The position numbers and the translations under genes are program-made. From positions 1 to 64,000 of the forward strand of contig CALXWH010000020.1 of assembly GCA_944392315.1 (NCBI GenBank): a stretch of 64,000 nucleotides of DNA. The letters run 5' to 3'. Under the pieces are notes generated by a model that did no database searches, had not been told where the DNA came from, and was given only the letters and a program-made list of their open reading frames with translations. Origin of the DNA: an uncultured Alphaproteobacteria bacterium (GTDB lineage Bacteria > Pseudomonadota > Alphaproteobacteria > RF32 > CAG-239). Within the stretch, counting starts at the first letter, position 1. Every line of letters begins with the position of its first letter. Positions 1 through 64,000 of this stretch are shown piece after piece.

Positions 1-479
1 ACTCCGCTCTCATCTCTGAGGGCTCTTTTATCATAAAAGACCTTTCTTAAATTGCAAGCCTTTTTTGGGGAAACTTGGGCAACTTGTTGCCGCGGACTTT
101 TGTTCTTTGTGGGGCAGGGTTTTGGGTGCTACGCGCATGCTTCTTCTTTTGAGGATAGGGACTTAATCCTTTGTAAAGCAAGGTTTGCGCGTAACCGCGG
201 GATTATACCTCTTTGCCGAGCCTTTTTCTTTTCCTTGGCAATGGGGGAGCGTGGCGGCGGTGTGTGATTAAAAGTCGCAAAGTTGTATTTTGTTGCCGAG
301 CTTTTTTATTTCCTTGGCAATGGGGGGGAAATGGCGGCGGTGGTGTTTAAATACCGTGTGTTTGTTTAAGGAGCTTAATCTGTTGCCCGTTGGGGGAAGT
401 TGAGCCGACGCAAAATTGTGGGCTCGTTTTTTTTGATGTGACTCTTTGGTGGGAGCGGCGAAAATCTTTCTTTTTTCGG
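1..479. repeat. Intergenic repeat block, copy 1 (upstream of family gene)
   Basis: No gene is supported here. The first ~90 bases match 34660-34750, including the palindrome TCTTTTAT-c-ATAAAAGA. From about 78 the block holds the hairpin GGCAAC-TT-GTTGCC, a degenerate copy of the unit tandemly repeated at 33127, and the paired motifs around 'ccgcgggattatacc' and 'gtgattaaaagtcgcaaag'. The same order of motifs recurs at 33.1-34.15 kb and 48.5-49.2 kb. Short open frames here are not conserved between copies, so I treat the block as non-coding. Confidence 0.75.
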
Positions 480-517
480 TTGCGCTATTCTTAAAATCGT
501 GGTATTCTCCTTTTATG
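480..517 (+). promoter_or_regulatory. Family promoter with ATG at predicted +1
   Basis: TTGCGC at 480-485 and TATTCT at 503-508 are separated by 17 bp. The A of an ATG lies at 515, 7 nt after the -10 box, giving a three-codon upstream frame (MFG stop). The same geometry is seen before the genes at 4837, 22624, 49339 and 51133. Confidence 0.7.
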
Positions 518-539
518 TTTGGTTAATGAAAGAGCGCAA

Positions 540-2762
540 ATGTTTGTGGATATTACAAATCAAAAATCACCGTTGGCGGTGGAAAATCTCCTTACCCCCT
601 ATAAAAAAGGGCGGATGCTTAAAGGTGTGCGGCAACCGAAAGAACATATTATGCCTGAAATATGTGCGGAAGTGCTGCAATCCACGAATTACGCCCGCAA
701 CATCAAAGATATGCTCCTTTGCATTGCAGAGCTTCCGGAAGATGAGCAGGCGCAATTCAAAGAAATTTTGTTGGCAACGTTTGAGATGCGCGAACAGCCG
801 AACGATATTCTCATCTTGGGTAAAAAATTGGCGCATGTGGCAGGCTTTGAAGCGGCGCTTAATCGGGTGTTGAAACAAAAAAGTGAGGAGAAACGCACCT
901 ATTTGGCTTCAGCGCCCGAAAGAATCTGGACGCTTGAAACAACCAACAGCCATTTGGATGTGGAGACGTCGTTTGAAAAATATAGTCGGCTGCTTTGTTT
1001 GAGCGATAATACGATACGTTTGGGGCGGACAAGGTATGATCAGAAAATCTTGCCGCCGATTATTGAAGCGCCGAACAGCCTTTTTATCAATTTTTTTGGT
1101 AAAAATGCGTGCGACGGTTCCAGACTTCGGAAAATTATCGTCAAAGAGGGTGGAACGGTCGCGATGACAGATGTTAATCCGTTGCCGAAACAAGTTGATT
1201 TAACCGCTTGTAAACGCGTCATTATCGGCTTTTATGATTTGAAATATACCAAAGAGTGGAAATATCAACCCGAGGCGCTCACCTGCACGGAGCATGATTT
1301 GGATTTGTCGGGGGAAAATTTGGATTTTTCCGCTTTCGGGCGCGTGGTCTTGGAGCGGTGTTCGGTCGGACAAGATGCAAAAATTATCTTTCGCAAAGGG
1401 GTGGAGGTTAATCTTTGCGGCATTATAGGCGTGCTCCCTCAGGATATTGATTTTTCCGAATGCTCTCAAGTGGCGCTTGATATGGATGATTTGGCGTATC
1501 TTAAAAATCTGCGCTTCAAAAAAGGGGCTAAAGTGACGCTCAAAAATGTGAAAAAATTGCCGCCGGATATGGATTTTTCCGAATGTGATGAGGTGAACCT
1601 TATCGGGTGTGATTTGAGTTCACAGCCGCATCTTCGCTTTAAGAGCGGGGCGAAGGTTAATCTTGAAAAATCGTACAATCTGCCCGAAAATATTGATTTT
1701 TCGGAATGTGCGGAAGTGGATTTGAACCGCTGCGATCTTCAGGCGCAATCGCAACTGCGTTTCAAAAAGGGGGCAAAGGTCAATTTGGCAGGGGCAACCA
1801 ATCTGCCGAACGATTTGGATTTTTCGGAATGTCCGGAGGTTATCTTAAGCCGTTGTGATTTAAGGGGGCAAACGCGGCTCAGGTTTATGAAGGGGGCAAA
1901 GGTTGGGTTAAACGATATTGATAAATTTCCGGAAAATTTTGATGTGTCACCGTGTGCAGATATTAACTTCAACGGGAGTGATTTGGCGAATATGTCTCGG
2001 CTCTCTTTTGGCGAGGGGGCTAAAGTTTCTATGTTGGGGACGACTAATCTTCCGAAAAATGTGGATTTTTCTGCCGCGGCTAAACTTGAAATGCAAGGAT
2101 GTGACTTGGCAGAGCAAAATCAACTTCGCTTTCATGACGGGGCGGTGGTTCATTTGGTTGATGTCGGGAACTTAAAAAACGGGGCGGATTTTTCTAACTG
2201 CGCGGAACTTAAAATCGTCAATGGCGATATGGGGGAGCTCTCATGGCTTGGGTTTCGCGAAGGTTCTCTTGTCCGCTTAAAATCGGTTTCTAACCTGCCG
2301 GCGGGGGTGGATTTTTCTCCTTGTGCCGATGTTTCCATAGAATTTTGTGATTTGAAAAAATTCTCAGCGCTTTGTTTGGGCAAGGGGGCTCGGGTTAATT
2401 TGGAAAATGTGGCGCATATGCCGGCGTTTGTGGATTTATCGGACTGTAGTAAGATTGATACTTATCAGTGCGATTGGTGGAATACCCGAAAGCTGGTGTT
2501 GCGCAACCAAGCCCAGATTAACCAGTATTTTGATTTTGAGGATAAAAAAGGCAATCAACTCATTTTTACCGAAAAGCTCAGTGCAACGGAACTGCAAGCA
2601 CTTAACAAAGAAAGAGAACTTGAGCTCGGGATGATTAAACTTCGGTCGGATGAGCTCAAGCGGAAGGCGCTCAAAGCCTCGTTGGCGCAGATGGCTCAAG
2701 GCTCTCAAAGCAAATCTTCCGGTTCGTTCTTTTCTCGCTTGTTTGGGCGTGGCGGACGCTAA
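540..2762 (+). CDS. Solenoid-repeat family protein (paralogue 1)
   Basis: 740 residues; function unknown. Residues 1-~110 are the family N-terminal domain (MFVDITN.KSPLAVENLLTPYKKG, then a helical stretch with STNYARNIKDML and REQPNDIL). From about residue 250 there are ten ~41-residue repeats, each DFSxCxEVxLxxCDL followed by LRFKxGAKVxL and LPxN, resembling a cysteine-containing LRR solenoid. A C-terminal cap follows, and the chain ends FGRGGR. No signal peptide or membrane segment is visible, so it is cytosolic or exported by a specialised route. ATG 540 is chosen because all paralogues start MFV-like; the TTG at 519 lies only a few bases past the predicted transcription start. A SD-like GAAAGAG precedes the ATG. 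Confidence 0.9.
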   Translation: MFVDITNQKSPLAVENLLTPYKKGRMLKGVRQPKEHIMPEICAEVLQSTNYARNIKDMLLCIAELPEDEQAQFKEILLATFEMREQPNDILILGKKLAHVAGFEAALNRVLKQKSEEKRTYLASAPERIWTLETTNSHLDVETSFEKYSRLLCLSDNTIRLGRTRYDQKILPPIIEAPNSLFINFFGKNACDGSRLRKIIVKEGGTVAMTDVNPLPKQVDLTACKRVIIGFYDLKYTKEWKYQPEALTCTEHDLDLSGENLDFSAFGRVVLERCSVGQDAKIIFRKGVEVNLCGIIGVLPQDIDFSECSQVALDMDDLAYLKNLRFKKGAKVTLKNVKKLPPDMDFSECDEVNLIGCDLSSQPHLRFKSGAKVNLEKSYNLPENIDFSECAEVDLNRCDLQAQSQLRFKKGAKVNLAGATNLPNDLDFSECPEVILSRCDLRGQTRLRFMKGAKVGLNDIDKFPENFDVSPCADINFNGSDLANMSRLSFGEGAKVSMLGTTNLPKNVDFSAAAKLEMQGCDLAEQNQLRFHDGAVVHLVDVGNLKNGADFSNCAELKIVNGDMGELSWLGFREGSLVRLKSVSNLPAGVDFSPCADVSIEFCDLKKFSALCLGKGARVNLENVAHMPAFVDLSDCSKIDTYQCDWWNTRKLVLRNQAQINQYFDFEDKKGNQLIFTEKLSATELQALNKERELELGMIKLRSDELKRKALKASLAQMAQGSQSKSSGSFFSRLFGRGGR

Positions 2763-2801
2763 GTTTATATTTTGGCGACAGCTTTGATTTTTCCTATAGA
2801 A

Positions 2802-2838
2802 AAAGGGAAGTCAGCTTGTGCTGAAACTCCCCTTTTTT
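2802..2838 (+). terminator. Intrinsic terminator
   Basis: An imperfect hairpin (AAGGGAAGTCAGC / GCTGAAACTCCCCTT) is followed by six Ts. It ends the gene at 540 and lies between convergent genes. Confidence 0.7.
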
Positions 2839-2847
2839 GTTGCGTTC

Positions 2848-2875
2848 TTACTTACTTACTTACTTACTTACTTAC
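2848..2875. repeat. (TTAC)7 microsatellite over the argS stop codon
   Basis: Seven perfect TTAC units. The argS stop codon (minus strand TAA, 2872-2874) lies in the last unit. Because each unit read on the minus strand contains TAA in one frame, the tract supplies back-up stops in several frames. Confidence 0.9.
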
Positions 2876-4653
2876 ATCTTTCTTGGTGCTTTGAAGCCCA
2901 AAATGTTGATGCAGATATCCAAAACTTTTAAGGTTAGCGTTATCAGCCCGACTAAAGAGCTCAAAACGGTTTCATTTGTTTCAGCCAATATCTTCTTATC
3001 ATGGTAGAACACGTTGAATTTATTGGATATTTCATAAATGTAGGAGCAAATAATGGACGGAGCGTCTTTTTTGTACGCCTCGTTGATGGTATGGCTGAAA
3101 CGAGTTAAGGTCAGCGCCAAATCTCTTTGGCTTGCTGTTTCAAACTTGCCGTCAATTTGAGCAGGGCTTTGTTCTAACTTTTGCATCAAAGCGGCATGGT
3201 GCTCGCGTAACTTTGTCAATATAGATTTAATGCGCACCATCGTATACAAAATATACGGGCCGGTGTTGCCCTCAAAAGAGGCGAACTTGTCTATATCAAA
3301 AATGTAATTGCTCTCGCATGGGTTCATCAAGTCACCGTACTTTATCGCTGCTAAGCCGATAATTTGGCGCAACTCGGTCAGCTCTTCGGGGCTTAGCTTA
3401 TCGCCGTCTTTGATGTTGACCTGATTTTCTACCGTATCCAAAAGCTCGGATAACTTCATTGTGCCGCCGGCTCTGGTCTTAAACGGTTTGCCGTCTTTGC
3501 CGTTGACCGTGCCGAAACCGATGAACGATAATTCCGTATTCGGTTTGACGATACCGGTCTTTTTCGCACAACGGAACACCCGCTCAAAGTGCAAATTTTG
3601 GCGCTTATCTACCACATACATCACTCTATCCGGCGCAAAGTCTTTTTCTCTCTGCACCAAGGTCGCCAAATCGGTTGTTTCATATATCGCACTGCCGTCT
3701 GACTTCAAAATAATGCACGGCGGTATCGGCGCGGTGTCGCTTTCTTCTTTTACATCAACCACCAAAGCGCCTTCGCTCTCGTACGCATAGCCTTGGTCTT
3801 TCATCCGTTTTACCATATCCGGCACATAGGCATCCGAATCGCTCTCGCCCAGCCACAAGTCAAAATCCACATCCAAGCGGCTGTAGTTCTTTTTCAAATC
3901 TGCCAAAGAGACGTTTAAGATATGTTTCCACAATGCGCGGTAGCCGGCTCTTCCTTTTTGCAACTCTTTGGTGGCTAAACGCGCGGCTTCCAAATAGGCT
4001 TCATCTTCTTTGGACTTGGCGGAGGCAAAAGGATATATCTCCTCCAAATCTTTTAAGCTAAACGGCGGCGTTGCGGGATATTCGCCGGTGTAATTTTCAT
4101 CAAAATAAACCAAATCAGGCTTTCTTACGCTCAATTCATGAATAATCAAGCCCATTTGCAAGCCCCAGTCGCCCAAGTGCGCATCGCCGATAACCTTGTT
4201 GCCGACAAAGCGGTTTAAGCGTTTCAAACACTCGCCGATTACGGCCGAGCGCAAGTGTCCGACGTGCAAAGGTTTGGCTACATTCGGCCCGCCATAGTCT
4301 ATGACAAGTGTTTTCGGGTTTTCAATTTTCGCAAAGCCGCAGTCTTTTTCTTGGTTCATTTCGCTTAGGTATTGGCCGATGAACGCGTCTTTGACCATGA
4401 TGTTGATAAACCCCGGAGCCACAACGTTTACACTCTCTATCAAGTTATTTTCAGCGATGTTGTTGATGACGTCGTTTGCTATCATCAGCGGTGCTTTATG
4501 GTATTGTTTGGCGCCGGACATCGCTCCGTTGCACTGAAACTGGCATAAATCCGGTCGGGCGGATACAACAACGCGCCCTAATTTTTCATCATAGCCCGCT
4601 TTGGTGAAGGCTTGCGCAAAGATTTGGTTTAATTTTTCTATGACCGTTTGCAC
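2872..4653 (-). CDS. argS: Arginyl-tRNA synthetase
   Basis: 593 residues, normal for class I ArgRS, which charges tRNA-Arg with arginine in the cytosol. An N-terminal tRNA-binding domain (about residues 1-110) is followed by the HIGH-type motif HVGH at 130-133 in AKPLHVGHLRS. The KMSKS-like region is KPFKTRAGGTMKL near residue 390, and an all-alpha anticodon-binding domain ends the protein. A SD-like AGGAG lies upstream on the minus strand. It is convergent with the family gene at 540 and divergent from the one at 4837. It appears complete. Confidence 0.97.
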   Translation of the reverse strand: MQTVIEKLNQIFAQAFTKAGYDEKLGRVVVSARPDLCQFQCNGAMSGAKQYHKAPLMIANDVINNIAENNLIESVNVVAPGFINIMVKDAFIGQYLSEMNQEKDCGFAKIENPKTLVIDYGGPNVAKPLHVGHLRSAVIGECLKRLNRFVGNKVIGDAHLGDWGLQMGLIIHELSVRKPDLVYFDENYTGEYPATPPFSLKDLEEIYPFASAKSKEDEAYLEAARLATKELQKGRAGYRALWKHILNVSLADLKKNYSRLDVDFDLWLGESDSDAYVPDMVKRMKDQGYAYESEGALVVDVKEESDTAPIPPCIILKSDGSAIYETTDLATLVQREKDFAPDRVMYVVDKRQNLHFERVFRCAKKTGIVKPNTELSFIGFGTVNGKDGKPFKTRAGGTMKLSELLDTVENQVNIKDGDKLSPEELTELRQIIGLAAIKYGDLMNPCESNYIFDIDKFASFEGNTGPYILYTMVRIKSILTKLREHHAALMQKLEQSPAQIDGKFETASQRDLALTLTRFSHTINEAYKKDAPSIICSYIYEISNKFNVFYHDKKILAETNETVLSSLVGLITLTLKVLDICINILGFKAPRKM

Positions 4654-4777
4654 TGTTTGTTCTCCTTAGGTGTCTCGTTTAATCTTGGCAGTGATAGTAA
4701 GCTAAAAAAGGCTTAATTGTCAAGTCTTATAGGGGTAAAATTTGAGCGTCTGGAGCGGACTTGGGATGTCTTTCTTA

Positions 4778-4815
4778 TTGCATCATTTCTTAATCTGTGT
4801 TATCCTTTATTTATG
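4778..4815 (+). promoter_or_regulatory. Family promoter with ATG at predicted +1
   Basis: TTGCAT at 4778-4783, 17-bp spacer, TATCCT at 4801-4806. ATG begins at 4813, 7 nt beyond the -10, and opens a frame of three codons (MLD stop). Confidence 0.65.
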
Positions 4816-4836
4816 TTAGATTGAGGGAAAACGTTT

Positions 4837-6633
4837 ATGTTTGTTGATATTACGGATTTTAAGTCAGCGATTGGTGTGGAAAATATTTTAACCCCCTATA
4901 AAAAGGGGCGCTTGGCTCCTGATAAAAAAATACGTCTCTCCAGAGAGCCGATTACGCTTCAAGTTTGTTGGGAGGTTTTGCGTTCCACGAACTATGCCCG
5001 CAACATCAAAGATATGCTCTTATGCATTGCCGAACTCCCTCAAGCGGAGCAGGCGCAATTCAAAGACGTTGTTTTAGCCGTGTTTTCTAACCGCGAACAG
5101 CCGAACGATATTCTCATCTTGGGCAAAAAATTGGCGCACGCGGCAGGCTATGAGGCGGCCCTTAACGAGGCTTTGAAATTTGAAAAAGGGGACGCGTTGG
5201 CCTCTCTGGCGCAAAAGGGTAAAATGTATGTGACTTATGATAAGCGCGTGGAAAAGGTGAATTTGAGAGATTATCACAAGTTGTTGTGTTTGAGAGAGGG
5301 CGAGGTTTATATCTATGAACACAGTAAACTGCCGCCCGTGATTGAGGCGCCTTATTCGCAAAAACTGACGTTGGCTAATGTCAACCTTGAGGGGGTGCAA
5401 AAAATTGTGCCGCAAAACGGCGGAGAGGTTAAATTTACCAAGGTGAAAAACGAACCGGTGGGGTTGGATGTTTCGGCGGCGGGGCGGATTTTGGTGGGAA
5501 CGTATGATACGGATTTGTTAAAAACGTGGAAATGCGCTCGCGAAAATTTGGTTTATGATGTCGGATACTATTATCTTCGCGGCGAAATTGATTTGACGCT
5601 TTTTGATGAGGTGGGGATTTATGAATCTACGTTTGATAACGAGATTAAGCTCAAATTAAGAGACGGGGGAAAACTCACCATATCTCACACCGAAAATGTG
5701 CCGCAAGATTTGGATACGGCGCTTTGCGCGGAGCTGAAACTTCTAAATTGTGATTTGAAAAATCGTGAAAAAATGGTCTTTTGTTCGGGGGCAAAAGTGG
5801 ATTTGAGCTATTGTTCTCATCTGCCGGAGGAGCTTGATTTTTCTGCTTGTGATGAGGTGGCGCTGGATGGGTGTGATTTGGAATATCGGCGGTGTCCACG
5901 TTTCAAAAAAGGGGCAAAGGTCAGCTTTGTGAATGCGAAAAATTTGCCGGAAAATATTGATTTATCTGAATGTGCTGATGTGAACTTGTCTTATTGTGAT
6001 GCGGGGGTGTTTGGCAAGGACGCGTTTAAGAGCGCAAAGAGGCTTATTTTGGCGCATGCGGTGAACCTGCCGGAAGATATTGATTTTTCGGGTTGCGTTA
6101 TCCTTAATCTTGAGGATTGTGATTTGAAAAATCAGGCCAAAAATCTTGATTTTTCGGGGTGTTCTGTTCTTAATCTTGAGGGGTGTGATTTGAAAAATCA
6201 GACGCATCTCCGTTTTGGTGATAACGCCAAAGTACAATTAAAATATGCCAAAGCGGTGCCCGAAAATACGGATTTTTCTCCTTGTCGTGCGGTTGATTTG
6301 AAGGGATGTCGGCTCGTTTGGAATGGGGTGGCGCGTTTTGGCGATAAGGCTAAAGTCAACTTGGAGAGTGCAAAAATTTCGGCCGATGTTTTGGATGTTT
6401 CGGCTTGCGACAAGGTTTCTTTGGAACTGTGCGACATCAGCGATGTGCGAAAAATTATCTTCAGAGACGGGGCGCAAGCGGTGCAGAGCAAAGTGCTTTT
6501 GCCTAAGTCTTGGGGTGGCGAATTTGTGATGTTATCCGGTGGGGCGGCGGCGCCTATAACGGATGAAAAAGAGGATGAATCGCTTATTAAACGTTTGGTC
6601 GGAAAGTTTTGGATCAAGGGCGGCCGCGGATAA
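4837..6633 (+). CDS. Solenoid-repeat family protein (paralogue 2)
   Basis: 598 residues, unknown function. The N-terminal domain (MFVDITDFKSAIGVENILTP... STNYARNIKDMLLCIAEL... NREQPNDIL) spans residues 1-~110. From residue ~200 come degenerate then regular ~41-residue repeats (DFSACDEVALDGCDL, RFKKGAKVSF). Around residues 415-455 two half-repeats with NLEDCDLKNQ/NLEGCDLKNQ are nearly identical, a recent internal duplication. The cap and C-terminus read WIKGGRG. GAGGGAAA precedes ATG 4837. The next paralogue starts only 15 nt downstream, so the two probably form an operon. Confidence 0.9.
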   Translation: MFVDITDFKSAIGVENILTPYKKGRLAPDKKIRLSREPITLQVCWEVLRSTNYARNIKDMLLCIAELPQAEQAQFKDVVLAVFSNREQPNDILILGKKLAHAAGYEAALNEALKFEKGDALASLAQKGKMYVTYDKRVEKVNLRDYHKLLCLREGEVYIYEHSKLPPVIEAPYSQKLTLANVNLEGVQKIVPQNGGEVKFTKVKNEPVGLDVSAAGRILVGTYDTDLLKTWKCARENLVYDVGYYYLRGEIDLTLFDEVGIYESTFDNEIKLKLRDGGKLTISHTENVPQDLDTALCAELKLLNCDLKNREKMVFCSGAKVDLSYCSHLPEELDFSACDEVALDGCDLEYRRCPRFKKGAKVSFVNAKNLPENIDLSECADVNLSYCDAGVFGKDAFKSAKRLILAHAVNLPEDIDFSGCVILNLEDCDLKNQAKNLDFSGCSVLNLEGCDLKNQTHLRFGDNAKVQLKYAKAVPENTDFSPCRAVDLKGCRLVWNGVARFGDKAKVNLESAKISADVLDVSACDKVSLELCDISDVRKIIFRDGAQAVQSKVLLPKSWGGEFVMLSGGAAAPITDEKEDESLIKRLVGKFWIKGGRG

Positions 6634-6648
6634 AAATGGGGGGTGATG

Positions 6649-7826
6649 ATGTGGGTAGATATTTCTGATTTCAAATCAGCTTTGGCGGTTGAAAATATTT
6701 TGACCCCTCATAAAAAAGGGCGCTTATCTTCTGATAAAAAGACACGTCTTCCCAAAGAGCCGATAACGCCTGAAATATGTATGGAGGTGCTCAAATCCAC
6801 CAACTACGCCCGAAACATTAAAGATATGCTCCTTTGCATTGCCGAGCTCCCTCAAGCGGAGCAGGCGCAATTCAAAGACGTTGTTTTAGCCGTGTTTTCT
6901 AACCGCGAACAGCCGGATGATATTTTAGAGGTGGCTGAAAACTTGGCGCAAACTTCCGGTTATCTTCCGGAACTTCAGGAGGAATTTAATAAAAGTTACG
7001 ACGGGCGATTTTTTTATAGCGCTAACTATTTGAAAGAGGCGATTTCTACCACGGAAGAGCAATATAATCCGGCGTGGGCAAAATGCGGTAAAATTACCTT
7101 TTGCGGTGAAACGGCGAAAATTGAAGACCAAAAGGCGTTGCCTTTGCAATTAGAGTTTTTTCAAGTGCATGATGTACACATGACAAATAACGATATGACG
7201 GGCGTTGAAAGTTTGTATTTTCGTGATGTCAATAATCAGGTACAGATGAGAGGGCTACAAAATTTGTCGGCCGCGTTGACGTTTGATGCGGTCTTTCATG
7301 TGGGGTTGCATCATCTTGATTTTTCTCACTGTCCCGAGCTGCGTTTTTTGAATCTTTATGACACCAGCATCCATCACTCCAAGGGGTTGCCGGAGGTTTT
7401 GGATGTGTCAACGATTCAATCGGTGTTTATTGATAGTTCTGATTTAACAAGCGTGCGGGAATTTAAGTTAAACCGCGCACATAATCAGTTTTCCATTATT
7501 GATTCATCTAATCTTCCTGATAATATGGTAATTGACGGCGCCTCAATGATTACGTTGACCGGTTCTTCGTGGGTTGATGCCGAGAATTTGACGCTTAAAA
7601 ACGCTGAGAAAATCAAAATTATTCCCTTAAACTAGACTTCTCTAAAGTGGATGAAGTGCAGTTGGATGAGGCGCATTTTTCAAGCGGAACGGAGCTTATT
7701 TTCAAAAATCGTCAACAGATGGTTGAAAGCAGATTTGTTGCGGGTGATACTCTCACCGTGCGTTTTGCCGATGAAGAAAAAACGCCGCTCTGGAATTGGT
7801 TCGGGCTTACAAAACGCAGCCGTTAA
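6649..7826 (+). pseudogene. Solenoid-repeat family protein (paralogue 3), frameshifted
   Basis: The N-terminal domain is intact (MWVDISDFKSALAVENILTP...). Zero frame stops at TAG 7633-7635 after about 328 residues. In the -1 frame, from 7632, a further 64 codons run to TAA 7824-7826 and encode LDFSKVDEVQLDEAHF, LIFKNRQQMVES and VRFADEE, which is the repeat plus C-terminal cap of the family. So the gene either carries a one-base indel or is read by -1 slippage at CTTAAAC (7626-7632). It has fewer repeats than its relatives. ATG 6649 is preferred among GTG 6643, ATG 6646 and ATG 6649 because it aligns with the family start; a G-run supplies the SD. About 70 nt in the N-terminal part are identical to paralogue 2. 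Confidence 0.8.
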
Positions 7827-7839
7827 GATAACGCTCGGG

Positions 7840-8060
7840 CAGTGCACTTGTGCACGTCTACTTGGTTCTTTGTGGAGAGGGGTTTGAGGCGCAACGCTCG
7901 GGCAATGTACTCTTTTGCCGTCTACTTTGTTCTTTGTGGAGCTAGAGCTTGGCGCAACGCTCAAGCAATGTACATTGGTGCACTTGGGCAACTTGGTGCA
8001 CTTGTGCACGTCTACTTTAGTCCTTTATGGAGCGGGGTTAGAGGCGCAACGCATAGGGGA
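7840..8060. repeat. Three degenerate ~70-90-bp direct repeats with hairpins
   Basis: Three units begin with 'gtctactt' (about 7856, 7930, 8010), each with 'ctttgtgga' or 'ctttatgga' and 'ggcgcaacgc'. The perfect hairpin GTGCAC-TT-GTGCAC occurs at 7842-7855 and 7996-8009. No coding potential is supported. The repeats end at the corA stop. Confidence 0.75.
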
Positions 8061-8073
8061 GCTTGGGCTTTGC

Positions 8074-9027
8074 TTAGAACATTCCTTTGCGCTTGAAGTA
8101 GATGATGGTGGAAATGGTGGCTATGGCTGATAAACCCATCACAATCCAAAATCCGTTCGGATTGCCGGCAAACGCAACCGGTACGTTCATCCCCCAGAAC
8201 GAGGCTAACATCGTCGGGATGGATAAGATAATCGTTATCGCTGCTAAGAATTTCATCACTAAGTTCACGTTGTTGTTGATGATGCTCGCAAAACCATCCA
8301 TCATCCCCTCTAAAATGGAACGGTGCATATCCACCATCTCTATCGCCTGCTTGTTTTCTATTATCACGTCATCCAAAAAGTCCGAATCGTCAGCGCTGAA
8401 ATTGGCTAACTTCGCAACCGACGGCGTCCGCATTAAACGCAATAACTTCAACAACACTAAATGATTGTCTTTTAACGCGGTGGTGAAATATACGAGCGAC
8501 TTTTGAATTTCCATCAACTGAAACAGCTCTTTGTTTGAGGTGGTCTTTCTTAAGGCATATTCCAACTCATCGGTCCGCTTGTTGATGATGGTTAAATATT
8601 TCAAATAGTATTGCGTGCATTTGTATAAAATGCTCAGCATAAAGCGCGCCCGATCACGGGTGTCAAACGTCTTGGCCGTGGAGCGGTTAAACGAACTCAA
8701 AACCCGATTTTCACGGGCGCAAATCGTGATGAAATTTTTGGGCGTTATCACCAAACCGCACGGCAAAGTGTCAAAATTGCCTTCGTCATCCAATAGGGGT
8801 AAATTGATGATTATCGCCAGAGAATTTTTTTCTTGCTCAATGCGCGAACGCTCGTCCGCATCCAATGAGTTGCTCAAGATGTCATAATCTATGTGCAAAA
8901 ACGTGGATACTTGCAAAAGCTCGTCTTCGTTCGGATTTACCAGCGAGCACCAGGTCATCGGCAGAATCTTGTTTTTTTTGAGCTTTGCGAGCTTGCCTGT
9001 TTCTTCGGTTCTATATATTCTCAGCAT
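8074..9027 (-). CDS. corA: CorA-family magnesium transporter
   Basis: 317 residues, the usual length. A large cytosolic N-terminal domain is followed by two C-terminal membrane helices; the first ends in the signature GMN (about residues 279-281, in SFWGMNVP), and the acidic/hydrophobic periplasmic loop NPNGFW follows. The tail is basic (FKRKGMF). The family forms pentameric channels for Mg2+ (also Co2+ or Ni2+) in the inner membrane. A strong SD (AAGGAGGGG) precedes the ATG. It is monocistronic, downstream of tRNA-Leu on the same strand. Confidence 0.93.
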   Translation of the reverse strand: MLRIYRTEETGKLAKLKKNKILPMTWCSLVNPNEDELLQVSTFLHIDYDILSNSLDADERSRIEQEKNSLAIIINLPLLDDEGNFDTLPCGLVITPKNFITICARENRVLSSFNRSTAKTFDTRDRARFMLSILYKCTQYYLKYLTIINKRTDELEYALRKTTSNKELFQLMEIQKSLVYFTTALKDNHLVLLKLLRLMRTPSVAKLANFSADDSDFLDDVIIENKQAIEMVDMHRSILEGMMDGFASIINNNVNLVMKFLAAITIILSIPTMLASFWGMNVPVAFAGNPNGFWIVMGLSAIATISTIIYFKRKGMF

Positions 9028-9233
9028 AGCCCCTCCTTGTGCTGCGCACTTTCAAAAAAATTACAACCCTATACGAACGCTTGCAGCAAATTCTCAAACG
9101 ATCTTATTTTTTATTTCCCTTTGTGGGTGATGACCTTGTTAGCGAAGTTCTTTTTTGGCTTCCTCTGTCGTCACTTTGGGAACAAGTTTTCTTTTTGCTT
9201 ATTTAAGTCTTTACTTTTAGAGCAAGTTTTTTG

Positions 9234-9319
9234 TGGTGCGGCCAAGAAGACTTGAACTTCCACGGGCTTAGCCCATAACGACCTCAACGTTACGCGTCTA
9301 CCAATTCCGCCATGGCCGC
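9234..9319 (-). tRNA. tRNA-Leu (anticodon GAG)
   Basis: Reading the minus strand from 9319, acceptor arms GCGGCCA/TGGCCGC pair. The anticodon loop TTGAGGT gives GAG, and there is a long variable arm as expected for leucine. CCA is encoded (9234-9236). It reads CUC and CUU codons. Confidence 0.96.
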
Positions 9320-9695
9320 ACGTTCGGTGTCTTGTTTATCTAACATACTTTCCCAGACACCTTGGTTTGCCGCAAACGCTTCGTTCATGCCATCGGCTTA
9401 TTCTTATTTGCGTTTGCGCGACGTTCCTTTTGTTACAGCATTTTTTTTTAAGAATCAAGTTTTTTTTGTGCAGATGTGGATTTTTTTTAGGCTTAACCCC
9501 AAAAAAAATATACATTCGTAGGTGTGCACATTATTAAATGCTCTTGATAGATTTGCTCGCTTTTATTTTTTTGACTTAATATCTTATCTAGACCATGCGG
9601 TTCGGGTTATGACCTAAACTTCTTTTATCCTTTTTTTTCCGAACGGCGTGGTTTTTTTTCTTTTTATCGCGTGCGCCTTTTTTGTTTTATTTTGC
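9320..9695. other. Intergenic, no gene seen
   Basis: T-rich sequence with long T and A runs. I see no conserved frame, no copy of the window's repeat families and no convincing hairpin. Confidence 0.6.
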
Positions 9696-9724
9696 TTGCG
9701 CTATTTAAAAAAATTTGTTATACT
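9696..9724 (+). promoter_or_regulatory. Sigma-70-type promoter
   Basis: TTGCGC (9696-9701), 17-bp spacer, TATACT (9719-9724). The -35 is the same TTGC type as in the family promoters. Transcription would start ~9731, leaving a ~120-nt T-rich leader before the ATG. Confidence 0.65.
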
Positions 9725-9852
9725 TGTCGTTGATATGATAAGTTTATGTTTTATTATTCGGGGTGTTTTAAAGGCTTAATACGGTTTTAATCTGCTCTCT
9801 TTAATAAAGCACAAACTTTAACCTTAATATTAATCTTTTAAATTTTTTATTT

Positions 9853-10269
9853 ATGAAAACAAAAAAGTTTTTTGCTTCCGGTGCGGTTGCATTCGCACTG
9901 GCTGCGGTTGTGTGCATGCTTACAGTTCAAAACGTTGTCGCTGTCTTTGACGGCAGTTATGCCAATGTGTGGACGGCGTGGTGTTCTAATTGGGCAGTGG
10001 CAGTGATGGCGGTTGCCGGTATGTTTGCTGTGACAACCTCTGCTCAACGACTTTGGCTCAAAGTTAAGCTCGTCGGAATGGCCGGTGTTCTTGGAATGGC
10101 GGCATTTGCCTTCTTTGGCTTGGCCGTGGTTGCGTATTCGTTTAAACACGGTGCGTACGGGCAAGGAATTTTCCAAGGTTGGATTACGGTGATTGGGGCA
10201 TTTGTCGTCTTTTTGGTGACGGCTTATCTCAACCGCACACAGAACGAACAAGCAGAAACAGAGGCTTGA
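9853..10269 (+). CDS. Small multi-pass membrane protein, unknown
   Basis: 138 residues with four apparent membrane helices (about 8-28, 45-62, 73-95, 105-125) and a charged C-terminal tail (NRTQNEQAETEA). No family is recognised. The start ATG has no SD; it follows the T-rich leader 'taatcttttaaattttttattt', a pattern shared by about ten genes in the window. It is monocistronic, with its own promoter and terminator. Confidence 0.8.
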   Translation: MKTKKFFASGAVAFALAAVVCMLTVQNVVAVFDGSYANVWTAWCSNWAVAVMAVAGMFAVTTSAQRLWLKVKLVGMAGVLGMAAFAFFGLAVVAYSFKHGAYGQGIFQGWITVIGAFVVFLVTAYLNRTQNEQAETEA

Positions 10270-10344
10270 AGCGTCAGGCCGGTTAATAAAAAGTAGGTAC
10301 TTCGTGTCGTTTTGTCGGGAGACTTAATGATGCGTGTTTTCATT

Positions 10345-10376
10345 AGGGGGAAGAGTTATTCTTTCCCCCTTTTTTA
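10345..10376 (+). terminator. Intrinsic terminator
   Basis: GGGGGAAGA / TCTTTCCCCC hairpin followed by a T-run. Confidence 0.9.
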
Positions 10377-10451
10377 TGGCGCTTTTTTGAGGATGAACGT
10401 CAGCAAAATGGTTGGCGGGCGTTGAAATTCGGGCTTTGTGGCGGCTCTGTG

Positions 10452-10491
10452 TTAGATTTTTTTTTATGGTTGTGTGTATCCTTTTTTTGTG
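10452..10491 (+). promoter_or_regulatory. Weak family-type promoter with GTG at predicted +1
   Basis: TATCCT at 10477-10482, with GTGTTA starting 7 nt later at 10489, matches the family layout. No good -35 is seen at 17 bp; TTAGAT at 10452 gives a 19-bp spacer. Confidence 0.4.
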
Positions 10492-10534
10492 TTAAACTTT
10501 TTGCAAATGTTAATCTTTTGGAAGGTGAAAACGT

Positions 10535-13321
10535 ATGTTTGTGCCGGTGTCTGACCCAAAGGGGGCAATCTCTTGTGAGAATCTTTTGCACCCGTATAAA
10601 AAATTAAACCAAAAACTGACAAGGGAAAAGGCTTTGGAGCTCCTTTCGCATACGAACTTTCAACGCAATATTTTTGACCTCTTAACCTTGATTGACAAGC
10701 AAAACGCCGGTGCGGAACTGAAAGATGTTGTGTTGGCGTGTTGCGAGGGGCGAAATCCTACCGAACGAAACCTTAATCTTGCGCGCTTGATTGCCGAAAA
10801 GTATCATTACGCGGACGAACTGGCGCAAATTCTTGAGCATAATAACGAGGATGATTTCACTTTAGCGTATCGCTCCAACTCCGAGGCGTCGGTTATTCTC
10901 CCTTATGACGGGGGCGGGCGGTATCATGGACAGGATTGGCACCAAATCCTGATGGCAAGGCAGGTTATTCTTGACGGAAGAAACGCGGAAGAACTTAAAG
11001 CAAGTACGCTGGAAGATGTGCCGGATTATACGGCAATAGATGAGTTTCAGAATTTTCAGGATTTGAATTTGGAAGATTTCAGAGTGCATTTGGCGCCTAA
11101 AACAGTGTTTACGAATATTAAAATTTTGCGGTTAGGAAATTGTGAACAGCAGGGGTGGAAAAATGTTTCGTTTCATCAGGTTGAGCAATTAAAGCTGGAT
11201 ATTGATGCAAAACTGCCGGAAGTGTTTGATTGTTCGGGATGTCGGAAGGTGGATATTCACAGAACGGATTGTTCTATGCTTAAGAGCTTCAAACTGGATG
11301 ATAAGGTTAAAGAAATCATGCTCTCGTATCTTCCGGCGGAGGGATTTTTCGGCGCGCCTGATTTAAGGCCTTGCAAGGAGATTGTGCTTAAACATATGGA
11401 TTATTCCTGCGTGGAAAACGGGCAATTTGAAGACGGGGCGAGCTTGGCGTTGTTTAGTTGTTCTCATCTGCCGGAAGTGCTTGACTTGAGGCGCTTTAGC
11501 AAGGTGAAGTTGAATGATTGTTCTGATTTTAACGATGTTAAAGAGATTTTGTTTCGGGACGGCGCCGAGGTGGTGTTTGGTTCGCAATATTTCTCCGATA
11601 GCGAAGAGATGGTGCCGATTAAAGCTGATTTTTCTAAATTAAGCAAAATTGATTTTGGTAATTTGTTTATGCGGATTCCGCCGGAGAAGGTGTTTCAAAA
11701 AATTGAATTTGCCGAAGGGGCGGAGGTGAAACTTACGAATATGATGCAGGTGGGCGATAGAATGGATTTTTCTCGCTGTGGGGCGGTGACGTTTTTTGAT
11801 TGTGATTTAGAAGATGTGCCGGCGGCGTATTTGCAATTTGCCAAAGGGGCGCGCGTATGCTTTAATAAGGTGGAGAATATCCCTTGGGGTGCGGATGTTT
11901 CTCAATGCGCAGAGGTGGCTTTTGATGACGAAGTAAACCTTGCGGCTTTTCAATCGCTGAAATTTGCCAAGGGGGCAAAGGTTAAGTTTCATGGGTTTGA
12001 CGCGCTTCCTCAAAAAATGGATGTTTCCGAATGTGCCGAGCTGTGGCTGGCGCACATCAAAAAGCCGCTGCCGCAACTTGATTGTCGCAACGTACGTGTG
12101 TTTACAGCTTGGGATGTTGATTTTAATGGGCATTCGCTTCAGTTTGCGCCTCAGGCTAAGGTGCAACTGGCACAATGTAAAGGGGTGGGCGAAAATACCG
12201 ATTTTTCTAACTGTGCGGCGTTGAGTGTAGAAGATACGGACTTGTCTAGGTTAGCTCAAATTAAATTACAAAACGGGGCGTCGCTCTCGTTGATACGCCT
12301 CAAAGATAAGTCTTTTGCGGCGGAGCTGTCTAATTTGGCTTATGTGCATTTATATGATGTTCGGGCGAGAAGAACACAAATGTGGGATTTTGCCGACGGG
12401 GCGGAGATTGAGCTGATGCGTGTTGATGGTCTTGCCGGTTTATTTAACGCTAAAAACTGCGCGAAGTTGCAGATTGAAGATTGTGATATGCAAAATCTTG
12501 TCTTTCAGCTTGAGGCCCCGCGCGAGCTGATATTCAAAGATGTTTCTAATTTGCAAAATGAAATCCCCAACATCCCGTTTCATGAGGCGGATAAAGTTGT
12601 TCTGCAAAATTGCGACTTGCTATGCACTTGGGATATGAAGTTTAAGAAGGGAAGTCAGGTTATGCTTGATTTTCAAATTGGCTTAATCCCCCCGACGCTT
12701 GATGTTTCAGAGTGTGCGGAAGTGGGGCTTTATCATCTGAAAGGCCATTTTCAACCGCTTAAATTTGCTCCTCATGCCAAGGTCGCTTTTTATCGCGCTA
12801 CACTGCCGAGGCAAGTGGATGTTTCTCAATGTGCTCAGGTTTCGTTTTATATGGTGGATGCCGCGCAAACCGAAAATCTTACTTTTGCGGAGAATGCAAC
12901 GGTTGAAGTGGACGAAATGAGCGCATGGCCAAAGGTTTTTGATGCCTCTAAAGCAAGGCGGCTTAAATATGTGGATTGCTCGCTTGATGGGTTTAGGGGC
13001 GTTTTGGTGGGCGAAAATGCGCAGGCTCTTCAGATGAGTAGTGTTTCTGAGTTGCCGAGTGTGCTTAATGTCAAACAAACGCCGCTTGTCTTAATGCAAA
13101 ATTTTTGGGATGACGATGTGCATAAAATTCAGGTTAATGATGATTTTCAGCGCGATATCCTTTTGGCGCTTAATTCGGAGACAGATTTGCAAGATAAGAT
13201 TTTGGTGCGCTATCCCAAAGAGCCTATTCAACCTCTACCTAGGCTTAAATTTACACAAAATACGGCGCCGCTTCACCTAAAAGCCGTTACTCAGGTTAAA
13301 TCTAAAAAAGGCGGGCGGTGA
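10535..13321 (+). CDS. Solenoid-repeat family protein (paralogue 4, largest)
   Basis: 928 residues, unknown function. The N-terminal domain is divergent (MFVPVSDPKGAISCENLLHPYKK... LLSHTNFQRNIFDLL). The rest is a long, degenerate solenoid with recurrent DFSxC/DVSxCAEV and LxFAxGAKVxF units about 41 residues apart. It differs from the regular members in having more varied half repeats, implying an older branch. It ends KKGGR like paralogues 1 and 5-type members. GGAAGG lies 8 nt before ATG 10535. No signal peptide or membrane segment is seen. Confidence 0.88.
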   Translation: MFVPVSDPKGAISCENLLHPYKKLNQKLTREKALELLSHTNFQRNIFDLLTLIDKQNAGAELKDVVLACCEGRNPTERNLNLARLIAEKYHYADELAQILEHNNEDDFTLAYRSNSEASVILPYDGGGRYHGQDWHQILMARQVILDGRNAEELKASTLEDVPDYTAIDEFQNFQDLNLEDFRVHLAPKTVFTNIKILRLGNCEQQGWKNVSFHQVEQLKLDIDAKLPEVFDCSGCRKVDIHRTDCSMLKSFKLDDKVKEIMLSYLPAEGFFGAPDLRPCKEIVLKHMDYSCVENGQFEDGASLALFSCSHLPEVLDLRRFSKVKLNDCSDFNDVKEILFRDGAEVVFGSQYFSDSEEMVPIKADFSKLSKIDFGNLFMRIPPEKVFQKIEFAEGAEVKLTNMMQVGDRMDFSRCGAVTFFDCDLEDVPAAYLQFAKGARVCFNKVENIPWGADVSQCAEVAFDDEVNLAAFQSLKFAKGAKVKFHGFDALPQKMDVSECAELWLAHIKKPLPQLDCRNVRVFTAWDVDFNGHSLQFAPQAKVQLAQCKGVGENTDFSNCAALSVEDTDLSRLAQIKLQNGASLSLIRLKDKSFAAELSNLAYVHLYDVRARRTQMWDFADGAEIELMRVDGLAGLFNAKNCAKLQIEDCDMQNLVFQLEAPRELIFKDVSNLQNEIPNIPFHEADKVVLQNCDLLCTWDMKFKKGSQVMLDFQIGLIPPTLDVSECAEVGLYHLKGHFQPLKFAPHAKVAFYRATLPRQVDVSQCAQVSFYMVDAAQTENLTFAENATVEVDEMSAWPKVFDASKARRLKYVDCSLDGFRGVLVGENAQALQMSSVSELPSVLNVKQTPLVLMQNFWDDDVHKIQVNDDFQRDILLALNSETDLQDKILVRYPKEPIQPLPRLKFTQNTAPLHLKAVTQVKSKKGGR

Positions 13322-13513
13322 AGCCTTGGTGTAGGTATATCGGTGGGGTGGCTTGGTATATCTTGTCCTATCTTGGCATATTCGGCATAAAAATCGTGGT
13401 TGCATTTTAGAATGGTTTTTTCTATATTGTAGGAAGAAATGGCTGCGGGTATCTCTTCATCTATGCATGATTTGAGGTTGTAATCGGTTTTTAGGATTTT
13501 TTTTGAGGGCGGT

Positions 13514-14014
13514 ATGGCGGATAATCTTAATAAAACTTCGGAACTCTCTTCAGATGAGCAGGAACATCTGGATGAGCAATTTATGTTGATGGCGCTTAAA
13601 GAGGCTAAACTCGCTTATAAAGAAGACGAGGTGCCGGTGGGGGCGGTGTTGGTTTCAGCTGACGGGGTGATACTGGCTTCGGCGCATAATACCGCAGAAC
13701 ACGGCTTGCACGCGTTGGCTCATGCCGAAACCGTTGCGATGAGCATGGGGGCGATTTCGCTGGAGCAAAAAAGACTTTGGGACTGCACACTCTATGTTAC
13801 GCTGGAACCGTGCACGATGTGTGCTGCGGCGATTTCGTTTATGCGCATTAAGCGGCTGGTGTATGGGGCGGCTAATCCCAAAGGCGGGGCGGTTGAACAT
13901 GGGCTGCGGTTTTTTGACAATCCTGCCTGCAACCACAAGCCGCTTCTTACCAAGGGTGTTCTCAGCGAAGAGTGTGGGTGTTTGTTGACTGATTTTTTCC
14001 GTTCCAAAAGGTAA
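13514..14014 (+). CDS. tadA: tRNA-specific adenosine deaminase
   Basis: 166 residues. The zinc-dependent deaminase fold is shown by HAE (about residue 77, catalytic Glu) and PCTMC (about 99-103, zinc ligands). TadA converts wobble A34 to inosine in tRNA-Arg(ACG). The N-terminus is extended by ~20 polar residues relative to E. coli TadA. GAGGGCGGT precedes ATG 13514. The last bases overlap the left terminus of the inverted-repeat element at 14013. Confidence 0.94.
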   Translation: MADNLNKTSELSSDEQEHLDEQFMLMALKEAKLAYKEDEVPVGAVLVSADGVILASAHNTAEHGLHALAHAETVAMSMGAISLEQKRLWDCTLYVTLEPCTMCAAAISFMRIKRLVYGAANPKGGAVEHGLRFFDNPACNHKPLLTKGVLSEECGCLLTDFFRSKR

Positions 14015-14142
14015 AAAAGGGGAAAATTTTGGCATCTAGAGCGGTCTTTGCGGGTCGGATGAAATTCATGTACCTCTATGTACACTAAAATTTCATCCGC
14101 CCTTAAGCCCATCTCTATCTATCCAAAATTTTCCTCCTTTTT
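14013..14142. mobile_element. MITE-like element with 20-bp terminal inverted repeats
   Basis: The left end AAAAAAGGGGAAAATTTTGG and the complement of the right end AAAAAGGAGGAAAATTTTGG differ at two positions. Internally GGATGAAATT (14057-14066) pairs with AATTTCATCC (14089-14098) and GTAC pairs with GTAC. It is 130 bp with no coding capacity. The left end begins in the tadA stop region. Related copies lie at 14.43 and 22.07 kb. Confidence 0.7.
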
Positions 14143-14602
14143 ATGGTGAGGGCAACTTGAGCGTCTAATCACGGATGGAAGCGTCTCGTCGGTCGGGTCA
14201 TAGGCAACTTGTTGCCTGTGAGGTTAAGCTCCTCTCTATCTATCCAAAATTTTCATCCTTTTTATGGTGAGGGCAACTTGAGCGTCTAATCGTAGATGGT
14301 GCTCCACTTCGTCGCGTCACGGTGCACTTGTGCACGCTTCTTTTCGCTCGTGCTCTTTGGGTGATATCTACTTCTATTCATCTCAAAGTGCACTTGTGCA
14401 CGTTTCTTGTTGGCAACTTTTAGGGGGAAATTTTGGCATCCAGAGCGGTCTTTGCGGGATGGCAAAAATCCGTGTACCTCATTATACACGAGGATTTTTG
14501 CCCTCAAACATCTATGGGTGCGACTTGTACCTGCTGATTTGGCTGTGAGGGCTCGTTTGCGCTTTCTTTTGTGGCAGAAACGCACGCCTTTTTTCTGCTA
14601 TT
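14143..14602. repeat. Cluster of partial inverted-repeat elements and hairpins
   Basis: A ~60-bp segment (from 'ctctatctatccaaaatttt' to 'gagcgtctaatc') occurs at 14112 and again at 14232. GGCAAC-TT-GTTGCC lies at ~14213, and GTGCAC-TT-GTGCAC at 14322 and 14388. Another element half from 14425 shares 'agagcggtctttgcggg' with 14036 but has different hairpin arms (GGCAAAAATCC / GGATTTTTGCC, 14461-14502). No gene is seen. Confidence 0.75.
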
Positions 14603-14607
14603 TTCAG

Positions 14608-15933
14608 TTAGCGGCCGCTACTTAATCTTTCTCTCTTGAAGCCAAGATTTATTTGGGTTTGAGGGGATTGTTGTTGCAGGGATTGGTATCTCTGTTCCAT
14701 ATTCGCACGCAGTTGCGCGTATTTGGCTTCTGTTTGGGCGTGTAATGATTGTATAAAGCTCTCGTAGTTTGTGCTCTTGGCGGCGGCTTGGTCTATTGTT
14801 TCTATTCCTTTACTCATACTTTGCAACCACTGTTCATCTTCTTGCGCGCGCATTTGCACATAACTCTTGCTCCATTCACTCATATCTTCCGGCAAACGAA
14901 GGTGTTCGCTCAATTTCCCCGATATTAACGGTTCTTGCGGATTGGCTTGCTTGGTTGTGGCTTTTTGTGTGCTGATTTCTTTATCCAGTTGTTTTAATTG
15001 CGCGTCTACGGTTGCGTCCATCCGGTTGTTCATATAATCGTATATACCAAACTTTTTCTCCGCTCCCTTTATCCCATACATATCGTCGGCATTGTGGCGG
15101 TTCAAATCTTCCAAAAACGGTGGTTGAATATCGCTCTTTGCGGTTTGGCTTAAAACGGATTTGGCTTCTAATGGTTGAACTTTTGCAGATTTATCTTTGA
15201 TTTCACTTATTTTTTTATTTAACTTGGAATTCTTCTGTTGCTTCTTGATTTGCTTGTTTAGCGCTTTAAACTCGTGGCGGTGCTGGTACAAATGTTTGGC
15301 GTTCACCTCCATAAAAGCATTCAACTGTTGGTGCTGATGCTCCAAATCTTCCGGTGTTTGGGCTTGCGCCATTTTTTCGTTTAAGGCGGCAAATTGCTCG
15401 GCAATGTTGATGTTTTCGGCTTCTTGCATGATGCTTGCGGCGGATTTTTCGCTTATCCCTGCGGCTTGCATCTTGCCCATAAACAGCAAACTTTTTTCTT
15501 TGCAAGCTAAAGCGTTTTGCAGATTGTCCTCGTCATATCCCGCTTGTTCCAATATATTTGCGTAGCGGCTCATTTCTTGGTGCGGTATCACGGAATAAAC
15601 CATGTTGGGCATGGTGGTCGGGTATTGCATCCTTAAGGCGACAACCTCATTATTCATATAAATGGTCGGTTGGCACACCATCCGTATGACACGCTCGCGA
15701 AAATCTATAATATTAAGCTGGCCGCTTAATAATTCACTCGGCAAACGGTTGCCATAAAACGCGCGTATCCATGGCTCACTGGCTAAACTCCGCCATATTC
15801 CATAACTGCGTTCATGGCGGTTGATAATGGAGGTTTTGGCACTATCGCTTATCTCCGCTTTGGTGTAGGAGCGGAAGTCATCGGGGAAGTTGCCGTATAA
15901 AAATTCTTTGAAATCATCTTCATTAAAGCCCAT
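14608..15933 (-). CDS. Hypothetical coiled-coil protein
   Basis: 441 residues, family not recognised. Residues 1-~140 look globular (LYGNFPDDFRSYTKAEI...). From ~150 on the chain is Gln/Lys/Glu-rich and likely forms coiled coils (AQFAALNEKMAQAQ, KQIKKQQKNSKLNKK), with a second alanine/glutamine-rich helical stretch near the C-terminus. No signal peptide or membrane segment. GGAGT lies 9 nt before the ATG. It is flanked by repeat clusters and has no operon partner. Its character suggests a structural, phage-like or effector-like role, but nothing decides this. Confidence 0.75.
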   Translation of the reverse strand: MGFNEDDFKEFLYGNFPDDFRSYTKAEISDSAKTSIINRHERSYGIWRSLASEPWIRAFYGNRLPSELLSGQLNIIDFRERVIRMVCQPTIYMNNEVVALRMQYPTTMPNMVYSVIPHQEMSRYANILEQAGYDEDNLQNALACKEKSLLFMGKMQAAGISEKSAASIMQEAENINIAEQFAALNEKMAQAQTPEDLEHQHQQLNAFMEVNAKHLYQHRHEFKALNKQIKKQQKNSKLNKKISEIKDKSAKVQPLEAKSVLSQTAKSDIQPPFLEDLNRHNADDMYGIKGAEKKFGIYDYMNNRMDATVDAQLKQLDKEISTQKATTKQANPQEPLISGKLSEHLRLPEDMSEWSKSYVQMRAQEDEQWLQSMSKGIETIDQAAAKSTNYESFIQSLHAQTEAKYAQLRANMEQRYQSLQQQSPQTQINLGFKRERLSSGR

Positions 15934-16304
15934 GGTACACTATACTCCGTTTTTTTATTTTCTCTATTATACGGCTTTTTTTGCTTTTTCGCAACCTTTT
16001 TAACAAAATTAAGTGCTTTTTTATTAGAATCGTTGGATTTGCTGGGGTGGCGCCGCTTTTTTTATCTAAAATCTCTGTTTTCTCATATGGACGCAAAAAA
16101 TATTTTTTAATCTCATTTTCTTTATTTATTTTCAATATCTTACTTTGTATTTTTAGATCAATTTTGGACAAAATTTTTAAAATACCTCTTGCGTGTCGGC
16201 TTATTTTATGGTACATTGTAATCCTAATCGCTATTATTTACATATTACTAGAAACTTTGCTGCGGCATAAATCTCCCCGACAGCTTATTATAACGTTTTG
16301 ACGT
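15934..16304. other. Intergenic, no gene supported
   Basis: Very T-rich on the plus strand. A hydrophobic open frame (TTG start, 15981-16301) and an antisense frame both exist, but neither has an RBS. The hydrophobicity follows from the T content. Confidence 0.5.
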
Positions 16305-16480
16305 TATCGTGGGGTATAGTAATGTTTCTTTTGTCGGTTGCAGGTATTATAAGCGCCTGTCTTTCGGTAACTGAAACCCCGCGTGAAATGTGTAGGTTGA
16401 AAAAATTAACTCTTTGGAACTTTATATTGATTTATCGGGCGCGTTGCTTTTTGCCCCATGACTGAAGTACAGTAGGTCAT
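16305..16480 (+). ncRNA. Candidate structured RNA or leader upstream of 16559
   Basis: CGTGGGGT (near 16307) can pair with ACCCCGCG (near 16375), enclosing a hairpin CAGG/CCTG extended by GTT/AAC. Downstream are GGGC/GCCC and CATGAC/GTCATG hairpins. No known RNA family was recognised; it could be a leader of the gene at 16559 or chance structure. Confidence 0.2.
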
Positions 16481-16558
16481 GACTTAAAATTAAATCAACC
16501 CCTAAAGGAAAATTGAGCGAAAATATCAACTGATAATTTTATGCCGGCATAATCTTTT

Positions 16559-17167
16559 ATGATTATGAAGTGTGCGAATAATAGCAACGCAATGGTAGTG
16601 TCTTCTATGGTGTATTGTGGACTTGTGTCCGGTTACCAGGGGGAGAATAACACCGCTACGCCTCAGAACGCGGCTGAAGCTGTTTGTGCAGCTCTCCGCG
16701 GTGCCCGTAAGGTCTTTCCTGCCGTGTGTGTTTATCACACCGACTGGGGCTGTCCTAAGGGTGGGGAACCGGTTGGAGCGTATATCGCTTCTGGTACACC
16801 TGAGGAAATCCTTGATGAGGCTGAGAAGCTACGTCGGGATTTGAAGCAGACCACGCTTAGCGTCGGTTTGCCCGGGGTGGGTGTTGCTACCATCGGCTTT
16901 GTCGCCATGTCCCATTTACCACTTTTGGTGGTGGGAGATTTGTGGCAGAAGTCCGCAGCCCGCTTGTTTGCCGAAACGGGAACGTATGTTTCCTGCGGTA
17001 TGGCGGAGGTCAACGGAGTAATTCATATCTCCGCGGAGGCAAATCCAGCCTTCGTCCAAGACCTTGTAACTTGGAAAGGTTTAGTTGAAACGATTTGTCG
17101 TGAGGTTGGTGCCGACGCGCCTTCTTTTGCGGAAGTTGGTTTTAACTATCTTAAAGACGAGGCTTAA
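16559..17167 (+). CDS. Hypothetical protein
   Basis: 202 residues, not recognised. A soluble alpha/beta-type composition with conserved-looking Gly and Cys motifs (GCPKGGEPVGAY, GLPGVGVATIGF, VSCGMAEVNGVI). No signal peptide. The start is ATG 16559 or 16565; neither has a SD, and the leader is AT-rich like those of its neighbours. A terminator follows at 17184. Codon use looks like the rest of the window. Confidence 0.75.
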   Translation: MIMKCANNSNAMVVSSMVYCGLVSGYQGENNTATPQNAAEAVCAALRGARKVFPAVCVYHTDWGCPKGGEPVGAYIASGTPEEILDEAEKLRRDLKQTTLSVGLPGVGVATIGFVAMSHLPLLVVGDLWQKSAARLFAETGTYVSCGMAEVNGVIHISAEANPAFVQDLVTWKGLVETICREVGADAPSFAEVGFNYLKDEA

Positions 17168-17183
17168 GCCTGGTCGGATATCT

Positions 17184-17215
17184 GTAAGGGGGTGCTTTGC
17201 ATCCCTTTACTTTTC
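17184..17215 (+). terminator. Intrinsic terminator
   Basis: GTAAGGGGGTGC / GCATCCCTTTAC hairpin followed by TTTT. Confidence 0.8.
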
Positions 17216-17276
17216 TTGAGGTATACGGTGGCAGCCTCTTTTTTTCAAATGTGCCGATATTTTAATCCTTATTATT

Positions 17277-18014
17277 ATGGAGAAACTTTTCTTTTTTCTC
17301 GGGGGTAATGACCTTGAGATGGTGGAAATTAAAAATATCTTAAACGCCAATGCTTTGCCATTTGCTGATAAAGGGCTTTCTTGGCATAATGCGACGGCTT
17401 CTGCTTATCTGGAACAGATACGGCAGGCGGTTGCCGATAACTTCAAGCCGGTGTTGGTGGAGCTTAAAGCCGACATCGCGGAAGATGTTTTGGCACAATG
17501 CGTTATCGTGGACCATCACGATGCGAATATCGCGCGTGAGGCGTCCGTGTTGCAGGTGCTGGCGCTCCTTGGCTTGGAGCCTAATTGGCGGCAACGACTG
17601 ATTGCGGCAAACGATAGCGGATATATTCCCGCTATGTTGAAGTTGGGGGCAACGCGTCAAGAAATTGAGCAGATCCGTCTTGAAGACTGGAAGGCGCAAA
17701 ATATTTCTGACGAGCTTATTGCTGAAGCGCTGACGGCGTATCGGAACGCTCAAACTGTCAACGGCGTGTTGGTGATTGATATGGAGCACTTTTGTTTTGC
17801 TCCGGTTACCGACAGCGCGTTTTGGGTTCAGAAACGCCAAAATATTTTGTTTAAGTTCCGCGAGGGACGAACTTTGTATTTTGGTCCGGATGACATCTGC
17901 ACGAAAGTGTATGATACGTTCCCGAAATGTTGGCGCGGTAAAGGATTTGTCGGTAATCCCGATATTTCTTTACAAGCTGAAATGGCTGAGTTGGTCTTAA
18001 ACCTCAATGCATAA
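17277..18014 (+). CDS. Hypothetical protein with a DHH-like motif
   Basis: 245 residues. Residues ~80-84 read VDHHD, and FFLGGND opens the chain; both recall metal-binding motifs of DHH phosphoesterases, but the rest of that fold (other aspartate motifs, DHHA1 domain) is not evident, so the assignment is weak. The C-terminal half contains LVIDMEHFCFAPV and FGPDDICTKVYD. The start ATG has no SD and follows 'ttttaatccttattatt'. A terminator follows at 18038, so it is transcribed alone. Confidence 0.75.
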   Translation: MEKLFFFLGGNDLEMVEIKNILNANALPFADKGLSWHNATASAYLEQIRQAVADNFKPVLVELKADIAEDVLAQCVIVDHHDANIAREASVLQVLALLGLEPNWRQRLIAANDSGYIPAMLKLGATRQEIEQIRLEDWKAQNISDELIAEALTAYRNAQTVNGVLVIDMEHFCFAPVTDSAFWVQKRQNILFKFREGRTLYFGPDDICTKVYDTFPKCWRGKGFVGNPDISLQAEMAELVLNLNA

Positions 18015-18037
18015 AGCGTTGGAGGGGATATTTTTTG

Positions 18038-18065
18038 AGGCGGGGATTTTCCCTGCCTTTTTTTA
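18038..18065 (+). terminator. Intrinsic terminator
   Basis: AGGCGGGGA / TTCCCTGCCT hairpin followed by seven Ts. Confidence 0.85.
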
Positions 18066-18073
18066 TATATTGC

Positions 18074-18102
18074 TTGCTTTTTGGGACGGGGTTTTATATA
18101 GT
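18074..18102 (+). promoter_or_regulatory. Sigma-70-type promoter
   Basis: TTGCTT (18074-18079), 17-bp spacer, TATAGT (18097-18102), 44 bp before the ATG at 18146. Confidence 0.55.
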
Positions 18103-18145
18103 GCTCGGAACAGCCTATTATTAACGTATAAATTTTTTGATTATT

Positions 18146-18694
18146 ATGAGCAAAAAAGGACTTTTTTTTATGGCTTATCCGCGTTTGCAAAGTTTGTGGC
18201 GCAGAGGGCAGGTTTTGGTCTTTGGTAAATTGATTTGTGGCGAACTCCGTGCGGGTGAGCATGTCGTTGTTTATTTTGGTGAGAAAAACTCTGAAACCGT
18301 GGTTTGTCGCGGTATTATCAAGCAACAGAGAAAAGTTGCCATTGCTTGGGCCGGCGAAGAGGTGTTTTTGATTTTACCTAATTTAGGGGCAAAAATACAA
18401 TTTGCTGCCGCGCCTGATTTGAACTTCTCAACTGGGATAAAACTTCAACCTAAGGCAGAAGAAACGTTTGAGGCGAAAGATTGGCAACCTTTGCTTAAGG
18501 TTACGCTTATGGTGCCGAAATATGCTTATTTTTCGGTTGAGGCGGAAATCGTTTCTCTTGACAAAACTGATGATGCGTCTTGCTTCATCGCGCTTCGTTT
18601 GTTGCAACCGTTGTTTTTGGATTTGGGGCAGGAGGTGGTTATGGCTTCTGCTACAAAACGTTTGACGGGGCAGGTGGCTGAAATTTTAGCTTGA
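18146..18694 (+). CDS. Stand-alone EF-Tu domain II/III-like protein
   Basis: 182 residues. The N-terminal half (RGQVLVFGKLICGELRAG, VVYFGEKNSETVVCRGI, VAIAWAGEEVFLILPNL) has the spacing of EF-Tu domain II, where RGTVVTGRIERG, CTGVEMFRK and RAGENVGVLLRG occur. The C-terminal end (LQPLFLDLGQEVVM...RLTGQVAEIL) resembles the end of domain III ([29 protein letters not shown] in E. coli). There is no GTP-binding domain, so it cannot act as a canonical elongation factor; it might bind tRNA, ribosomes or EF-Ts, or be an inhibitor. The start lacks a SD. It has its own promoter and terminator. The identification rests on residue patterns only. Confidence 0.65.
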   Translation: MSKKGLFFMAYPRLQSLWRRGQVLVFGKLICGELRAGEHVVVYFGEKNSETVVCRGIIKQQRKVAIAWAGEEVFLILPNLGAKIQFAAAPDLNFSTGIKLQPKAEETFEAKDWQPLLKVTLMVPKYAYFSVEAEIVSLDKTDDASCFIALRLLQPLFLDLGQEVVMASATKRLTGQVAEILA

Positions 18695-18706
18695 TGCTCC
18701 TTTCTT

Positions 18707-18741
18707 ATTCCGATATGGCTTTGAGCTGTATCGGAATTTTT
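18707..18741 (+). terminator. Intrinsic terminator
   Basis: ATTCCGATA / TATCGGAAT perfect 9-bp stem followed by Ts. Confidence 0.85.
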
Positions 18742-18766
18742 GTGTCTGGTTTGGGGTGATTTTTAC

Positions 18767-18795
18767 TTGACTATTAGACAAAAAAAGACTACCCT
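18767..18795 (+). promoter_or_regulatory. Sigma-70-type promoter
   Basis: TTGACT (18767-18772), 17-bp spacer, TACCCT (18790-18795), 37 bp before the ATG at 18833. Confidence 0.55.
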
Positions 18796-18832
18796 GATGC
18801 TAATTTTGAATTATTCTTAAATTTTTTTTGAT

Positions 18833-19360
18833 ATGAAAAAGTTATGTGCAGTTTGGGAAGATTTTAAGTGTTCTTCCTTTTATCATTGGCTTAATGTTGA
18901 TGAAGTGTATTTAGAAAAAATTAAAAACATACCCGAGTTGGTGGAAATGGAAAAGAAAGTGGCTATCGGGCGATGGATTGGCTTTTGGTGCTATGTCGGG
19001 TGCATCATTTGTTTCTTTTCTTCTGCTCTGATGTATGGGTTGCGAGTTGTTTTTCTGGCGCCCGAAAATCCGCTCTTCTTTGTGCTTAATGCCGCTATAT
19101 TGACTGCGTCGTTGTGCTTTTCCGCCAGTGCCGTGATTGCTTTTTGGCGCGGCGGAATTATGGCTGTGCTTCCGGCGATTTGTTTGGTGATTATGTCGTT
19201 TATGCTCATGTTGCCGTTTGATTTGCAGATTTGGCTGATGGCGTGCTTGGGGTATTTGATGCATGGTTTTGTTTTGTTCGGTATCGGGCTTGGCGCGCTG
19301 ATTGCTCTGATGGTGGTGTGGTTGATTTATCAAGCTAAAGTCAAAAACTCAAAGGCTTAA
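18833..19360 (+). CDS. Membrane protein, paralogue of 19505
   Basis: 175 residues. The N-terminal cytosolic segment (about 45 residues) contains FYHWLNVDEVYLEKIKNIPEL, and four hydrophobic helices follow (about 48-72, 78-105, 110-130, 138-165). The next gene shares the motif HWLxxDEVYL and the same helix pattern, so the pair is a tandem duplication. No family is recognised. No SD; the leader is 'attcttaaattttttttgat'. It has a separate promoter and terminator. Confidence 0.8.
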   Translation: MKKLCAVWEDFKCSSFYHWLNVDEVYLEKIKNIPELVEMEKKVAIGRWIGFWCYVGCIICFFSSALMYGLRVVFLAPENPLFFVLNAAILTASLCFSASAVIAFWRGGIMAVLPAICLVIMSFMLMLPFDLQIWLMACLGYLMHGFVLFGIGLGALIALMVVWLIYQAKVKNSKA

Positions 19361-19379
19361 GGATTTTTTTTGATGAAAT

Positions 19380-19417
19380 GGCGGAAAAGTGATGTTCACT
19401 TTCTCTGCCTTTTTTTG
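19380..19417 (+). terminator. Intrinsic terminator
   Basis: GGCGGAAAAGTG / CACTTTCTCTGCC hairpin followed by seven Ts. Its position downstream of ATG 19370/19373 argues against that upstream start for the next gene. Confidence 0.75.
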
Positions 19418-19436
19418 TTTTGTATGATATTTTTGC

Positions 19437-19465
19437 TTGATTTTTGTGTGCCTCAATGCTATACC
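19437..19465 (+). promoter_or_regulatory. Sigma-70-type promoter
   Basis: TTGATT (19437-19442), 17-bp spacer, TATACC (19460-19465), placing the transcript start near 19472. Confidence 0.55.
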
Positions 19466-19504
19466 CTGCTCGTTTTTTTAGTATTATTCTTAAATTTTTA
19501 TCTT

Positions 19505-20056
19505 ATGAGAAAAATTTTTAGTTTTTGGAAGCCGAGGCTTTGGTCTGACTTCTTTCATTGGCTGAAGGCTGATGAGGTGTATTTGCAACAGTTTCAAAAC
19601 ACGCCTGATATCTTTTACAAAGAAACATTGGAAGGTGTGCAACGATGGGCTATCTTTCGTTGTATTGCTCTGATTTTTCTTATCTTCTTGGTATCGTGGG
19701 GGTTGCAGTTGGTGTGGATTGAGTTTTTTCAACAAGCCAACCATTTCTTCTTTTGGTTGCAGGCTTTGTTGCTCGGCGGTGCTTTTTCCGTAACAATTGG
19801 CGCTATCGGTATTGCCGGCAGAACCTCGCAGGCATTTGTTTGTTGGAGTGTGATGGCTGCAGATGTCTTTTTGATGGCGCTCTTGTTTGAGCAAATGTAT
19901 GAGGTCGCTTTGTTGGGGCATCTTGTTATTGTGCCTCTTATTCTGGGCGGTTGCGTGGGAATGTTGCTCGGCGGTGCTTTGGTGCTCTTTTGGGTGAAAA
20001 ATACTAATCGCTTTTTGCGGCATCTCGGCTTTTCTTCCAAAAAAATCGGATTTTAA
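19505..20056 (+). CDS. Membrane protein, paralogue of 18833
   Basis: 183 residues. N-terminal DFFHWLKADEVYLQQFQNTPDIF matches the upstream paralogue, followed by four membrane helices and a basic tail (FSSKKIGF). The open frame extends upstream to 19370, but the terminator and promoter between 19380 and 19465 and the N-terminal match to the paralogue support ATG 19505. The leader 'attcttaaatttttatctt' is SD-less and nearly identical to that of the paralogue. Function unknown. Confidence 0.8.
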   Translation: MRKIFSFWKPRLWSDFFHWLKADEVYLQQFQNTPDIFYKETLEGVQRWAIFRCIALIFLIFLVSWGLQLVWIEFFQQANHFFFWLQALLLGGAFSVTIGAIGIAGRTSQAFVCWSVMAADVFLMALLFEQMYEVALLGHLVIVPLILGGCVGMLLGGALVLFWVKNTNRFLRHLGFSSKKIGF

Positions 20057-20065
20057 ATTAATTTT

Positions 20066-20102
20066 GGGCGGAAGGTGTGTGATATATCTCCCGCCTTTTT
20101 TG
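20066..20102 (+). terminator. Intrinsic terminator
   Basis: GGCGG / CCGCC hairpin with a long loop, then six Ts. Confidence 0.65.
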
Positions 20103-20186
20103 TTGCTGAAAATTTCGGTGCTTATTTTTCTTTGGGCTTTTATTTTCCGGTGCTGGCGTGCTTGGTTTGGCGCCCAGCCTCTATTG

Positions 20187-21986
20187 CTATTGCGCTTGCG
20201 GTTTGGGTTGGAGGGCAGATTGTGCTTTGCTTAATGCCGCTTCATCCAACACAATCACAATATAATCGCCGCTGATATAAAGGCTTTCTTTTGCCGGCCA
20301 AGCCCGTGCTTTATTAAACAGGTACTCTTTTATGGTCGGGTTTTCTTTGATGGCGGTTGCCAGGTCGCTGTCTTTTTCCAAAAAGTCCGCTTGATAATAA
20401 AAGTTATAGGCATCCTTGCTGCGGCCGGCGTCGTAATAACTCCACCCCAACAGCTCGCCGCTGGTGTTTTCGCCGTTTTTCTTCAGGTAATATTTGCCAC
20501 GCAGACTCTGGTTGCCGATTTGCAATAATTTGTAGTGTCCGTTGACGTTGAAGTCTTCCATCTTCTCTAAGCGGGTGATAATCCTCTCGGCTAACTTGGT
20601 TTCAGCGTCCCAGCCGAATTTCCACACTTTTTGCGCATAGCTGACGCGTACAAAACCCATGAACACAATCAATATCGCCAAACCATAGCCGAGGCGTTTC
20701 ATATAATCACCGCCCAATTTCAAGATAATTGTCAGCGCCAGAGCATAGATGAGCGGCAGTCCGTAAAAGTCAATTCTTGCCAGATGCGCCGGTGCTTCCG
20801 CAGATGGTACCGATAACATAAACGTCAGTTTGGAGGCGATGAGGATGAGCGGAATTAAAACCAAACCTCGGGTTGCGGCTTTGGCATTCGGGCTCAAAAC
20901 AATCAGCGAAAACAGCCCTATCAGGCACATCAACAAATATCCCCCTTTATAGACGATATCCATAAACGGCATGGTCGCGCCAAACTGGGTGAACATCAAG
21001 GTTAATAATTCCGGTATTTTGGCAGGATAACTCCATAGCGGCGCTAAAGTGGTGTTATACGCCGGTTTGATAACGCCGGTGTCTTTTAATAAGATGATGA
21101 TGAAGGCATATATCATTAACCCCGCCGTTAGGTTGGTCAGACTCTGCAACACCCGCTGAAACGCGCTCTTTAGGTCAATATCCGAAAAGACCGTCAACAA
21201 AAAGACTTTGCCCAATATCGCAACCAAGATGAAGTTTAACACCGGCAGATATGTGCCGAGTGCTGTGACAAACATTAAAACCGAGGCGATGTTACATAAA
21301 TAAACGGTATTTAAGCCCTTGCTCCGATTTTCAGCCAATAACAATCCGCCTAAAACTATCGCCGGCAACCATAAATTTCCTAAAGTGTTTTGAGCAAAAT
21401 AAAGCCAGCTCATCGTATAGGGCGTGATGAGGAAAAATAAGCCGGTTATCACATAGGCCGCCGTTCTTTGCGGCAGTTTCCAATATATCCCCAGCAAGAC
21501 GCCGGCAAGGCTTAAACCCAAAAACGCCCATAAATTGTTTATCACCGGTAAAATCTTGCCGTCAAATAACAGGTCTTGGAGCCAAAAAGCCGAAAATCTG
21601 CCTTCGCTCAGCGCAAGATCCGGATTGACCGCAAAGCGTACGGCCGCCCAATCTCGGTTGCCCCACATAAAGTTTATCGTGTGGAACAAAAACGCCAGGT
21701 TGATGAAGCCAAATAGCTGCCAGAAACTTTTGCGATATAATCTTGGGATGGCGTTATAGCCTTTGACGCATTCATCGGCCCAATCTAAATCACAGCACAA
21801 ATGGCGGATTTCTTGGCGTATCTCCGGCGTGAGGGCGCAAAAGACAATCACCGCGCTGATGAGCCCCAGGATGACGGAGCTGGTTATGCAGATATCGCTG
21901 CCGTAACGGGCGGAAATGATGCAGCCGAGGCTGACGATGAGGCCGCTCATGACGGCGATTAACAAATACAAAATAGATTTTTTCAT
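20187..21986 (-). CDS. Multi-pass membrane protein, GtrII-like glucosyltransferase candidate
   Basis: 599 residues with about twelve membrane helices and a soluble C-terminal region (about residues 470-599). The layout, with FWLQDLLFDGKILPVINNLWAFLGLSL early and LARIDFYGLPLIYALALTIIL late, resembles GtrII-type (Glucos_trans_II) proteins that add glucose to surface polysaccharides from a lipid-linked donor, or similar polytopic glycosyltransferases. The catalytic acid is not certain. The start ATG (MKKSILYLL) follows a SD-like AAGGAAAAG. It is monocistronic; the 3' end faces the gene at 19505. Confidence 0.55.
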   Translation of the reverse strand: MKKSILYLLIAVMSGLIVSLGCIISARYGSDICITSSVILGLISAVIVFCALTPEIRQEIRHLCCDLDWADECVKGYNAIPRLYRKSFWQLFGFINLAFLFHTINFMWGNRDWAAVRFAVNPDLALSEGRFSAFWLQDLLFDGKILPVINNLWAFLGLSLAGVLLGIYWKLPQRTAAYVITGLFFLITPYTMSWLYFAQNTLGNLWLPAIVLGGLLLAENRSKGLNTVYLCNIASVLMFVTALGTYLPVLNFILVAILGKVFLLTVFSDIDLKSAFQRVLQSLTNLTAGLMIYAFIIILLKDTGVIKPAYNTTLAPLWSYPAKIPELLTLMFTQFGATMPFMDIVYKGGYLLMCLIGLFSLIVLSPNAKAATRGLVLIPLILIASKLTFMLSVPSAEAPAHLARIDFYGLPLIYALALTIILKLGGDYMKRLGYGLAILIVFMGFVRVSYAQKVWKFGWDAETKLAERIITRLEKMEDFNVNGHYKLLQIGNQSLRGKYYLKKNGENTSGELLGWSYYDAGRSKDAYNFYYQADFLEKDSDLATAIKENPTIKEYLFNKARAWPAKESLYISGDYIVIVLDEAALSKAQSALQPKPQAQ

Positions 21987-22062
21987 CGGCTTTTCCTTTG
22001 GGTTTTCTTTTCTCTATCTTAAAAGAAGTGGGGGAGGGGTGTCAAAGGGTTGGGTTATTTTA

Positions 22063-22200
22063 TCCCCTATTATAAAGGGTAAAATTTTGCGATTGAGTTC
22101 GCGGATGGTGCTCCTCTTCGTCGCGTCACGTACGTTTATGTACGCTCGTGCTCCTCGGGAGACATCCTCGTCTCACTCACAAAATTTTCCTCCTTTAAGG
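22063..22200. mobile_element. MITE-like inverted-repeat element, second copy
   Basis: The left end (AAAGGGTAAAATTTTG) matches the complement of the right end (AAAGGAGGAAAATTTTG). Inside, GGATG/CATCC flank a hairpin CGTAC-gtttat-GTACG. The stretch 'tggtgctcc.cttcgtcgcgtcac' is shared with 14297-14320, but there the hairpin arms are GTGCAC/GTGCAC. Confidence 0.65.
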
Positions 22201-22220
22201 GACTTTTATGGGTGCAATAA

Positions 22221-22341
22221 AGTGTCATACTTATGTACTCATTTTTGTACACTGCGCTTCAAAATCTGCTTCCAGCACACTATTTTATCACCCCCATTGC
22301 AAAAGTAGGAAACCTAAAATATGTTTCCTATTTTTTGTTTT
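22221..22341 (+). repeat. Two-hairpin/terminator dispersed element, copy a
   Basis: Nested GTAC hairpin, then the constant core 'gcgcttcaaaatctgcttcc', then a terminator TAGGAAAC/GTTTCCTA with a T-run. It is ~136 bp before copy b. Confidence 0.8.
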
Positions 22342-22356
22342 AAATGAAGCAAAAAC

Positions 22357-22477
22357 AGTGTCATATTTATGTACTCATTTTTGTACACTGCGCTTCAAAA
22401 TCTGCTTCCAGCACACTATTTTATCCCCCCCGTTGCAAAAATAGAAAACTTAAAATATGTTTCCTATTTTTTTGTTT
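22357..22477 (+). repeat. Two-hairpin/terminator dispersed element, copy b
   Basis: A direct repeat of copy a with few differences. Other copies are at 48399 and 48708. Confidence 0.8.
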
Positions 22478-22563
22478 TATATGGGGCAAAAACAGCATTA
22501 TGGGCAACTTGTTGCCGCGGACTTTGGGCTTGCGCGGTGGTATGCAGGCGATTGGTTTTGGGC

Positions 22564-22601
22564 TTGCGCGGTTGCAGATTTTGTGTTATGATTGCTTTAT
22601 G
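22564..22601 (+). promoter_or_regulatory. Family promoter with ATG at predicted +1
   Basis: TTGCGC (22564-22569), 17-bp spacer, TATGAT (22587-22592). ATG begins at 22599, 7 nt beyond the -10, and opens a 13-codon frame overlapping the start of the gene at 22624. Confidence 0.7.
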
Positions 22602-22623
22602 TTTAATCTGAAAGATAAATTCT

Positions 22624-24327
22624 ATGTTTGTGGAGATTGAAAATTTTAAATCGGCGATTGCGGTGGAAAATATCTTAACCCCCTATAAAAGAGGCCGCTT
22701 GGCGCAAGATAAAAAATCTTATCTCCCCAAAGAGCCGATTACGCCGGAGGTTTGTTGGGAAATCTTGAAGTCTACCAATAATCCTCGCAACATCAGAGAT
22801 ATGCTCCAATGTATTACCGAGCTTCCTCAAGCGGAGCAGGCAAGATTCAAAGACGTTATCCTTGCTACTTTTGATAAACGGCAACAACCTCAAGATATTG
22901 TGGACATCGGGCGGGCGCTATCCAAGAGCGGACATTTTGCGCTGCCGTTTGCCAAAATCGTTGATAGGCAAAAATCGTATCTGATTTTTTCTAACCGCGA
23001 TAAAGCCGATATCTTACAACTTATGACGCTGGAAGAAATGCGGAAGAATCCTTCTATATCCGCCTATACCGGTGTGCGTCTGAGCGATAAAAAAGCGCAA
23101 TTGAGCGGGGCGATAGATTTGCCGAAGTTTCTTGATTTGAGAAAAGTTGAAGATGCGACGTTATATGCCGTGAATTTAACTGGCGTTGAGACTATTCTTT
23201 TTCGTAAAGGCGGCCTATTGGAACTCAATCTGGTGGAAGATGTGCCGCATTCGCTTGATGTGTCTGATTGCTTGGAGGTTAATATTAGCAATACCGACCT
23301 TAAAGATTGTCAGCCGCTTGTGTTTTCCCAAGGCGCCAAAGTGGGTATGAATAATGTGCGCCATATTCCGCCGCAATCTTCTTTTTATAACGGGGCGGAT
23401 GTTTTTATAAAAGACTGTCATTTGGAAGAGTTGGATAAATTGCGCTTTCGTCCTCATGCTAAGGTGATGTTGGATACAATTTCTGATTTGCCGCATTCGT
23501 TTGACGTCTCTAAATGCGCCATATTATCTTTTGTGAAAGTCAACTTCAGCGGGCTGGATGCGCTCCGGTTTTACAAAGGGGCAAAGGTGACTTTTGCCAA
23601 TGTTTCGGAAATTCCGCCGCATATGCACTATGAAAATTTGGCGGCGTTGCGCTTTTTTGCGTTGGATTGTTCTAAATGTACGGATTTTAATTTTCAAAAT
23701 ATCGGGGAGCTCAGCTTGAGTACGATTTTTGCTTTTCCGGAAAAGATGCGCGTTGATAAACCTCAGAAACTGACGGTTATTAATACCAAACTCCCTCAAA
23801 ACGCCGAGCTTGATTTGGAGGGGACTGACCTGGAGTTCTTTCGGGTGTTTAAGTTTCCGGCGCAATTTGATGTTTCTAAATCTCCGCAAGTCACATTGGA
23901 TGAGTGTCATCTGGCGCAATTTGACAAGCTGACGTTTATGGAAGATGCGTCGGTTACGTTGCGTGGGTCCAAAAATTTGCCAAAACAGGTTAATTTTCAG
24001 GATTGTAGCTTTTTATCGCTTGAAAAGTGCGATTTGTCCCCCTATGACGAAATTCAGTTTCGGAATAACGCCACGGTGGTTTTGGATTATGCGCGGCATT
24101 TGCCTAAAATGATGAATTTTGCCGGTTGTGATTCGGTTAGTTTTGACCATTGTGATATGAAGGGCGTTAAAACTGTTTTCTTCTGGGATGAAGAGCAGTT
24201 GATGCGGTTTGGTTTTGGTAAAGCCGTTAATTGGACGGGTAAAGTTATCTTTATCGGCGGACGCAATCAAAGTCATCCTTATGATATTTCGCCCCATCCG
24301 CCGAGAAGCTATTCGCGTTCACGCTAA
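22624..24327 (+). CDS. Solenoid-repeat family protein (paralogue 5)
   Basis: 567 residues. The N-terminal domain (MFVEIENFKSAIAVENILTPYKRG... STNNPRNIRDMLQCITELPQAEQARFKDV) is close to paralogues 2 and 3. Repeats are moderately regular (DVSDCLEVNISNTDL, LVFSQGAKVGM; DVSKCAILSF; NFAGCDSVSFDHCDM). The cap is VFFWDEEQLMRF...NWTGKVIFIGG. The tail SHPYDISPHPPRSYSRSR replaces the GGR end seen in others. No SD stronger than AAAGATAAA. No signal peptide. Function unknown. Confidence 0.88.
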   Translation: MFVEIENFKSAIAVENILTPYKRGRLAQDKKSYLPKEPITPEVCWEILKSTNNPRNIRDMLQCITELPQAEQARFKDVILATFDKRQQPQDIVDIGRALSKSGHFALPFAKIVDRQKSYLIFSNRDKADILQLMTLEEMRKNPSISAYTGVRLSDKKAQLSGAIDLPKFLDLRKVEDATLYAVNLTGVETILFRKGGLLELNLVEDVPHSLDVSDCLEVNISNTDLKDCQPLVFSQGAKVGMNNVRHIPPQSSFYNGADVFIKDCHLEELDKLRFRPHAKVMLDTISDLPHSFDVSKCAILSFVKVNFSGLDALRFYKGAKVTFANVSEIPPHMHYENLAALRFFALDCSKCTDFNFQNIGELSLSTIFAFPEKMRVDKPQKLTVINTKLPQNAELDLEGTDLEFFRVFKFPAQFDVSKSPQVTLDECHLAQFDKLTFMEDASVTLRGSKNLPKQVNFQDCSFLSLEKCDLSPYDEIQFRNNATVVLDYARHLPKMMNFAGCDSVSFDHCDMKGVKTVFFWDEEQLMRFGFGKAVNWTGKVIFIGGRNQSHPYDISPHPPRSYSRSR

Positions 24328-24349
24328 TCGGCTCTTAATGTGATTAAAA

Positions 24350-24396
24350 AAGCGTCGGAACGTGCTTTTCTGCCCAATTCCAACGCTCTTTTTATC
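24350..24396. terminator. Terminator between convergent genes
   Basis: AGCGTCGGAA / TTCCAACGCT (one G-T wobble) hairpin with flanking A and T runs, serving the gene at 22624 and possibly fhs. Confidence 0.7.
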
Positions 24397-24411
24397 TCGG
24401 ACGATTTTTGC

Positions 24412-26100
24412 TTAAAACAAGCCGCTTATCACGCCGTTATCATCAACATCTATATCCATCGCGGCCGGATGACGCGGCAACCCCGGCATGGTGTTGATTT
24501 CTCCGGATAACGCGACCACAAAACCCGCACCGGCGGATAATCTTATCTCGGTTATCGGGAAAGTGTAACCGCTGGGTGCTCCCAAGAGCTTTTTATCATG
24601 AGAAATAGAATTTTGCGTCTTGGCCATGCATATCGGCAAATCGCCATAGCCCCATGCGGTGATTTTCGCTAGTTCCGCTTCGGCTTCCGGCGTGTAGCTG
24701 ACGTTTTGCGCCCCATAGATGGAGGTGGCAATCTTTTCTATCTTTTCTTTTAAGCTGAGGTTGTCGTCATATAACATTTGTGCCGTTTCGTTCAGCTCTT
24801 CTTTTATCCGAATATTTTTCAAGACCGACTGCGCCAGATTGAGGCAGCCTTTACCGCCTTTTTCCCAGCCTTCGGTGATGACGGCTTCCGTATCCGCGCA
24901 CATGCTTTGTCCTTCTACCACGCGCAGTTCTTTGAGCGTATCGGTGGTGAAGCGGTTAATCGCCACAATCGGATATAACCCGAACTTGCGCAGGTTCTCT
25001 ATGTGCTTTCTTAAATTTGCAAAGCCTACCTTGATGGCTTCGGGATTTTCTTTATCTAAATCTTCCTTCTTCACGCCGCCGTGCATCTTTAGCGCGCGAA
25101 CCGTTGCCACAATCACAACCGCATCCGGAAACAGACCGCTCTTTCTGCCGAATATGTCAAAAAACTTTTCGGCGCCCAAATCTGCGCCGAATCCGGCTTC
25201 GGTCACAACATAATCCGCTAACTTCAGCGCCGTACGGGCGGCGATTACCGAGCTTGTGCCGTGGGCAATATTGGCAAAGGGGCCGCCGTGCACCAAAGCC
25301 GGTGTGCGTTCCAAGGTTTGCACCAAATTCGGCAGTAGGGCGTCTTTTAAAATCGCGGTCATCGCGCCGGTTGCTTTCAAATCTTTGGCATATATCGGTT
25401 CGCCTTTGGTGTTCTCCCCGATGACGATTTTATCTATTCTTGCTTTCAAATCATGCAGATTTTCCGCCAAGCACAATATCGCCATGATTTCGGAGGCAAC
25501 CGAGATATTAAAATGTTCCTCTCTTGGAACACCGTTTATCGGGCCGCCTTTAGCTATCGTCACATCTCTTAGCGCGCGGTCGTTCAAGTCTACACAGCGG
25601 CGAAAACGGATTTTTTCGGGCTTAAAACCTAATTCGTTGCCGAATTTGATGTGATTGTCTATCAGCGCACAGAGCAAATTGTTCGCCGCGGTTATTGCGT
25701 GGATGTCGCCGGTGAAGTTCAAATTTATCTCATCCATCGGTACAATTTGCGACATACCGCCGCCGGTTGCGCCGCCTTTGACACCAAAACAGGGCCCGAG
25801 TGACGGCTCTCGTAAAGATAACATAACGTTTTTCTTTAATTTGTGCAGCGCATCGGCCAGCCCGATGGATACTGTTGATTTGCCTTCACCGGCTGCGGTC
25901 GGCGTTAAAGCCGTGACCAATATCAGTTTGCCGTTCGGGCGATTGGGGTTGTTTAACAATTCTTGCAATTTGGCGCGAGATATTTTGGCTTTATATTTGC
26001 CATAGCTCTCTATGTCTTTGGTTTTTAAATGTAGCCTTTGGGCAATCGTGGTTATCAGGAGTGGTTTGGCACGGTTTGAAATTTCTATATCACTTAACAT
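24412..26100 (-). CDS. fhs: Formate-tetrahydrofolate ligase
   Basis: 562 residues, the usual length. The enzyme joins formate to tetrahydrofolate with ATP, giving 10-formyl-THF for purine and one-carbon metabolism. The P-loop-like TPTAAGEGKSTVSIGL is at about residues 64-79; family blocks include SLREPSLGPCFGVKGGATGGG and EAGFGADLGAEKFF. The C-terminus SAGAGFVVALSGEINTMPGLPRHPAA is typical. A SD-like AAGGA precedes the ATG. It is monocistronic. Fhs is common in fermentative and acetogenic anaerobes and fits the HydF seen later. Confidence 0.97.
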   Translation of the reverse strand: MLSDIEISNRAKPLLITTIAQRLHLKTKDIESYGKYKAKISRAKLQELLNNPNRPNGKLILVTALTPTAAGEGKSTVSIGLADALHKLKKNVMLSLREPSLGPCFGVKGGATGGGMSQIVPMDEINLNFTGDIHAITAANNLLCALIDNHIKFGNELGFKPEKIRFRRCVDLNDRALRDVTIAKGGPINGVPREEHFNISVASEIMAILCLAENLHDLKARIDKIVIGENTKGEPIYAKDLKATGAMTAILKDALLPNLVQTLERTPALVHGGPFANIAHGTSSVIAARTALKLADYVVTEAGFGADLGAEKFFDIFGRKSGLFPDAVVIVATVRALKMHGGVKKEDLDKENPEAIKVGFANLRKHIENLRKFGLYPIVAINRFTTDTLKELRVVEGQSMCADTEAVITEGWEKGGKGCLNLAQSVLKNIRIKEELNETAQMLYDDNLSLKEKIEKIATSIYGAQNVSYTPEAEAELAKITAWGYGDLPICMAKTQNSISHDKKLLGAPSGYTFPITEIRLSAGAGFVVALSGEINTMPGLPRHPAAMDIDVDDNGVISGLF

Positions 26101-26226
26101 GGCGTCCTTTCTTTTTTACATATTTTCAGTTTGTTTGTTCGGTAGTCCAGTTTTTTTGAATAGTCCGTTGGACATCGTTTTTTTACGATGCCGTTGTTTT
26201 AAGGCTTTTTATGATTTTGCCTTTAT

Positions 26227-26904
26227 CTAGTCCTCGTCACGTACAATGGCTGTCGGCTCTATCGGTTCGGAGCCTTTCAGCTTTTCAAGGCTTTCGGCGA
26301 CCGATTGTGTCGCTTCGTCTTGCGGGGTGGAGCTTAATTTGCCTGATGCCGATAGCATATTTTTCGGCTTTGGGGCATCTTTGCCGACACGCTCATCTAC
26401 CGCATCGGAAATGGCTGTTTGTTCAGCGGATAATTTCGCTTTTTCAAACTTTTCCAAATAAGCGTCAAACCGCGCACCGTCTCTTTCTTTATCCCAGCCC
26501 ATGATGTAGTGGTCGCCCATGCAGATTAGAGGTAGGTGCAAATCATTGTTGTTGATGTTAAACTTTTTGACGCATTGCTTATAAAGTTCCAGATTTTCAT
26601 GATATTTCATATCCGTTATCGGAATATTTAAGTCGCGATGATAGGTGTCTAAATAGATGAACGCATCTTTGCAGGCGGTACACATCGCATGAGCAAAAAA
26701 GTATATCTTATTGTCTTTCAATTCTTTTTCGGCACGAGCTGAGGTGTGAAAACGTTTGTCCTCTGAGGCTTTGGAGGCTATCCCTTCGGAGGGTGTCGGC
26801 GCGGACACGGTCGGAAGATGATTTTCCGGCGTCGGGGCGGTTATTTGCCCGTAACTCGGCGCGGAGATTAGGCTTAAACTTAGCAATAATAAATACTTGT
26901 TCAT
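26227..26904 (-). CDS. Exported thioredoxin/glutaredoxin-like protein
   Basis: 225 residues from ATG 26904, chosen because AAAGGAGT lies 8 nt upstream and a signal peptide (MNKYLLLLSLSLISAPSYG) follows directly. The mature part has a Pro/Ala/Thr linker, then KIYFFAHAMCTACKDAFIYL with a CxxC redox pair (CTAC) as in thioredoxin-like proteins, and a downstream cysteine pair region (LPLICMGDHYIMGW). The acidic C-terminal tail is probably disordered. Likely a periplasmic thiol oxidoreductase; the partner is unknown. Confidence 0.75.
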   Translation of the reverse strand: MNKYLLLLSLSLISAPSYGQITAPTPENHLPTVSAPTPSEGIASKASEDKRFHTSARAEKELKDNKIYFFAHAMCTACKDAFIYLDTYHRDLNIPITDMKYHENLELYKQCVKKFNINNNDLHLPLICMGDHYIMGWDKERDGARFDAYLEKFEKAKLSAEQTAISDAVDERVGKDAPKPKNMLSASGKLSSTPQDEATQSVAESLEKLKGSEPIEPTAIVRDED

Positions 26905-27090
26905 CTCTTGACTCCTTTCGGTCTTTTTTCGCATTATAAGGTTTTTGTTTTAGATTGCAATTAAGAAAATTTTTTCTTGTGGTTAATTTCGTATTTTTGC
27001 TCTTTTGCTTATAGGTCGCGGCGGGCTTTTGAGGTTTTTTTGATTCATTTTCAGAGGGCTAGAATTTAGGCTTAAAAAAAAGTTTTCTTG

Positions 27091-27122
27091 TTAAGATTAT
27101 GCTAACTAATCCGCACTATACT
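27091..27122 (+). promoter_or_regulatory. ccrM promoter with CtrA-like box
   Basis: TTAA-N7-CTAA (27091-27105) differs at one base from the CtrA consensus TTAA-N7-TTAA. It overlaps the -35 position of a TATACT -10 (27117-27122). A GANTC site (GATTC) is at 27042. CtrA activates ccrM in Caulobacter through a similarly placed box. Confidence 0.5.
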
Positions 27123-27144
27123 GCAGGCATTGAGATATTAGTAG

Positions 27145-28257
<1,113 letters not shown>

Positions 28258-28307
28258 ATAGCCCGCTTCAGAACGGCGAAATGTTGCGGTGGGTGCTTGG
28301 AGTGTAA

Positions 28308-29663
28308 ATGATTAAATTTAACGGACGACCGGGAAACGATAATAAAAATAATGCCGGTAAACCGAAAAAACGTCGGTTTAACGATAAAGGGATAAAAATG
28401 GCCGACGAACGCAACGGTGTGGATGAGCGCGCTATCTCTCAATTTGCCGAAAATGCTTTTTTGAAAAATGCCAAAACGTTGCCGGTGGTGATGCCCCAGG
28501 TGCTTAAACATCAAGCAGGACAAGAGGGACAGAGAGGACCGGATAAATCCCGTGGGGAAATTCGCAAAGGCGACCGTAATCCTACGATGGTGCAGAGTAA
28601 TTATGCCGCGATTGATTTGGGTACAAACTCTTGCCGATTGGTGGTGGCAACGCCGACAACAACTTCTTTTCGCGTGGTGGAAACGTTTTCTAAAGTCGTA
28701 CGCTTAGGCGAAGGGATTATTCAAGATAATGAACTCTCGCCAAAAGCCATGCGCCGGACTATTCAAGCGCTTAAAATCTGCCGAGGCGTGATTGATGAAT
28801 ATATGCCGATTGTCGCCAGCCGCTTTGTGGCGACGGCTGCTTGCCGCAGAGCTAAAAACGTGGCGCAATTTGTGGAAATGGCTAAACGCGAGGCCGGTAT
28901 TGAATTGGAGGTTATTTCTTCTAAAGAAGAGGCCAGACTTTCTGTGGTGGGGTGTTTGCCGCTCTTAAACCGCAATATCAAGCGCGTGTTGGTGTTTGAT
29001 ATCGGTGGAGGCTCAACGCAAATCTCGTTGGCGCGCGTGACCGATAACGGCAAAACGTTTATTGAGGGATTTGTTTCGCTCCCTTATGGCGTGGTGACCA
29101 TTTCCGAAGCCTTTGCCGGACACGAAATGAGCACGCTGGAATATTCTACCGTGGTGGAACGCACGCAGGCCATTTTGCAGGAATTTGAAGATAAACACCA
29201 AATCTATCAGGCGATTGCTAATCAGGAAATTCAAGTTATCGGTACTTCCGGCACGGTTACCGTTATCGGGGCGGTGCACTTGAAACTGCCGCGCTATAAT
29301 CGGTCGGCGGTGGACGGTATTGCCATCTCGGCGCCGGATATTGACTACACCATCAATAAAATCAAAAATATGGGTGTGGAAGGACGCTGTAAACATCCTT
29401 GTATCGGACAATCTAAATCGGACTTGACGGTTGCCGGTTGTGCGATTATTGAGGCGCTGATGACGTTTTGGCCGATTTCGGAAATTACCGTGGCGGACCG
29501 CGGTATTCGCGAGGGGATTTTGCTTGACTTGATGCATGCGCAAAAAACAAATTCTTCTCATCATAAAAAGAATCGGCGCGGCGGTCGTTTCCCCTATGAT
29601 CGGCGGGTGCATAAAAAACAAGCATTTCGCTCGGGTGCCAAAGGGGCTGCTCAGGTGCAATAG
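28308..29663 (+). CDS. ppx: Ppx/GppA phosphatase (1)
   Basis: 451 residues. Actin-like ATPase fold: YAAIDLGTNSCRLVV near residue 100 and VFDIGGGSTQISLA near 230 are the phosphate-binding motifs of exopolyphosphatase/pppGpp phosphatases. About 95 basic, low-complexity residues precede the domain (NGRPGNDNKNNAGKPKKRR) and a basic tail follows (HHKKNRRGGR...). Start ATG 28308 has GGAGTG upstream. A second paralogue and rlmE follow; the ppx-rlmE order is known in Alphaproteobacteria. Whether it degrades polyphosphate or (p)ppGpp cannot be told. Confidence 0.9.
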   Translation: MIKFNGRPGNDNKNNAGKPKKRRFNDKGIKMADERNGVDERAISQFAENAFLKNAKTLPVVMPQVLKHQAGQEGQRGPDKSRGEIRKGDRNPTMVQSNYAAIDLGTNSCRLVVATPTTTSFRVVETFSKVVRLGEGIIQDNELSPKAMRRTIQALKICRGVIDEYMPIVASRFVATAACRRAKNVAQFVEMAKREAGIELEVISSKEEARLSVVGCLPLLNRNIKRVLVFDIGGGSTQISLARVTDNGKTFIEGFVSLPYGVVTISEAFAGHEMSTLEYSTVVERTQAILQEFEDKHQIYQAIANQEIQVIGTSGTVTVIGAVHLKLPRYNRSAVDGIAISAPDIDYTINKIKNMGVEGRCKHPCIGQSKSDLTVAGCAIIEALMTFWPISEITVADRGIREGILLDLMHAQKTNSSHHKKNRRGGRFPYDRRVHKKQAFRSGAKGAAQVQ

Positions 29664-30040
29664 AGAGGTGCCAAACCGCATATCGCTTCTGGGTGGAGAG
29701 TTTCGCTTTAAGCTGGGCAAAGGGGGCGAGTGTTGCGGAGAAGGTGTCAAACCGCGAATTTGGTCTGGGTGGAGAGTTTCACTTTAAGCTAGGCAAAGGG
29801 GGCGAGTGTTGCGGAGAAGGTGTAAAGCCGCGAGTTTGGTCTGGGTGGAGAGTTTCGCTTTAAGCTGGGCAAAGGGGGCGAGTGTTGCGGAGAAGGTGCA
29901 AAACCGCGAGTTCGGTCTTGGTTGCGGGGGTGATTAAAAGCTCGGCAAAGGGGCGAGGTGGCAGAGAAAGAGCTAAGCCGCGAGTTTGGTCTGGGTGGAG
30001 AGTTTCGCTTTAAACTCGGCAAGAGAGGAAAAGTGTTGCG
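29663..30040. repeat. Five tandem ~76-bp units between two ppx genes
   Basis: Units start at 29663, 29738, 29814, 29890 and 29964. The core is 'ctgggtggagagtttcgctt' followed by 'taagctgggcaaagggggcg'. The array starts at the last base of the first ppx stop codon. Unit 4 is the most divergent. A minus-strand frame is open across several units because their length is near a multiple of three; I do not consider it a gene. Confidence 0.9.
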
Positions 30041-30152
30041 GAGAGTGTGAAAAGAGGAAGAGAGTGAATAAGTTAAAAGTTGAGGTTGTTATATAAAATT
30101 TCAGGGTATAATCTTGTAAGGATTTGATTTTTTGCTTTGTTGCGGAGGACTT

Positions 30153-31109
30153 ATGGAAGAAAAAAAATTGGTGCAAACAGATGGTAAAACTTATTTTGCG
30201 GCGATGGATTTGGGGACGAACTCTAATCGTTTGTTGATTGTCAATGAAAAGGGCGAACCGGTTTATCGTGATGTCAAACATGTGGCGTTGGGTGAAAAAT
30301 TGGCCGAAAATCATTGCTTCTGTTCGCAGGCCATGGAACGTGCCATCTGCTCGTTTATGGATTTTTCGGAAATGCTGAAGCTCTATCATGTTCAAAAATA
30401 TCGGGCAATTGCTACGGCCGCTTGCCGGATGAGCTCTAACACCAAAGATTTTTTGCAAGAAGTCAAGAAAACCTCCGGTATTGATATTGATGTTATCAGC
30501 GAGTTTGAAGAGGCGCGCTTAACCCTTTTGGGTGCTAAACTCAATGCCCCGAAAGATAAAAAATATTTGCTCGTTTATGACTTGGGCGGCGGTTCTACCG
30601 AGGTGACGCTGGCTACCAATTCGGCTAATCCGCAAATCTTGGCGACCGTTTCGGTGCCGCTTGGCGCGCGCAATTCTTCGGAAATGTTTAACCTCTTTCT
30701 TTATAATGAAGAAGGTGCTTTGGCGTTGGAAGGGAAAGTTTTAGATTATCTGAAGCCGTTTTTGGAAAAAATTCAGGCGTTTGATTATAAAGAAAATTCG
30801 GCGCTGATTGCCACTTCTTCCATGCCGCTTCGTTTGGTTTCTTGGATTAAGCATCATCCGAAATATGATAAATTTGCATCAGACGGCCAGACCGTTGCTC
30901 TTGATGAGGTGGAAAAGGTGATTGGCAATATGTTGCATATGTCGCTTCAAGAACGCTCCGAATCGCCCTATATCGGGCCGAACCGCGCTCCGATTTTTGT
31001 GGCGGCGGGCATCATCTTTCGGACTATCTATCGCGCGCTTGAACAAAAAGAAATGACCGCTTCGCTTAAAAGTGCGCAAGAGGCTATTGTGGCGGAATTG
31101 GCGGCGTAA
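30153..31109 (+). CDS. Ppx/GppA-family phosphatase (2)
   Basis: 318 residues from ATG 30153, chosen because GGAGGA lies 4-9 nt upstream. Motifs FAAMDLGTNSNRLLIV (residues ~12-27) and VYDLGGGSTEVTLA (~145) define the actin-like fold. It lacks the basic extensions of the upstream paralogue and is diverged from it. It probably shares a cluster with the preceding ppx and following rlmE, although a repeat array separates it from the former. Confidence 0.88.
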   Translation: MEEKKLVQTDGKTYFAAMDLGTNSNRLLIVNEKGEPVYRDVKHVALGEKLAENHCFCSQAMERAICSFMDFSEMLKLYHVQKYRAIATAACRMSSNTKDFLQEVKKTSGIDIDVISEFEEARLTLLGAKLNAPKDKKYLLVYDLGGGSTEVTLATNSANPQILATVSVPLGARNSSEMFNLFLYNEEGALALEGKVLDYLKPFLEKIQAFDYKENSALIATSSMPLRLVSWIKHHPKYDKFASDGQTVALDEVEKVIGNMLHMSLQERSESPYIGPNRAPIFVAAGIIFRTIYRALEQKEMTASLKSAQEAIVAELAA

Positions 31110-31225
31110 AATTAATGCGTGACTTTTTTGAAACATTCGGTTATTTTATCCCGCATTATTACGATGAGCTTATCGGATAACAGAGGAAAATAATTTTTTA
31201 TTGAAAAAAAGCTTGGAGCAAATAA

Positions 31226-31933
31226 ATGGCTAAATTAACCAAATCGGCAAAAGAAGTACGCGGACGGAAAATGCTTACCGTCAAACTCAAAGAGGCAAAG
31301 TATCATACTTCTTCTTCCAACAGATGGTTGGCTCGTCAACTCAATGATCCGTATGTGGCGGAGGCTAAAAGATTGGGTTATCGCTCTCGGGCGGCGTTTA
31401 AGCTTATCCAGTTGGATGAAAAATATAAATTCTTGGGCAAGCACAAGGTGATTGTGGATTTGGGCTGTGCACCGGGGGGATGGTCGCAGATTGCCGCGCT
31501 TAAACTAAAAGGAACGGGCAAACTCGTCGGGTTGGATATTTTGCCGACCGAACCGCTTGAGGGGGCAACATTTGTTTGTCAAGACTTTACCGAACCCGAT
31601 GCCGATGAAAAATTATTGCAGCTTTTAGACGGCGCTAAGGCTGATGTGGTGATGAGCGATATGGCCGCCAACACCACCGGACATCAACAAACCGACCACT
31701 TGCGCACGATTGCTTTGGTGGAAGGGGCGTATGAATTTGCCAAAACCGTCTTAAACGAGGGTGGTATCTTTATTGCCAAAGTCTTTCAGGGGGGCGCCGA
31801 GGGCGAACTGCTGGCCGATATGAAAAAATGTTTTGCGAAAGTCTCACACTATAAACCCGATGCCAGCCGTGAAAAATCACCGGAAACATATGTGGTCGCG
31901 CAAGGTTTTCGCGATATTCAGGCACAGAAATAG
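31226..31933 (+). CDS. rlmE: 23S rRNA 2'-O-ribose methyltransferase
   Basis: 235 residues, FtsJ/RrmJ type, methylating U2552 of 23S rRNA. The SAM-binding motif VDLGCAPGGWSQ is at about residues 71-82. Catalytic tetrad positions are visible: K near YKFLGKHK, D in MSDMAAN, K in FIAKVFQGG and E in KSPETYVV. The basic ~25-residue N-terminal extension is common in alphaproteobacterial forms. TTGGAGC lies upstream of ATG 31226. Confidence 0.95.
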   Translation: MAKLTKSAKEVRGRKMLTVKLKEAKYHTSSSNRWLARQLNDPYVAEAKRLGYRSRAAFKLIQLDEKYKFLGKHKVIVDLGCAPGGWSQIAALKLKGTGKLVGLDILPTEPLEGATFVCQDFTEPDADEKLLQLLDGAKADVVMSDMAANTTGHQQTDHLRTIALVEGAYEFAKTVLNEGGIFIAKVFQGGAEGELLADMKKCFAKVSHYKPDASREKSPETYVVAQGFRDIQAQK

Positions 31934-32078
31934 GCGAGGTTTGGATGTTTGATTTTCTCTTTGTGCCGCTGGAATGCTATCGTGTGGGTGTCTTTTATTT
32001 TTTATTGCATATTTTATTTTTTTACCGTAAGATATCCGCGAATCTAGCAAAGAATTCGGTTAATGACAAGGGCGCTCT

Positions 32079-32672
32079 ATGGCAAAGGTATCCAGAAGAA
32101 AAAAGTTTTTGAGAGTGGCGAAGCGTAAATTACTCAAACCGGTGATTTATGCCGTTGGTCTTAGTATCTTCTTGTATCTTGTTGTCGGGAATGTGGTTTT
32201 ACAACGCAAAGTTATACAAGCTCAAACGCCTAGGTTCTTGATTACCAGAATTTCTGATACGTTTGATGAAACAGAGTTTATGCATTTGTTGCTGACGGCA
32301 CAGGAAATCTTAAAAATGCCGAAGGCGTCAACGCAGTTGGTTGATTTTGCGAACGGTCCGTTTCCGGAGGCTTGCCCGAACTATCTGAAGCAACAACTTA
32401 ACCGCATGAACTGGGAACCGCAGGCGTTTTTGGTTAGAGTGAAAAAATTATTTGGGATGTATGAGGTTTATGACCGTATTGCGCGCTTAGATGATACTAT
32501 TTCGTTTTTGCAGACAGAAGTTGATGAAGGGCGCTTGCCGTATGCTATCAATGTGCAGATTGATATGCTCAAAAAAGAGCGCGCGGCGATTATCGGTAAG
32601 GATATTTCGCAGGAGGAATATAACTTTGTTGCGGAGTATAACGGCTTAATCTTGCGTCTGAAAAAGCTCTGA
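32079..32672 (+). CDS. Hypothetical membrane-anchored protein
   Basis: 197 residues. A basic N-terminus (RRKKFLRVAKRKLLK) and one membrane helix (about 20-40) are followed by a soluble, mostly helical domain containing ACPNYLKQQLNRMNWEP and a C-terminal coiled coil (YDRIARLDDTISFLQTEV). Type II orientation is likely. A weak SD (AAGGGCGC) precedes ATG 32079. Not recognised. It sits at the edge of a 1.5-kb repeat region. Confidence 0.75.
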   Translation: MAKVSRRKKFLRVAKRKLLKPVIYAVGLSIFLYLVVGNVVLQRKVIQAQTPRFLITRISDTFDETEFMHLLLTAQEILKMPKASTQLVDFANGPFPEACPNYLKQQLNRMNWEPQAFLVRVKKLFGMYEVYDRIARLDDTISFLQTEVDEGRLPYAINVQIDMLKKERAAIIGKDISQEEYNFVAEYNGLILRLKKL

Positions 32673-32768
32673 GCGCGGCGGGGTGCCGGCGGCTGGTTAT
32701 GTTGCTAAGTGCGGCGGCTTTGTTGGGAGCGCGGCGGTTGAGACGTGAGGTGCGGCAGTAGTACGGTT

Positions 32769-32854
32769 GAGGAGAGAAGCACGGCGACGAGTTGTGTTGC
32801 TAGGTGTGGTTGAGGAGAGAAGCACGGCGACGAGTTGTGTTGCTAGGTGTGGTT
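32769..32854. repeat. Two perfect 43-bp tandem units
   Basis: Units begin at 32769 and 32812 and are identical; partial G-rich relatives extend upstream from 32675 ('gtgcggc', 'agcgcggcgg'). No coding potential is seen. Confidence 0.9.
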
Positions 32855-33126
32855 GAGGCGTGTGATGCAGAAACGATATTATGGTGCTGTAGGTAAGGAG
32901 AGAGTTTTTTTGAGAGGTGTCTTGCGTATTTGTAAATTTGGGTATATGATGTAAGGCGCGTTATAAATAGAGAATTTTCTGCTGAGTTTTCGGCAGAATT
33001 TAGGCGGGCGGAGTCAGAAGAAAAAGCAATCTTTTCTCTGTTAAGCTCAGAACTTGATGGAGAGATGAAGTTCGCTGAAAGATACTCGGGGGTTCTCGGG
33101 TATCTTTTTTTGTTGGGCAACTTGTT

Positions 33127-33410
33127 GCCGCGGACTTAGTCCTTTATGGAGCAGAGTTTGAGGTGCTACGCGCGTGCTTCTTCCTTTGGGGCCGCGGACT
33201 TAGTCCTTTGTGGGGCGAAGTTTGGAGTGCTACGCGCGTGCTTCTTACATTGAGGCCGCGGACTTAGTCCTTTATGGAGCAGAGTTTGAGGTGCTACGCG
33301 CGTGCTTCTTACATTGAGACCGCGGACTTAGTCCTTTGTGGGGCGAAGTTTGAGGTGCTACGCGTGTGCTTCTTCCTTTGGGGCTGCGGACTTAGTCCTT
33401 TATGAAGCGG
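33127..33410. repeat. Five tandem 64-bp units
   Basis: Units start at 33127, 33191, 33255, 33319 and 33383, exactly 64 bp apart; the fifth decays after ~27 bp. Each reads 'gccgcggacttagtccttt' then 'ggagcagagtttgaggtgct' or a close variant and 'acgcgcgtgcttctt'. Single degenerate copies occur at ~88, 34740 and 48660. Confidence 0.92.
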
Positions 33411-34150
33411 CGGCGGAACAAAATCGTGTGTTTCGTATTTTATTGCGGAGCTTTTTTCTTTTCCTTGATAAAGGGGCGTGTGGAGAGGGTGTGTGATTAA
33501 AAGTCGCAAAGTTGTATTCAGTTGACGAGCCTTTTTATGTCCTTGGCAAAGGGGAGCGTGGGGAAATTTGGTGTTTAAATGCCGTTTGTCTTGTTGGGGA
33601 GCTTAATCAGTTGCCCGTTGGGGCAAGTTTGCCACGCAAACTTGTTTGCTTGATTTGTTGAAAAGTGATTGTTGCGGTTAGAAAATCGCTCAAAAAGTAT
33701 ATACAATGTTATAGAGATAAGGCGAGGGGCGAGGCAGCCCTACGGGGCGTTGAAAACATCGTTTCCAACGGTGGATGAGTGGTTGATGTGCTTGGGCTTG
33801 TTGAGATAGGTAAATCACTCAAAAAGCATATACAATGTTATAGAGATAAGGCGAGGGGCGAGGCAGCCCTACGGGGCGTTGAAAACATCGTTTCCAACGG
33901 TGGATGAGTGGTTGTGAAAGCCGTTTTTGTGGGAGTGGGAGAAAATCTTTGCTTTTTTCTGGAGGCTCAATTTCTTTTTAGGATGTGTATTGTTGCCTTT
34001 CAGGGCAAGTTGAACCGATGTTCAACTTGGTGGCTTGTTTTTTTGATGAGCAGATATCCTCTTGAAAGAGTGGGGCGGTTATTCGTTGTTATTTATGGGT
34101 AGAGTAGGCAAGAGTGCAAGTGCGAACTTGGTGGCTTGTTTTTTTGACGT
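33411..34150. repeat. Upstream-type repeat block without a family gene (copy 2)
   Basis: Motif order matches 230-470 and 48890-49250: 'gtgattaaaagtcgcaaagt', the 'ccttggcaaaggggag' block, 'cagttgcccgttgggg', then a CAAGTTTG/CAAACTTG hairpin. It also holds two 103-bp direct copies at 33683 and 33812 (period 129). Near 33929 a segment resembles 456-475, just before the promoter of the first family gene, but no promoter or family reading frame follows. Confidence 0.7.
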
Positions 34151-34184
34151 CGTTCGTGTGTTTTTAGTTACGGCTGCTTGCAAT

Positions 34185-34496
34185 CTATTCGCTTGGGCGG
34201 GCTTTTTCTTCTAAACTTATTTTAAGCTCTTTGCCGTATAGTTGCAGTAAGCCGCTGATGACGTACCAATTTAGGCTCGTTTTGCCGCGTTCGGCTTTTT
34301 CTACTTTCCACGTGTAGGCGTGGATTTGCATTGCGACATCTTGGCAACTTAACCCATGTTTTTCGCGTTCGGTTTTGAGCAATTTGCCTAACTGTTTCCG
34401 AAACGCTATGGCGCTGGCGGAGCCTTGTTCGCTATATTGGCGGCGGCGGGCGATTTCGGCGGCGGATAATTCTGTTGTTTCTTCCATGATTTTCAC
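34185..34496 (-). CDS. Small helix-turn-helix (Xre-type) regulator
   Basis: 103 residues. A Cro/CI-like HTH is suggested by LGKLLKTEREKHGLSCQDVAMQIHAYTWKVEKAERGKTSLNWYVISGLLQLYGKEL (shown only as the segment spanning residues ~34-90), with Leu/Ser positions of helices 2-3. AAGGAG lies upstream of the ATG. The leader carries an intrinsic terminator and interleaved inverted repeats, so expression is probably controlled by attenuation or autoregulation. It lies between repeat DNA and a phage-like island and may be its repressor. Confidence 0.8.
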   Translation of the reverse strand: MKIMEETTELSAAEIARRRQYSEQGSASAIAFRKQLGKLLKTEREKHGLSCQDVAMQIHAYTWKVEKAERGKTSLNWYVISGLLQLYGKELKISLEEKARPSE

Positions 34497-34510
34497 TCCT
34501 TTTTGTTATT

Positions 34511-34542
34511 AAAACAAAAGGCACAGCTTTTGAAGCAGTGCC
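34511..34542 (-). terminator. Intrinsic terminator in the leader of the Xre gene
   Basis: On the minus strand GGCACTGCT / AGCTGTGCC (one mismatch) is followed by TTTTGTTTT. It lies 15-46 nt before the ATG, so it can act as an attenuator or end a short RNA. Confidence 0.7.
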
Positions 34543-34634
34543 AGGGAGTTAGACAATCACATAAGTATGACTCTTCTTACCTTTATGTATACGCAAGAAG
34601 CTCCCTGACATTCGTCAAGGATTTAATACTTATG
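34542..34634 (-). promoter_or_regulatory. Interleaved inverted repeats (pseudoknot or operator)
   Basis: CAGGGAG (34542-34548) pairs with CTCCCTG (34601-34607), and CATAAGTAT (34560-34568) pairs with ATACTTATG (34626-34634). The two stems interleave as in an H-type pseudoknot. Alternatively the 9-bp repeats are a split operator. Confidence 0.45.
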
Positions 34635-34642
34635 AGAGCGGT

Positions 34643-34920
34643 CTAAAGCCCTACTTCCATCTCTGAAAGTTCTTTTATCATAAAAGACCTTTCTTAAATT
34701 GCAAGCCTTTTTTGGGGTGGTGCACTTGGGCAAATTGTTGCCGCGGACTTAATCCTTTGTGGAGCAAAGTTTGAGGTGCTACGCGCGGACTTCTTCCTTT
34801 GAGGCTGGGACTTAGTTCTTTGTGGGGCTAGGGAATTTATAGCTTAAAAATATTTTTTTAACCGCGCCCAAATCTATTGACATCCTGTCGGGGGTGTGCT
34901 AACTCTTTTTTATGATGGCG
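34643..34920. other. Intergenic repeat segment
   Basis: Bases 34660-34750 match the window start (1-91), then one and a half degenerate copies of the 64-bp unit follow. No gene is seen. Confidence 0.65.
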
Positions 34921-34950
34921 GTCGTGTTTGTGGTTGGCCGCTTTTGTTTT

Positions 34951-34973
34951 GCCTGCATCTGCAGGCTTTTTTT
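34951..34973 (+). terminator. Intrinsic terminator
   Basis: GCCTGCA-tc-TGCAGGC hairpin with seven Ts. Confidence 0.85.
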
Positions 34974-35009
34974 ATGCGCGGAAAAATATTTTTTTCGCTT
35001 GGTTTAACA

Positions 35010-35035
35010 GGCACCTTTTTTAGGTGTCTTTTTTT
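35010..35035 (+). terminator. Second terminator directly before the phage-like gene
   Basis: GGCACCT / AGGTGTC hairpin with seven Ts, 13 nt before ATG 35048. Either it insulates the island or it is an attenuator. Confidence 0.8.
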
Positions 35036-35047
35036 ATTGGGAGATTT

Positions 35048-36403
35048 ATGATGAAGGGATTGACTAACGCTTTATCGCAGAGCACTCATACCGGCAGTGA
35101 TATCGGTGATTTGGTTTATGCCGTCAATAATACCGGTGCTAATATTGTTAAAAATCAAAAGGTTTGGTTAAATAAACATAATCTTGATGAAAGTGAGTCA
35201 GCGTTTTCACAGTATGATAGAATATATTATTATAAATATTATCCTATTTTTGATTCAAATAATAATTTTTCAATATTGGATGATATGTACAGATATAAGT
35301 GGACTTATAATACAGACGATAAAACTTGGACAATATCCGATACAAGTATTACAAGTATTTATACATCTAATTTCTTTTTACAGTATCATAATAATACTTA
35401 TTATGGATTAAATTTGAGTAGTTGGAGCGGCACTGGTAGTTATTATAACTTTAAATATAATGAAACAGATAAAGAACCAATACAACAAGGTTATTGGATA
35501 AATGATACTTATAAAGTTGTTTGGGTATCTAATTATATTTATAATCTTATAAATAATAATGATTCTTCAATTATATATACTTTTGATTTTTCAAGTATAA
35601 GAGCATATATTACTACAATTATATATAAAAATAATAAAATTTTAATAATTACAAACAACACTACTGGTAACAATGTTTATTGGTATCGGATTAACTTGGA
35701 GCAAGACTATGTGGGGCCGGATTCTTCCTTAACTGTAACGCCTTTAGTTGCTCTTGATAACAGTGTCGTCAGGACTAAAAATGTTATTATGTATTACACG
35801 GGTATTGAAAATGATGATTATTTATTCACATTAGATACAACAAATGATACTCTTCCCAAAATAAGAACTTTATATGCTTATAAAATTGTTGATAATGATA
35901 TTATATCTGCAATAGATTTACAAGCAGATTTACAAGCATTAGTGGGGCAATCTTGTTATATTTTTTATGATGATAGAGTTAAGCGTTTGTATGTTTCAAC
36001 AAATGATAAAATTTATTTATTTACTTGGAAATCTGGTGAATTTGTAAATGAAAATATTACAATAAATCCTTTAGATTATATAACGCCTTATGATACATCT
36101 ACTGGTTTTTGCTTTGCTTTATCAGATGATATGACAACTTTATTCTTGCACGGTATTACTACATCACAAAGAGGTACAGCATATGCATTTAAAAGAAAAA
36201 CAACATCAGATGATTGGTACGCCGAAAATTTTGCGCAATGCTCTTCTTTGTCCTTAACGGGGTTTGCTACGGGGGAAACGGATTCTCAAGGTCGTTATGA
36301 AGTTAATACAGTGTTGCCGGAGATTTTGAAGCTGACCTTAAATATTACACCAGATATAACAGATAATGACATCAGTTTTAGAGGAGAAGCCAATGACTAC
36401 TAA
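35048..36403 (+). CDS. Phage tail-fibre-like protein
   Basis: 451 residues from ATG 35048 (GGGAGA 5-8 nt upstream; ATG 35051 is possible). The N-terminal segment MMKGLTNALSQSTHTGSDIGDLVYAVNNTGANIVKNQ resembles the base of phage fibre proteins. The body is Asn/Tyr/Thr-rich with beta-propeller-like repeats (VYWYRINLEQDYVG, LYAYKIVDNDI). The end carries GFATGETDSQGRYEVNTVLPE. It is far more AT-rich (AAT, TAT codons) than the neighbouring genes, suggesting transfer. No signal peptide. It overlaps the next gene. Confidence 0.7.
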   Translation: MMKGLTNALSQSTHTGSDIGDLVYAVNNTGANIVKNQKVWLNKHNLDESESAFSQYDRIYYYKYYPIFDSNNNFSILDDMYRYKWTYNTDDKTWTISDTSITSIYTSNFFLQYHNNTYYGLNLSSWSGTGSYYNFKYNETDKEPIQQGYWINDTYKVVWVSNYIYNLINNNDSSIIYTFDFSSIRAYITTIIYKNNKILIITNNTTGNNVYWYRINLEQDYVGPDSSLTVTPLVALDNSVVRTKNVIMYYTGIENDDYLFTLDTTNDTLPKIRTLYAYKIVDNDIISAIDLQADLQALVGQSCYIFYDDRVKRLYVSTNDKIYLFTWKSGEFVNENITINPLDYITPYDTSTGFCFALSDDMTTLFLHGITTSQRGTAYAFKRKTTSDDWYAENFAQCSSLSLTGFATGETDSQGRYEVNTVLPEILKLTLNITPDITDNDISFRGEANDY

Positions 36404-37388
36404 ATCTTATAAAGTTTATGCAGGTATGTCTTTTAGTTATAAAATCACAAAATCTAAATACTTTGATTATGAAGTTTCTAAGGCGATTGAAGAAAATACC
36501 ACGGATAACATAACTTTGGAGGAAAACCCCGGATTAAACATTAGCTTTGATTCGCTATCAAGTCCAAAATTGGTTACTATCTCTGAGGGATTGCTTCCTA
36601 ATAAAAGCACTTTTGCGGGAACGGTTGGATACTTTGGACAATATCCGAATATCTTTTTATATGATAACCAAATCTACAAAGGGCTTATAGCGAATAAAGA
36701 TATTACCGTACCTAATTTATACGCTCAATATAATTATAATACTGGTGAAATGTTGTTAGGGTTTCATCCTATTGAGGGATTTGTATGGGCAGGGGCTACA
36801 CTTAATCGTTCATCACTTCAAACAGATGGTAAATGCAATTTTGAAGTAAAAGGAACGCCGACATTTAGTGAACATATTGTTTCTGGATTAGACGCAAATA
36901 ATTATTTGCATACTTCCTTTACAACACCTGATGACGGACAAATTGAAATAACCGCTAAAATTATAATAAATACTTCTTATAATTGGCAAGTTTGTTTTAT
37001 GAATACAGCAACAGTTACACATCTTATAAAAACTTTTAAGGGAACTGTGGGATTATATACTCTAAATTCAAATGATATGGGGAGCTTTGCCGTTACAAAT
37101 GGTGATGTTGTTTGGGTGAAAGTTGTTATCACGTCTGAAAATTGTATACAGTATGTCATTAAAGACACTGGATATACTTTGGATACGTTACCTGATATAT
37201 CTTCGTGGACGAAAAATGTGGAAACAACCGATAAGGTTATTAACACAGGTGAAAATAGTTACGTCATTGGGATAAATGCTGATACAAATTATTCGGTACA
37301 ACATTGGTACGGAAGTGTTGACTTAGATAATTTTGTTATCAAAAACGGAAGCGGTGAGGTAATTTGGAAACCTATTGGAGAATTGTAA
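36393..37388 (+). CDS. Phage-like protein with lectin-like (LamG/ConA) domain
   Basis: 331 residues from ATG 36393, which has GAGGAG upstream and overlaps the previous stop by 11 nt, implying coupled translation. The first ~110 residues are a beta-rich module (SYKVYAGMSFSYKI...). From ~140 (GATLNRSSLQTDGKCNF) a jelly-roll/laminin-G-like domain is suggested by DDGQIEITAKIII and the end WYGSVDLDNFVIKNGSGEVIWKP, common in tail-fibre and carbohydrate-binding proteins. AT-rich like its partner. Probably a receptor-binding component or decoration protein. Confidence 0.7.
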   Translation: MTTKSYKVYAGMSFSYKITKSKYFDYEVSKAIEENTTDNITLEENPGLNISFDSLSSPKLVTISEGLLPNKSTFAGTVGYFGQYPNIFLYDNQIYKGLIANKDITVPNLYAQYNYNTGEMLLGFHPIEGFVWAGATLNRSSLQTDGKCNFEVKGTPTFSEHIVSGLDANNYLHTSFTTPDDGQIEITAKIIINTSYNWQVCFMNTATVTHLIKTFKGTVGLYTLNSNDMGSFAVTNGDVVWVKVVITSENCIQYVIKDTGYTLDTLPDISSWTKNVETTDKVINTGENSYVIGINADTNYSVQHWYGSVDLDNFVIKNGSGEVIWKPIGEL

Positions 37389-37398
37389 TTAAAATAAA

Positions 37399-37428
37399 TA
37401 AAGCCCTTAGTATGTTGCTAAGGGCTTG
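37399..37428. terminator. Terminator shared by tRNA-Thr and the phage-like operon
   Basis: AAGCCCTTAG / CTAAGGGCTT 10-bp stem; a T-rich run follows on the minus strand. Confidence 0.8.
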
Positions 37429-37432
37429 AAGC

Positions 37433-37508
<76 letters not shown>

Positions 37509-37572
37509 AATGCTCTACTCTTTAACAGTTTAATCTGAAAAACGCAAGTCTTTTTTTAGTTAGCGTGCATAA

Positions 37573-37617
37573 AAAAATCCCCGCGCTTGTCTGTTCTTCT
37601 TTCAGCGCAGGGATTTT
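37573..37617. terminator. Intrinsic terminator (bidirectional)
   Basis: AAAAATCCCCGCGCT / AGCGCAGGGATTTTT with A and T tails, downstream of the yqgE gene on the minus strand. Confidence 0.85.
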
Positions 37618-37646
37618 TCTTTGTTTCATCCTTTGGGGACTTTATT

Positions 37647-38324
37647 TTAGGCTAAACCGATGTGCGGGATATAGCCGCCTAAGTTTAAGCCGCTTGCTAA
37701 TTTCGCTTGTTCCCAACGATCTTCAAATTTGGTGTCAAAAATCAGTTTGGTATCACCATCCACAATCAGCCACCGATTGTTAAATATCTCCCACTCCAAC
37801 TCACCGCGGTTCCAGACACAATGTCCCATGGCGATTATCTTTTTTTCCGGCCCTTCGCCGTCTAGGATATCTTGCAAAACGCCAAACGAGCTGGATATAG
37901 CGATATCACCATGGACTTCCGCGTGCGGGTCGCTGTAAAAACTCCCTTTGCTCGGGAATAACACAAAGCCATTGGCCGGGTTGACGGGGCCGCCTTGATA
38001 TAAATCTTCATAAACACCGCGGGCTTCTTTTTCTACACCGCCTTCACGGCTATGACACTCCACAACCGCCGTGCCGAAAAGCAACTTGTTTATCATAATT
38101 CCTTTGACGCGTTCCGGTGAGCAGTCAGTGATGTATATCACGGCTTGATTATAAATATCATTGGGGTCTTGACCGATGTTGACCAAACATTTGCCGACTA
38201 AGGTATCATTACGTTCTTGTTCATAAGTGATGTCGGCGGAAGTGTTCTTTTTGCGACGCGGACGGGGCAGTTTGGTGTTGAATAACGCGTCATTGTCGTC
38301 AAAATCTTTGTTTGTCTTTCTCAT
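37647..38324 (-). CDS. yqgE: YqgE/AlgH family protein
   Basis: 225 residues. The family core is seen in LVGKCLVNIGQDPNDIYNQAVIYI, GIMINKLLF, YQGGPVNPANGFVLF and IAMGHCVWNRGELEWEI. The biochemical role is unsettled; in Pseudomonas AlgH affects alginate. A ~40-residue polar N-terminal extension precedes the domain. The upstream SD is weak (GAAAGACACAG). Monocistronic. Confidence 0.9.
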   Translation of the reverse strand: MRKTNKDFDDNDALFNTKLPRPRRKKNTSADITYEQERNDTLVGKCLVNIGQDPNDIYNQAVIYITDCSPERVKGIMINKLLFGTAVVECHSREGGVEKEARGVYEDLYQGGPVNPANGFVLFPSKGSFYSDPHAEVHGDIAISSSFGVLQDILDGEGPEKKIIAMGHCVWNRGELEWEIFNNRWLIVDGDTKLIFDTKFEDRWEQAKLASGLNLGGYIPHIGLA

Positions 38325-38428
38325 CTTTATCTGTGTCTTTCCTTAAAAAGGTTATTGCTTTTTGTCTGACCTGTTATTATTATCTTAGGCATATCTTAAT
38401 TTTATCTTTAAATCAACCGTAAAAGTTT

Positions 38429-41400
38429 ATGAAAAGATTTATTTGTTATATAGGGTGTGCGTTTGGGTTTTTCAACCTGATGATGGGGGAAATTCCTACT
38501 GCTTTAGCCGAGATTGATGCGGCTCCGCAAACGGCGGTGCAGCGTGTCGGCGATGAAGCTCATGCGGTGGTTCAGGAGGCGGACGGAGCGGCTGTTTCTG
38601 AGGAAGTTCGTGCGGTGCATGAGAAGAAAGTTGCAGCAACGACAGAGGGAGATGTTGCGGCAGGCGATGTGGCGATAGCGGAGGAAAATGCTGCGGTGGA
38701 GGAAGCCGAAGGTGCACTGCAAAGTTTGGTGCAAAAAAACGGCGGGCAGGTCTCTCTTAAACCCATTCCGCAAGTGCAAAAAATAGAAACTCATCCGCTT
38801 TCTTCTGCAAAAGAGGAGGCTTCTTCTCAACAAGAATTTATGTTAGAGCAGAAACCAGCACCAAAACAAGAATCTACGGCAGAGCATATTCATAATGAAT
38901 TGGCAAAATTGCTGTTCTTGCCATTTGTGGCGGATAAGGTTTATGCGGGGGATAAAATTCACGGTGACCTTTCGGGGCTGATTTTAACTTTTTATCCGAC
39001 GGCAAGCGATGAAACCGTGCAAAAATTTACTAAAGGTATTCGCTTTTTTGTGCGGTGGAAGCGGAAATATGATTATGTGGTTGCTCGCTTAAAACATCAG
39101 GTTAAAGCGATGAAAATGCTCCCCAAAGATGCGCCGATTGTGGCTCGTGAAGGCGAATATGCGCCGCTTGAGACGGATTTGACCAAGCAAACCGGCAGCG
39201 GGGAATATCAGGTGAGCTATAAGCCGTATAAATATCTGGAATATGATGCCGGTCAATATGGCGAGCCGGTGCGGCGGATGGATAAAAATTATGTGACGAC
39301 CGATGAAACCACATATGCCGAATTGTTGTTGGCATTGTTGCAATTTGATATGCGCGCGTTTGTGCAGGCGTGGAAAAATATTCCGGCTTCTACCGATGGG
39401 GCGGGGGAGAAATTTCAGGATTTTGCCGATAAGGGGGAAATTCGCTTGTTGGCGGATAGCTCACTTTTGGGGGATCAGAAAAAAATTCGGGCGGCGTTTG
39501 ATATTTTGGTGCCGGAGGGATTTTATATCAACGGCGATGTGCTGAACCCACAGAATAAACTGGGCTTTGTGCTTTCGGAAACCGAACTTAAAACGAATAC
39601 GGGGGCGGTCTATCGGCCGAGCAAAAACGTTAGCGCGTATCAGATTTATCAGCCGTTGGCAGACGGAATCCAAGATAAAAATTCCGTGATGCATCGCGTG
39701 TTGAGCGGAAGAGTTCGCGTGCCGGTGGAATTTGAACGTGCCGACGTGACGAAATCTATGCGGATTTCCGGTGCGTTTCGGTTTGTGTTGTGTTCGGCGA
39801 AGGGCACGTGTCAGCCGGTTGTTTCGTATCATGAGTTGACGTTAAGGCAAGGAGTGCCGGCCGAATCTTCTATTTTTGTAAACTATATCACGCAGGGGTT
39901 TGCCAAATATCCGTTGGCGCAGAGCAAACACGTCAAAGTGCGCGAGGTTACGTATGATGCAGAAAAAGCACAGTTGGCAGTGCAGTTTGAGGGAACGGCC
40001 GATATCAGCAATATGGCGGCGATGGTGGAAGATGCTCAAGGGACGAACTTTGTTAATCCGCGGTACGAGATGAAGCATAGCGGCGGCAAATGGCTGGGAA
40101 CGGCGTATTTTGACCTTAAAACGGCGGCCTCATCAGCGGGGACTTTGAACGGGGGTTCGGCAGCTTCGGGCGAGGGTGTTTCGGAAGGTTTTTCAGACAG
40201 TACTTCTATGGCACAGGGCGAGGGTGTTGTAGGTGGTACATCGGCGGAACAGCGTACCGAACAGGTTTTTGAAGCGGCGGAGAGTTTGCCTGAAGTCGCG
40301 GTCAGCGCTTCGTTTGATAATCGGGAATTTTTGCGCTTGGTGACGACGCCGCGCTTATTGTCGCCCGAAATGCCTTTGGCGGAACAAAATTTCAGCGCAT
40401 GGGGCTTCTTTGTGTTCGGGCTTATGATGATGCTGATGCCGGTGATGTTTGCGTTGTTGTTTAATCTGGCGGCTCTTATCTGGCAAAAAGAAGAGCGCGG
40501 GCGGATTTTGGCGCGCTTTGCTCTTACTTTGGCGGTTTTGCTCGGCGGATTGGCTGTCTTTGGGGCGGAATATATCGCCAAGCCCACGTTTTATCTCTCA
40601 GGACCGATTGTGGTGACGGTTATGGGGCTTGCCGTGGCGCTGATGATGGAGCATTTGGGGTATGTGGACTTAACGCTGTTTCGGCCGCTCCGCAAACTTT
40701 GCAAATACGGTGTGTTTTCGGCGGTGTTTATGGTGGTGGTCTTTATCTTTGCGCCGATGCCGTATAAAACAGAAGTGCTGGATGTTTTGGGGCGGCAAAG
40801 CGATACGCTTTCACTCGGTTATCGCTTGAGCGCGTGGGGGCTCATTTGGCTCGGGATGATGATTTTGCCGTTTCTCACGCTTTGGATTGCCCCGAAAACA
40901 ACCTATTTCTTGCTGTTTTGTGAGCGGATTAATTTGTTTTACACGGGCTTGTTGTTGGCGTGGGTGGTTTGGATTTGCGGGGCGGTTTATTCGCTTTGGG
41001 CGGCACTGTTGATAGCGGCGTTTGGTGCGGTGATGGCGGCGCTCTGGTATTGGTTTCCGATAGCTGTCGGGGAGGTGATTAAGCACGCGCGTTCGGCTTC
41101 ACGGCAGGCAGAACTTTTCTTTCGGGTGCAAAAGCACTGGCTTTTGGCGCTTGTGCTTGTTATGGTGGTCTTTGGTTTTGGGGTTTCCGTATGGGCGCCG
41201 CGCGAAAGGGCTCCTCAAACGGTAACGGCAGAGTTTGCGTCGGTTAAAATGGCGCAAGAACGAGACCCACAACGGCCGCTTTTGATTACCGTGGGGGCGG
41301 CTTATTCCCCAAGAGCGTTAATGAACTTGCGGGTGGTCGGCGTGCTCAAAAAAGCGGGGCTGGCGGTGATTGAAATTGATGCTTTAAAAAATCCGGAAGA

Positions 41401-41539
41401 GGCTTATTATTGGTTTCAACGTTATCAGCACTTTTATCCGCCTTTGTCGGTGTTGTTTACGGCGCGGCATCCTTATGGGTTGGTGTTGCCGCAAAACTTG
41501 AAAGAGGTGGACTTTAATAAGGCTTTGAGCGGGTGGTAA
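38429..41539 (+). CDS. DsbD/ScsB-like membrane protein lacking core cysteines
   Basis: 1036 residues. Signal peptide 1-27, then an Ala/Glu-rich linker to ~170. Residues ~355-475 resemble the periplasmic N-terminal DsbD domain, including a CxxxxxC pair (CSAKGTC) spaced like Cys103/Cys109 of E. coli DsbD. About eight membrane helices follow (~655-920); the helix that carries LMPC in ScsB/DsbD reads LMPV here. The C-terminal domain (~950-1036) resembles the thioredoxin-like domain, but WCxxC is replaced by AAYSPRAL. So electron transfer as in DsbD should not be possible; a structural or substrate-binding role is inferred. No SD at ATG 38429. hydF follows 40 nt downstream. Confidence 0.7.
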   Translation: MKRFICYIGCAFGFFNLMMGEIPTALAEIDAAPQTAVQRVGDEAHAVVQEADGAAVSEEVRAVHEKKVAATTEGDVAAGDVAIAEENAAVEEAEGALQSLVQKNGGQVSLKPIPQVQKIETHPLSSAKEEASSQQEFMLEQKPAPKQESTAEHIHNELAKLLFLPFVADKVYAGDKIHGDLSGLILTFYPTASDETVQKFTKGIRFFVRWKRKYDYVVARLKHQVKAMKMLPKDAPIVAREGEYAPLETDLTKQTGSGEYQVSYKPYKYLEYDAGQYGEPVRRMDKNYVTTDETTYAELLLALLQFDMRAFVQAWKNIPASTDGAGEKFQDFADKGEIRLLADSSLLGDQKKIRAAFDILVPEGFYINGDVLNPQNKLGFVLSETELKTNTGAVYRPSKNVSAYQIYQPLADGIQDKNSVMHRVLSGRVRVPVEFERADVTKSMRISGAFRFVLCSAKGTCQPVVSYHELTLRQGVPAESSIFVNYITQGFAKYPLAQSKHVKVREVTYDAEKAQLAVQFEGTADISNMAAMVEDAQGTNFVNPRYEMKHSGGKWLGTAYFDLKTAASSAGTLNGGSAASGEGVSEGFSDSTSMAQGEGVVGGTSAEQRTEQVFEAAESLPEVAVSASFDNREFLRLVTTPRLLSPEMPLAEQNFSAWGFFVFGLMMMLMPVMFALLFNLAALIWQKEERGRILARFALTLAVLLGGLAVFGAEYIAKPTFYLSGPIVVTVMGLAVALMMEHLGYVDLTLFRPLRKLCKYGVFSAVFMVVVFIFAPMPYKTEVLDVLGRQSDTLSLGYRLSAWGLIWLGMMILPFLTLWIAPKTTYFLLFCERINLFYTGLLLAWVVWICGAVYSLWAALLIAAFGAVMAALWYWFPIAVGEVIKHARSASRQAELFFRVQKHWLLALVLVMVVFGFGVSVWAPRERAPQTVTAEFASVKMAQERDPQRPLLITVGAAYSPRALMNLRVVGVLKKAGLAVIEIDALKNPEEAYYWFQRYQHFYPPLSVLFTARHPYGLVLPQNLKEVDFNKALSGW

Positions 41540-41579
41540 TGTTTTTTGTTTTGTTTTTTATGTAGGAGGTTTGTGGCTT

Positions 41580-42785
41580 ATGGCTATGCAACTTAATGCT
41601 TCAGCTCCCGCGGGGATGCGTTTGACGGTGGCGATTATCGGAAAGGCTAATGCCGGTAAATCTGCCCTCTTGAACCAAATTGTCGGACAAGATACGGCGA
41701 TTGTTTCTGCCGTTGCCGGTACAACAACCGACGCGGTGTTAAAACCCTATGAACTGATACCGGTCGGGCCGGTGTGTTTTTATGATACTGCGGGGCTTGA
41801 TGATACGACCGAATTGGGCGCTAAACGAGTGGGCGCAACCGAAAAGGTTATTCGTAAGGCCGATATGGCGTTGTTGGTTATTGGGGAAGACGGCGTGGAT
41901 GATTTGACAAGAAAACATATGGCGCTGTTGGAAGAAAAGAAAATCCCGTTTATCCTTGTGTTTAACTTTAGAGATAAGCGTCGGTTGAATGATGCCGATC
42001 GCGACTTTTTTGACCGCTTTAAGGGCGTGTTTGTTTCGGCTAAAACCGGCGAGGGGATTGAAGAATTAAAACAGCGGATGATTGATGTTTTGACGCCGTT
42101 TGCGCAAGAGCCGCCGTTGTTGCATGATTTAATCAAGCCTAAAAATACCGTGCTGTTGGTGGTGCCGATTGATTTGGCGGCGCCGAAAGGACGGCTCATT
42201 TTGCCACAGGTGCAGGCGTTGCGGGAAATTTTGGATGCCGACGCCATGCCGGTGGTTGCAAAAGTGAGCGAAGTGGCGGATGTGTTGCATAACTTATTGA
42301 CACCTCCTGATTTGGTGATTACCGATAGTCAGGCGGTTAAAGAAGTGGCCGAGATTGTGCCGAACGCGGTTCCGCTGACGACTTTTTCAACACTCTTCTC
42401 GCGCTATAAAGGTGATTTTAATGCGCAACTTGAGGGCGCAAAGGTGATTGATAAGCTTCAAAACGGTGATAAGGTTTTGATGGCGGAAGGATGTTCGCAC
42501 CATATTACCTGCGATGATATCGGGCGGGTGAAAATTCCGAATTGGATTTTGAAATATACCGGAAAGGATATCCGCTTTGACTATGCGCAAGGGACGGATT
42601 TTCCGGATAATCTTAACGACTACGCACTCGTTATCCATTGCGGCGGATGTATGCTCAATCGGGCGGAGATGCGGCGGCGTATCAACGAATGTGCGCGGCA
42701 GAACGTGCCCGTTACCAACTACGGCATCTTGATTTCTAAGATGATGGGTGTGTTGGAGCGTGTTATTAAACCTTTGGAAAAATAG
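41580..42785 (+). CDS. hydF: [FeFe]-hydrogenase maturation GTPase HydF
   Basis: 401 residues. N-terminal GTPase: P-loop GKANAGKS (~21-28), TTTD switch, DTAGLDD (~65). The C-terminal iron-sulfur region has GCSHH (~304) and HCGGC (~353), the family CxH...HCxxC ligands. HydF is the scaffold that carries the 2Fe subcluster made by HydE and HydG to HydA. Start ATG 41580 is 10 nt after AGGAGG; TTG 41571 would be too close. HydE, HydG and HydA are not in this window. Confidence 0.93.
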   Translation: MAMQLNASAPAGMRLTVAIIGKANAGKSALLNQIVGQDTAIVSAVAGTTTDAVLKPYELIPVGPVCFYDTAGLDDTTELGAKRVGATEKVIRKADMALLVIGEDGVDDLTRKHMALLEEKKIPFILVFNFRDKRRLNDADRDFFDRFKGVFVSAKTGEGIEELKQRMIDVLTPFAQEPPLLHDLIKPKNTVLLVVPIDLAAPKGRLILPQVQALREILDADAMPVVAKVSEVADVLHNLLTPPDLVITDSQAVKEVAEIVPNAVPLTTFSTLFSRYKGDFNAQLEGAKVIDKLQNGDKVLMAEGCSHHITCDDIGRVKIPNWILKYTGKDIRFDYAQGTDFPDNLNDYALVIHCGGCMLNRAEMRRRINECARQNVPVTNYGILISKMMGVLERVIKPLEK

Positions 42786-42823
42786 TCATAAGATACTTTT
42801 TTTCTAACCTTAAGGTAAAAAAT

Positions 42824-42850
42824 AAAGGGGCTTCTTTAGCCCCTTCTTTT
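42824..42850. terminator. Terminator between convergent genes
   Basis: AAAGGGGCT / AGCCCCTT hairpin followed by TCTTTT. Confidence 0.8.
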
Positions 42851-42868
42851 ATCAGGATTTTTTGCTTT

Positions 42869-43951
42869 TTACTTGCGGTTGTCTTCATATTTGCAACGGC
42901 GTTTGATGATGGTTTTTATCTCATCGGCATCATTTGGCGCCATGGCATACAACGGAATTGAAAACGGCGTGAACACATTATGTTTGCACAAGTGCTGCAT
43001 AAAGGTCAGCTTGTATTTGTCTTTGGCTTCCGCTTTTAAGTGCAACGCTATTATCGGGCGGCGGCTGATGAAACTGGTGTATTTTTCTTCGGCCAGTTCA
43101 ACATCGTTCCAATTTAACAAGGCGTTGTGGTCTATTTTTATCCCTTCATGATTGATGACGGCCACAGGTTGCGGGAATATCAACACAAACACAACCATGG
43201 CTAAGGCGACCAAGCTCAAGGTCATTACCGCAATCAGCAGGGTAACCATGGTCATGGACGTAATTAAATGACAGCACATCAGGCATCTGGTCAGCAACCA
43301 TACAAAGTATGAAACGGCTGCGTATAATAATGTCAGTGCCACAATTTGACGGCGCTCGTAATAAAAGACTTTTTCTTCACTCGGGTGAATGAGTTCTTTG
43401 AACTTGTCCTTGATTTCTTTAGCGGCGCGTTTGGCGGCTGTGGTGGTCGCATTTTTTATCCCTGATGCGGCTATAGCTGCGCCGACAGGTAATTTTTTGA
43501 CACGCTTTATTGGGCTTTCGCTTACGGTTGCTTCTGTGGTTGCGACCTCGTTTAGCTCTTGATTAAGCTCGGCCGTTGAGGCTTCGGCTTTTTCGGCGGC
43601 AGATTTCGCAGCTTTTTTCGCGTTTACCATTTTACGCAATGCCTTTTTGGCCTTTATTGTGGCTTTGAGGGCTTTTTTGCTGGCCTTTTGCGCTTCTTTT
43701 TCGGCGGCTTTTTCTACCGTTTTTAAGGTTGTTTCTATCGTGCGCTCAACGATTTTTTTCGGAGCGGCTTTGGCGGCGGCCGGAAGTTTCTTTATCTTTT
43801 CGGCAACGGGGGCTATCACCTTTTTCTTTTCAGCGGCAGCAGGTGCTGCGGGCTCTGGTGCAAGAGGCGCTTTTTTGACGGCTTTTGCCGGCGTCTTTTT
43901 GGCTCTGACGGGAGCGGCGGCCGCGGGTTTACGCTTTGGGGTTTTCGGCAT
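42869..43951 (-). CDS. Membrane protein with histone-H1-like N-terminus
   Basis: 360 residues from ATG 43951, chosen because AGGA lies 8 nt upstream. Residues 1-~200 are Lys/Ala/Pro-rich (KRKPAAAAPVRAKKTPAKAVKK) with a long Ala/Lys/Glu helix, like H1/Hc1 DNA-binding tails. Two membrane helices follow (~207-230, ~237-262), then a ~90-residue soluble domain (VAVINHEGIKIDHNALLNWNDVELAEEKY) reminiscent of bacterial PH-like domains. It could tether nucleoid to membrane, but that is inference. Confidence 0.75.
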   Translation of the reverse strand: MPKTPKRKPAAAAPVRAKKTPAKAVKKAPLAPEPAAPAAAEKKKVIAPVAEKIKKLPAAAKAAPKKIVERTIETTLKTVEKAAEKEAQKASKKALKATIKAKKALRKMVNAKKAAKSAAEKAEASTAELNQELNEVATTEATVSESPIKRVKKLPVGAAIAASGIKNATTTAAKRAAKEIKDKFKELIHPSEEKVFYYERRQIVALTLLYAAVSYFVWLLTRCLMCCHLITSMTMVTLLIAVMTLSLVALAMVVFVLIFPQPVAVINHEGIKIDHNALLNWNDVELAEEKYTSFISRRPIIALHLKAEAKDKYKLTFMQHLCKHNVFTPFSIPLYAMAPNDADEIKTIIKRRCKYEDNRK

Positions 43952-44150
43952 TTCTTTATCCTTTCGTGTTGACATACATACTCGCTGTTATTGTTACTCG
44001 TATTCGGTTAATGCATGGTTAATATATAGCGCTTTTTTGTGGGGGTTTTAGATGTTTATGGCCTTTTTGCTTGACTTTCGGCGGCGGGATGATAAATTTG
44101 TGGCGTTATTGAATTATTTTGAGGTTTAACTTTTTTTAAGTATATGTCTT

Positions 44151-44726
44151 ATGCAGAAAGATGAAAAATCAGCAAAAGTTCTTTCTTCTAAATATTTGAT
44201 GAAAGAACCGTGGTGTACGTTACGCGAAGATGCTATCCAACTTGCTAACGGTGTGGTTATTCCGAAGTATTACGTTTTGGAATATCCAAACTGGGTGAAC
44301 GTGTTGGCGGTGACCAAAGATAAAAAATTTATGATGATACGTCAATATCGTCATGGTACGCAAACCGTCAACTATGAACTTTGCGGCGGTTGTGTGGACA
44401 CAACGGATGCTTCTCCTCTGGAGGCGGCCAAACGTGAACTTTTGGAAGAGACCGGTTATGGTAACGGAAAATGGACGTTTAATCTGAAACTTTCCGCTAA
44501 CCCCAGTACGACCAATAACTGGACGTATAACTTTATTGCCGAAGATGTGGAACTTATCGGGACGCAACATCTGGACGGCGGGGAAGATATTTCCGTGCAT
44601 CTGCTCTCGTTTGAGGAAGTGTTGGCGTTGCTTAAACAAAATGAAATTATCCAATCGGTGCATGCGTGCGCGTTTTGGAAATATTTTGCAATGCATTTAT
44701 GCACGCCGGATTTTTCTGATTTTTAA
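44151..44726 (+). CDS. NUDIX hydrolase (ADP-ribose pyrophosphatase type)
   Basis: 191 residues. The Nudix box is at ~83-106: GGCVDTTDASPLEAAKRELLEE, with REL..EE intact but a one-residue insertion relative to the usual GxxxExPxEAAxREL. The surrounding layout (VVIPKYYVLEYPNWVNVLAVT, IRQYRHG) resembles NudF-like ADP-sugar pyrophosphatases. No SD; T-rich leader. It may hydrolyse ADP-ribose or related nucleoside diphosphates. Confidence 0.88.
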   Translation: MQKDEKSAKVLSSKYLMKEPWCTLREDAIQLANGVVIPKYYVLEYPNWVNVLAVTKDKKFMMIRQYRHGTQTVNYELCGGCVDTTDASPLEAAKRELLEETGYGNGKWTFNLKLSANPSTTNNWTYNFIAEDVELIGTQHLDGGEDISVHLLSFEEVLALLKQNEIIQSVHACAFWKYFAMHLCTPDFSDF

Positions 44727-44834
44727 GGAAAAATAAAGCTAAAATCAGCGGGAAAAAAGAAACTTCGCTGTGCTCCTGATTTTTAGTTTGTTTTTGAAGT
44801 ATTTTTTTGTTTTACAATTTAATTCTTATTTTTT

Positions 44835-45248
44835 ATGGACAAGAAACAACGTGAACAGGCAATTAATTTGTTTGTTTTGAAGTATCGCCAAACGCCTAAA
44901 GAATATGGGCTGCCGGTGGTGGATGTTTTTAAATCTCAGAGAGCGTATATCTATGCGCCGACTGAAAAAATCTCTAAAGCCTATAAAAGTTCGCAAGGGC
45001 TTATCCGTTGGATGTTCACATGGGCGTTATGGCCGCTGGCTATTCCGTTTATCGTTCTTTTGTTCTACACCTTTCCTAATTATGTGCAAAATGGTGCGGA
45101 ATTTGATGCGATTACCATTGCGGCGGTGGTGTTCTTCTTTTTTTGGTGCACTTTGATGATGGGCTTTGTTTTTATGGTCTTTGGCAAGATAAAAAGTGCA
45201 AAAATAAGGTGCTCTACATCAATTATGCGTATTAAGCGTATGTTTTAA
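44835..45248 (+). CDS. Small membrane protein, unknown
   Basis: 137 residues with an N-terminal cytosolic segment (~55), two membrane helices (~62-82 and ~92-118) and a basic tail (KIKSAKIRC...MRIKRMF). Not recognised. No SD; the leader is 'aatttaattcttatttttt'. It has its own terminator. Confidence 0.78.
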   Translation: MDKKQREQAINLFVLKYRQTPKEYGLPVVDVFKSQRAYIYAPTEKISKAYKSSQGLIRWMFTWALWPLAIPFIVLLFYTFPNYVQNGAEFDAITIAAVVFFFFWCTLMMGFVFMVFGKIKSAKIRCSTSIMRIKRMF

Positions 45249-45272
45249 CGTCATATCTTGATGTGTTTTATG

Positions 45273-45302
45273 AAAGGGGCTTTTTTTGAGCTCCCTTTTT
45301 TG
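45273..45302 (+). terminator. Intrinsic terminator
   Basis: AAGGGGCT / AGCTCCCTT hairpin (one bulge) with T-run. Confidence 0.75.
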
Positions 45303-45354
45303 TGGTTTTTATCGGTTTTGCTGTGTTCTTCTATCTGTCGGAATCTTTTTTATT

Positions 45355-46530
45355 TCAGGTGCGGGTTCTGTAATTTGAGGCGTAGCCTTTCATGATTTTT
45401 TCAGCATATAATTCCGCCTCTAATTTTCTGCCGGAGGTGGTTTTGTTCTTCCATTTGACGCTTTTTAATCTTTCTAGCGGGAGAGATTGTAGGTCAAATT
45501 TCAGCGGAAATTTGGTGTTGTTTATATAGAGAAAGGCTAATGTCTTGGGCAATTCCATAAAATTTGCGTTTTTAATCTGTGTGCCCGAAATATCTATCCC
45601 GTATAAGTTTGGGTATAGTCTTGCAATGGAATAGTCGGTGTTGATGTTTTTACATTCCGGCATATCCAAGGTGCGCAGGCGGGGGAGGCGGGGAAGTTTG
45701 CTGAAATTTAAGTCATTGCCTTTGCCGATGCGTAAATTTTGCAGTTTCGGGTGAAGAGATAGCTGGTTGAGGTTCGTGAGCAGTGTGGAGCTGTTTAGCT
45801 CTAAGGTTTCTATTGTCAGAGGTAACGTGTTAAACTCAAAATTGTGCAAGTCTATGTTGTTTAAGCGGAGTTTTTTTAAGTTGGGAAGGTTGGAAATGTC
45901 CCAGTGCTTCGGGAAATTCTTGATGTCTTGTAGCTCCAATGTTTCAAGCTCTTGGGGAAAGACGACATCATGTTTGGTCCAGTCAAGCCCTTTTAATTGG
46001 AGCGTGGTTAATCTTTTGCCGCTGGTTAAATCCAAATTTTTCGGCAGGCCGTCGCTTTCTGCATCCGGGGTTTTATAAAGCGCGCCGATGATGGTGGCGG
46101 TTTTGCCGTGCGGATTGAGCATCAGGCTGTCTACCGTTGCCCACTCCGGATACCAAAAGGTTACTTCATCGGGGACTAAATACGCCGTCTGTCTGGTGTT
46201 GGATGAACGCAAAATGTATTCTTTGGCGTGGCGCTCGCTATAATCAAACTCTATCGGGTAGCCCAAGCGCTTGAGCCGATTGCAGATTTCTTGCGGCTGC
46301 TCGCGTCTGGTGCTCATGGCCGATAAGGTTTTCGTAAAGTCTTCAGGGCGATTGGTATCTTCTATTAACCGAAGCAGGCGTTTGATAATCACCGGCGCGT
46401 TGGTGTGGCTTAATATCTCTATCCCTGCTTCATCGGTAATCATTAAAGGCGCGCTTACCCGCGTATACGGCAACATCAACGTGCCGCAGCCCAACGGAGA
46501 TTTCGGATCGGTTATATCAACAAATGCCAT
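45355..46530 (-). CDS. Solenoid-repeat family protein (divergent paralogue 6, LRR-like)
   Basis: 391 residues. The N-terminal domain is recognisable: MAFVDITDPKSPLGCGTLMLPYTR... ILSHTN... RREQPQEICNRL. The C-terminal part has clearer leucine-rich repeats than its relatives (LETLELQDIKNFP, NLKKLRLNNIDLHNF, IETLELNSSTL, LQNLRIGKGNDL, LRTLDMPEC), supporting an LRR origin for the whole family. No conserved family promoter upstream and no GGR tail. No strong SD. Function unknown. Confidence 0.85.
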   Translation of the reverse strand: MAFVDITDPKSPLGCGTLMLPYTRVSAPLMITDEAGIEILSHTNAPVIIKRLLRLIEDTNRPEDFTKTLSAMSTRREQPQEICNRLKRLGYPIEFDYSERHAKEYILRSSNTRQTAYLVPDEVTFWYPEWATVDSLMLNPHGKTATIIGALYKTPDAESDGLPKNLDLTSGKRLTTLQLKGLDWTKHDVVFPQELETLELQDIKNFPKHWDISNLPNLKKLRLNNIDLHNFEFNTLPLTIETLELNSSTLLTNLNQLSLHPKLQNLRIGKGNDLNFSKLPRLPRLRTLDMPECKNINTDYSIARLYPNLYGIDISGTQIKNANFMELPKTLAFLYINNTKFPLKFDLQSLPLERLKSVKWKNKTTSGRKLEAELYAEKIMKGYASNYRTRT

Positions 46531-46646
46531 ATCTTTTCTTTGCGCCTTTCCTCTGTGCCTCTTATCTTTTCGCTTCTTTTATTCTCTTAGAATAACCGAT
46601 GGGGCGCAATTAGTCAATAAAATTGTCGGATAAGCGCGCGAAATGC

Positions 46647-46675
46647 TTGACACGCCGCGCACAGAGGCTTATTTT
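46647..46675 (+). promoter_or_regulatory. pgi promoter
   Basis: TTGACA (46647-46652), 17-bp spacer, TATTTT (46670-46675). It lies inside the longest open frame, so translation must start downstream, at 46709. Confidence 0.7.
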
Positions 46676-46708
46676 ATGCCCATTAGTGATAATTTTTGTA
46701 GGAGATTT

Positions 46709-48376
46709 ATGATGGCTGTGTCTAATGCCGTAGCTGCTCTTTTAGAGGAGTATAAACGCTTTAATTCCGTACAGATGAAAGATTTGTTTAATGAAGATAG
46801 CAAGCGCGCTCAAAAATATACGCTCAACTTTGGCGATTTGACGTTTGATTATTCTAAAAACCGCTTTGATGATAAAGTCCTAAAGGCTTTGTTTGAATTG
46901 GCCGAAGAACATCATTTGAAAGAACGTATTGAAGATATGTTCTCGGGCAAAAAAATCAATGTCACCGAAAATCGTGCCGTTTTGCACACCGCGCTCCGCA
47001 ATTTCTCCGGCAAACCGGTTTTTGTGGACGGTAAAGACGTTATGCCCGAAATTCTTAGAGTTCAGGCGAAGATGAAGGAATTTTCGGACGCTGTTCGTAA
47101 CGGAACTTTCAGAGGCGCTACCGGTAAAAAATTAAAAAATATCGTTAATATCGGTATCGGCGGTTCTGACTTGGGGCCGTATATGGTTACGTGCGCTCTT
47201 AAAAAATATTGGGCGAAAGATATTCAATGCTTCTTTATTTCTAATATTGACGGAACGGCTTGCGCTGAAGTCTTGAATAACGTTAATCCGGAAGAAACCC
47301 TCTTTATTGTTGCTTCCAAAACCTTTACCACGATTGAAACTTTGACAAACGCTCGTACTTGCCGCGATTGGTTGGTTAAGGCGCTTGGCGAAGAGGCGGT
47401 TAAACATCACTTTGTGGCTCTTTCTACCAATGCGAAAGCCGTGGCAGAGTTTGGTATTGATGTCAATAATATGTTTGAGTTTTGGGATTTTGTCGGCGGG
47501 CGTTATTCCCTTTGGTCTGCGATTGGCTTGTCTATCGCGTTGGCGGTTGGGTTTGATAACTTTATGGAACTCCTAAAAGGGGCAGAAGCTATGGATAATC
47601 ACTTCCGCACCGCGCCTTTGGATAAAAATATTCCGGTCATTATGGCGTTGCTCGGTATTTGGTATAACGATTATTACAATATTCACCGTTACGCCGTTAT
47701 CCCTTATGACCAATATCTCAAATTCTTGCCGTCTTATCTGCAACAGCTTGATATGGAAAGTAACGGCAAATCCGTGCGTTTGGATAATAAGAAAATTACC
47801 GACTATGCCACAGGTCCGGCGCTCTTTGGCGGGGCTGGGACAGATGTTCAACACTCGTTCTTCCAACTGTTGCACCAAGGAACGGAGCCGGTGCCGGTAG
47901 ACTTTATTATTCCGGCTATCTCGCATAACGAAAACGGCAAACATCACGAAATCCTTATCGCCAATGTTTTGGCTCAGGCAGAGGCTTTGATGAAAGGCAA
48001 AACCGTGGATGAAGCCGCTGAAGAATTGCGTGCGGCAGGCAAAGACGAGGCAACGATTGAAAAATTGAAACTTAACAAGAGTTTTGATGGTAACCGTCCG
48101 TCTAATATGTTCTTGTTGAAGCAAATTACGCCTTATGCGCTCGGTATGTTGATTGCAATGTATGAGCATAAAGTCTTTACGCAAGGGGTTATTTGGGAAA
48201 TTGATTCCTTTGACCAATGGGGGGTTGAACTGGGCAAGCAGTTGGCGCTCAAAATCTTGCCGGAATTGGAAGGTTCGGCCTCTGCTCAGCACGATAGCTC
48301 TACCAGTGCCTTGATTGCCAAAGTCGTCGCTTTGCGTGCGGACTGCAAGAAGGGGCAAGCCGAAAAAGTCGCTTAA
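46709..48376 (+). CDS. pgi: Glucose-6-phosphate isomerase
   Basis: 555 residues from ATG 46709, with TAGGAG 7-12 nt upstream. It interconverts glucose 6-phosphate and fructose 6-phosphate. Phosphosugar-binding motif NIGIGGSDLGPYMV (~148-161), family signature DFVGGRYSLWSAIGLS (~265-280) and active-site C-terminal signature VFTQGVIWEIDSFDQWGVELGK (~488-509) are intact. The TTG at 46643 lies upstream of the -10 box and is excluded. It is followed by the dispersed hairpin/terminator element. Confidence 0.97.
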   Translation: MMAVSNAVAALLEEYKRFNSVQMKDLFNEDSKRAQKYTLNFGDLTFDYSKNRFDDKVLKALFELAEEHHLKERIEDMFSGKKINVTENRAVLHTALRNFSGKPVFVDGKDVMPEILRVQAKMKEFSDAVRNGTFRGATGKKLKNIVNIGIGGSDLGPYMVTCALKKYWAKDIQCFFISNIDGTACAEVLNNVNPEETLFIVASKTFTTIETLTNARTCRDWLVKALGEEAVKHHFVALSTNAKAVAEFGIDVNNMFEFWDFVGGRYSLWSAIGLSIALAVGFDNFMELLKGAEAMDNHFRTAPLDKNIPVIMALLGIWYNDYYNIHRYAVIPYDQYLKFLPSYLQQLDMESNGKSVRLDNKKITDYATGPALFGGAGTDVQHSFFQLLHQGTEPVPVDFIIPAISHNENGKHHEILIANVLAQAEALMKGKTVDEAAEELRAAGKDEATIEKLKLNKSFDGNRPSNMFLLKQITPYALGMLIAMYEHKVFTQGVIWEIDSFDQWGVELGKQLALKILPELEGSASAQHDSSTSALIAKVVALRADCKKGQAEKVA

Positions 48377-48398
48377 TTGGGGGGGGGCGTGCTAAAAC

Positions 48399-48534
48399 AG
48401 CGTCATGTCGCAGATTTTGAAACTTATGTACTCATTTTGTACACCGCGCTTCAAAATCTGCTTCCAGCCCGCTATTTTATCCCACCCATTGCAAAAATAG
48501 GAAACTTATTTCAAGTTTCCTATTTTTCTGTTTT
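48399..48534 (+). repeat. Two-hairpin/terminator dispersed element, copy c
   Basis: Hairpin GATTTTGAAA (48413) / GCTTCAAAATC (48449), the constant segment 'ctattttatcccacccattg', and the terminator AATAGGAAAC/GTTTCCTATT with Ts. It probably ends pgi transcription. Confidence 0.8.
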
Positions 48535-48582
48535 AAATGGGACGTGCTAAGTGCACTTGTGGGGTACTTGGGCAACTTGTTG

Positions 48583-48596
48583 GGGTACTTGTACCC
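48583..48596. repeat. GGGTAC-TT-GTACCC hairpin
   Basis: Perfect palindromic arms around TT, in the context that elsewhere carries GGCAAC-TT-GTTGCC or GTGCAC-TT-GTGCAC. Confidence 0.85.
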
Positions 48597-48707
48597 GCTT
48601 ACTTTAGTTCTTTATGGGATGGGGTTTGGGAGTGCAACGCGCGTGCTTCTTACATTTTTGCCGCGGACTTTGAGACGTACCGGTAAGCATGTGATGTGTT
48701 TGGGGCA

Positions 48708-48803
48708 TGTACACCGCGCTTCAAAATCTGCTATGAGCCCGCTATTTTATCCCACCCATTGCAAAAACAGGAGCGGAAGCATAACGCTCCTGTTTTTCTG
48801 TTT
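48708..48803 (+). repeat. Two-hairpin/terminator dispersed element, copy d
   Basis: The core 'acaccgcgcttcaaaatctg' and 'ctattttatcccacccattg' are as in copy c, but the terminator arms are AACAGGAGCG/CGCTCCTGTT, changed on both sides. Confidence 0.8.
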
Positions 48804-49240
48804 GGCAACTTGTTGGTGCACTTGTGGGGTGCTTGGTGCACTTGTGCACGCTTACTTTAGTCCTTTATGGGGGCAAGGTTGGTGCGAAACCGCGGGATTA
48901 TACCTCTTTGCCGAGCTTTTTTATCTTCCTTGGCAAAGGGGAAAAATGGTGGCGGTGTGTGATTAAAAGTCGCAAAGTTCTCCTTTGTTGCTGAGCAGTT
49001 CTTATTTTCTTAGCAAAGGGGGAGTGGGGCGGTTTGAGTGTGTAAATGCCTATTGTTTCGTTCTTGTAGCGAATTTGTTGCCCTTCGGGGCGTTGAAAAC
49101 ATCGTTTTCAACGGTGGATGAATGATTGATGAAAACCGTTTTGAGAGGAATCTTAAGCCGATTATCCTATTGGGGAGATAAAACTGTAGCCCGTTGGGGC
49201 AAGTTTGTCTCCGCAAACTTGTTTGCTTGTTTTTTGAGGA
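48804..49240. repeat. Upstream-type repeat block, copy 3
   Basis: Same motif order as 165-470: 'ccgcgggattatacctcttt', 'gtgattaaaagtcgcaaagt', CGTTGAAAAC-atc-GTTTTCAACG (49091-49113) and CAAGTTTG/CAAACTTG near 49200. No gene is supported in 48535-49240. Confidence 0.75.
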
Positions 49241-49266
49241 GGCTCTTTGGTAAAGGCGGACGCTAG
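49241..49266 (+). pseudogene. Remnant 3' end of a deleted family gene
   Basis: Bases 49245-49266 read LFGKGGR-stop; the last 16 bases (gcggacgctagagct context) are the same as at the end of the gene at 49339 (AKGGR-stop, 51045-51060). The following ~70 bp are nearly identical to 51061-51132. This is what remains if a tandem paralogue was lost by recombination. Confidence 0.6.
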
Positions 49267-49278
49267 AGCTTTTTTGAG

Positions 49279-49316
49279 TTGCCGAATTAGCTTTTTTGTG
49301 GTATTCTCTTCTTATG
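49279..49316 (+). promoter_or_regulatory. Family promoter with ATG at predicted +1
   Basis: TTGCCG (49279-49284), 17-bp spacer, TATTCT (49302-49307), ATG at 49314. The short frame MLGSWERINVC overlaps the start of the main gene. Almost identical to 51073-51110. Confidence 0.72.
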
Positions 49317-49338
49317 TTAGGTTCGTGGGAGAGAATAA

Positions 49339-51060
49339 ATGTTTGTTGATATTGAAAATCCTAAGACACCTTTGAAAATTACCAATATTTTGACGGCGTA
49401 TGACAAAGGCGTGGTTATTAAAGGGGTGCGCCAACCCAAAGAAAAATTAACGCCGGAAGTTTGTTTTGACATCCTTAAATCCACCAACTATCCGCGTTGT
49501 ATCAGAGATATGCTGACATGCATTGCTAAATTGCCGGAAGAAGAACAAGCCGAGTTTAAAGAAGTGGTCCTTGCCGCGTTTGATCATCGTTTACAACCGA
49601 CTGATATTCTTCAATTAGGGCAAGAATTAGCTGAAAAATCCGGCTATGGCATAGAGTTTGCGCAAGTTCAAAAAATTAAAGAGGGATTGTTTTTGTCTTC
49701 TGATGCGGTGGCTCTGAAATGTTTGATGTGCAAAGAAAGTGAGTTTACAAATGAAGACTTTAGCGCGTATGATAAAGTGATTTTTTTAAGTGATAAAAAA
49801 ATTCAATTTAAATCGCAATTAAAATCATGCGTGAAGTTTCCGAAAAATATGGAATTTCCAAACTCGCTAGATGTTTCTTTTTATGATGAAAATGGATGGG
49901 GCGGGTTGAATTTGTTAGGAGTGCAAAGCATTCGCTGCAAAGAGGGCGCAAAGGTTAATTTGAAAGGTGCAAAAAATTTGCCGGCAAATCTTGATATCTC
50001 TTGCTGGGATGAGGTTAATTTAGGCAGTTGTGATTTGAGCGAACAGCCAAATCTTCGCTTCAAAGAAGGTGCTAAGGTGAATCTGGAGTTTGCAAAAAAT
50101 TTACCGCCTGAGCTTGATTTTTCTTGCTGTGATGATGTTAATTTAAGAGAATGTGATTTGTCTAATCAACCTAATCTTCGTTTTAAAGAAGGGGCATCAG
50201 TTGATTTGAGTGGTGCAAAAAATTTTCCGGAAAATATAGATGTTTCTCAATGTTCTGGAGTGAATTTGAGTGAATGTGATTTGAAGGGACAGCCTCATCT
50301 TCGTTTTAAGGATGGCGCAAAGGTTAATTTAAGCGGGGCGGGAAATTTACCGCTAAATCTTGATTTTTCTCAATGTGATGAGGTTGATTTAAGAAGATGT
50401 GATTTGAGTGGACAGCCTCATCTTTGCTTTAAGGATGGGGCGAAGGTTGATTTGGAGCGAGCTAAAAAGTTACCTCCTAATCTTGATTTTTCTTGTTGTG
50501 CAGATATTAGCTTGAGAAGCTCGGATTTGAGCGAACAATCCAATCTTCGTTTTATGGAGGGCGCATCAGTTGATTTGAGTGGTGTGAAAAATTTACCAGC
50601 AAACCTAGATTTTTCTCAATGTAATGAGGTATGGTTGTGCGATTGTGATTTGAGTGGACAGCCTAATCCTCGCTTTAAGAATGGTGCAAAGGTTGTTATG
50701 CAAAGTGCTTATAATTTCCCCGAAAAAATTGATTTTTCTCTCTGCTCTGAAGTGGTTTTAAACTGTTGTGATTTAAAAGACGTGTCGTATCTTTGCTTTA
50801 AAGACGGCGCAAAGGTGGATTTGACGTTTGCCTATAATTTACCGGCAAATCTTGATGTTTCTATGTGCGCTAAAGTGGATTTGGATGAGTGTGATTTGAG
50901 CACGGTTAAAGAGTTGGTGTTTAAAAATCGCGAACAGATGGAAAATAGTCATGCCAAACTTCCGGATGATTGGAAAGGAAAACTTGTGTTTACTGATGAG
51001 ATGCCGCAAAATGATTTGAATTTGGCGATGACGGCGGCTAAAGCCAAAGGCGGACGCTAG
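49339..51060 (+). CDS. Solenoid-repeat family protein (paralogue 7, most regular)
   Basis: 573 residues. N-terminal domain MFVDIENPKTPLKITNILTAYDKG... STNYPRCIRDMLTCIAKLPEEEQAEFKEVV. From ~residue 180 come about nine very regular repeats, e.g. LDFSCCDDVNLRECDLSNQP then LRFKEGASVDLSGAKNFP. The near-identity of neighbouring units implies recent duplication or homogenisation. Cap LVFKNREQMENS...DWKGKLVFTDE, tail AKAKGGR. GGGAGAG lies before ATG 49339. No signal peptide. Function unknown. Confidence 0.9.
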   Translation: MFVDIENPKTPLKITNILTAYDKGVVIKGVRQPKEKLTPEVCFDILKSTNYPRCIRDMLTCIAKLPEEEQAEFKEVVLAAFDHRLQPTDILQLGQELAEKSGYGIEFAQVQKIKEGLFLSSDAVALKCLMCKESEFTNEDFSAYDKVIFLSDKKIQFKSQLKSCVKFPKNMEFPNSLDVSFYDENGWGGLNLLGVQSIRCKEGAKVNLKGAKNLPANLDISCWDEVNLGSCDLSEQPNLRFKEGAKVNLEFAKNLPPELDFSCCDDVNLRECDLSNQPNLRFKEGASVDLSGAKNFPENIDVSQCSGVNLSECDLKGQPHLRFKDGAKVNLSGAGNLPLNLDFSQCDEVDLRRCDLSGQPHLCFKDGAKVDLERAKKLPPNLDFSCCADISLRSSDLSEQSNLRFMEGASVDLSGVKNLPANLDFSQCNEVWLCDCDLSGQPNPRFKNGAKVVMQSAYNFPEKIDFSLCSEVVLNCCDLKDVSYLCFKDGAKVDLTFAYNLPANLDVSMCAKVDLDECDLSTVKELVFKNREQMENSHAKLPDDWKGKLVFTDEMPQNDLNLAMTAAKAKGGR

Positions 51061-51072
51061 AGCTTTTTTGAG

Positions 51073-51110
51073 TTGCCGAATTAGCTTTTTTGCACTATTC
51101 TCTTCTTATG
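51073..51110 (+). promoter_or_regulatory. Family promoter with ATG at predicted +1
   Basis: TTGCCG (51073-51078), 17-bp spacer, TATTCT (51096-51101), ATG at 51108. A duplicate of the promoter at 49279. Confidence 0.72.
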
Positions 51111-51132
51111 TTAGGCTTATGGGAGAGTGTAA

Positions 51133-52731
51133 ATGATTGTCGGAATTCCTGATTTTAAGTCGGCTATTGCTGTTGAAAATATCTTAACCCCCTATAAAAA
51201 GGGGCGCCTCTCTGATGATAAAAAAACGCGTTTGCCTAAAGAAAAAATTACGCCTGATGTTTGTATGGAAATTCTTCAATCCACCAACTACGCCCGAAAC
51301 ATTAAAGATATGCTCCAATGCATTGCCGAACTTCCGGTTTCCGAGCAGGGGTATTTCAAAGAGGTGGTGCTTACGACCTTTTCTAATCGCGAGCAGCCGG
51401 AGGCTATTCTTCAATTAGGCCGAGAATTGGCGGAAAAATCCGGCTATACCGAAAGATTGATTAAAGCGCAAGCGCTTAGTGAGGGAAGATATTATCGTTC
51501 TGCTCCACAGCCGTGTAAGTCTTATATTTCTTTACAAGGTGATGTCCAAGAGCGAGATTTGACGGCCTATGATGCTTTAATCTGCCTTAATAAATTGGAA
51601 CTGAACGCTCAAGGGGTGACGCATTTTCCACCTGAAATTGATGCTTCGGATACAAAGTTGCTTATTTTTGATAATTGTGATTTGTCCGGCGTGCAGAGCT
51701 TCAAAATGAAAGAGGGGGTGCATGCTTCGTTTAAAGAGGCTTCTCATCTGCCGCATGATTTGGATTTGTCTTTATGTGCAAACGTCAACTTATATGGGGT
51801 TGATGTCGGCTCTTTGGATGGGCTGAAGTTTCGGGACGGCGCTACGGTTAGTTTGGATGATGCTTTGAACGTTCCGCATGATTTGGATGTTTCACCGTGT
51901 TCCTCCATTACGCTTGATTGGCAGGAATTAGATTGCTTTGATGAACTCAAGTTTCGCGACGGGGCAAAGGTATATTTGCGTCAATGCGGCGATGTGCCGG
52001 CGGATTTGGATTTCTCTATGTGTTCGGAAGTGGATTTTGAAGAAGATAATTTGGGCAACGTTCAAAGACTTCGTTTCAAAGACGGGGCAAAGGTCTTGTT
52101 TAATCATGTGATATCTTTTCCGAAAGATATGGATGTGGCTAATTGCGATATCTTATATTTTGAGGCGGCTAATTTGAAAGACCTCCCGCAACTTGATTTG
52201 AAAGACGGGGTGGAGCTATATTTGAATAATGCCAGAACGCTCTCGCCTTTGTGGGATTATTCTCGCGCGCAGGTGTTTAGCGCTGCTTCTTGTGATTTTT
52301 GGGGCTTTGATGAGCTTAAGTTTCGTAAAGATGCAAAAGTTGATTTGTCTTCAGCTTATCATTTGCCGAAAGTTTTGGATGTTTCGGAATGTGCCGAGAT
52401 GGAGCTGGGCGGATGCGATTTGAGCCGATACGATGAGATGACGTTGGGCGGAAAGGTTACGTTTCATCAAATGTCTAATACCGTTACCAAAATGCCCAAA
52501 AAATTAGATTTGTCGCATTGCGTCAGCGTTTGGGTGGAACATAACAGCGCCGATTTTAGTGCAACCAAGCAGATTGTTTTCGCTAATCGTGAACAGCAGA
52601 AACGAAACAATATTCCACTTCCAGAGAACTGGAAAGGGGAGGTTATCTTTGCGGATGAACAACCGCAACAACAAAACACAGAACCAAACCTTGGGATGAT
52701 TATAGCGCGGAAGCAATCTCGGGATCTTTAA
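51133..52731 (+). CDS. Solenoid-repeat family protein (paralogue 8)
   Basis: 532 residues. N-terminal domain MIVGIPDFKSAIAVENILTPYKKG... STNYARNIKDMLQCIAELPVSEQGYFKEVV. Repeats are moderately regular (DLSLCANVNLYGVDV, LKFRDGATVSLDD; DVSPCSSITL; DFSMCSEVDF; DVSECAEMELGGCDL). Cap IVFANREQQKRN...NWKGEVIFADEQ, then a Gln-rich end without GGR. Tandem with paralogue 7 but with its own promoter. The 3' end overlaps the convergent amidase gene by 32 nt, which may explain loss of the usual tail. Confidence 0.9.
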   Translation: MIVGIPDFKSAIAVENILTPYKKGRLSDDKKTRLPKEKITPDVCMEILQSTNYARNIKDMLQCIAELPVSEQGYFKEVVLTTFSNREQPEAILQLGRELAEKSGYTERLIKAQALSEGRYYRSAPQPCKSYISLQGDVQERDLTAYDALICLNKLELNAQGVTHFPPEIDASDTKLLIFDNCDLSGVQSFKMKEGVHASFKEASHLPHDLDLSLCANVNLYGVDVGSLDGLKFRDGATVSLDDALNVPHDLDVSPCSSITLDWQELDCFDELKFRDGAKVYLRQCGDVPADLDFSMCSEVDFEEDNLGNVQRLRFKDGAKVLFNHVISFPKDMDVANCDILYFEAANLKDLPQLDLKDGVELYLNNARTLSPLWDYSRAQVFSAASCDFWGFDELKFRKDAKVDLSSAYHLPKVLDVSECAEMELGGCDLSRYDEMTLGGKVTFHQMSNTVTKMPKKLDLSHCVSVWVEHNSADFSATKQIVFANREQQKRNNIPLPENWKGEVIFADEQPQQQNTEPNLGMIIARKQSRDL

Positions 52732-53905
52732 AATATCTCACAACCGATTTGGTGATGGCTTCGCCTAACTTCTTTCTATATGACGGTTGGCGCAAAAACT
52801 TTTCTTCCGAATAGTTGGACAGATACCCTAACTCTATCAATACCGACGGAATATCCGGCGCTTTTAAGACCGCAAACCCGGCAAACTTGTGCGCATTGCT
52901 GACGAGTTTTACTTTTTGTTTCATCTCGGTGACAACATAGCTGGCAAACTTGGATGATTTGTTGCGGCTGTCATTTTGAGATAAAGATATCAGCACATCG
53001 TTAATTTCCGGTGAGTTATCCGAGAAGTCCATCCCGTCAATAATATCGGCTTTGTTTTCTCTTTCGGCCAGAGCTTCGGCTTCTTTGTCGGAGGCTTTTT
53101 CAGACAACGTATATACCGATAAACCGCGGGCGCTCCGATTTAAGGCACTGTCGGCGTGTATGCTGATGAACAAATCGGCGTGATAGTTGCGGGCAATGGC
53201 TACGCGTTTTCTTAACGGAATAAAGATATCCGTTGAACGCGTCATATAAACTTTGAAACCTTTGGCTTGGAGTTGTTTTTGCAGCTCCTTACCCATGGAG
53301 AGCGTGATGTTTTTTTCATAAGTGCGGTATGAACGGCCGATGGCTCCGGGGTCTTTCCCGCCGTGGCCGGGGTCTAAAACAACGATTTTTTTGCGCTTGA
53401 CCGCGCCGTTATAGCTCTTACTGCTGCTGTTTGATTTAGGGGTTGGGTCTGAAAGTCCTTGTGTGCTCAAATCTATCACCAAGCGCCAATTCTTTTGACC
53501 GGCTTGCGGCTCTATGGTGAATTTCTTTTTTATGTTCACATTGTTGTTGAGCTCAAACACCAAGCGTTTGCCCGATATTTTGCTCTGATTGCCGATACGA
53601 AAATCACTGATTAATTTATTTTTGCCAATTTTGGGTGAACCGGAGATTTGCGTATCTTTTAAGTCTATCACCAGGCGATTGGGCGAATCTAACAAAAAGG
53701 CATCATAATCAAAATCTTCGGTGCCGTCCAAAACGATGCGGATGCCGTCGGTTTGTTGGCCGGTGCGCACGTCTTTGATGGTGTTTTTGGCGAAAGCCTC
53801 AGTGATGCTTAGCCCCATAAATAAACCTAAGCACAGTGCGGTTTTGGCACTTGCCCAAAATGCTTTTTTGAAGATTGTTTTGATGTCTTGATGTCCTTTT
53901 TTCAT
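52700..53905 (-). CDS. amiC: N-acetylmuramoyl-L-alanine amidase (AmiC type)
   Basis: 401 residues from ATG 53905 (GGAA just upstream; TTG 53914 is less likely). Signal peptide/anchor in residues ~12-32 (AFWASAKTALCLGLFMGLSITEAFA), AMIN domain ~37-130 (localises to the septum), and Amidase_3 catalytic domain ~170-395. Zinc-binding motifs VLDPGHGGKDPGAIG, SIHAD and VLIELGYLSN are visible. It cleaves the stem peptide from peptidoglycan during cell separation. Secreted to the periplasm. Confidence 0.94.
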   Translation of the reverse strand: MKKGHQDIKTIFKKAFWASAKTALCLGLFMGLSITEAFAKNTIKDVRTGQQTDGIRIVLDGTEDFDYDAFLLDSPNRLVIDLKDTQISGSPKIGKNKLISDFRIGNQSKISGKRLVFELNNNVNIKKKFTIEPQAGQKNWRLVIDLSTQGLSDPTPKSNSSSKSYNGAVKRKKIVVLDPGHGGKDPGAIGRSYRTYEKNITLSMGKELQKQLQAKGFKVYMTRSTDIFIPLRKRVAIARNYHADLFISIHADSALNRSARGLSVYTLSEKASDKEAEALAERENKADIIDGMDFSDNSPEINDVLISLSQNDSRNKSSKFASYVVTEMKQKVKLVSNAHKFAGFAVLKAPDIPSVLIELGYLSNYSEEKFLRQPSYRKKLGEAITKSVVRYFKDPEIASAL

Positions 53906-54097
53906 AAGTTCCAACGTAAAGTGTTCTTTATTTCCTTACAACTTCTTTTAAAAATAACTCACAACTTCTTAATTTTGGTTTAAGATTAACTTATACATTC
54001 GGTGTTCTTTATTTTTCTTTTTAAGAGTTTATTTATTTTTTTGTTTTATATACCTATATATGTGTATAGGTTTTTAGTGTATAGGAGTGTCTTTATT

Positions 54098-54463
54098 ATG
54101 TCGGTTGGAAAAAAGGTCGGCGTGTTGGCCGACAAAATGCTTAAGTTAACTGGGAAAGCCGTTAAAAAGTTGGAAGATTACGGGGCTAAATCAGCGGAAG
54201 AAAATCAAAACGAAAATGCACGCAAACTCGCTGATGTTATGCATAAAATCGGTCAGTCTTTGGATGAAAAACATGATGCTTATATCGCGAGCGTGGAAGA
54301 AAATGCCGAAGATTTGGCGGAACGCGGCAAGGAGGCTTTGGCTAAACTGAAAGAAGTTTATAAAGAAATGAAAGCGCGCGCCGACGCTGCTAAGGAAAAA
54401 GCCGAAAACGATGCAGAAAAAGATACGGATTTGTCTTCGGCCGATAAGTCAGATGATAAATAA
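54098..54463 (+). CDS. Small helical charged protein
   Basis: 121 residues from ATG 54098, which has AGGAG ~11 nt upstream. The longer open frame from 54002 is a T-rich, spurious hydrophobic extension. The chain is Ala/Lys/Glu-rich and predicted as one or two long coiled coils (KVGVLADKMLKLTGKAVKKLEDYG...AKLKEVYKEMKARADAAKEKAE), with an Asp-rich end. Not recognised; it resembles phasin-like or YtxH-like helical proteins only in composition. Confidence 0.7.
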   Translation: MSVGKKVGVLADKMLKLTGKAVKKLEDYGAKSAEENQNENARKLADVMHKIGQSLDEKHDAYIASVEENAEDLAERGKEALAKLKEVYKEMKARADAAKEKAENDAEKDTDLSSADKSDDK

Positions 54464-54478
54464 GTTGCTTCTTGCTAT

Positions 54479-54515
54479 TAAAAAAAGGCTTCTTCGTGAT
54501 GAAGAGGCCTTTTTT
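54479..54515. terminator. Bidirectional terminator
   Basis: AAAAAAGGCTTCTTC / GAAGAGGCCTTTTTT hairpin between convergent genes. Confidence 0.88.
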
Positions 54516-54519
54516 CTGG

Positions 54520-54873
54520 TTAGTGATTTTGACGCATTTTGGCAATGACGCAAATCAAAATAAACCAAAGCATTAAAAAACTTAAACCAAACGCCAAAAA
54601 GGCCAAGACGTTTTGCCCCATGTCTTTAAACATAAAGGACAAAAGAAAGGTCCCAATGCAACGTAAGGTCCACATTAGCGTTGGTTTTGCCAATGATGCG
54701 GTCTTGTTTTGCAGCTCGTTTAACACTAGGCAGGAAAGAGCTAAAATACTACATCCCCACCCCAACTCTTGGTAATACCAATTGTCTGTTTCTTGTGTCA
54801 ACAAAGCTATTGCACTAAAGGCGCTGACGCAACTTATTGTATAGGTCAGCCAAAAGGTGAATTTGTTATCCAT
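54520..54873 (-). CDS. Small membrane protein
   Basis: 117 residues, four apparent membrane helices (~7-25, 35-52, 62-80, 85-110). Not recognised. It starts 12 nt after the upstream minus-strand gene (54886-55449), so the two form an operon ending at the terminator at 54479. Confidence 0.72.
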   Translation of the reverse strand: MDNKFTFWLTYTISCVSAFSAIALLTQETDNWYYQELGWGCSILALSCLVLNELQNKTASLAKPTLMWTLRCIGTFLLSFMFKDMGQNVLAFLAFGLSFLMLWFILICVIAKMRQNH

Positions 54874-54885
54874 AGGCGATGTTGT

Positions 54886-55449
54886 TTATAGGTTTCTTGC
54901 TTTTTGATATTCTCGTTGTAATTCCGTTTTCAGAATCATGAAGAGAAACACTACAATAAGTTGTTTGGCTAAGATGTGTTGCCAATCGGGCCATAAAAAC
55001 ATATTAAATTTGGCGGCAGTGGCGGTGACCGTGCTGATGATACCAAACAATAAGACAAACATGATTAGCGCTAGGATGTTAAAACAGAGCATTAGCAGGT
55101 GTATGCCTTCTTTTTGCCACGGCAGAGCGTATAAAAATGCCCACGTCATCACAAATATCCACTCTACGGAATACATAACCGCTTCGCAATATTCGGCCCA
55201 TTCATAGGGGAATATCGCCAGATGCGGATCAAAAAAGATTTGTTGTAATCCGATGAAGAGCCCAAAGTTACGCTTTAATAAACTGAGGCTAAAGACCATT
55301 ATTAGCGTGCTTATAAGCCCATATTGCGGCGGCGGAAGCGTGCGCTCCTTTAACATACTTTGACCGGCCTTAAAAAAGGCGGCATTTTCTGATGTTCTCC
55401 GGTTTGCGTTTTTTTCGGACATATCCGAATATTTAACAAATTCGTCCAT
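54886..55449 (-). CDS. Membrane protein, unknown
   Basis: 187 residues. A hydrophilic N-terminus (~45) precedes four membrane helices. There are aromatic residues in the loops (HLAIFPYEWAEYCEAV). Not recognised. First gene of a two-gene operon with 54520. No clear SD before the ATG. Confidence 0.72.
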   Translation of the reverse strand: MDEFVKYSDMSEKNANRRTSENAAFFKAGQSMLKERTLPPPQYGLISTLIMVFSLSLLKRNFGLFIGLQQIFFDPHLAIFPYEWAEYCEAVMYSVEWIFVMTWAFLYALPWQKEGIHLLMLCFNILALIMFVLLFGIISTVTATAAKFNMFLWPDWQHILAKQLIVVFLFMILKTELQREYQKARNL

Positions 55450-55660
55450 ACAAATATTTTTTTAATAGGTTAGATAATAATTTTTTTACTGTTTGGGATT
55501 ATAGGCGCTTTTTTTATTTATGCAACTGCTATTTACGCAATGGCTGTTTTCTCCTCAATGGAGATAGATTTTAGTTTATATTCTTTATTTTATGCTTTAC
55601 TTTTGGGCGGGCGACATTATTATTCTCTCAACTTGTGGTTTATCTTTTGCGAGGTTTGTG

Positions 55661-56992
55661 ATGAAGAAATTGTTCTCCCTGATGGTGGCTTTGTGGGCTT
55701 TTTGTGCGGCGCCGGCCATGGCACAACTCAATGTGACGATTAGCGGCGCGCAACAAGAGCCGATTCCGGTTGCGTTTCCGGATATTCTTTCGGATAATAA
55801 CGGTATCGGGGCTTTTTTAGGCTTGTCATACGCCGATAAGGTGCGCGATGTCGTGCTCGCTGATTTGGAAAGAAGCGGGCTCTTTCGCATTATTAACCAA
55901 AGAAGCTATATTCAGAAGTTTTCTTCATTTGACCAACAGCCGGTCTTTGGAGATTGGCGAGTTTTGAATGCGCAGGTTTTGGTGCAGTCGTTTATTTTGG
56001 AAGAAAACGGTGATGACCTTAAATTGCGTTTCAAACTTTGGGATATCGTCAGCCAGAAAGAATTGATGTATGAGGTTTATACTTCGGCTAAATCTAACTG
56101 GAGAAGAATGGCGCACTCTATGGCAGACGCTATTTATGAACGCTTGACCGGCGATAAGGGATATTTTAACACGGTTATCGCTTATATCTCAGAAAGCGGA
56201 CCTTCCAGCCGCAGAGTGAAACGTTTGGCGTTGATGGATCAAGATGGCGACGGACACCAATTTTTGACGAGTGGAGCTAATCTGGTTTTAACCCCTAGGT
56301 TCTCGCCGGATATGCAATATATCGCGTATCTTTCGTATGTGAACAACAAACCGCGCGTTTATCTTTATAACTTGAGGACGCAACGCACCGAATTGCTCGG
56401 CAATTTCCCGGGGATGACGTTTGCGCCGGCGTTTTCGCCTGACAGCAAATATTTGTTGATGAGTTATGCACGTAACGGCGTAACCGATATTTATGAAATG
56501 AATTTGGCGACACGCGAGACCAAAAAATTAACCTCGGGGCCGGCGATTGATACCAGTCCGAATTATTCGCCGGACGGTTCTAAAATCGTCTTTAACTCCG
56601 ACAGAGGCGGTAATCAACAACTCTATATCATGAATCGCGACGGTTCGGACGTGCACCGTATCAGCTTTAGACAAGGCAGCCGCTATGCGACACCGGTTTG
56701 GTCGCCGCGCGGAGATTATATCGCCTTTACGCGTATGGAAGGCAATACCTTTAATTTGGGCGTGATGTATCTGGACGGAACGGGCGAGCGGACGTTGGCG
56801 ACCGGCTTTTATTTGGAGGGGCCGACATGGTCTCCAAACGGACGTGTGTTGATGTTTTATCGGCAAAATCGCGGTACGGCTACGACCGACGGCGCTAAAC
56901 AGCTCTATTCGGTGGATATTACCGGCACAAACGAGCGCTTGGTTATTACTCCGGGAGATGGCAGCGATCCGGCTTGGTCGCCGTTGCTCTAG
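55661..56992 (+). CDS. tolB: Tol-Pal system protein TolB
   Basis: 443 residues from ATG 55661, chosen because a signal peptide (MKKLFSLMVALWAFCAAPAMA, cleavage before QLN) starts there and GAGG lies upstream. N-terminal alpha/beta domain ~22-160, then a six-bladed propeller with blades FSPDMQYIAYLS, FSPDSKYLLMSY, YSPDGSKIVFNS, WSPRGDYIAFTR and WSPNGRVLMFYR. It links inner- and outer-membrane parts during division. The usual pal neighbour is not next; an unrelated exported protein follows at 57235. Confidence 0.96.
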   Translation: MKKLFSLMVALWAFCAAPAMAQLNVTISGAQQEPIPVAFPDILSDNNGIGAFLGLSYADKVRDVVLADLERSGLFRIINQRSYIQKFSSFDQQPVFGDWRVLNAQVLVQSFILEENGDDLKLRFKLWDIVSQKELMYEVYTSAKSNWRRMAHSMADAIYERLTGDKGYFNTVIAYISESGPSSRRVKRLALMDQDGDGHQFLTSGANLVLTPRFSPDMQYIAYLSYVNNKPRVYLYNLRTQRTELLGNFPGMTFAPAFSPDSKYLLMSYARNGVTDIYEMNLATRETKKLTSGPAIDTSPNYSPDGSKIVFNSDRGGNQQLYIMNRDGSDVHRISFRQGSRYATPVWSPRGDYIAFTRMEGNTFNLGVMYLDGTGERTLATGFYLEGPTWSPNGRVLMFYRQNRGTATTDGAKQLYSVDITGTNERLVITPGDGSDPAWSPLL

Positions 56993-57023
56993 AGCTTGTG
57001 ATGAGCGCGAGCTGAACTTTTTG

Positions 57024-57053
57024 AGCGGGGTCGGGAGGGGCTCCGCTTTTTTT
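57024..57053 (+). terminator. Intrinsic terminator after tolB
   Basis: AGCGG / CCGCT-type stem with T7. Confidence 0.75.
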
Positions 57054-57234
57054 GTGTGTTTAACTCCGCTTTTGGGGCTCTGTCTTTTTTTGTTTGGTAT
57101 TGCTTCTTCTTTTTCTATCGGCACTTTTGGAGGGCGTGTCTGTGGCTTTTGTTGGGGATAATGCGGTTTTTTAATGATTTTTAATTTATTTTTCTTAAAC
57201 TTTATCCAGTGTTGAGGTTAAACAGAGGTGGGTG

Positions 57235-57759
57235 ATGTTGCAGAAAATCATTATCGTTTTGACGGTGTTGGCGGCTCTCTGGGTGAATATGGCGCAGATT
57301 AACGCGCAAGAGTTGAGCACGAACCCTTGGCTTGAAGCAAATGATGAAGAGGCGGTGGAGGCGGTGTATCAAAAAGAACAAAAACGCGCCAGACGCTCTT
57401 CTTTGCAATATCAACCCGAACAAAGCGTCACGATTGACCGGACGCACGCCTATATCCAGGCGGAAGAAAGCGACGAAGATGAGGGCTTTTTTGACTCGGT
57501 TAAAAATTTGATGAGCGATGATGACGACAAAGAGCAGGCGCTTATTCCCAATACACAGGCGAACAGACAGGCTATTGCGCAAAAAAAACAACAACAAATT
57601 CAACAACAGCAACAGGCTGATTCTTCTTCTATGTTTGATTTCGGCGGGTTGCAGAATAGTTTGAAATTGCCGCAACTTCCCGATGCGACGGGACTTATTC
57701 AAAAGTTTGAAAGAGCCACCGGGGTTAACTTCAAAAGTATGGGTAAATATTTGCAATAG
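57235..57759 (+). CDS. Exported hypothetical protein
   Basis: 174 residues from ATG 57235 (AGAGGTGGG upstream). Signal peptide ~1-24 (MLQKIIIVLTVLAALWVNMAQINA). The mature part is acidic, with a DDDDKEQ stretch, a Gln tract (KKQQQIQQQQQ) near residue 122 and a short conserved-looking end (LIQKFERATGVNFKSMGKYLQ). Not recognised. Its position after tolB suggests an envelope role but is the only evidence. Confidence 0.72.
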   Translation: MLQKIIIVLTVLAALWVNMAQINAQELSTNPWLEANDEEAVEAVYQKEQKRARRSSLQYQPEQSVTIDRTHAYIQAEESDEDEGFFDSVKNLMSDDDDKEQALIPNTQANRQAIAQKKQQQIQQQQQADSSSMFDFGGLQNSLKLPQLPDATGLIQKFERATGVNFKSMGKYLQ

Positions 57760-57775
57760 CTTGGTGCGAGGTGTC

Positions 57776-57804
57776 TTGACAAAGTTTATTCTTTGATTTA
57801 TGAG
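57776..57804 (+). promoter_or_regulatory. Promoter upstream of trmJ
   Basis: TTGACA (57776-57781), 17-bp spacer, TATGAG (57799-57804). Two direct copies of 'atttatgag.gaaaaagttttg' follow (57798 and 57823). Confidence 0.55.
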
Positions 57805-57843
57805 GGAAAAAGTTTTGCGACGATTTATGAGAGAAAAAGTTTT

Positions 57844-57868
57844 GGGAGCTCGGTGGGAGCTTTTTTTG
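57844..57868 (+). terminator. Short hairpin and T-run before trmJ
   Basis: AGCTC / GAGCT stem then seven Ts, 21 nt before the GTG start; it may end a short transcript or attenuate trmJ. Confidence 0.5.
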
Positions 57869-57888
57869 TTTTTTTAGGAGTTTGAAAA

Positions 57889-58608
57889 GTGACGGACGTG
57901 TTGGCACCGGTGGTGATTTTGGTTAAACCGCAGTTGGCGGAAAATATCGGGATGGCGGCGAGAGCTATGAAAAATTGCGCGCTGAAAGAATTGCGTATTG
58001 TGCAACCCGAACAATCGCCTACTTCTGATATTGCGTTGCGGGCGTCTTCTAACTCCGAAGAAGTGTTGCTTAATGCCAAAATTTATGCCACAACACAAGA
58101 GGCGTTGGCGGATTTGACAATGGTTTATGCCGCAACCGCTCGCCCGCGTCATCAGGTGAAAGAAGTGTTTACCGCAGAATATGCCGCGCAACATTTGCCG
58201 CAAGATGCCAAAATCGGTTTTATGTTCGGTTGTGAACGTACGGGGCTTGAAAACGAAGATATTTCTTTGGCCGATGCGATTATTGAGGTGCCGCTTAACC
58301 CCGAACATTGTTCGCTCAATCTGGCGCAGGCGGTGCTCGTTATCGGGTATGAATATTATAAAACGACGATATCGCCCGAGGGACGCCGCTTAATTACCAA
58401 CGGCGGGCAAGTGGCCGACAAAGAAAAATTGTTTAAGTTTATTGAAAGTCTGAATGGGCGGATTAAGCAAAGTCCGCGGCTTAAAGATGAGGAACACACT
58501 AAAAGTCTGCTCCGCAACATTAGCAATATTTTTACACGTGCGCAAATTACCGAGCAAGAACTGAACTCGCTTTATGGCATTGTCAATATCTTATGTGATG
58601 GAAAATAA
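57889..58608 (+). CDS. trmJ: tRNA/rRNA methyltransferase of the SpoU family, TrmJ-like
   Basis: 239 residues, GTG start with AGGAG upstream. SPOUT fold motifs: VILVKPQLAENIGMAARAM (motif 1, residues ~6-24), FMFGCERTGLENEDI (motif 2, ~112) and VPLNPEHCSLNLAQAVLVIGYE (motif 3, ~133-154). The length and C-terminal helical tail fit TrmJ, which makes Cm/Um at position 32 of tRNAs. The SPOUT motifs are secure, the exact target less so. Confidence 0.9.
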   Translation: MTDVLAPVVILVKPQLAENIGMAARAMKNCALKELRIVQPEQSPTSDIALRASSNSEEVLLNAKIYATTQEALADLTMVYAATARPRHQVKEVFTAEYAAQHLPQDAKIGFMFGCERTGLENEDISLADAIIEVPLNPEHCSLNLAQAVLVIGYEYYKTTISPEGRRLITNGGQVADKEKLFKFIESLNGRIKQSPRLKDEEHTKSLLRNISNIFTRAQITEQELNSLYGIVNILCDGK

Positions 58609-58640
58609 TTGCGTTCTATCTTGTTGATTAAATGCTTTTT

Positions 58641-58662
58641 AGGCGCCGAGTTGACGGCGCCT
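58641..58662 (+). terminator. Hairpin after trmJ
   Basis: AGGCGCC / GGCGCCT perfect 7-bp stem; the trailing T-run is short. Confidence 0.55.
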
Positions 58663-58886
58663 TTGGGGTTCGTCCTTTGTTTTTTTTATCGTATATTAGA
58701 AGCGGCGCTCTATTGTTTCACCGATGTTGCCGCATCCAAAATGAGATATTGTTTTGTTTGTTTTTTTCTGATAATTTTTTATTCATGGGTGTTTCCTAGA
58801 TGATAATGGGGAAAATTATTCTGTGGTATTTTTTGATTGTATCAAATATTTTTTTTTACATGAATAAATTCCTTAGTTTATAAGCT

Positions 58887-59723
58887 TTATCTGTTTAGGG
58901 GGGCGTCTATGGTTTTGAGGGAGACCTCAATGGTGGAAGGGGAGAAGGGGCTATAGATGTATGCAAAGAGGAAAAAGCCAAGAGGCATCAGCATAATCAT
59001 CACGAAAATGTAAAACATAAGCCAAAGCCAACGATGTGCTGCCCCCTTGGGCGCTTCTTTTGCTTCTGGCGTTGAGGCGGGTGTTTCATCGGTCTTTAGC
59101 TGTTTATTTGTTCTTCTTATGCAAAAGAGAGCGATGATTGCGCATAGGGTCGTTAGGCATAAAATCGTATAGATGGGAAGGTAGGCCGTTTCTAAAACTT
59201 CAGGCAAGATGTTTAGCGCGTGATTAGAAAGTAAACTCATATAAACATGCCGACCGGATATGTAAGCCGGTAAAAATAAGATGATGACAAGGGTGGTGTA
59301 ATACAAAACTAATGAGCGATATTTTTTATAGGTCTCTACGGGTATGCTTTGGCGTGCTTTTGCCGCTTTGAAAAGGCTGGTTAGGGTGGTATTGTTTTTA
59401 TAGGCTGTCCAGTTGACTTTTGGGAACAGAATGACCGCAAAAAACGTAAACAATCCATAATTCAGTGGGTCCGCTCTGGCGATGGTTAGGGCAATGTATG
59501 TCAAAAAGAGAATGTAGAGCAGATATATCACGGGATGATTTCTAAGCCAGCTTGCTATCAATATCAGGGATACGACGAGGCAGAACGCTGTCGGAAATAT
59601 CAGAACCGTGCCGAGGGAAGGATTAGAGCCAAAGGCTGTCATCAGACCAATTAACAGAATTGTCATTATGGGGAAGATGATTCCTGGGTGTTGCTTTATC
59701 TTTTCTAACAGTTTTTTGCACAT
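58887..59723 (-). CDS. Multi-pass membrane protein, unknown
   Basis: 278 residues from ATG 59723, chosen because AAGGAG lies ~7 nt upstream. About seven hydrophobic helices. A hydrophilic region (KTDETPASTPEAKEAPKGAAHR) separates the last pair. No family is recognised. It is downstream of cysE on the same strand with a ~100-nt gap, so may be co-transcribed. Confidence 0.75.
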   Translation of the reverse strand: MCKKLLEKIKQHPGIIFPIMTILLIGLMTAFGSNPSLGTVLIFPTAFCLVVSLILIASWLRNHPVIYLLYILFLTYIALTIARADPLNYGLFTFFAVILFPKVNWTAYKNNTTLTSLFKAAKARQSIPVETYKKYRSLVLYYTTLVIILFLPAYISGRHVYMSLLSNHALNILPEVLETAYLPIYTILCLTTLCAIIALFCIRRTNKQLKTDETPASTPEAKEAPKGAAHRWLWLMFYIFVMIMLMPLGFFLFAYIYSPFSPSTIEVSLKTIDAPLNR

Positions 59724-59826
59724 CGTTGTCTCCTTTCGCTTAACAGATATGGACAGCTTAGGATGAAGGGGATTTAGTGTCAACCTTGCAGAGGAGATTC
59801 TCCACAAAATCAATCAGTTCTGATGA

Positions 59827-60495
59827 TTAGTCTTTATTTTGTTTGCTCAATAAGGCTAGTTGTTTCTCTAAAGAACTGATGCGTTCTTCATACTCGGCAA
59901 TCTTCTTTTCATACGGATCTTCGCTCTTTGTATCTATACCATAGGGCATGAAAGCTTTGCTCTTGGACTTCTCTACCGGAAGAGCCGCCGTGCCGATAAC
60001 AGTGGTGTTTTCTGCCACATCTTTCACAACCGTTGCATTGGCGCCGATTTTGGCATTTTTCCCTATTGTTATCGGGCCTAAAACCAATGCGCCCGCACCG
60101 ATAATCACATTATCTTCCACGGTCGGGTGGCGTTTGCCCTTTTTCCCACCGTAAGATTTGGTGCCGCCCAACGTCACGCCGTGATACATTGTGACATTAT
60201 CCCCGATGATGGAAGTTTCGCCTATCACGACTCCCATGCCGTGGTCAATGAAAAAGTTTTTGCCAATCTTTGCGCCCGGGTGAATCTCAACGCCGGTCAG
60301 CCAGCGCCCAAACTGCGAAATCAAACGTGCCGATAAGCGCCAGTTGCGCTCCCACAAATAGTGCGAAAGCCGATAAAACAAGATGCCGTGGTAGCCTGAT
60401 GAGCATAAAAATGCTTCTAACCGGCCGCTTGTTGCCGGATCTTTGCTCGTTATCGTATCTAGGTCTTGAAGAATCTGCTTGAAATTTGATTTCAT
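59827..60495 (-). CDS. cysE: Serine O-acetyltransferase
   Basis: 222 residues, the short EpsC/SrpH-like form. It acetylates serine with acetyl-CoA, the first step to cysteine. Left-handed beta-helix hexapeptides run from ~95 to ~185 ([46 protein letters not shown]). The catalytic His is in the FIDHG segment. The C-terminal coiled coil [19 protein letters not shown] is an addition relative to the core family. AGGAGG precedes the ATG. Confidence 0.94.
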
Positions 60496-60596
60496 TTTTG
60501 ATATAACTCCTCCTTGTGTTAATACCTAATTAAGAATCTTTAGGTTAATATAACGGATATATGAGTTAAATCAAGAGAAAATAAAGAGTATATCAC

Positions 60597-61421
60597 ATGG
60601 TTGAAGTTATCATTAACGGGCACGCCGGCAGATTAGAAGGACGTTATCATCAAGCGAAGCGTCCGGACGCTCCGGTGGCTCTTATTTTACATCCCCATCC
60701 GCAATATGGCGGAACTATGAACAATAAAGTCGCTTATGCCCTCTTTACGTGTTTTAAGGATTTGGGGTTTTCGGTGTTGAGATTTAATTTTAGAGGTGTG
60801 GGGCGCTCGCAGGGCGTGTTTGAAGACGGTCCGGGCGAACTTTCGGATGCGACTATCGCTCTTGATTGGCTGCAGGCGCAAAACCCCGATGCCAGACAGT
60901 GTTGGATTGCCGGTTATTCTTTTGGCGCGTGGATTGGGTTGCAACTCTTAATGCGTCGTCCGGATATCAATAATTTTATTGCTGTTTCTCCGCCGGCTAA
61001 TGAAAAAGATTTCGGCTTTTTGGCACCGTGCCCGACTTCCGGATTGATTGTGCAGGGCGGTATGGATGAAATCGGTAACCCGAAAATGGTGGAAGAACTG
61101 GCTTATCGCTTGAATAATCAACGTCATGTTGATGTTGATTTTGCTATGATTGAAGACGGCGACCATATGTATAACGGCCATTTGGTGGATTTGTATAAAG
61201 TGGTGGGTAATTATGTGATTTCCGCCCTTTCTAAAAAGGCGCCGGCTAAAAAGAGACGCGGACGCCGCAAAAAATCTGAAATCGCTGAGCAGATGTTGTT
61301 GGAAGGAAAATCTTCGGAGGATACCGAGGACGATTATACCGATGACGAGGAATATGACGATGAGGATTATAACGACGACGATATGAACGATGATTTTGAT
61401 GACGAGGATGATGAAAAATAA
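60597..61421 (+). CDS. Alpha/beta hydrolase with charged C-terminal tail
   Basis: 274 residues. Hydrolase core ~1-215: oxyanion-region HPHPQYGGTMNNKV (~33-46), RGVGRSQG (~70), nucleophile elbow GYSFGAW (~105-111), and late acid/His (GDHMYNGH, ~195). The tail is first basic (KKAPAKKRRGRRKKS, ~217) and then almost wholly acidic (repeated DDEEYDD), likely disordered. The substrate is unknown. No strong SD at ATG 60597. Confidence 0.82.
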   Translation: MVEVIINGHAGRLEGRYHQAKRPDAPVALILHPHPQYGGTMNNKVAYALFTCFKDLGFSVLRFNFRGVGRSQGVFEDGPGELSDATIALDWLQAQNPDARQCWIAGYSFGAWIGLQLLMRRPDINNFIAVSPPANEKDFGFLAPCPTSGLIVQGGMDEIGNPKMVEELAYRLNNQRHVDVDFAMIEDGDHMYNGHLVDLYKVVGNYVISALSKKAPAKKRRGRRKKSEIAEQMLLEGKSSEDTEDDYTDDEEYDDEDYNDDDMNDDFDDEDDEK

Positions 61422-61530
61422 GTTCTCCTCGGAGTTAAAATGAGGGCGCTTGCCTGGGGGATGGTTTATTTATCTTTAGCTATTGGTGGGCGTTTGCGTT
61501 CTGAGTGTTAAAGTTTTGTTTATCAGACAT

Positions 61531-61573
61531 AAAAAAAACAGGTGTCACCGTGGGGGGGACATCTGTTTTTTGT
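61531..61573. terminator. Bidirectional terminator
   Basis: AAACAGGTGTC / GACATCTGTTT hairpin with flanking A and T runs between convergent genes. Confidence 0.8.
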
Positions 61574-61586
61574 TGGGGTATTCGGT

Positions 61587-61790
61587 TTATTTTCCGCGGA
61601 TGACGAGCTTTATCAGTTTGGCTATAATAAACCAAAGAACGATTACTAATAGAAGCCATTTGAAATTATCGGCGTTGATGCCGAAACTAATGACGTTGGG
61701 GATAACAATTGAGCTAAATCCTAAGGCCCAAAAAATAGCGATAATGATGGCGAAGATCACCAGGCCATCTTCAAAACGCAGTTTTCTCAT
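61587..61790 (-). CDS. Small membrane protein (67 residues)
   Basis: Two membrane helices (about 9-33, 43-62) with a basic end (KLVIRGK) and start MRKLRFEDGL. The convergent terminator right after its stop supports its being real. The overlapping plus-strand frame 61483-61842 looks spurious. Not recognised. Confidence 0.6.
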   Translation of the reverse strand: MRKLRFEDGLVIFAIIIAIFWALGFSSIVIPNVISFGINADNFKWLLLVIVLWFIIAKLIKLVIRGK

Positions 61791-62101
61791 AAGCTTATTT
61801 TTTTATGAAACGCTGCGGCACGAGCAGGGGTTCTGGTTATAATAATTTACATATTGCTCACTTATTGTGGACAAAAATAGCACATTTTCGTGATTGATGC
61901 AAGAATTTTTTTTTAACTCAGTTGCGTTGACACGTTTTTTTGACAAATAATGCTTGCATTTTTCTTTTTTTGTGGTATCAAGGCTTCTGTTAAAAAATTA
62001 TTTTGTCTATTATGAGGCGGCTTTCTTATAGCTTAGGGCAAGGTAAATTTTAACATTGAGAAAAGTTTTTTTTATTGTTTCATTTCTAATCCCTAAAAAT
62101 T
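61791..62101. other. Intergenic, leader of 62102
   Basis: AT-rich. A possible promoter TTGCAT (near 61951), 16-bp spacer, TATCAA (near 61975). The last 15 bases are the SD-less leader 'ttctaatccctaaaaatt'. Nothing else is seen. Confidence 0.5.
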
Positions 62102-63625
62102 ATGGAAATAGAAAGATTTCTTTTTGACACGCCCAAAACGTGTTTTAATTCGGTAACCGGTAAACTTATCGCTCACGATGTGGTGGGTATGTCTTTGTTT
62201 GCTAATCAGGCTTGCTATTGTTTGCTTGATGATGAAAAGGATGTGCTGTTTGACGCTAAAGGCCAAAAGGTGGCTGAAGATCTTAATCTCTTGGATGTGG
62301 TGGGGAACTTCTATCTTATCAAAAACGAAGATGATACGCAATCACTCATCACTTTTGACGGACGCGTCTTGTTTGATCAGGTGAAAGATGTGGTGTTTTC
62401 TCCTATCGGATGGTTTATGGTGGTCAGTCAAGACGGCTCAAAGGCTCTTTATCGCTCAGACTTGTCGTTGGCGGCTAAAGATTTTATTCAGGCAAGCGTT
62501 ATGAACGACGGCGTATACTTCTTTGTTGAGCATGATCCCCAAAATTGGACTTGCTATTTGAACGACGGAACGGTCTTTGCTCAAAATGTGAAGGAATTTC
62601 AGTTCTTCTCGCCGACGTTTTATATCCTTACTTTTCAGGATAAAACCGTTGTCTATGATGATGAAAAACATACGCAATTTGTCTGCGAGGCCAGTTTGCC
62701 GCAGTTGATGTTTGGCAAAAAATTTAAAGCGGTTTCAAGGGGGAATATGCAACTCTATCGCTCGGATGGAACGCTCCTCTTGTTTGGTCATAAAGATTAT
62801 CTCAGCTTTGACAACGGTATGATTATGGCTAGGCGCGATGATAATTCTTTGTTGCTCTATGATGATGAGCTTAACGTGCTTGTTGATGATATTACCGATT
62901 TTGAAGGCGGACTTGAAAATGAATTGCTGAAAGTAACGTCTAACGGATGTGATTATCTGTTCAATAACGCCGGAAAGCTCTTCCGTAAGGCCGACCGTAT
63001 CAAACTTTGCGGGCAGTGTTGCTTCTTGATGATTGAAAAAGGACAGGAAGCCGGCGCTTTTTGCGGTTGCGACGGGGAAGTTTTGGCACAGGATGTGCTG
63101 GATGCCGTTGTGTTTGGCAATGGCTGGATATTGCTGGAAAAAGCACCTGGTTATGGCGGTTCAGAAACCTATATGGAGCTTAGAACCGATGAAGGGGCTC
63201 TTGTGGCTTCTTCTCCGTTGGGGATTGAATATTTGGATGGTTACAGAGCTTGGATTATTCAAACGAGCAAAGACAAATGTTCATTGTTCCATGCCGAATT
63301 GGGGGCGTTGGTTAAAAATGCTGATGAAATTGTTGCCGTGGGGGCTTTTGTTATCGTTAAAAAGAAAACGAGCATTGATATTTTTTCTTTGCGCGAATTG
63401 AACGAGCCGAGACCTAAAGGTGTTCAACCCGATAAACCCGAAATGAAACCCGTTTGGCACGGTTCGGTGGAAGAGTTGGCTCATAATGTCAGCTTTTGCA
63501 GCGGTGACTGTATTGGCAATACGGGGGATTTTTTGGATATTTTTCAAGATGAAAAAATGCATATTCACCTCGGTATCGGCATTATGACAAAAAGTGCTGC
63601 GGATGATGATGACGACGATGAATAA
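62102..63625 (+). CDS. Hypothetical beta-repeat protein
   Basis: 507 residues, not recognised. The chain is built of short irregular units such as LFDAKGQKVAEDLNLLDVVGNFYLI, ALYRSDLSLAAKDF and CYLNDGTVFAQNVKEF, with recurrent (D)G and 'xLYxxDG' patterns, suggesting a beta-propeller or WG-like repeat protein. The C-terminus is acidic (DDDDDDE). No signal peptide. SD-less start. It is followed by a strong terminator. Confidence 0.78.
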   Translation: MEIERFLFDTPKTCFNSVTGKLIAHDVVGMSLFANQACYCLLDDEKDVLFDAKGQKVAEDLNLLDVVGNFYLIKNEDDTQSLITFDGRVLFDQVKDVVFSPIGWFMVVSQDGSKALYRSDLSLAAKDFIQASVMNDGVYFFVEHDPQNWTCYLNDGTVFAQNVKEFQFFSPTFYILTFQDKTVVYDDEKHTQFVCEASLPQLMFGKKFKAVSRGNMQLYRSDGTLLLFGHKDYLSFDNGMIMARRDDNSLLLYDDELNVLVDDITDFEGGLENELLKVTSNGCDYLFNNAGKLFRKADRIKLCGQCCFLMIEKGQEAGAFCGCDGEVLAQDVLDAVVFGNGWILLEKAPGYGGSETYMELRTDEGALVASSPLGIEYLDGYRAWIIQTSKDKCSLFHAELGALVKNADEIVAVGAFVIVKKKTSIDIFSLRELNEPRPKGVQPDKPEMKPVWHGSVEELAHNVSFCSGDCIGNTGDFLDIFQDEKMHIHLGIGIMTKSAADDDDDDE

Positions 63626-63687
63626 CGACTTTATTGTCAGAGCATTGGTTAGAAAGGCTTAAAATTAGGCTTTGCTCTTAATAAAAA

Positions 63688-63724
63688 CACTCTTTCTCCT
63701 ATGAGAAAGAGTGCTTTTTTTTTG
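63688..63724 (+). terminator. Intrinsic terminator
   Basis: CACTCTTTCTC / GAGAAAGAGTG perfect 11-bp stem then T9. Confidence 0.92.
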
Positions 63725-63887
63725 TCAAAAATCTGCTTGAAAAATTGTTTTTTCATGATATAGTGACGCGCGTTAAGTGAATTATTCTGGCTACTATGAT
63801 TCTTATTTTTTTGAATTAAGACCGATGAATGTTGCACTTACGGCGTGAGTTTTTATTTATTTTTCTAATCTTAAAAATTTTTTCAAG

Positions 63888-64000
63888 ATGAAAACAATTT
63901 TTGATGTGGTTTGTGACGGCGCAAGCTGTTACATTCCGGCGTGGGACCCGTTTGGGTTTTTTAGATGTCAGATGGTGCCGTTTCATGGCTATTGTCACGG
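63888..64000 (+). CDS. Partial gene running off the window end
   Basis: ATG 63888 opens a frame without stops to the window edge (MKTIFDVVCDGASCYIPAWD...). It follows the leader 'ttctaatcttaaaaatttt', the same SD-less pattern found before ten other genes, and lies downstream of a strong terminator, which supports it. The cysteine-rich start is not recognised. Confidence 0.6.
   Translation, partial: MKTIFDVVCDGASCYIPAWDPFGFFRCQMVPFHGYCH

Follow-up and report, generated by a model that had tools for sequence, protein, structure and literature searches.

An ScsB orthologue stripped of its membrane and C-terminal relay cysteines, and the recurrent loss of these cysteines in a family of uncultured Alphaproteobacteria

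The window analysed here (64,000 nucleotides of an uncultured alphaproteobacterium, taken as a whole) encodes a protein that is ScsB, of the DsbD superfamily, by descent, fold and gene order, and from which four of the six relay cysteines are gone, the outermost (alpha) pair alone remaining. Its bacterial family has taken this relay apart many times, starting at the cytoplasmic side and moving outwards, and the recurrent, polarised loss is more interesting than the window protein itself. Our leading explanation, to which we assign a probability of about 0.42, is that this ScsB was unplugged from the cytoplasm while its alpha domain would still be the working part, recharged in trans by DsbD.

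Domain plan and cysteine content of the window protein

The gene is an open reading frame with an ATG start and zero internal stops. Its parts and its two flanking genes are as follows.

37647..38324, minus strand: yqgE, divergent neighbour (PF02622, E 2.3e-26)
38429..41539, plus strand: ScsB orthologue without beta and gamma cysteines, 1036 aa (ORF, translation, orthologues, synteny, alignment)
38429..38890, plus strand: residues 1-154, a signal-like start (judged by eye) and a variable low-confidence stretch (pLDDT mostly <50; 29-46% identity to nearest relatives)
38891..39403, plus strand: residues 155-325, mostly helical extension (model and alignment)
39404..40354, plus strand: residues 326-642, ScsB-type periplasmic alpha domain with two Ig-like parts (6c29_A match)
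39791..39811, plus strand: C455-x5-C461, the sole cysteine pair kept (hairpin of strands 444-456 and 461-473 in the model)
40397..41191, plus strand: residues 657-921, helical membrane (beta) domain (models; alignment with DsbD_TM-bearing orthologues)
40442..40444, plus strand: V672, first membrane cysteine site (MPC; alignment)
40751..40753, plus strand: A775, second membrane cysteine site (TPC; alignment)
41231..41536, plus strand: residues 935-1036, cysteine-free thioredoxin-fold (gamma) domain (model pLDDT 84; thioredoxin matches)
41306..41317, plus strand: S960-P-R-A963, gamma CxxC site (alignment)
41571..42785, plus strand: hydF, next gene downstream (TIGR03918, 519 bits)

The AlphaFold2 model, built from 12 sequences, has a mean pLDDT of 69, with much higher values in the folded domains. 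Its residues 326-642 match the Proteus ScsB N-domain (6c29_A) with Z 15.1 and rmsd 4.0 over 231 of 247 residues, followed by nDsbD (6dps_E, Z 9.4) as the second-best structural match. A second model, covering residues 653-1036 (pLDDT 84), shows a helical membrane part with a thioredoxin fold at its end, and the gamma domain matches solved thioredoxin structures at Z about 11 over 93-98 residues; the list from the membrane-domain structure search was filled by thioredoxin rows, and the membrane fold is predicted from the models and the alignment. Given the ScsB N-domain match, the helical membrane part and the terminal thioredoxin fold, the modelled plan is alpha-beta-gamma, as in ScsB. The helical extension is common across the bacterial family and falls outside the 6c29 N-domain match, which begins at 326. 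Profile libraries say little: in Pfam, DsbD_N matches weakly at 396-464 with an E of 0.017, short of the cut-off, and DsbD_TM (PF02683) does not match at E up to 0.1, NCBIfam has no match, and a PDB sequence search with the protein returned nothing relevant. Neither a promoter nor a terminator was found by a scan of 38200-38600, and a plasmid search had zero matches.

There are seven cysteines: C6, C10, C455, C461, C758, C831 and C850. A sequence-only reading of this DNA had assigned the protein to the DsbD/ScsB superfamily, which fold, alignment and gene order bear out, and had recognised the N-domain pair, C455-SAKGT-C461, whose x5 spacing indeed equals that of E. coli C103/C109. According to the available part of PMC7347389, the E. 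coli pair (in DsbD numbering) lies on opposite strands of a hairpin and electrons pass in DsbD from thioredoxin to the membrane domain, then to the C-terminal and finally the N-terminal domain. In alignment with cysteine-intact orthologues from other genera of the bacterial family, where the reference motifs are NFMPCVFPV, ATPCTAPY and WCLTC, the window protein has V672 for the C of N(F/L)MPC, A775 for the C of (A/S)TPC, and S960 and A963 for the C..C of WCLTC. This confirms the change from LMPC to LMPV and the replacement of the C-terminal WCxxC noticed in the sequence-only reading, which had overlooked the second membrane site (A775) and had rightly described a tail without cysteine but put it at ~90 residues; it spans 186 (after C850). 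In the G014 orthologue (L034), the alpha pair provides the only cysteines among 1139 residues. Judged from the residues present, the window protein acting alone cannot operate the known cysteine relay.

Recurrent loss and retained constraint in the bacterial family

A single-sequence scan of genome contigs for relatives found nothing; the relatives search by alignment query stands at 12 named loci, from uncultured, metagenome-assembled Alphaproteobacteria, several of deer and buffalo gut. Of the 152 family genomes searched with a profile, 147 gave a match, in some cases to DsbD only, and 133 ScsB orthologues were classified. The remaining 19 genomes are G002, where the gene is split between two contigs (the pieces keep the alpha pair and have MPG at the first membrane site, CxxC being absent), G010, whose ScsB is a 115-aa stub, G128, left out of the classification with only an N-terminal piece among the matches listed, and 16 without an ScsB-sized match among the matches listed.

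The alpha pair is kept in all 129 evaluable orthologues, with a spacing of x4 to x6. Alpha, both membrane cysteines and gamma are present together in 83 of the 133, alpha and gamma with both membrane cysteines lost in 25, and alpha only in 16, namely the 12 of the window's genus and G058, G105, G117 and G095 from four other genera. Both membrane cysteines are lost in 41 orthologues, and the gamma pair also in 16 of these 41, representing five separate lineages; gamma was lost in no case where both membrane cysteines remain. One membrane cysteine is lost in four orthologues (the second alone in three, the first alone in one), gamma lies outside the contig in one and alpha in two, and two frames are broken (G133, with the alpha pair in the other open piece, and G150). 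G064 was scored as lost despite a cysteine one column from the second membrane site, and G081, G138 and G151 as intact despite drifted motifs. The survey dismisses the idea of a lone oddity. Nor does the alignment show membrane cysteines conserved at other positions: in the 41 proteins without both, the only cysteine columns common to at least 30% are the alpha pair (41/41) and the C-terminal pair (25/41), a count by which compensating cysteines elsewhere in the membrane domain are rejected.

The window's genus, with 12 of 12 proteins lacking beta and gamma cysteines, is the most divergent such lineage and constitutes one side of a 100/100 branch in a careful 25-row tree. For the history of loss, a quick-method tree of 129 rows was made from the alpha module alone, with SH-aLRT as its only support measure; it gives 13 changes for any loss, 11 of them forced by starred branches, and 5 changes for the combined loss of beta and gamma, all 5 forced. 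Tree counts alone cannot decide between loss and gain; the changes are read as losses since paralogous DsbD and the outgroup loci have the sites intact. Some lineages show the order beta then gamma, in that altered singletons adjoin beta-lost, gamma-kept relatives: G058 sits beside G021, and G095 beside G090, the fork of these last two being open and including intact G081 as well. G105 belongs to a group containing relatives of this kind and G117 sits beside intact ones. The same order probably applies to the window's genus. Descent and the polarity of loss are established by these comparisons.

The window protein and its G007 orthologue are 79% identical over alpha, 71% over gamma and 56% over the membrane domain; for the intact pair G032/G018 the figures are 57% (G018 alpha only partly covered), 72% and 60%, respectively. 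Values of dN/dS for the three closest pairs range from 0.07 to 0.27 over the three domains (rough estimates, dS >1) and from 0.07 to 0.16 in alpha, against 0.30-0.65 in the N-terminal stretch and a linker that is saturated (two pairs) or at 0.49; the pair G014/G013 gives 0.24-0.34 over the three domains. Of the columns conserved in 84 intact proteins, the window's genus keeps 0.80 in the first Ig part of alpha, 1.00 in the second, 0.35 in the helical extension, 0.22 in the membrane domain and 0.38 in gamma, the ranges of retention being 0.80-1.00 for the alpha Ig parts, 0.22-0.56 for the membrane domain and 0.38-0.66 for gamma. Moreover, 42 positions are newly invariant, occurring in 12/12 genus proteins but in less than half of nine intact ones, including R1013-H1014 and L750-F-R-P753, and the cis-proline P1005 is kept in 11/12. 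Part of the ancestral alpha signature has changed in the genus, namely the proline at 411 and four of six conserved helical-extension positions. These sequence comparisons show purifying selection on the protein, strictest in the alpha module, and the pattern looks like a change of function under selection, not decay, because low dN/dS, retained alpha columns and 42 new invariant positions occur together. A frameshift, annotation error or pseudogene is rejected by dN/dS and by the 12 open frames of the genus: all 12 aligned ones stay open for 868-1139 codons, 10 of them complete and 2 running in from a contig end.

DsbD, candidate partners and the neighbourhood

A search of the genome (1.56 Mb, 96.7% complete) for a normal DsbD, suggested along with the sequence-only reading, found one: the single PF02683 match is a 636-aa DsbD with all six cysteines present, at a separate locus (L002). 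DsbD occurs in 13 of the 13 genomes that combine beta-lost ScsB with completeness of 90% or more and contamination of 5% or less; among the altered-ScsB genomes, the search had no match in G002 (97% complete, 6% contaminated, 140 contigs), G004 (65%) and G006 (72%). Of the genomes with a single match among the matches listed, G069, G081 and G142 (at least 95% complete) keep the beta cysteines and G070 (88%) does not. These match counts hint at the pattern that supply in trans would predict, namely beta cysteines retained wherever DsbD is absent. In the 20 DsbD loci inspected, membrane cysteines are present in 20/20, the gamma CxxC in 19/19 covered and the alpha pair in 19/19 covered; the scan pattern missed the motifs of three loci, which were read by eye. 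Because DsbD loci are intact as far as covered, the erosion is specific to the ScsB gene.

Four DsbA/ScsC-like proteins (motifs CGYC, CGYC, CGHC and CSHC) and a TlpA-like protein with CFPC, beside an [FeFe] hydrogenase, are also encoded in the genome and are, by family membership, candidate partners of ScsB alpha. The finding of DsbD and of these CxxC proteins rejects a genome without any redox system. The four DsbA/ScsC-like proteins (G000:C3, C6, C12; loci L140-L142) include two in tandem, and genus members searched have 3 or 4 of them versus 2 in G029 and G020. At L144 (G000:C15; 1375-1965 and 2041-3492) the TlpA-like CFPC protein adjoins the hydrogenase on opposite strands, and matches to both families are ~1 kb apart in G007, G008 and G017 too.

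The divergent yqgE is adjacent in the window and in those genus loci that extend far enough, and it accompanies altered as well as intact orthologues. Among 11 loci of other genera, 9 have it next to the gene (the other two stop at a contig end beside the gene); it is also adjacent in G019 and G020 and beside three of the four further altered singletons, and for the fourth, G095, a search of the surrounding 8 kb did not find it. On the other side, hydF follows the ScsB gene only in the window's genus and is absent from the G004 locus. Four of 18 genus genomes (G003, G005, G015 and G016, 81-100% complete) lack the ScsB gene, yqgE and hydF together, and G030 is without ScsB and yqgE. Since those four still carry an [FeFe] hydrogenase but no hydF, their missing locus suggests an assembly or binning gap rather than loss. 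A functional link to the hydrogenase through hydF was dropped, because G004 keeps the altered gene without hydF and four genomes have the hydrogenase without the locus. The joint absence in these four could reflect joint loss or a hard-to-assemble locus, and several further genomes of the genus have the gene on short contigs or interrupted by a contig end.

Upstream of yqgE, positions 34001-37388 have a low G+C of 0.36-0.37 versus about 0.45; ORFs 35024-36403 and 36366-37388 have counterparts at the same place in G008 that are 31-35% identical, and one ORF of this stretch has 34% identity in G010, other neighbours reaching 80-99%. The protein of 42869-43975 combines a long lysine/alanine-rich N-terminal part with a membrane segment and shows 81-93% identity to its counterparts in the two nearest genomes; further out, conservation is confined to the C-terminal part. 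Two Ppx/GppA-family proteins (28308-29663 and 30132-31109) lie close together on the same strand.

Possible roles of the alpha pair and known systems

In the leading explanation, the ScsB orthologue would no longer carry electrons over the membrane. The work would be done by its alpha domain, which a non-conducting scaffold would keep at the membrane and which would swap electrons with periplasmic thioredoxin-like partners (the four DsbA/ScsC-like proteins and the TlpA-like CxxC protein). Reducing power would reach alpha in trans from the complete DsbD encoded elsewhere, a two-protein relay thus taking the place of a one-protein relay. We infer that the alpha pair may be redox-active, with DsbD as its candidate reductant. 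The 'other electron source' offered in the sequence-only reading fits the data and corresponds to this explanation. That reading holds up in part, in that there is no solo relay, the gene is not a decaying pseudogene and a normal DsbD is present; its 'pseudo-redox' label lacks support, the alpha pair being retained in every evaluable orthologue, and specific support for a 'receptor' is absent. Against recharging in trans, genomes with an intact ScsB have DsbD too and its presence therefore does not discriminate, G002, G004 and G006 carry an altered ScsB without a DsbD match, and part of the ancestral alpha signature has changed in the window's genus. We hold more tentatively, as possible, the fuller proposal of a distributed relay, in which a membrane-held alpha terminal would pass electrons received in trans from DsbD to clients of its own, the old conduit would serve as a scaffold with new invariant residues, and the dismantling would be convergent and ordered, beta then gamma, never alpha.

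It seems rather unlikely that the alpha pair is a structural disulfide only, in a protein that now serves, without redox activity, as a periplasmic scaffold, chaperone or adaptor whose Ig-like and cysteine-free thioredoxin domains bind clients. A gamma fold kept and constrained without cysteines, with its cis-proline and the 42 newly invariant positions, would suit such a role; the equivalent pair of solved nDsbD, however, is catalytic, not structural, in the accessible portion of PMC7347389, and the variable spacing of a pair that is nevertheless never lost is compatible with either reading. Another role would be that of a Cu(I) site in a membrane-held copper buffer or sensor, for which an electron conduit is unneeded and which would require the alpha pair, not beta or gamma. 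S. Typhimurium ScsB sets a precedent, its reported affinity for Cu(I) being subpicomolar (PMC8900818, in the part available), but a third conserved Cys is absent and copper genes were not seen in the neighbourhood examined, and we regard this role as improbable. Slow decay, with the gene heading for loss since DsbD suffices, is disfavoured as very improbable: the relaxed membrane domain and the genomes without the gene are what it would predict, but the open frames, dN/dS values far under 1 in all three domains and the new invariant residues speak against it, as does the probable assembly or binning gap behind the four gene-less genomes. The computations made separate none of the three readings in terms of recharging in trans, structural disulfide and Cu(I) site.

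In the standard picture of DsbD, alpha is fed by the beta and gamma of its own chain (PMC7347389, available part); in this bacterial family beta, then gamma, has been lost again and again, alpha never. If the leading explanation is true, alpha can function without its own conduit, and the recurrence of the change in related bacteria makes it seem that the outer part has a job of its own. Within the family, natural variants that are intact, beta-lost, or both beta- and gamma-lost form a matched set for testing trans-feeding by DsbD, the structural disulfide and the copper site. There is also a warning for annotation, as descent from ScsB does not guarantee reductase function. A literature search over titles and abstract openings, with most subscription papers outside it, returned no description of an ScsB or DsbD without membrane cysteines, which is not proof of absence.

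Compared with ScsB of Proteus, Salmonella and Caulobacter, the window protein shares the two-part periplasmic N-domain with its alpha Cys pair, the membrane domain and the C-terminal thioredoxin fold, in the domain order given in the available part of PMC8900818; it differs in lacking the beta cysteines and gamma CxxC, in having the extra helical extension (155-325) and in escaping detection by Pfam DsbD_TM. The DsbD of the same genome (L002) is of the same superfamily and domain order but has six cysteines, a shorter N-domain and a different locus. In other alphaproteobacterial families, a DsbD/ScsB adjacent to YqgE was found at 4 of 24 loci (~1.5-kb flanks); unlike the window protein, all four have both membrane cysteines, and the gamma CxxC is present in three and not found in the fourth, a short locus. 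Thioredoxin-fold domains free of cysteines exist, for example in calsequestrin or the PDI family. They resemble the gamma domain described here in retaining the fold without CxxC, whereas in our case the domain is the C-terminal part of a membrane protein with orthologues that, judged by motif, are redox-active.
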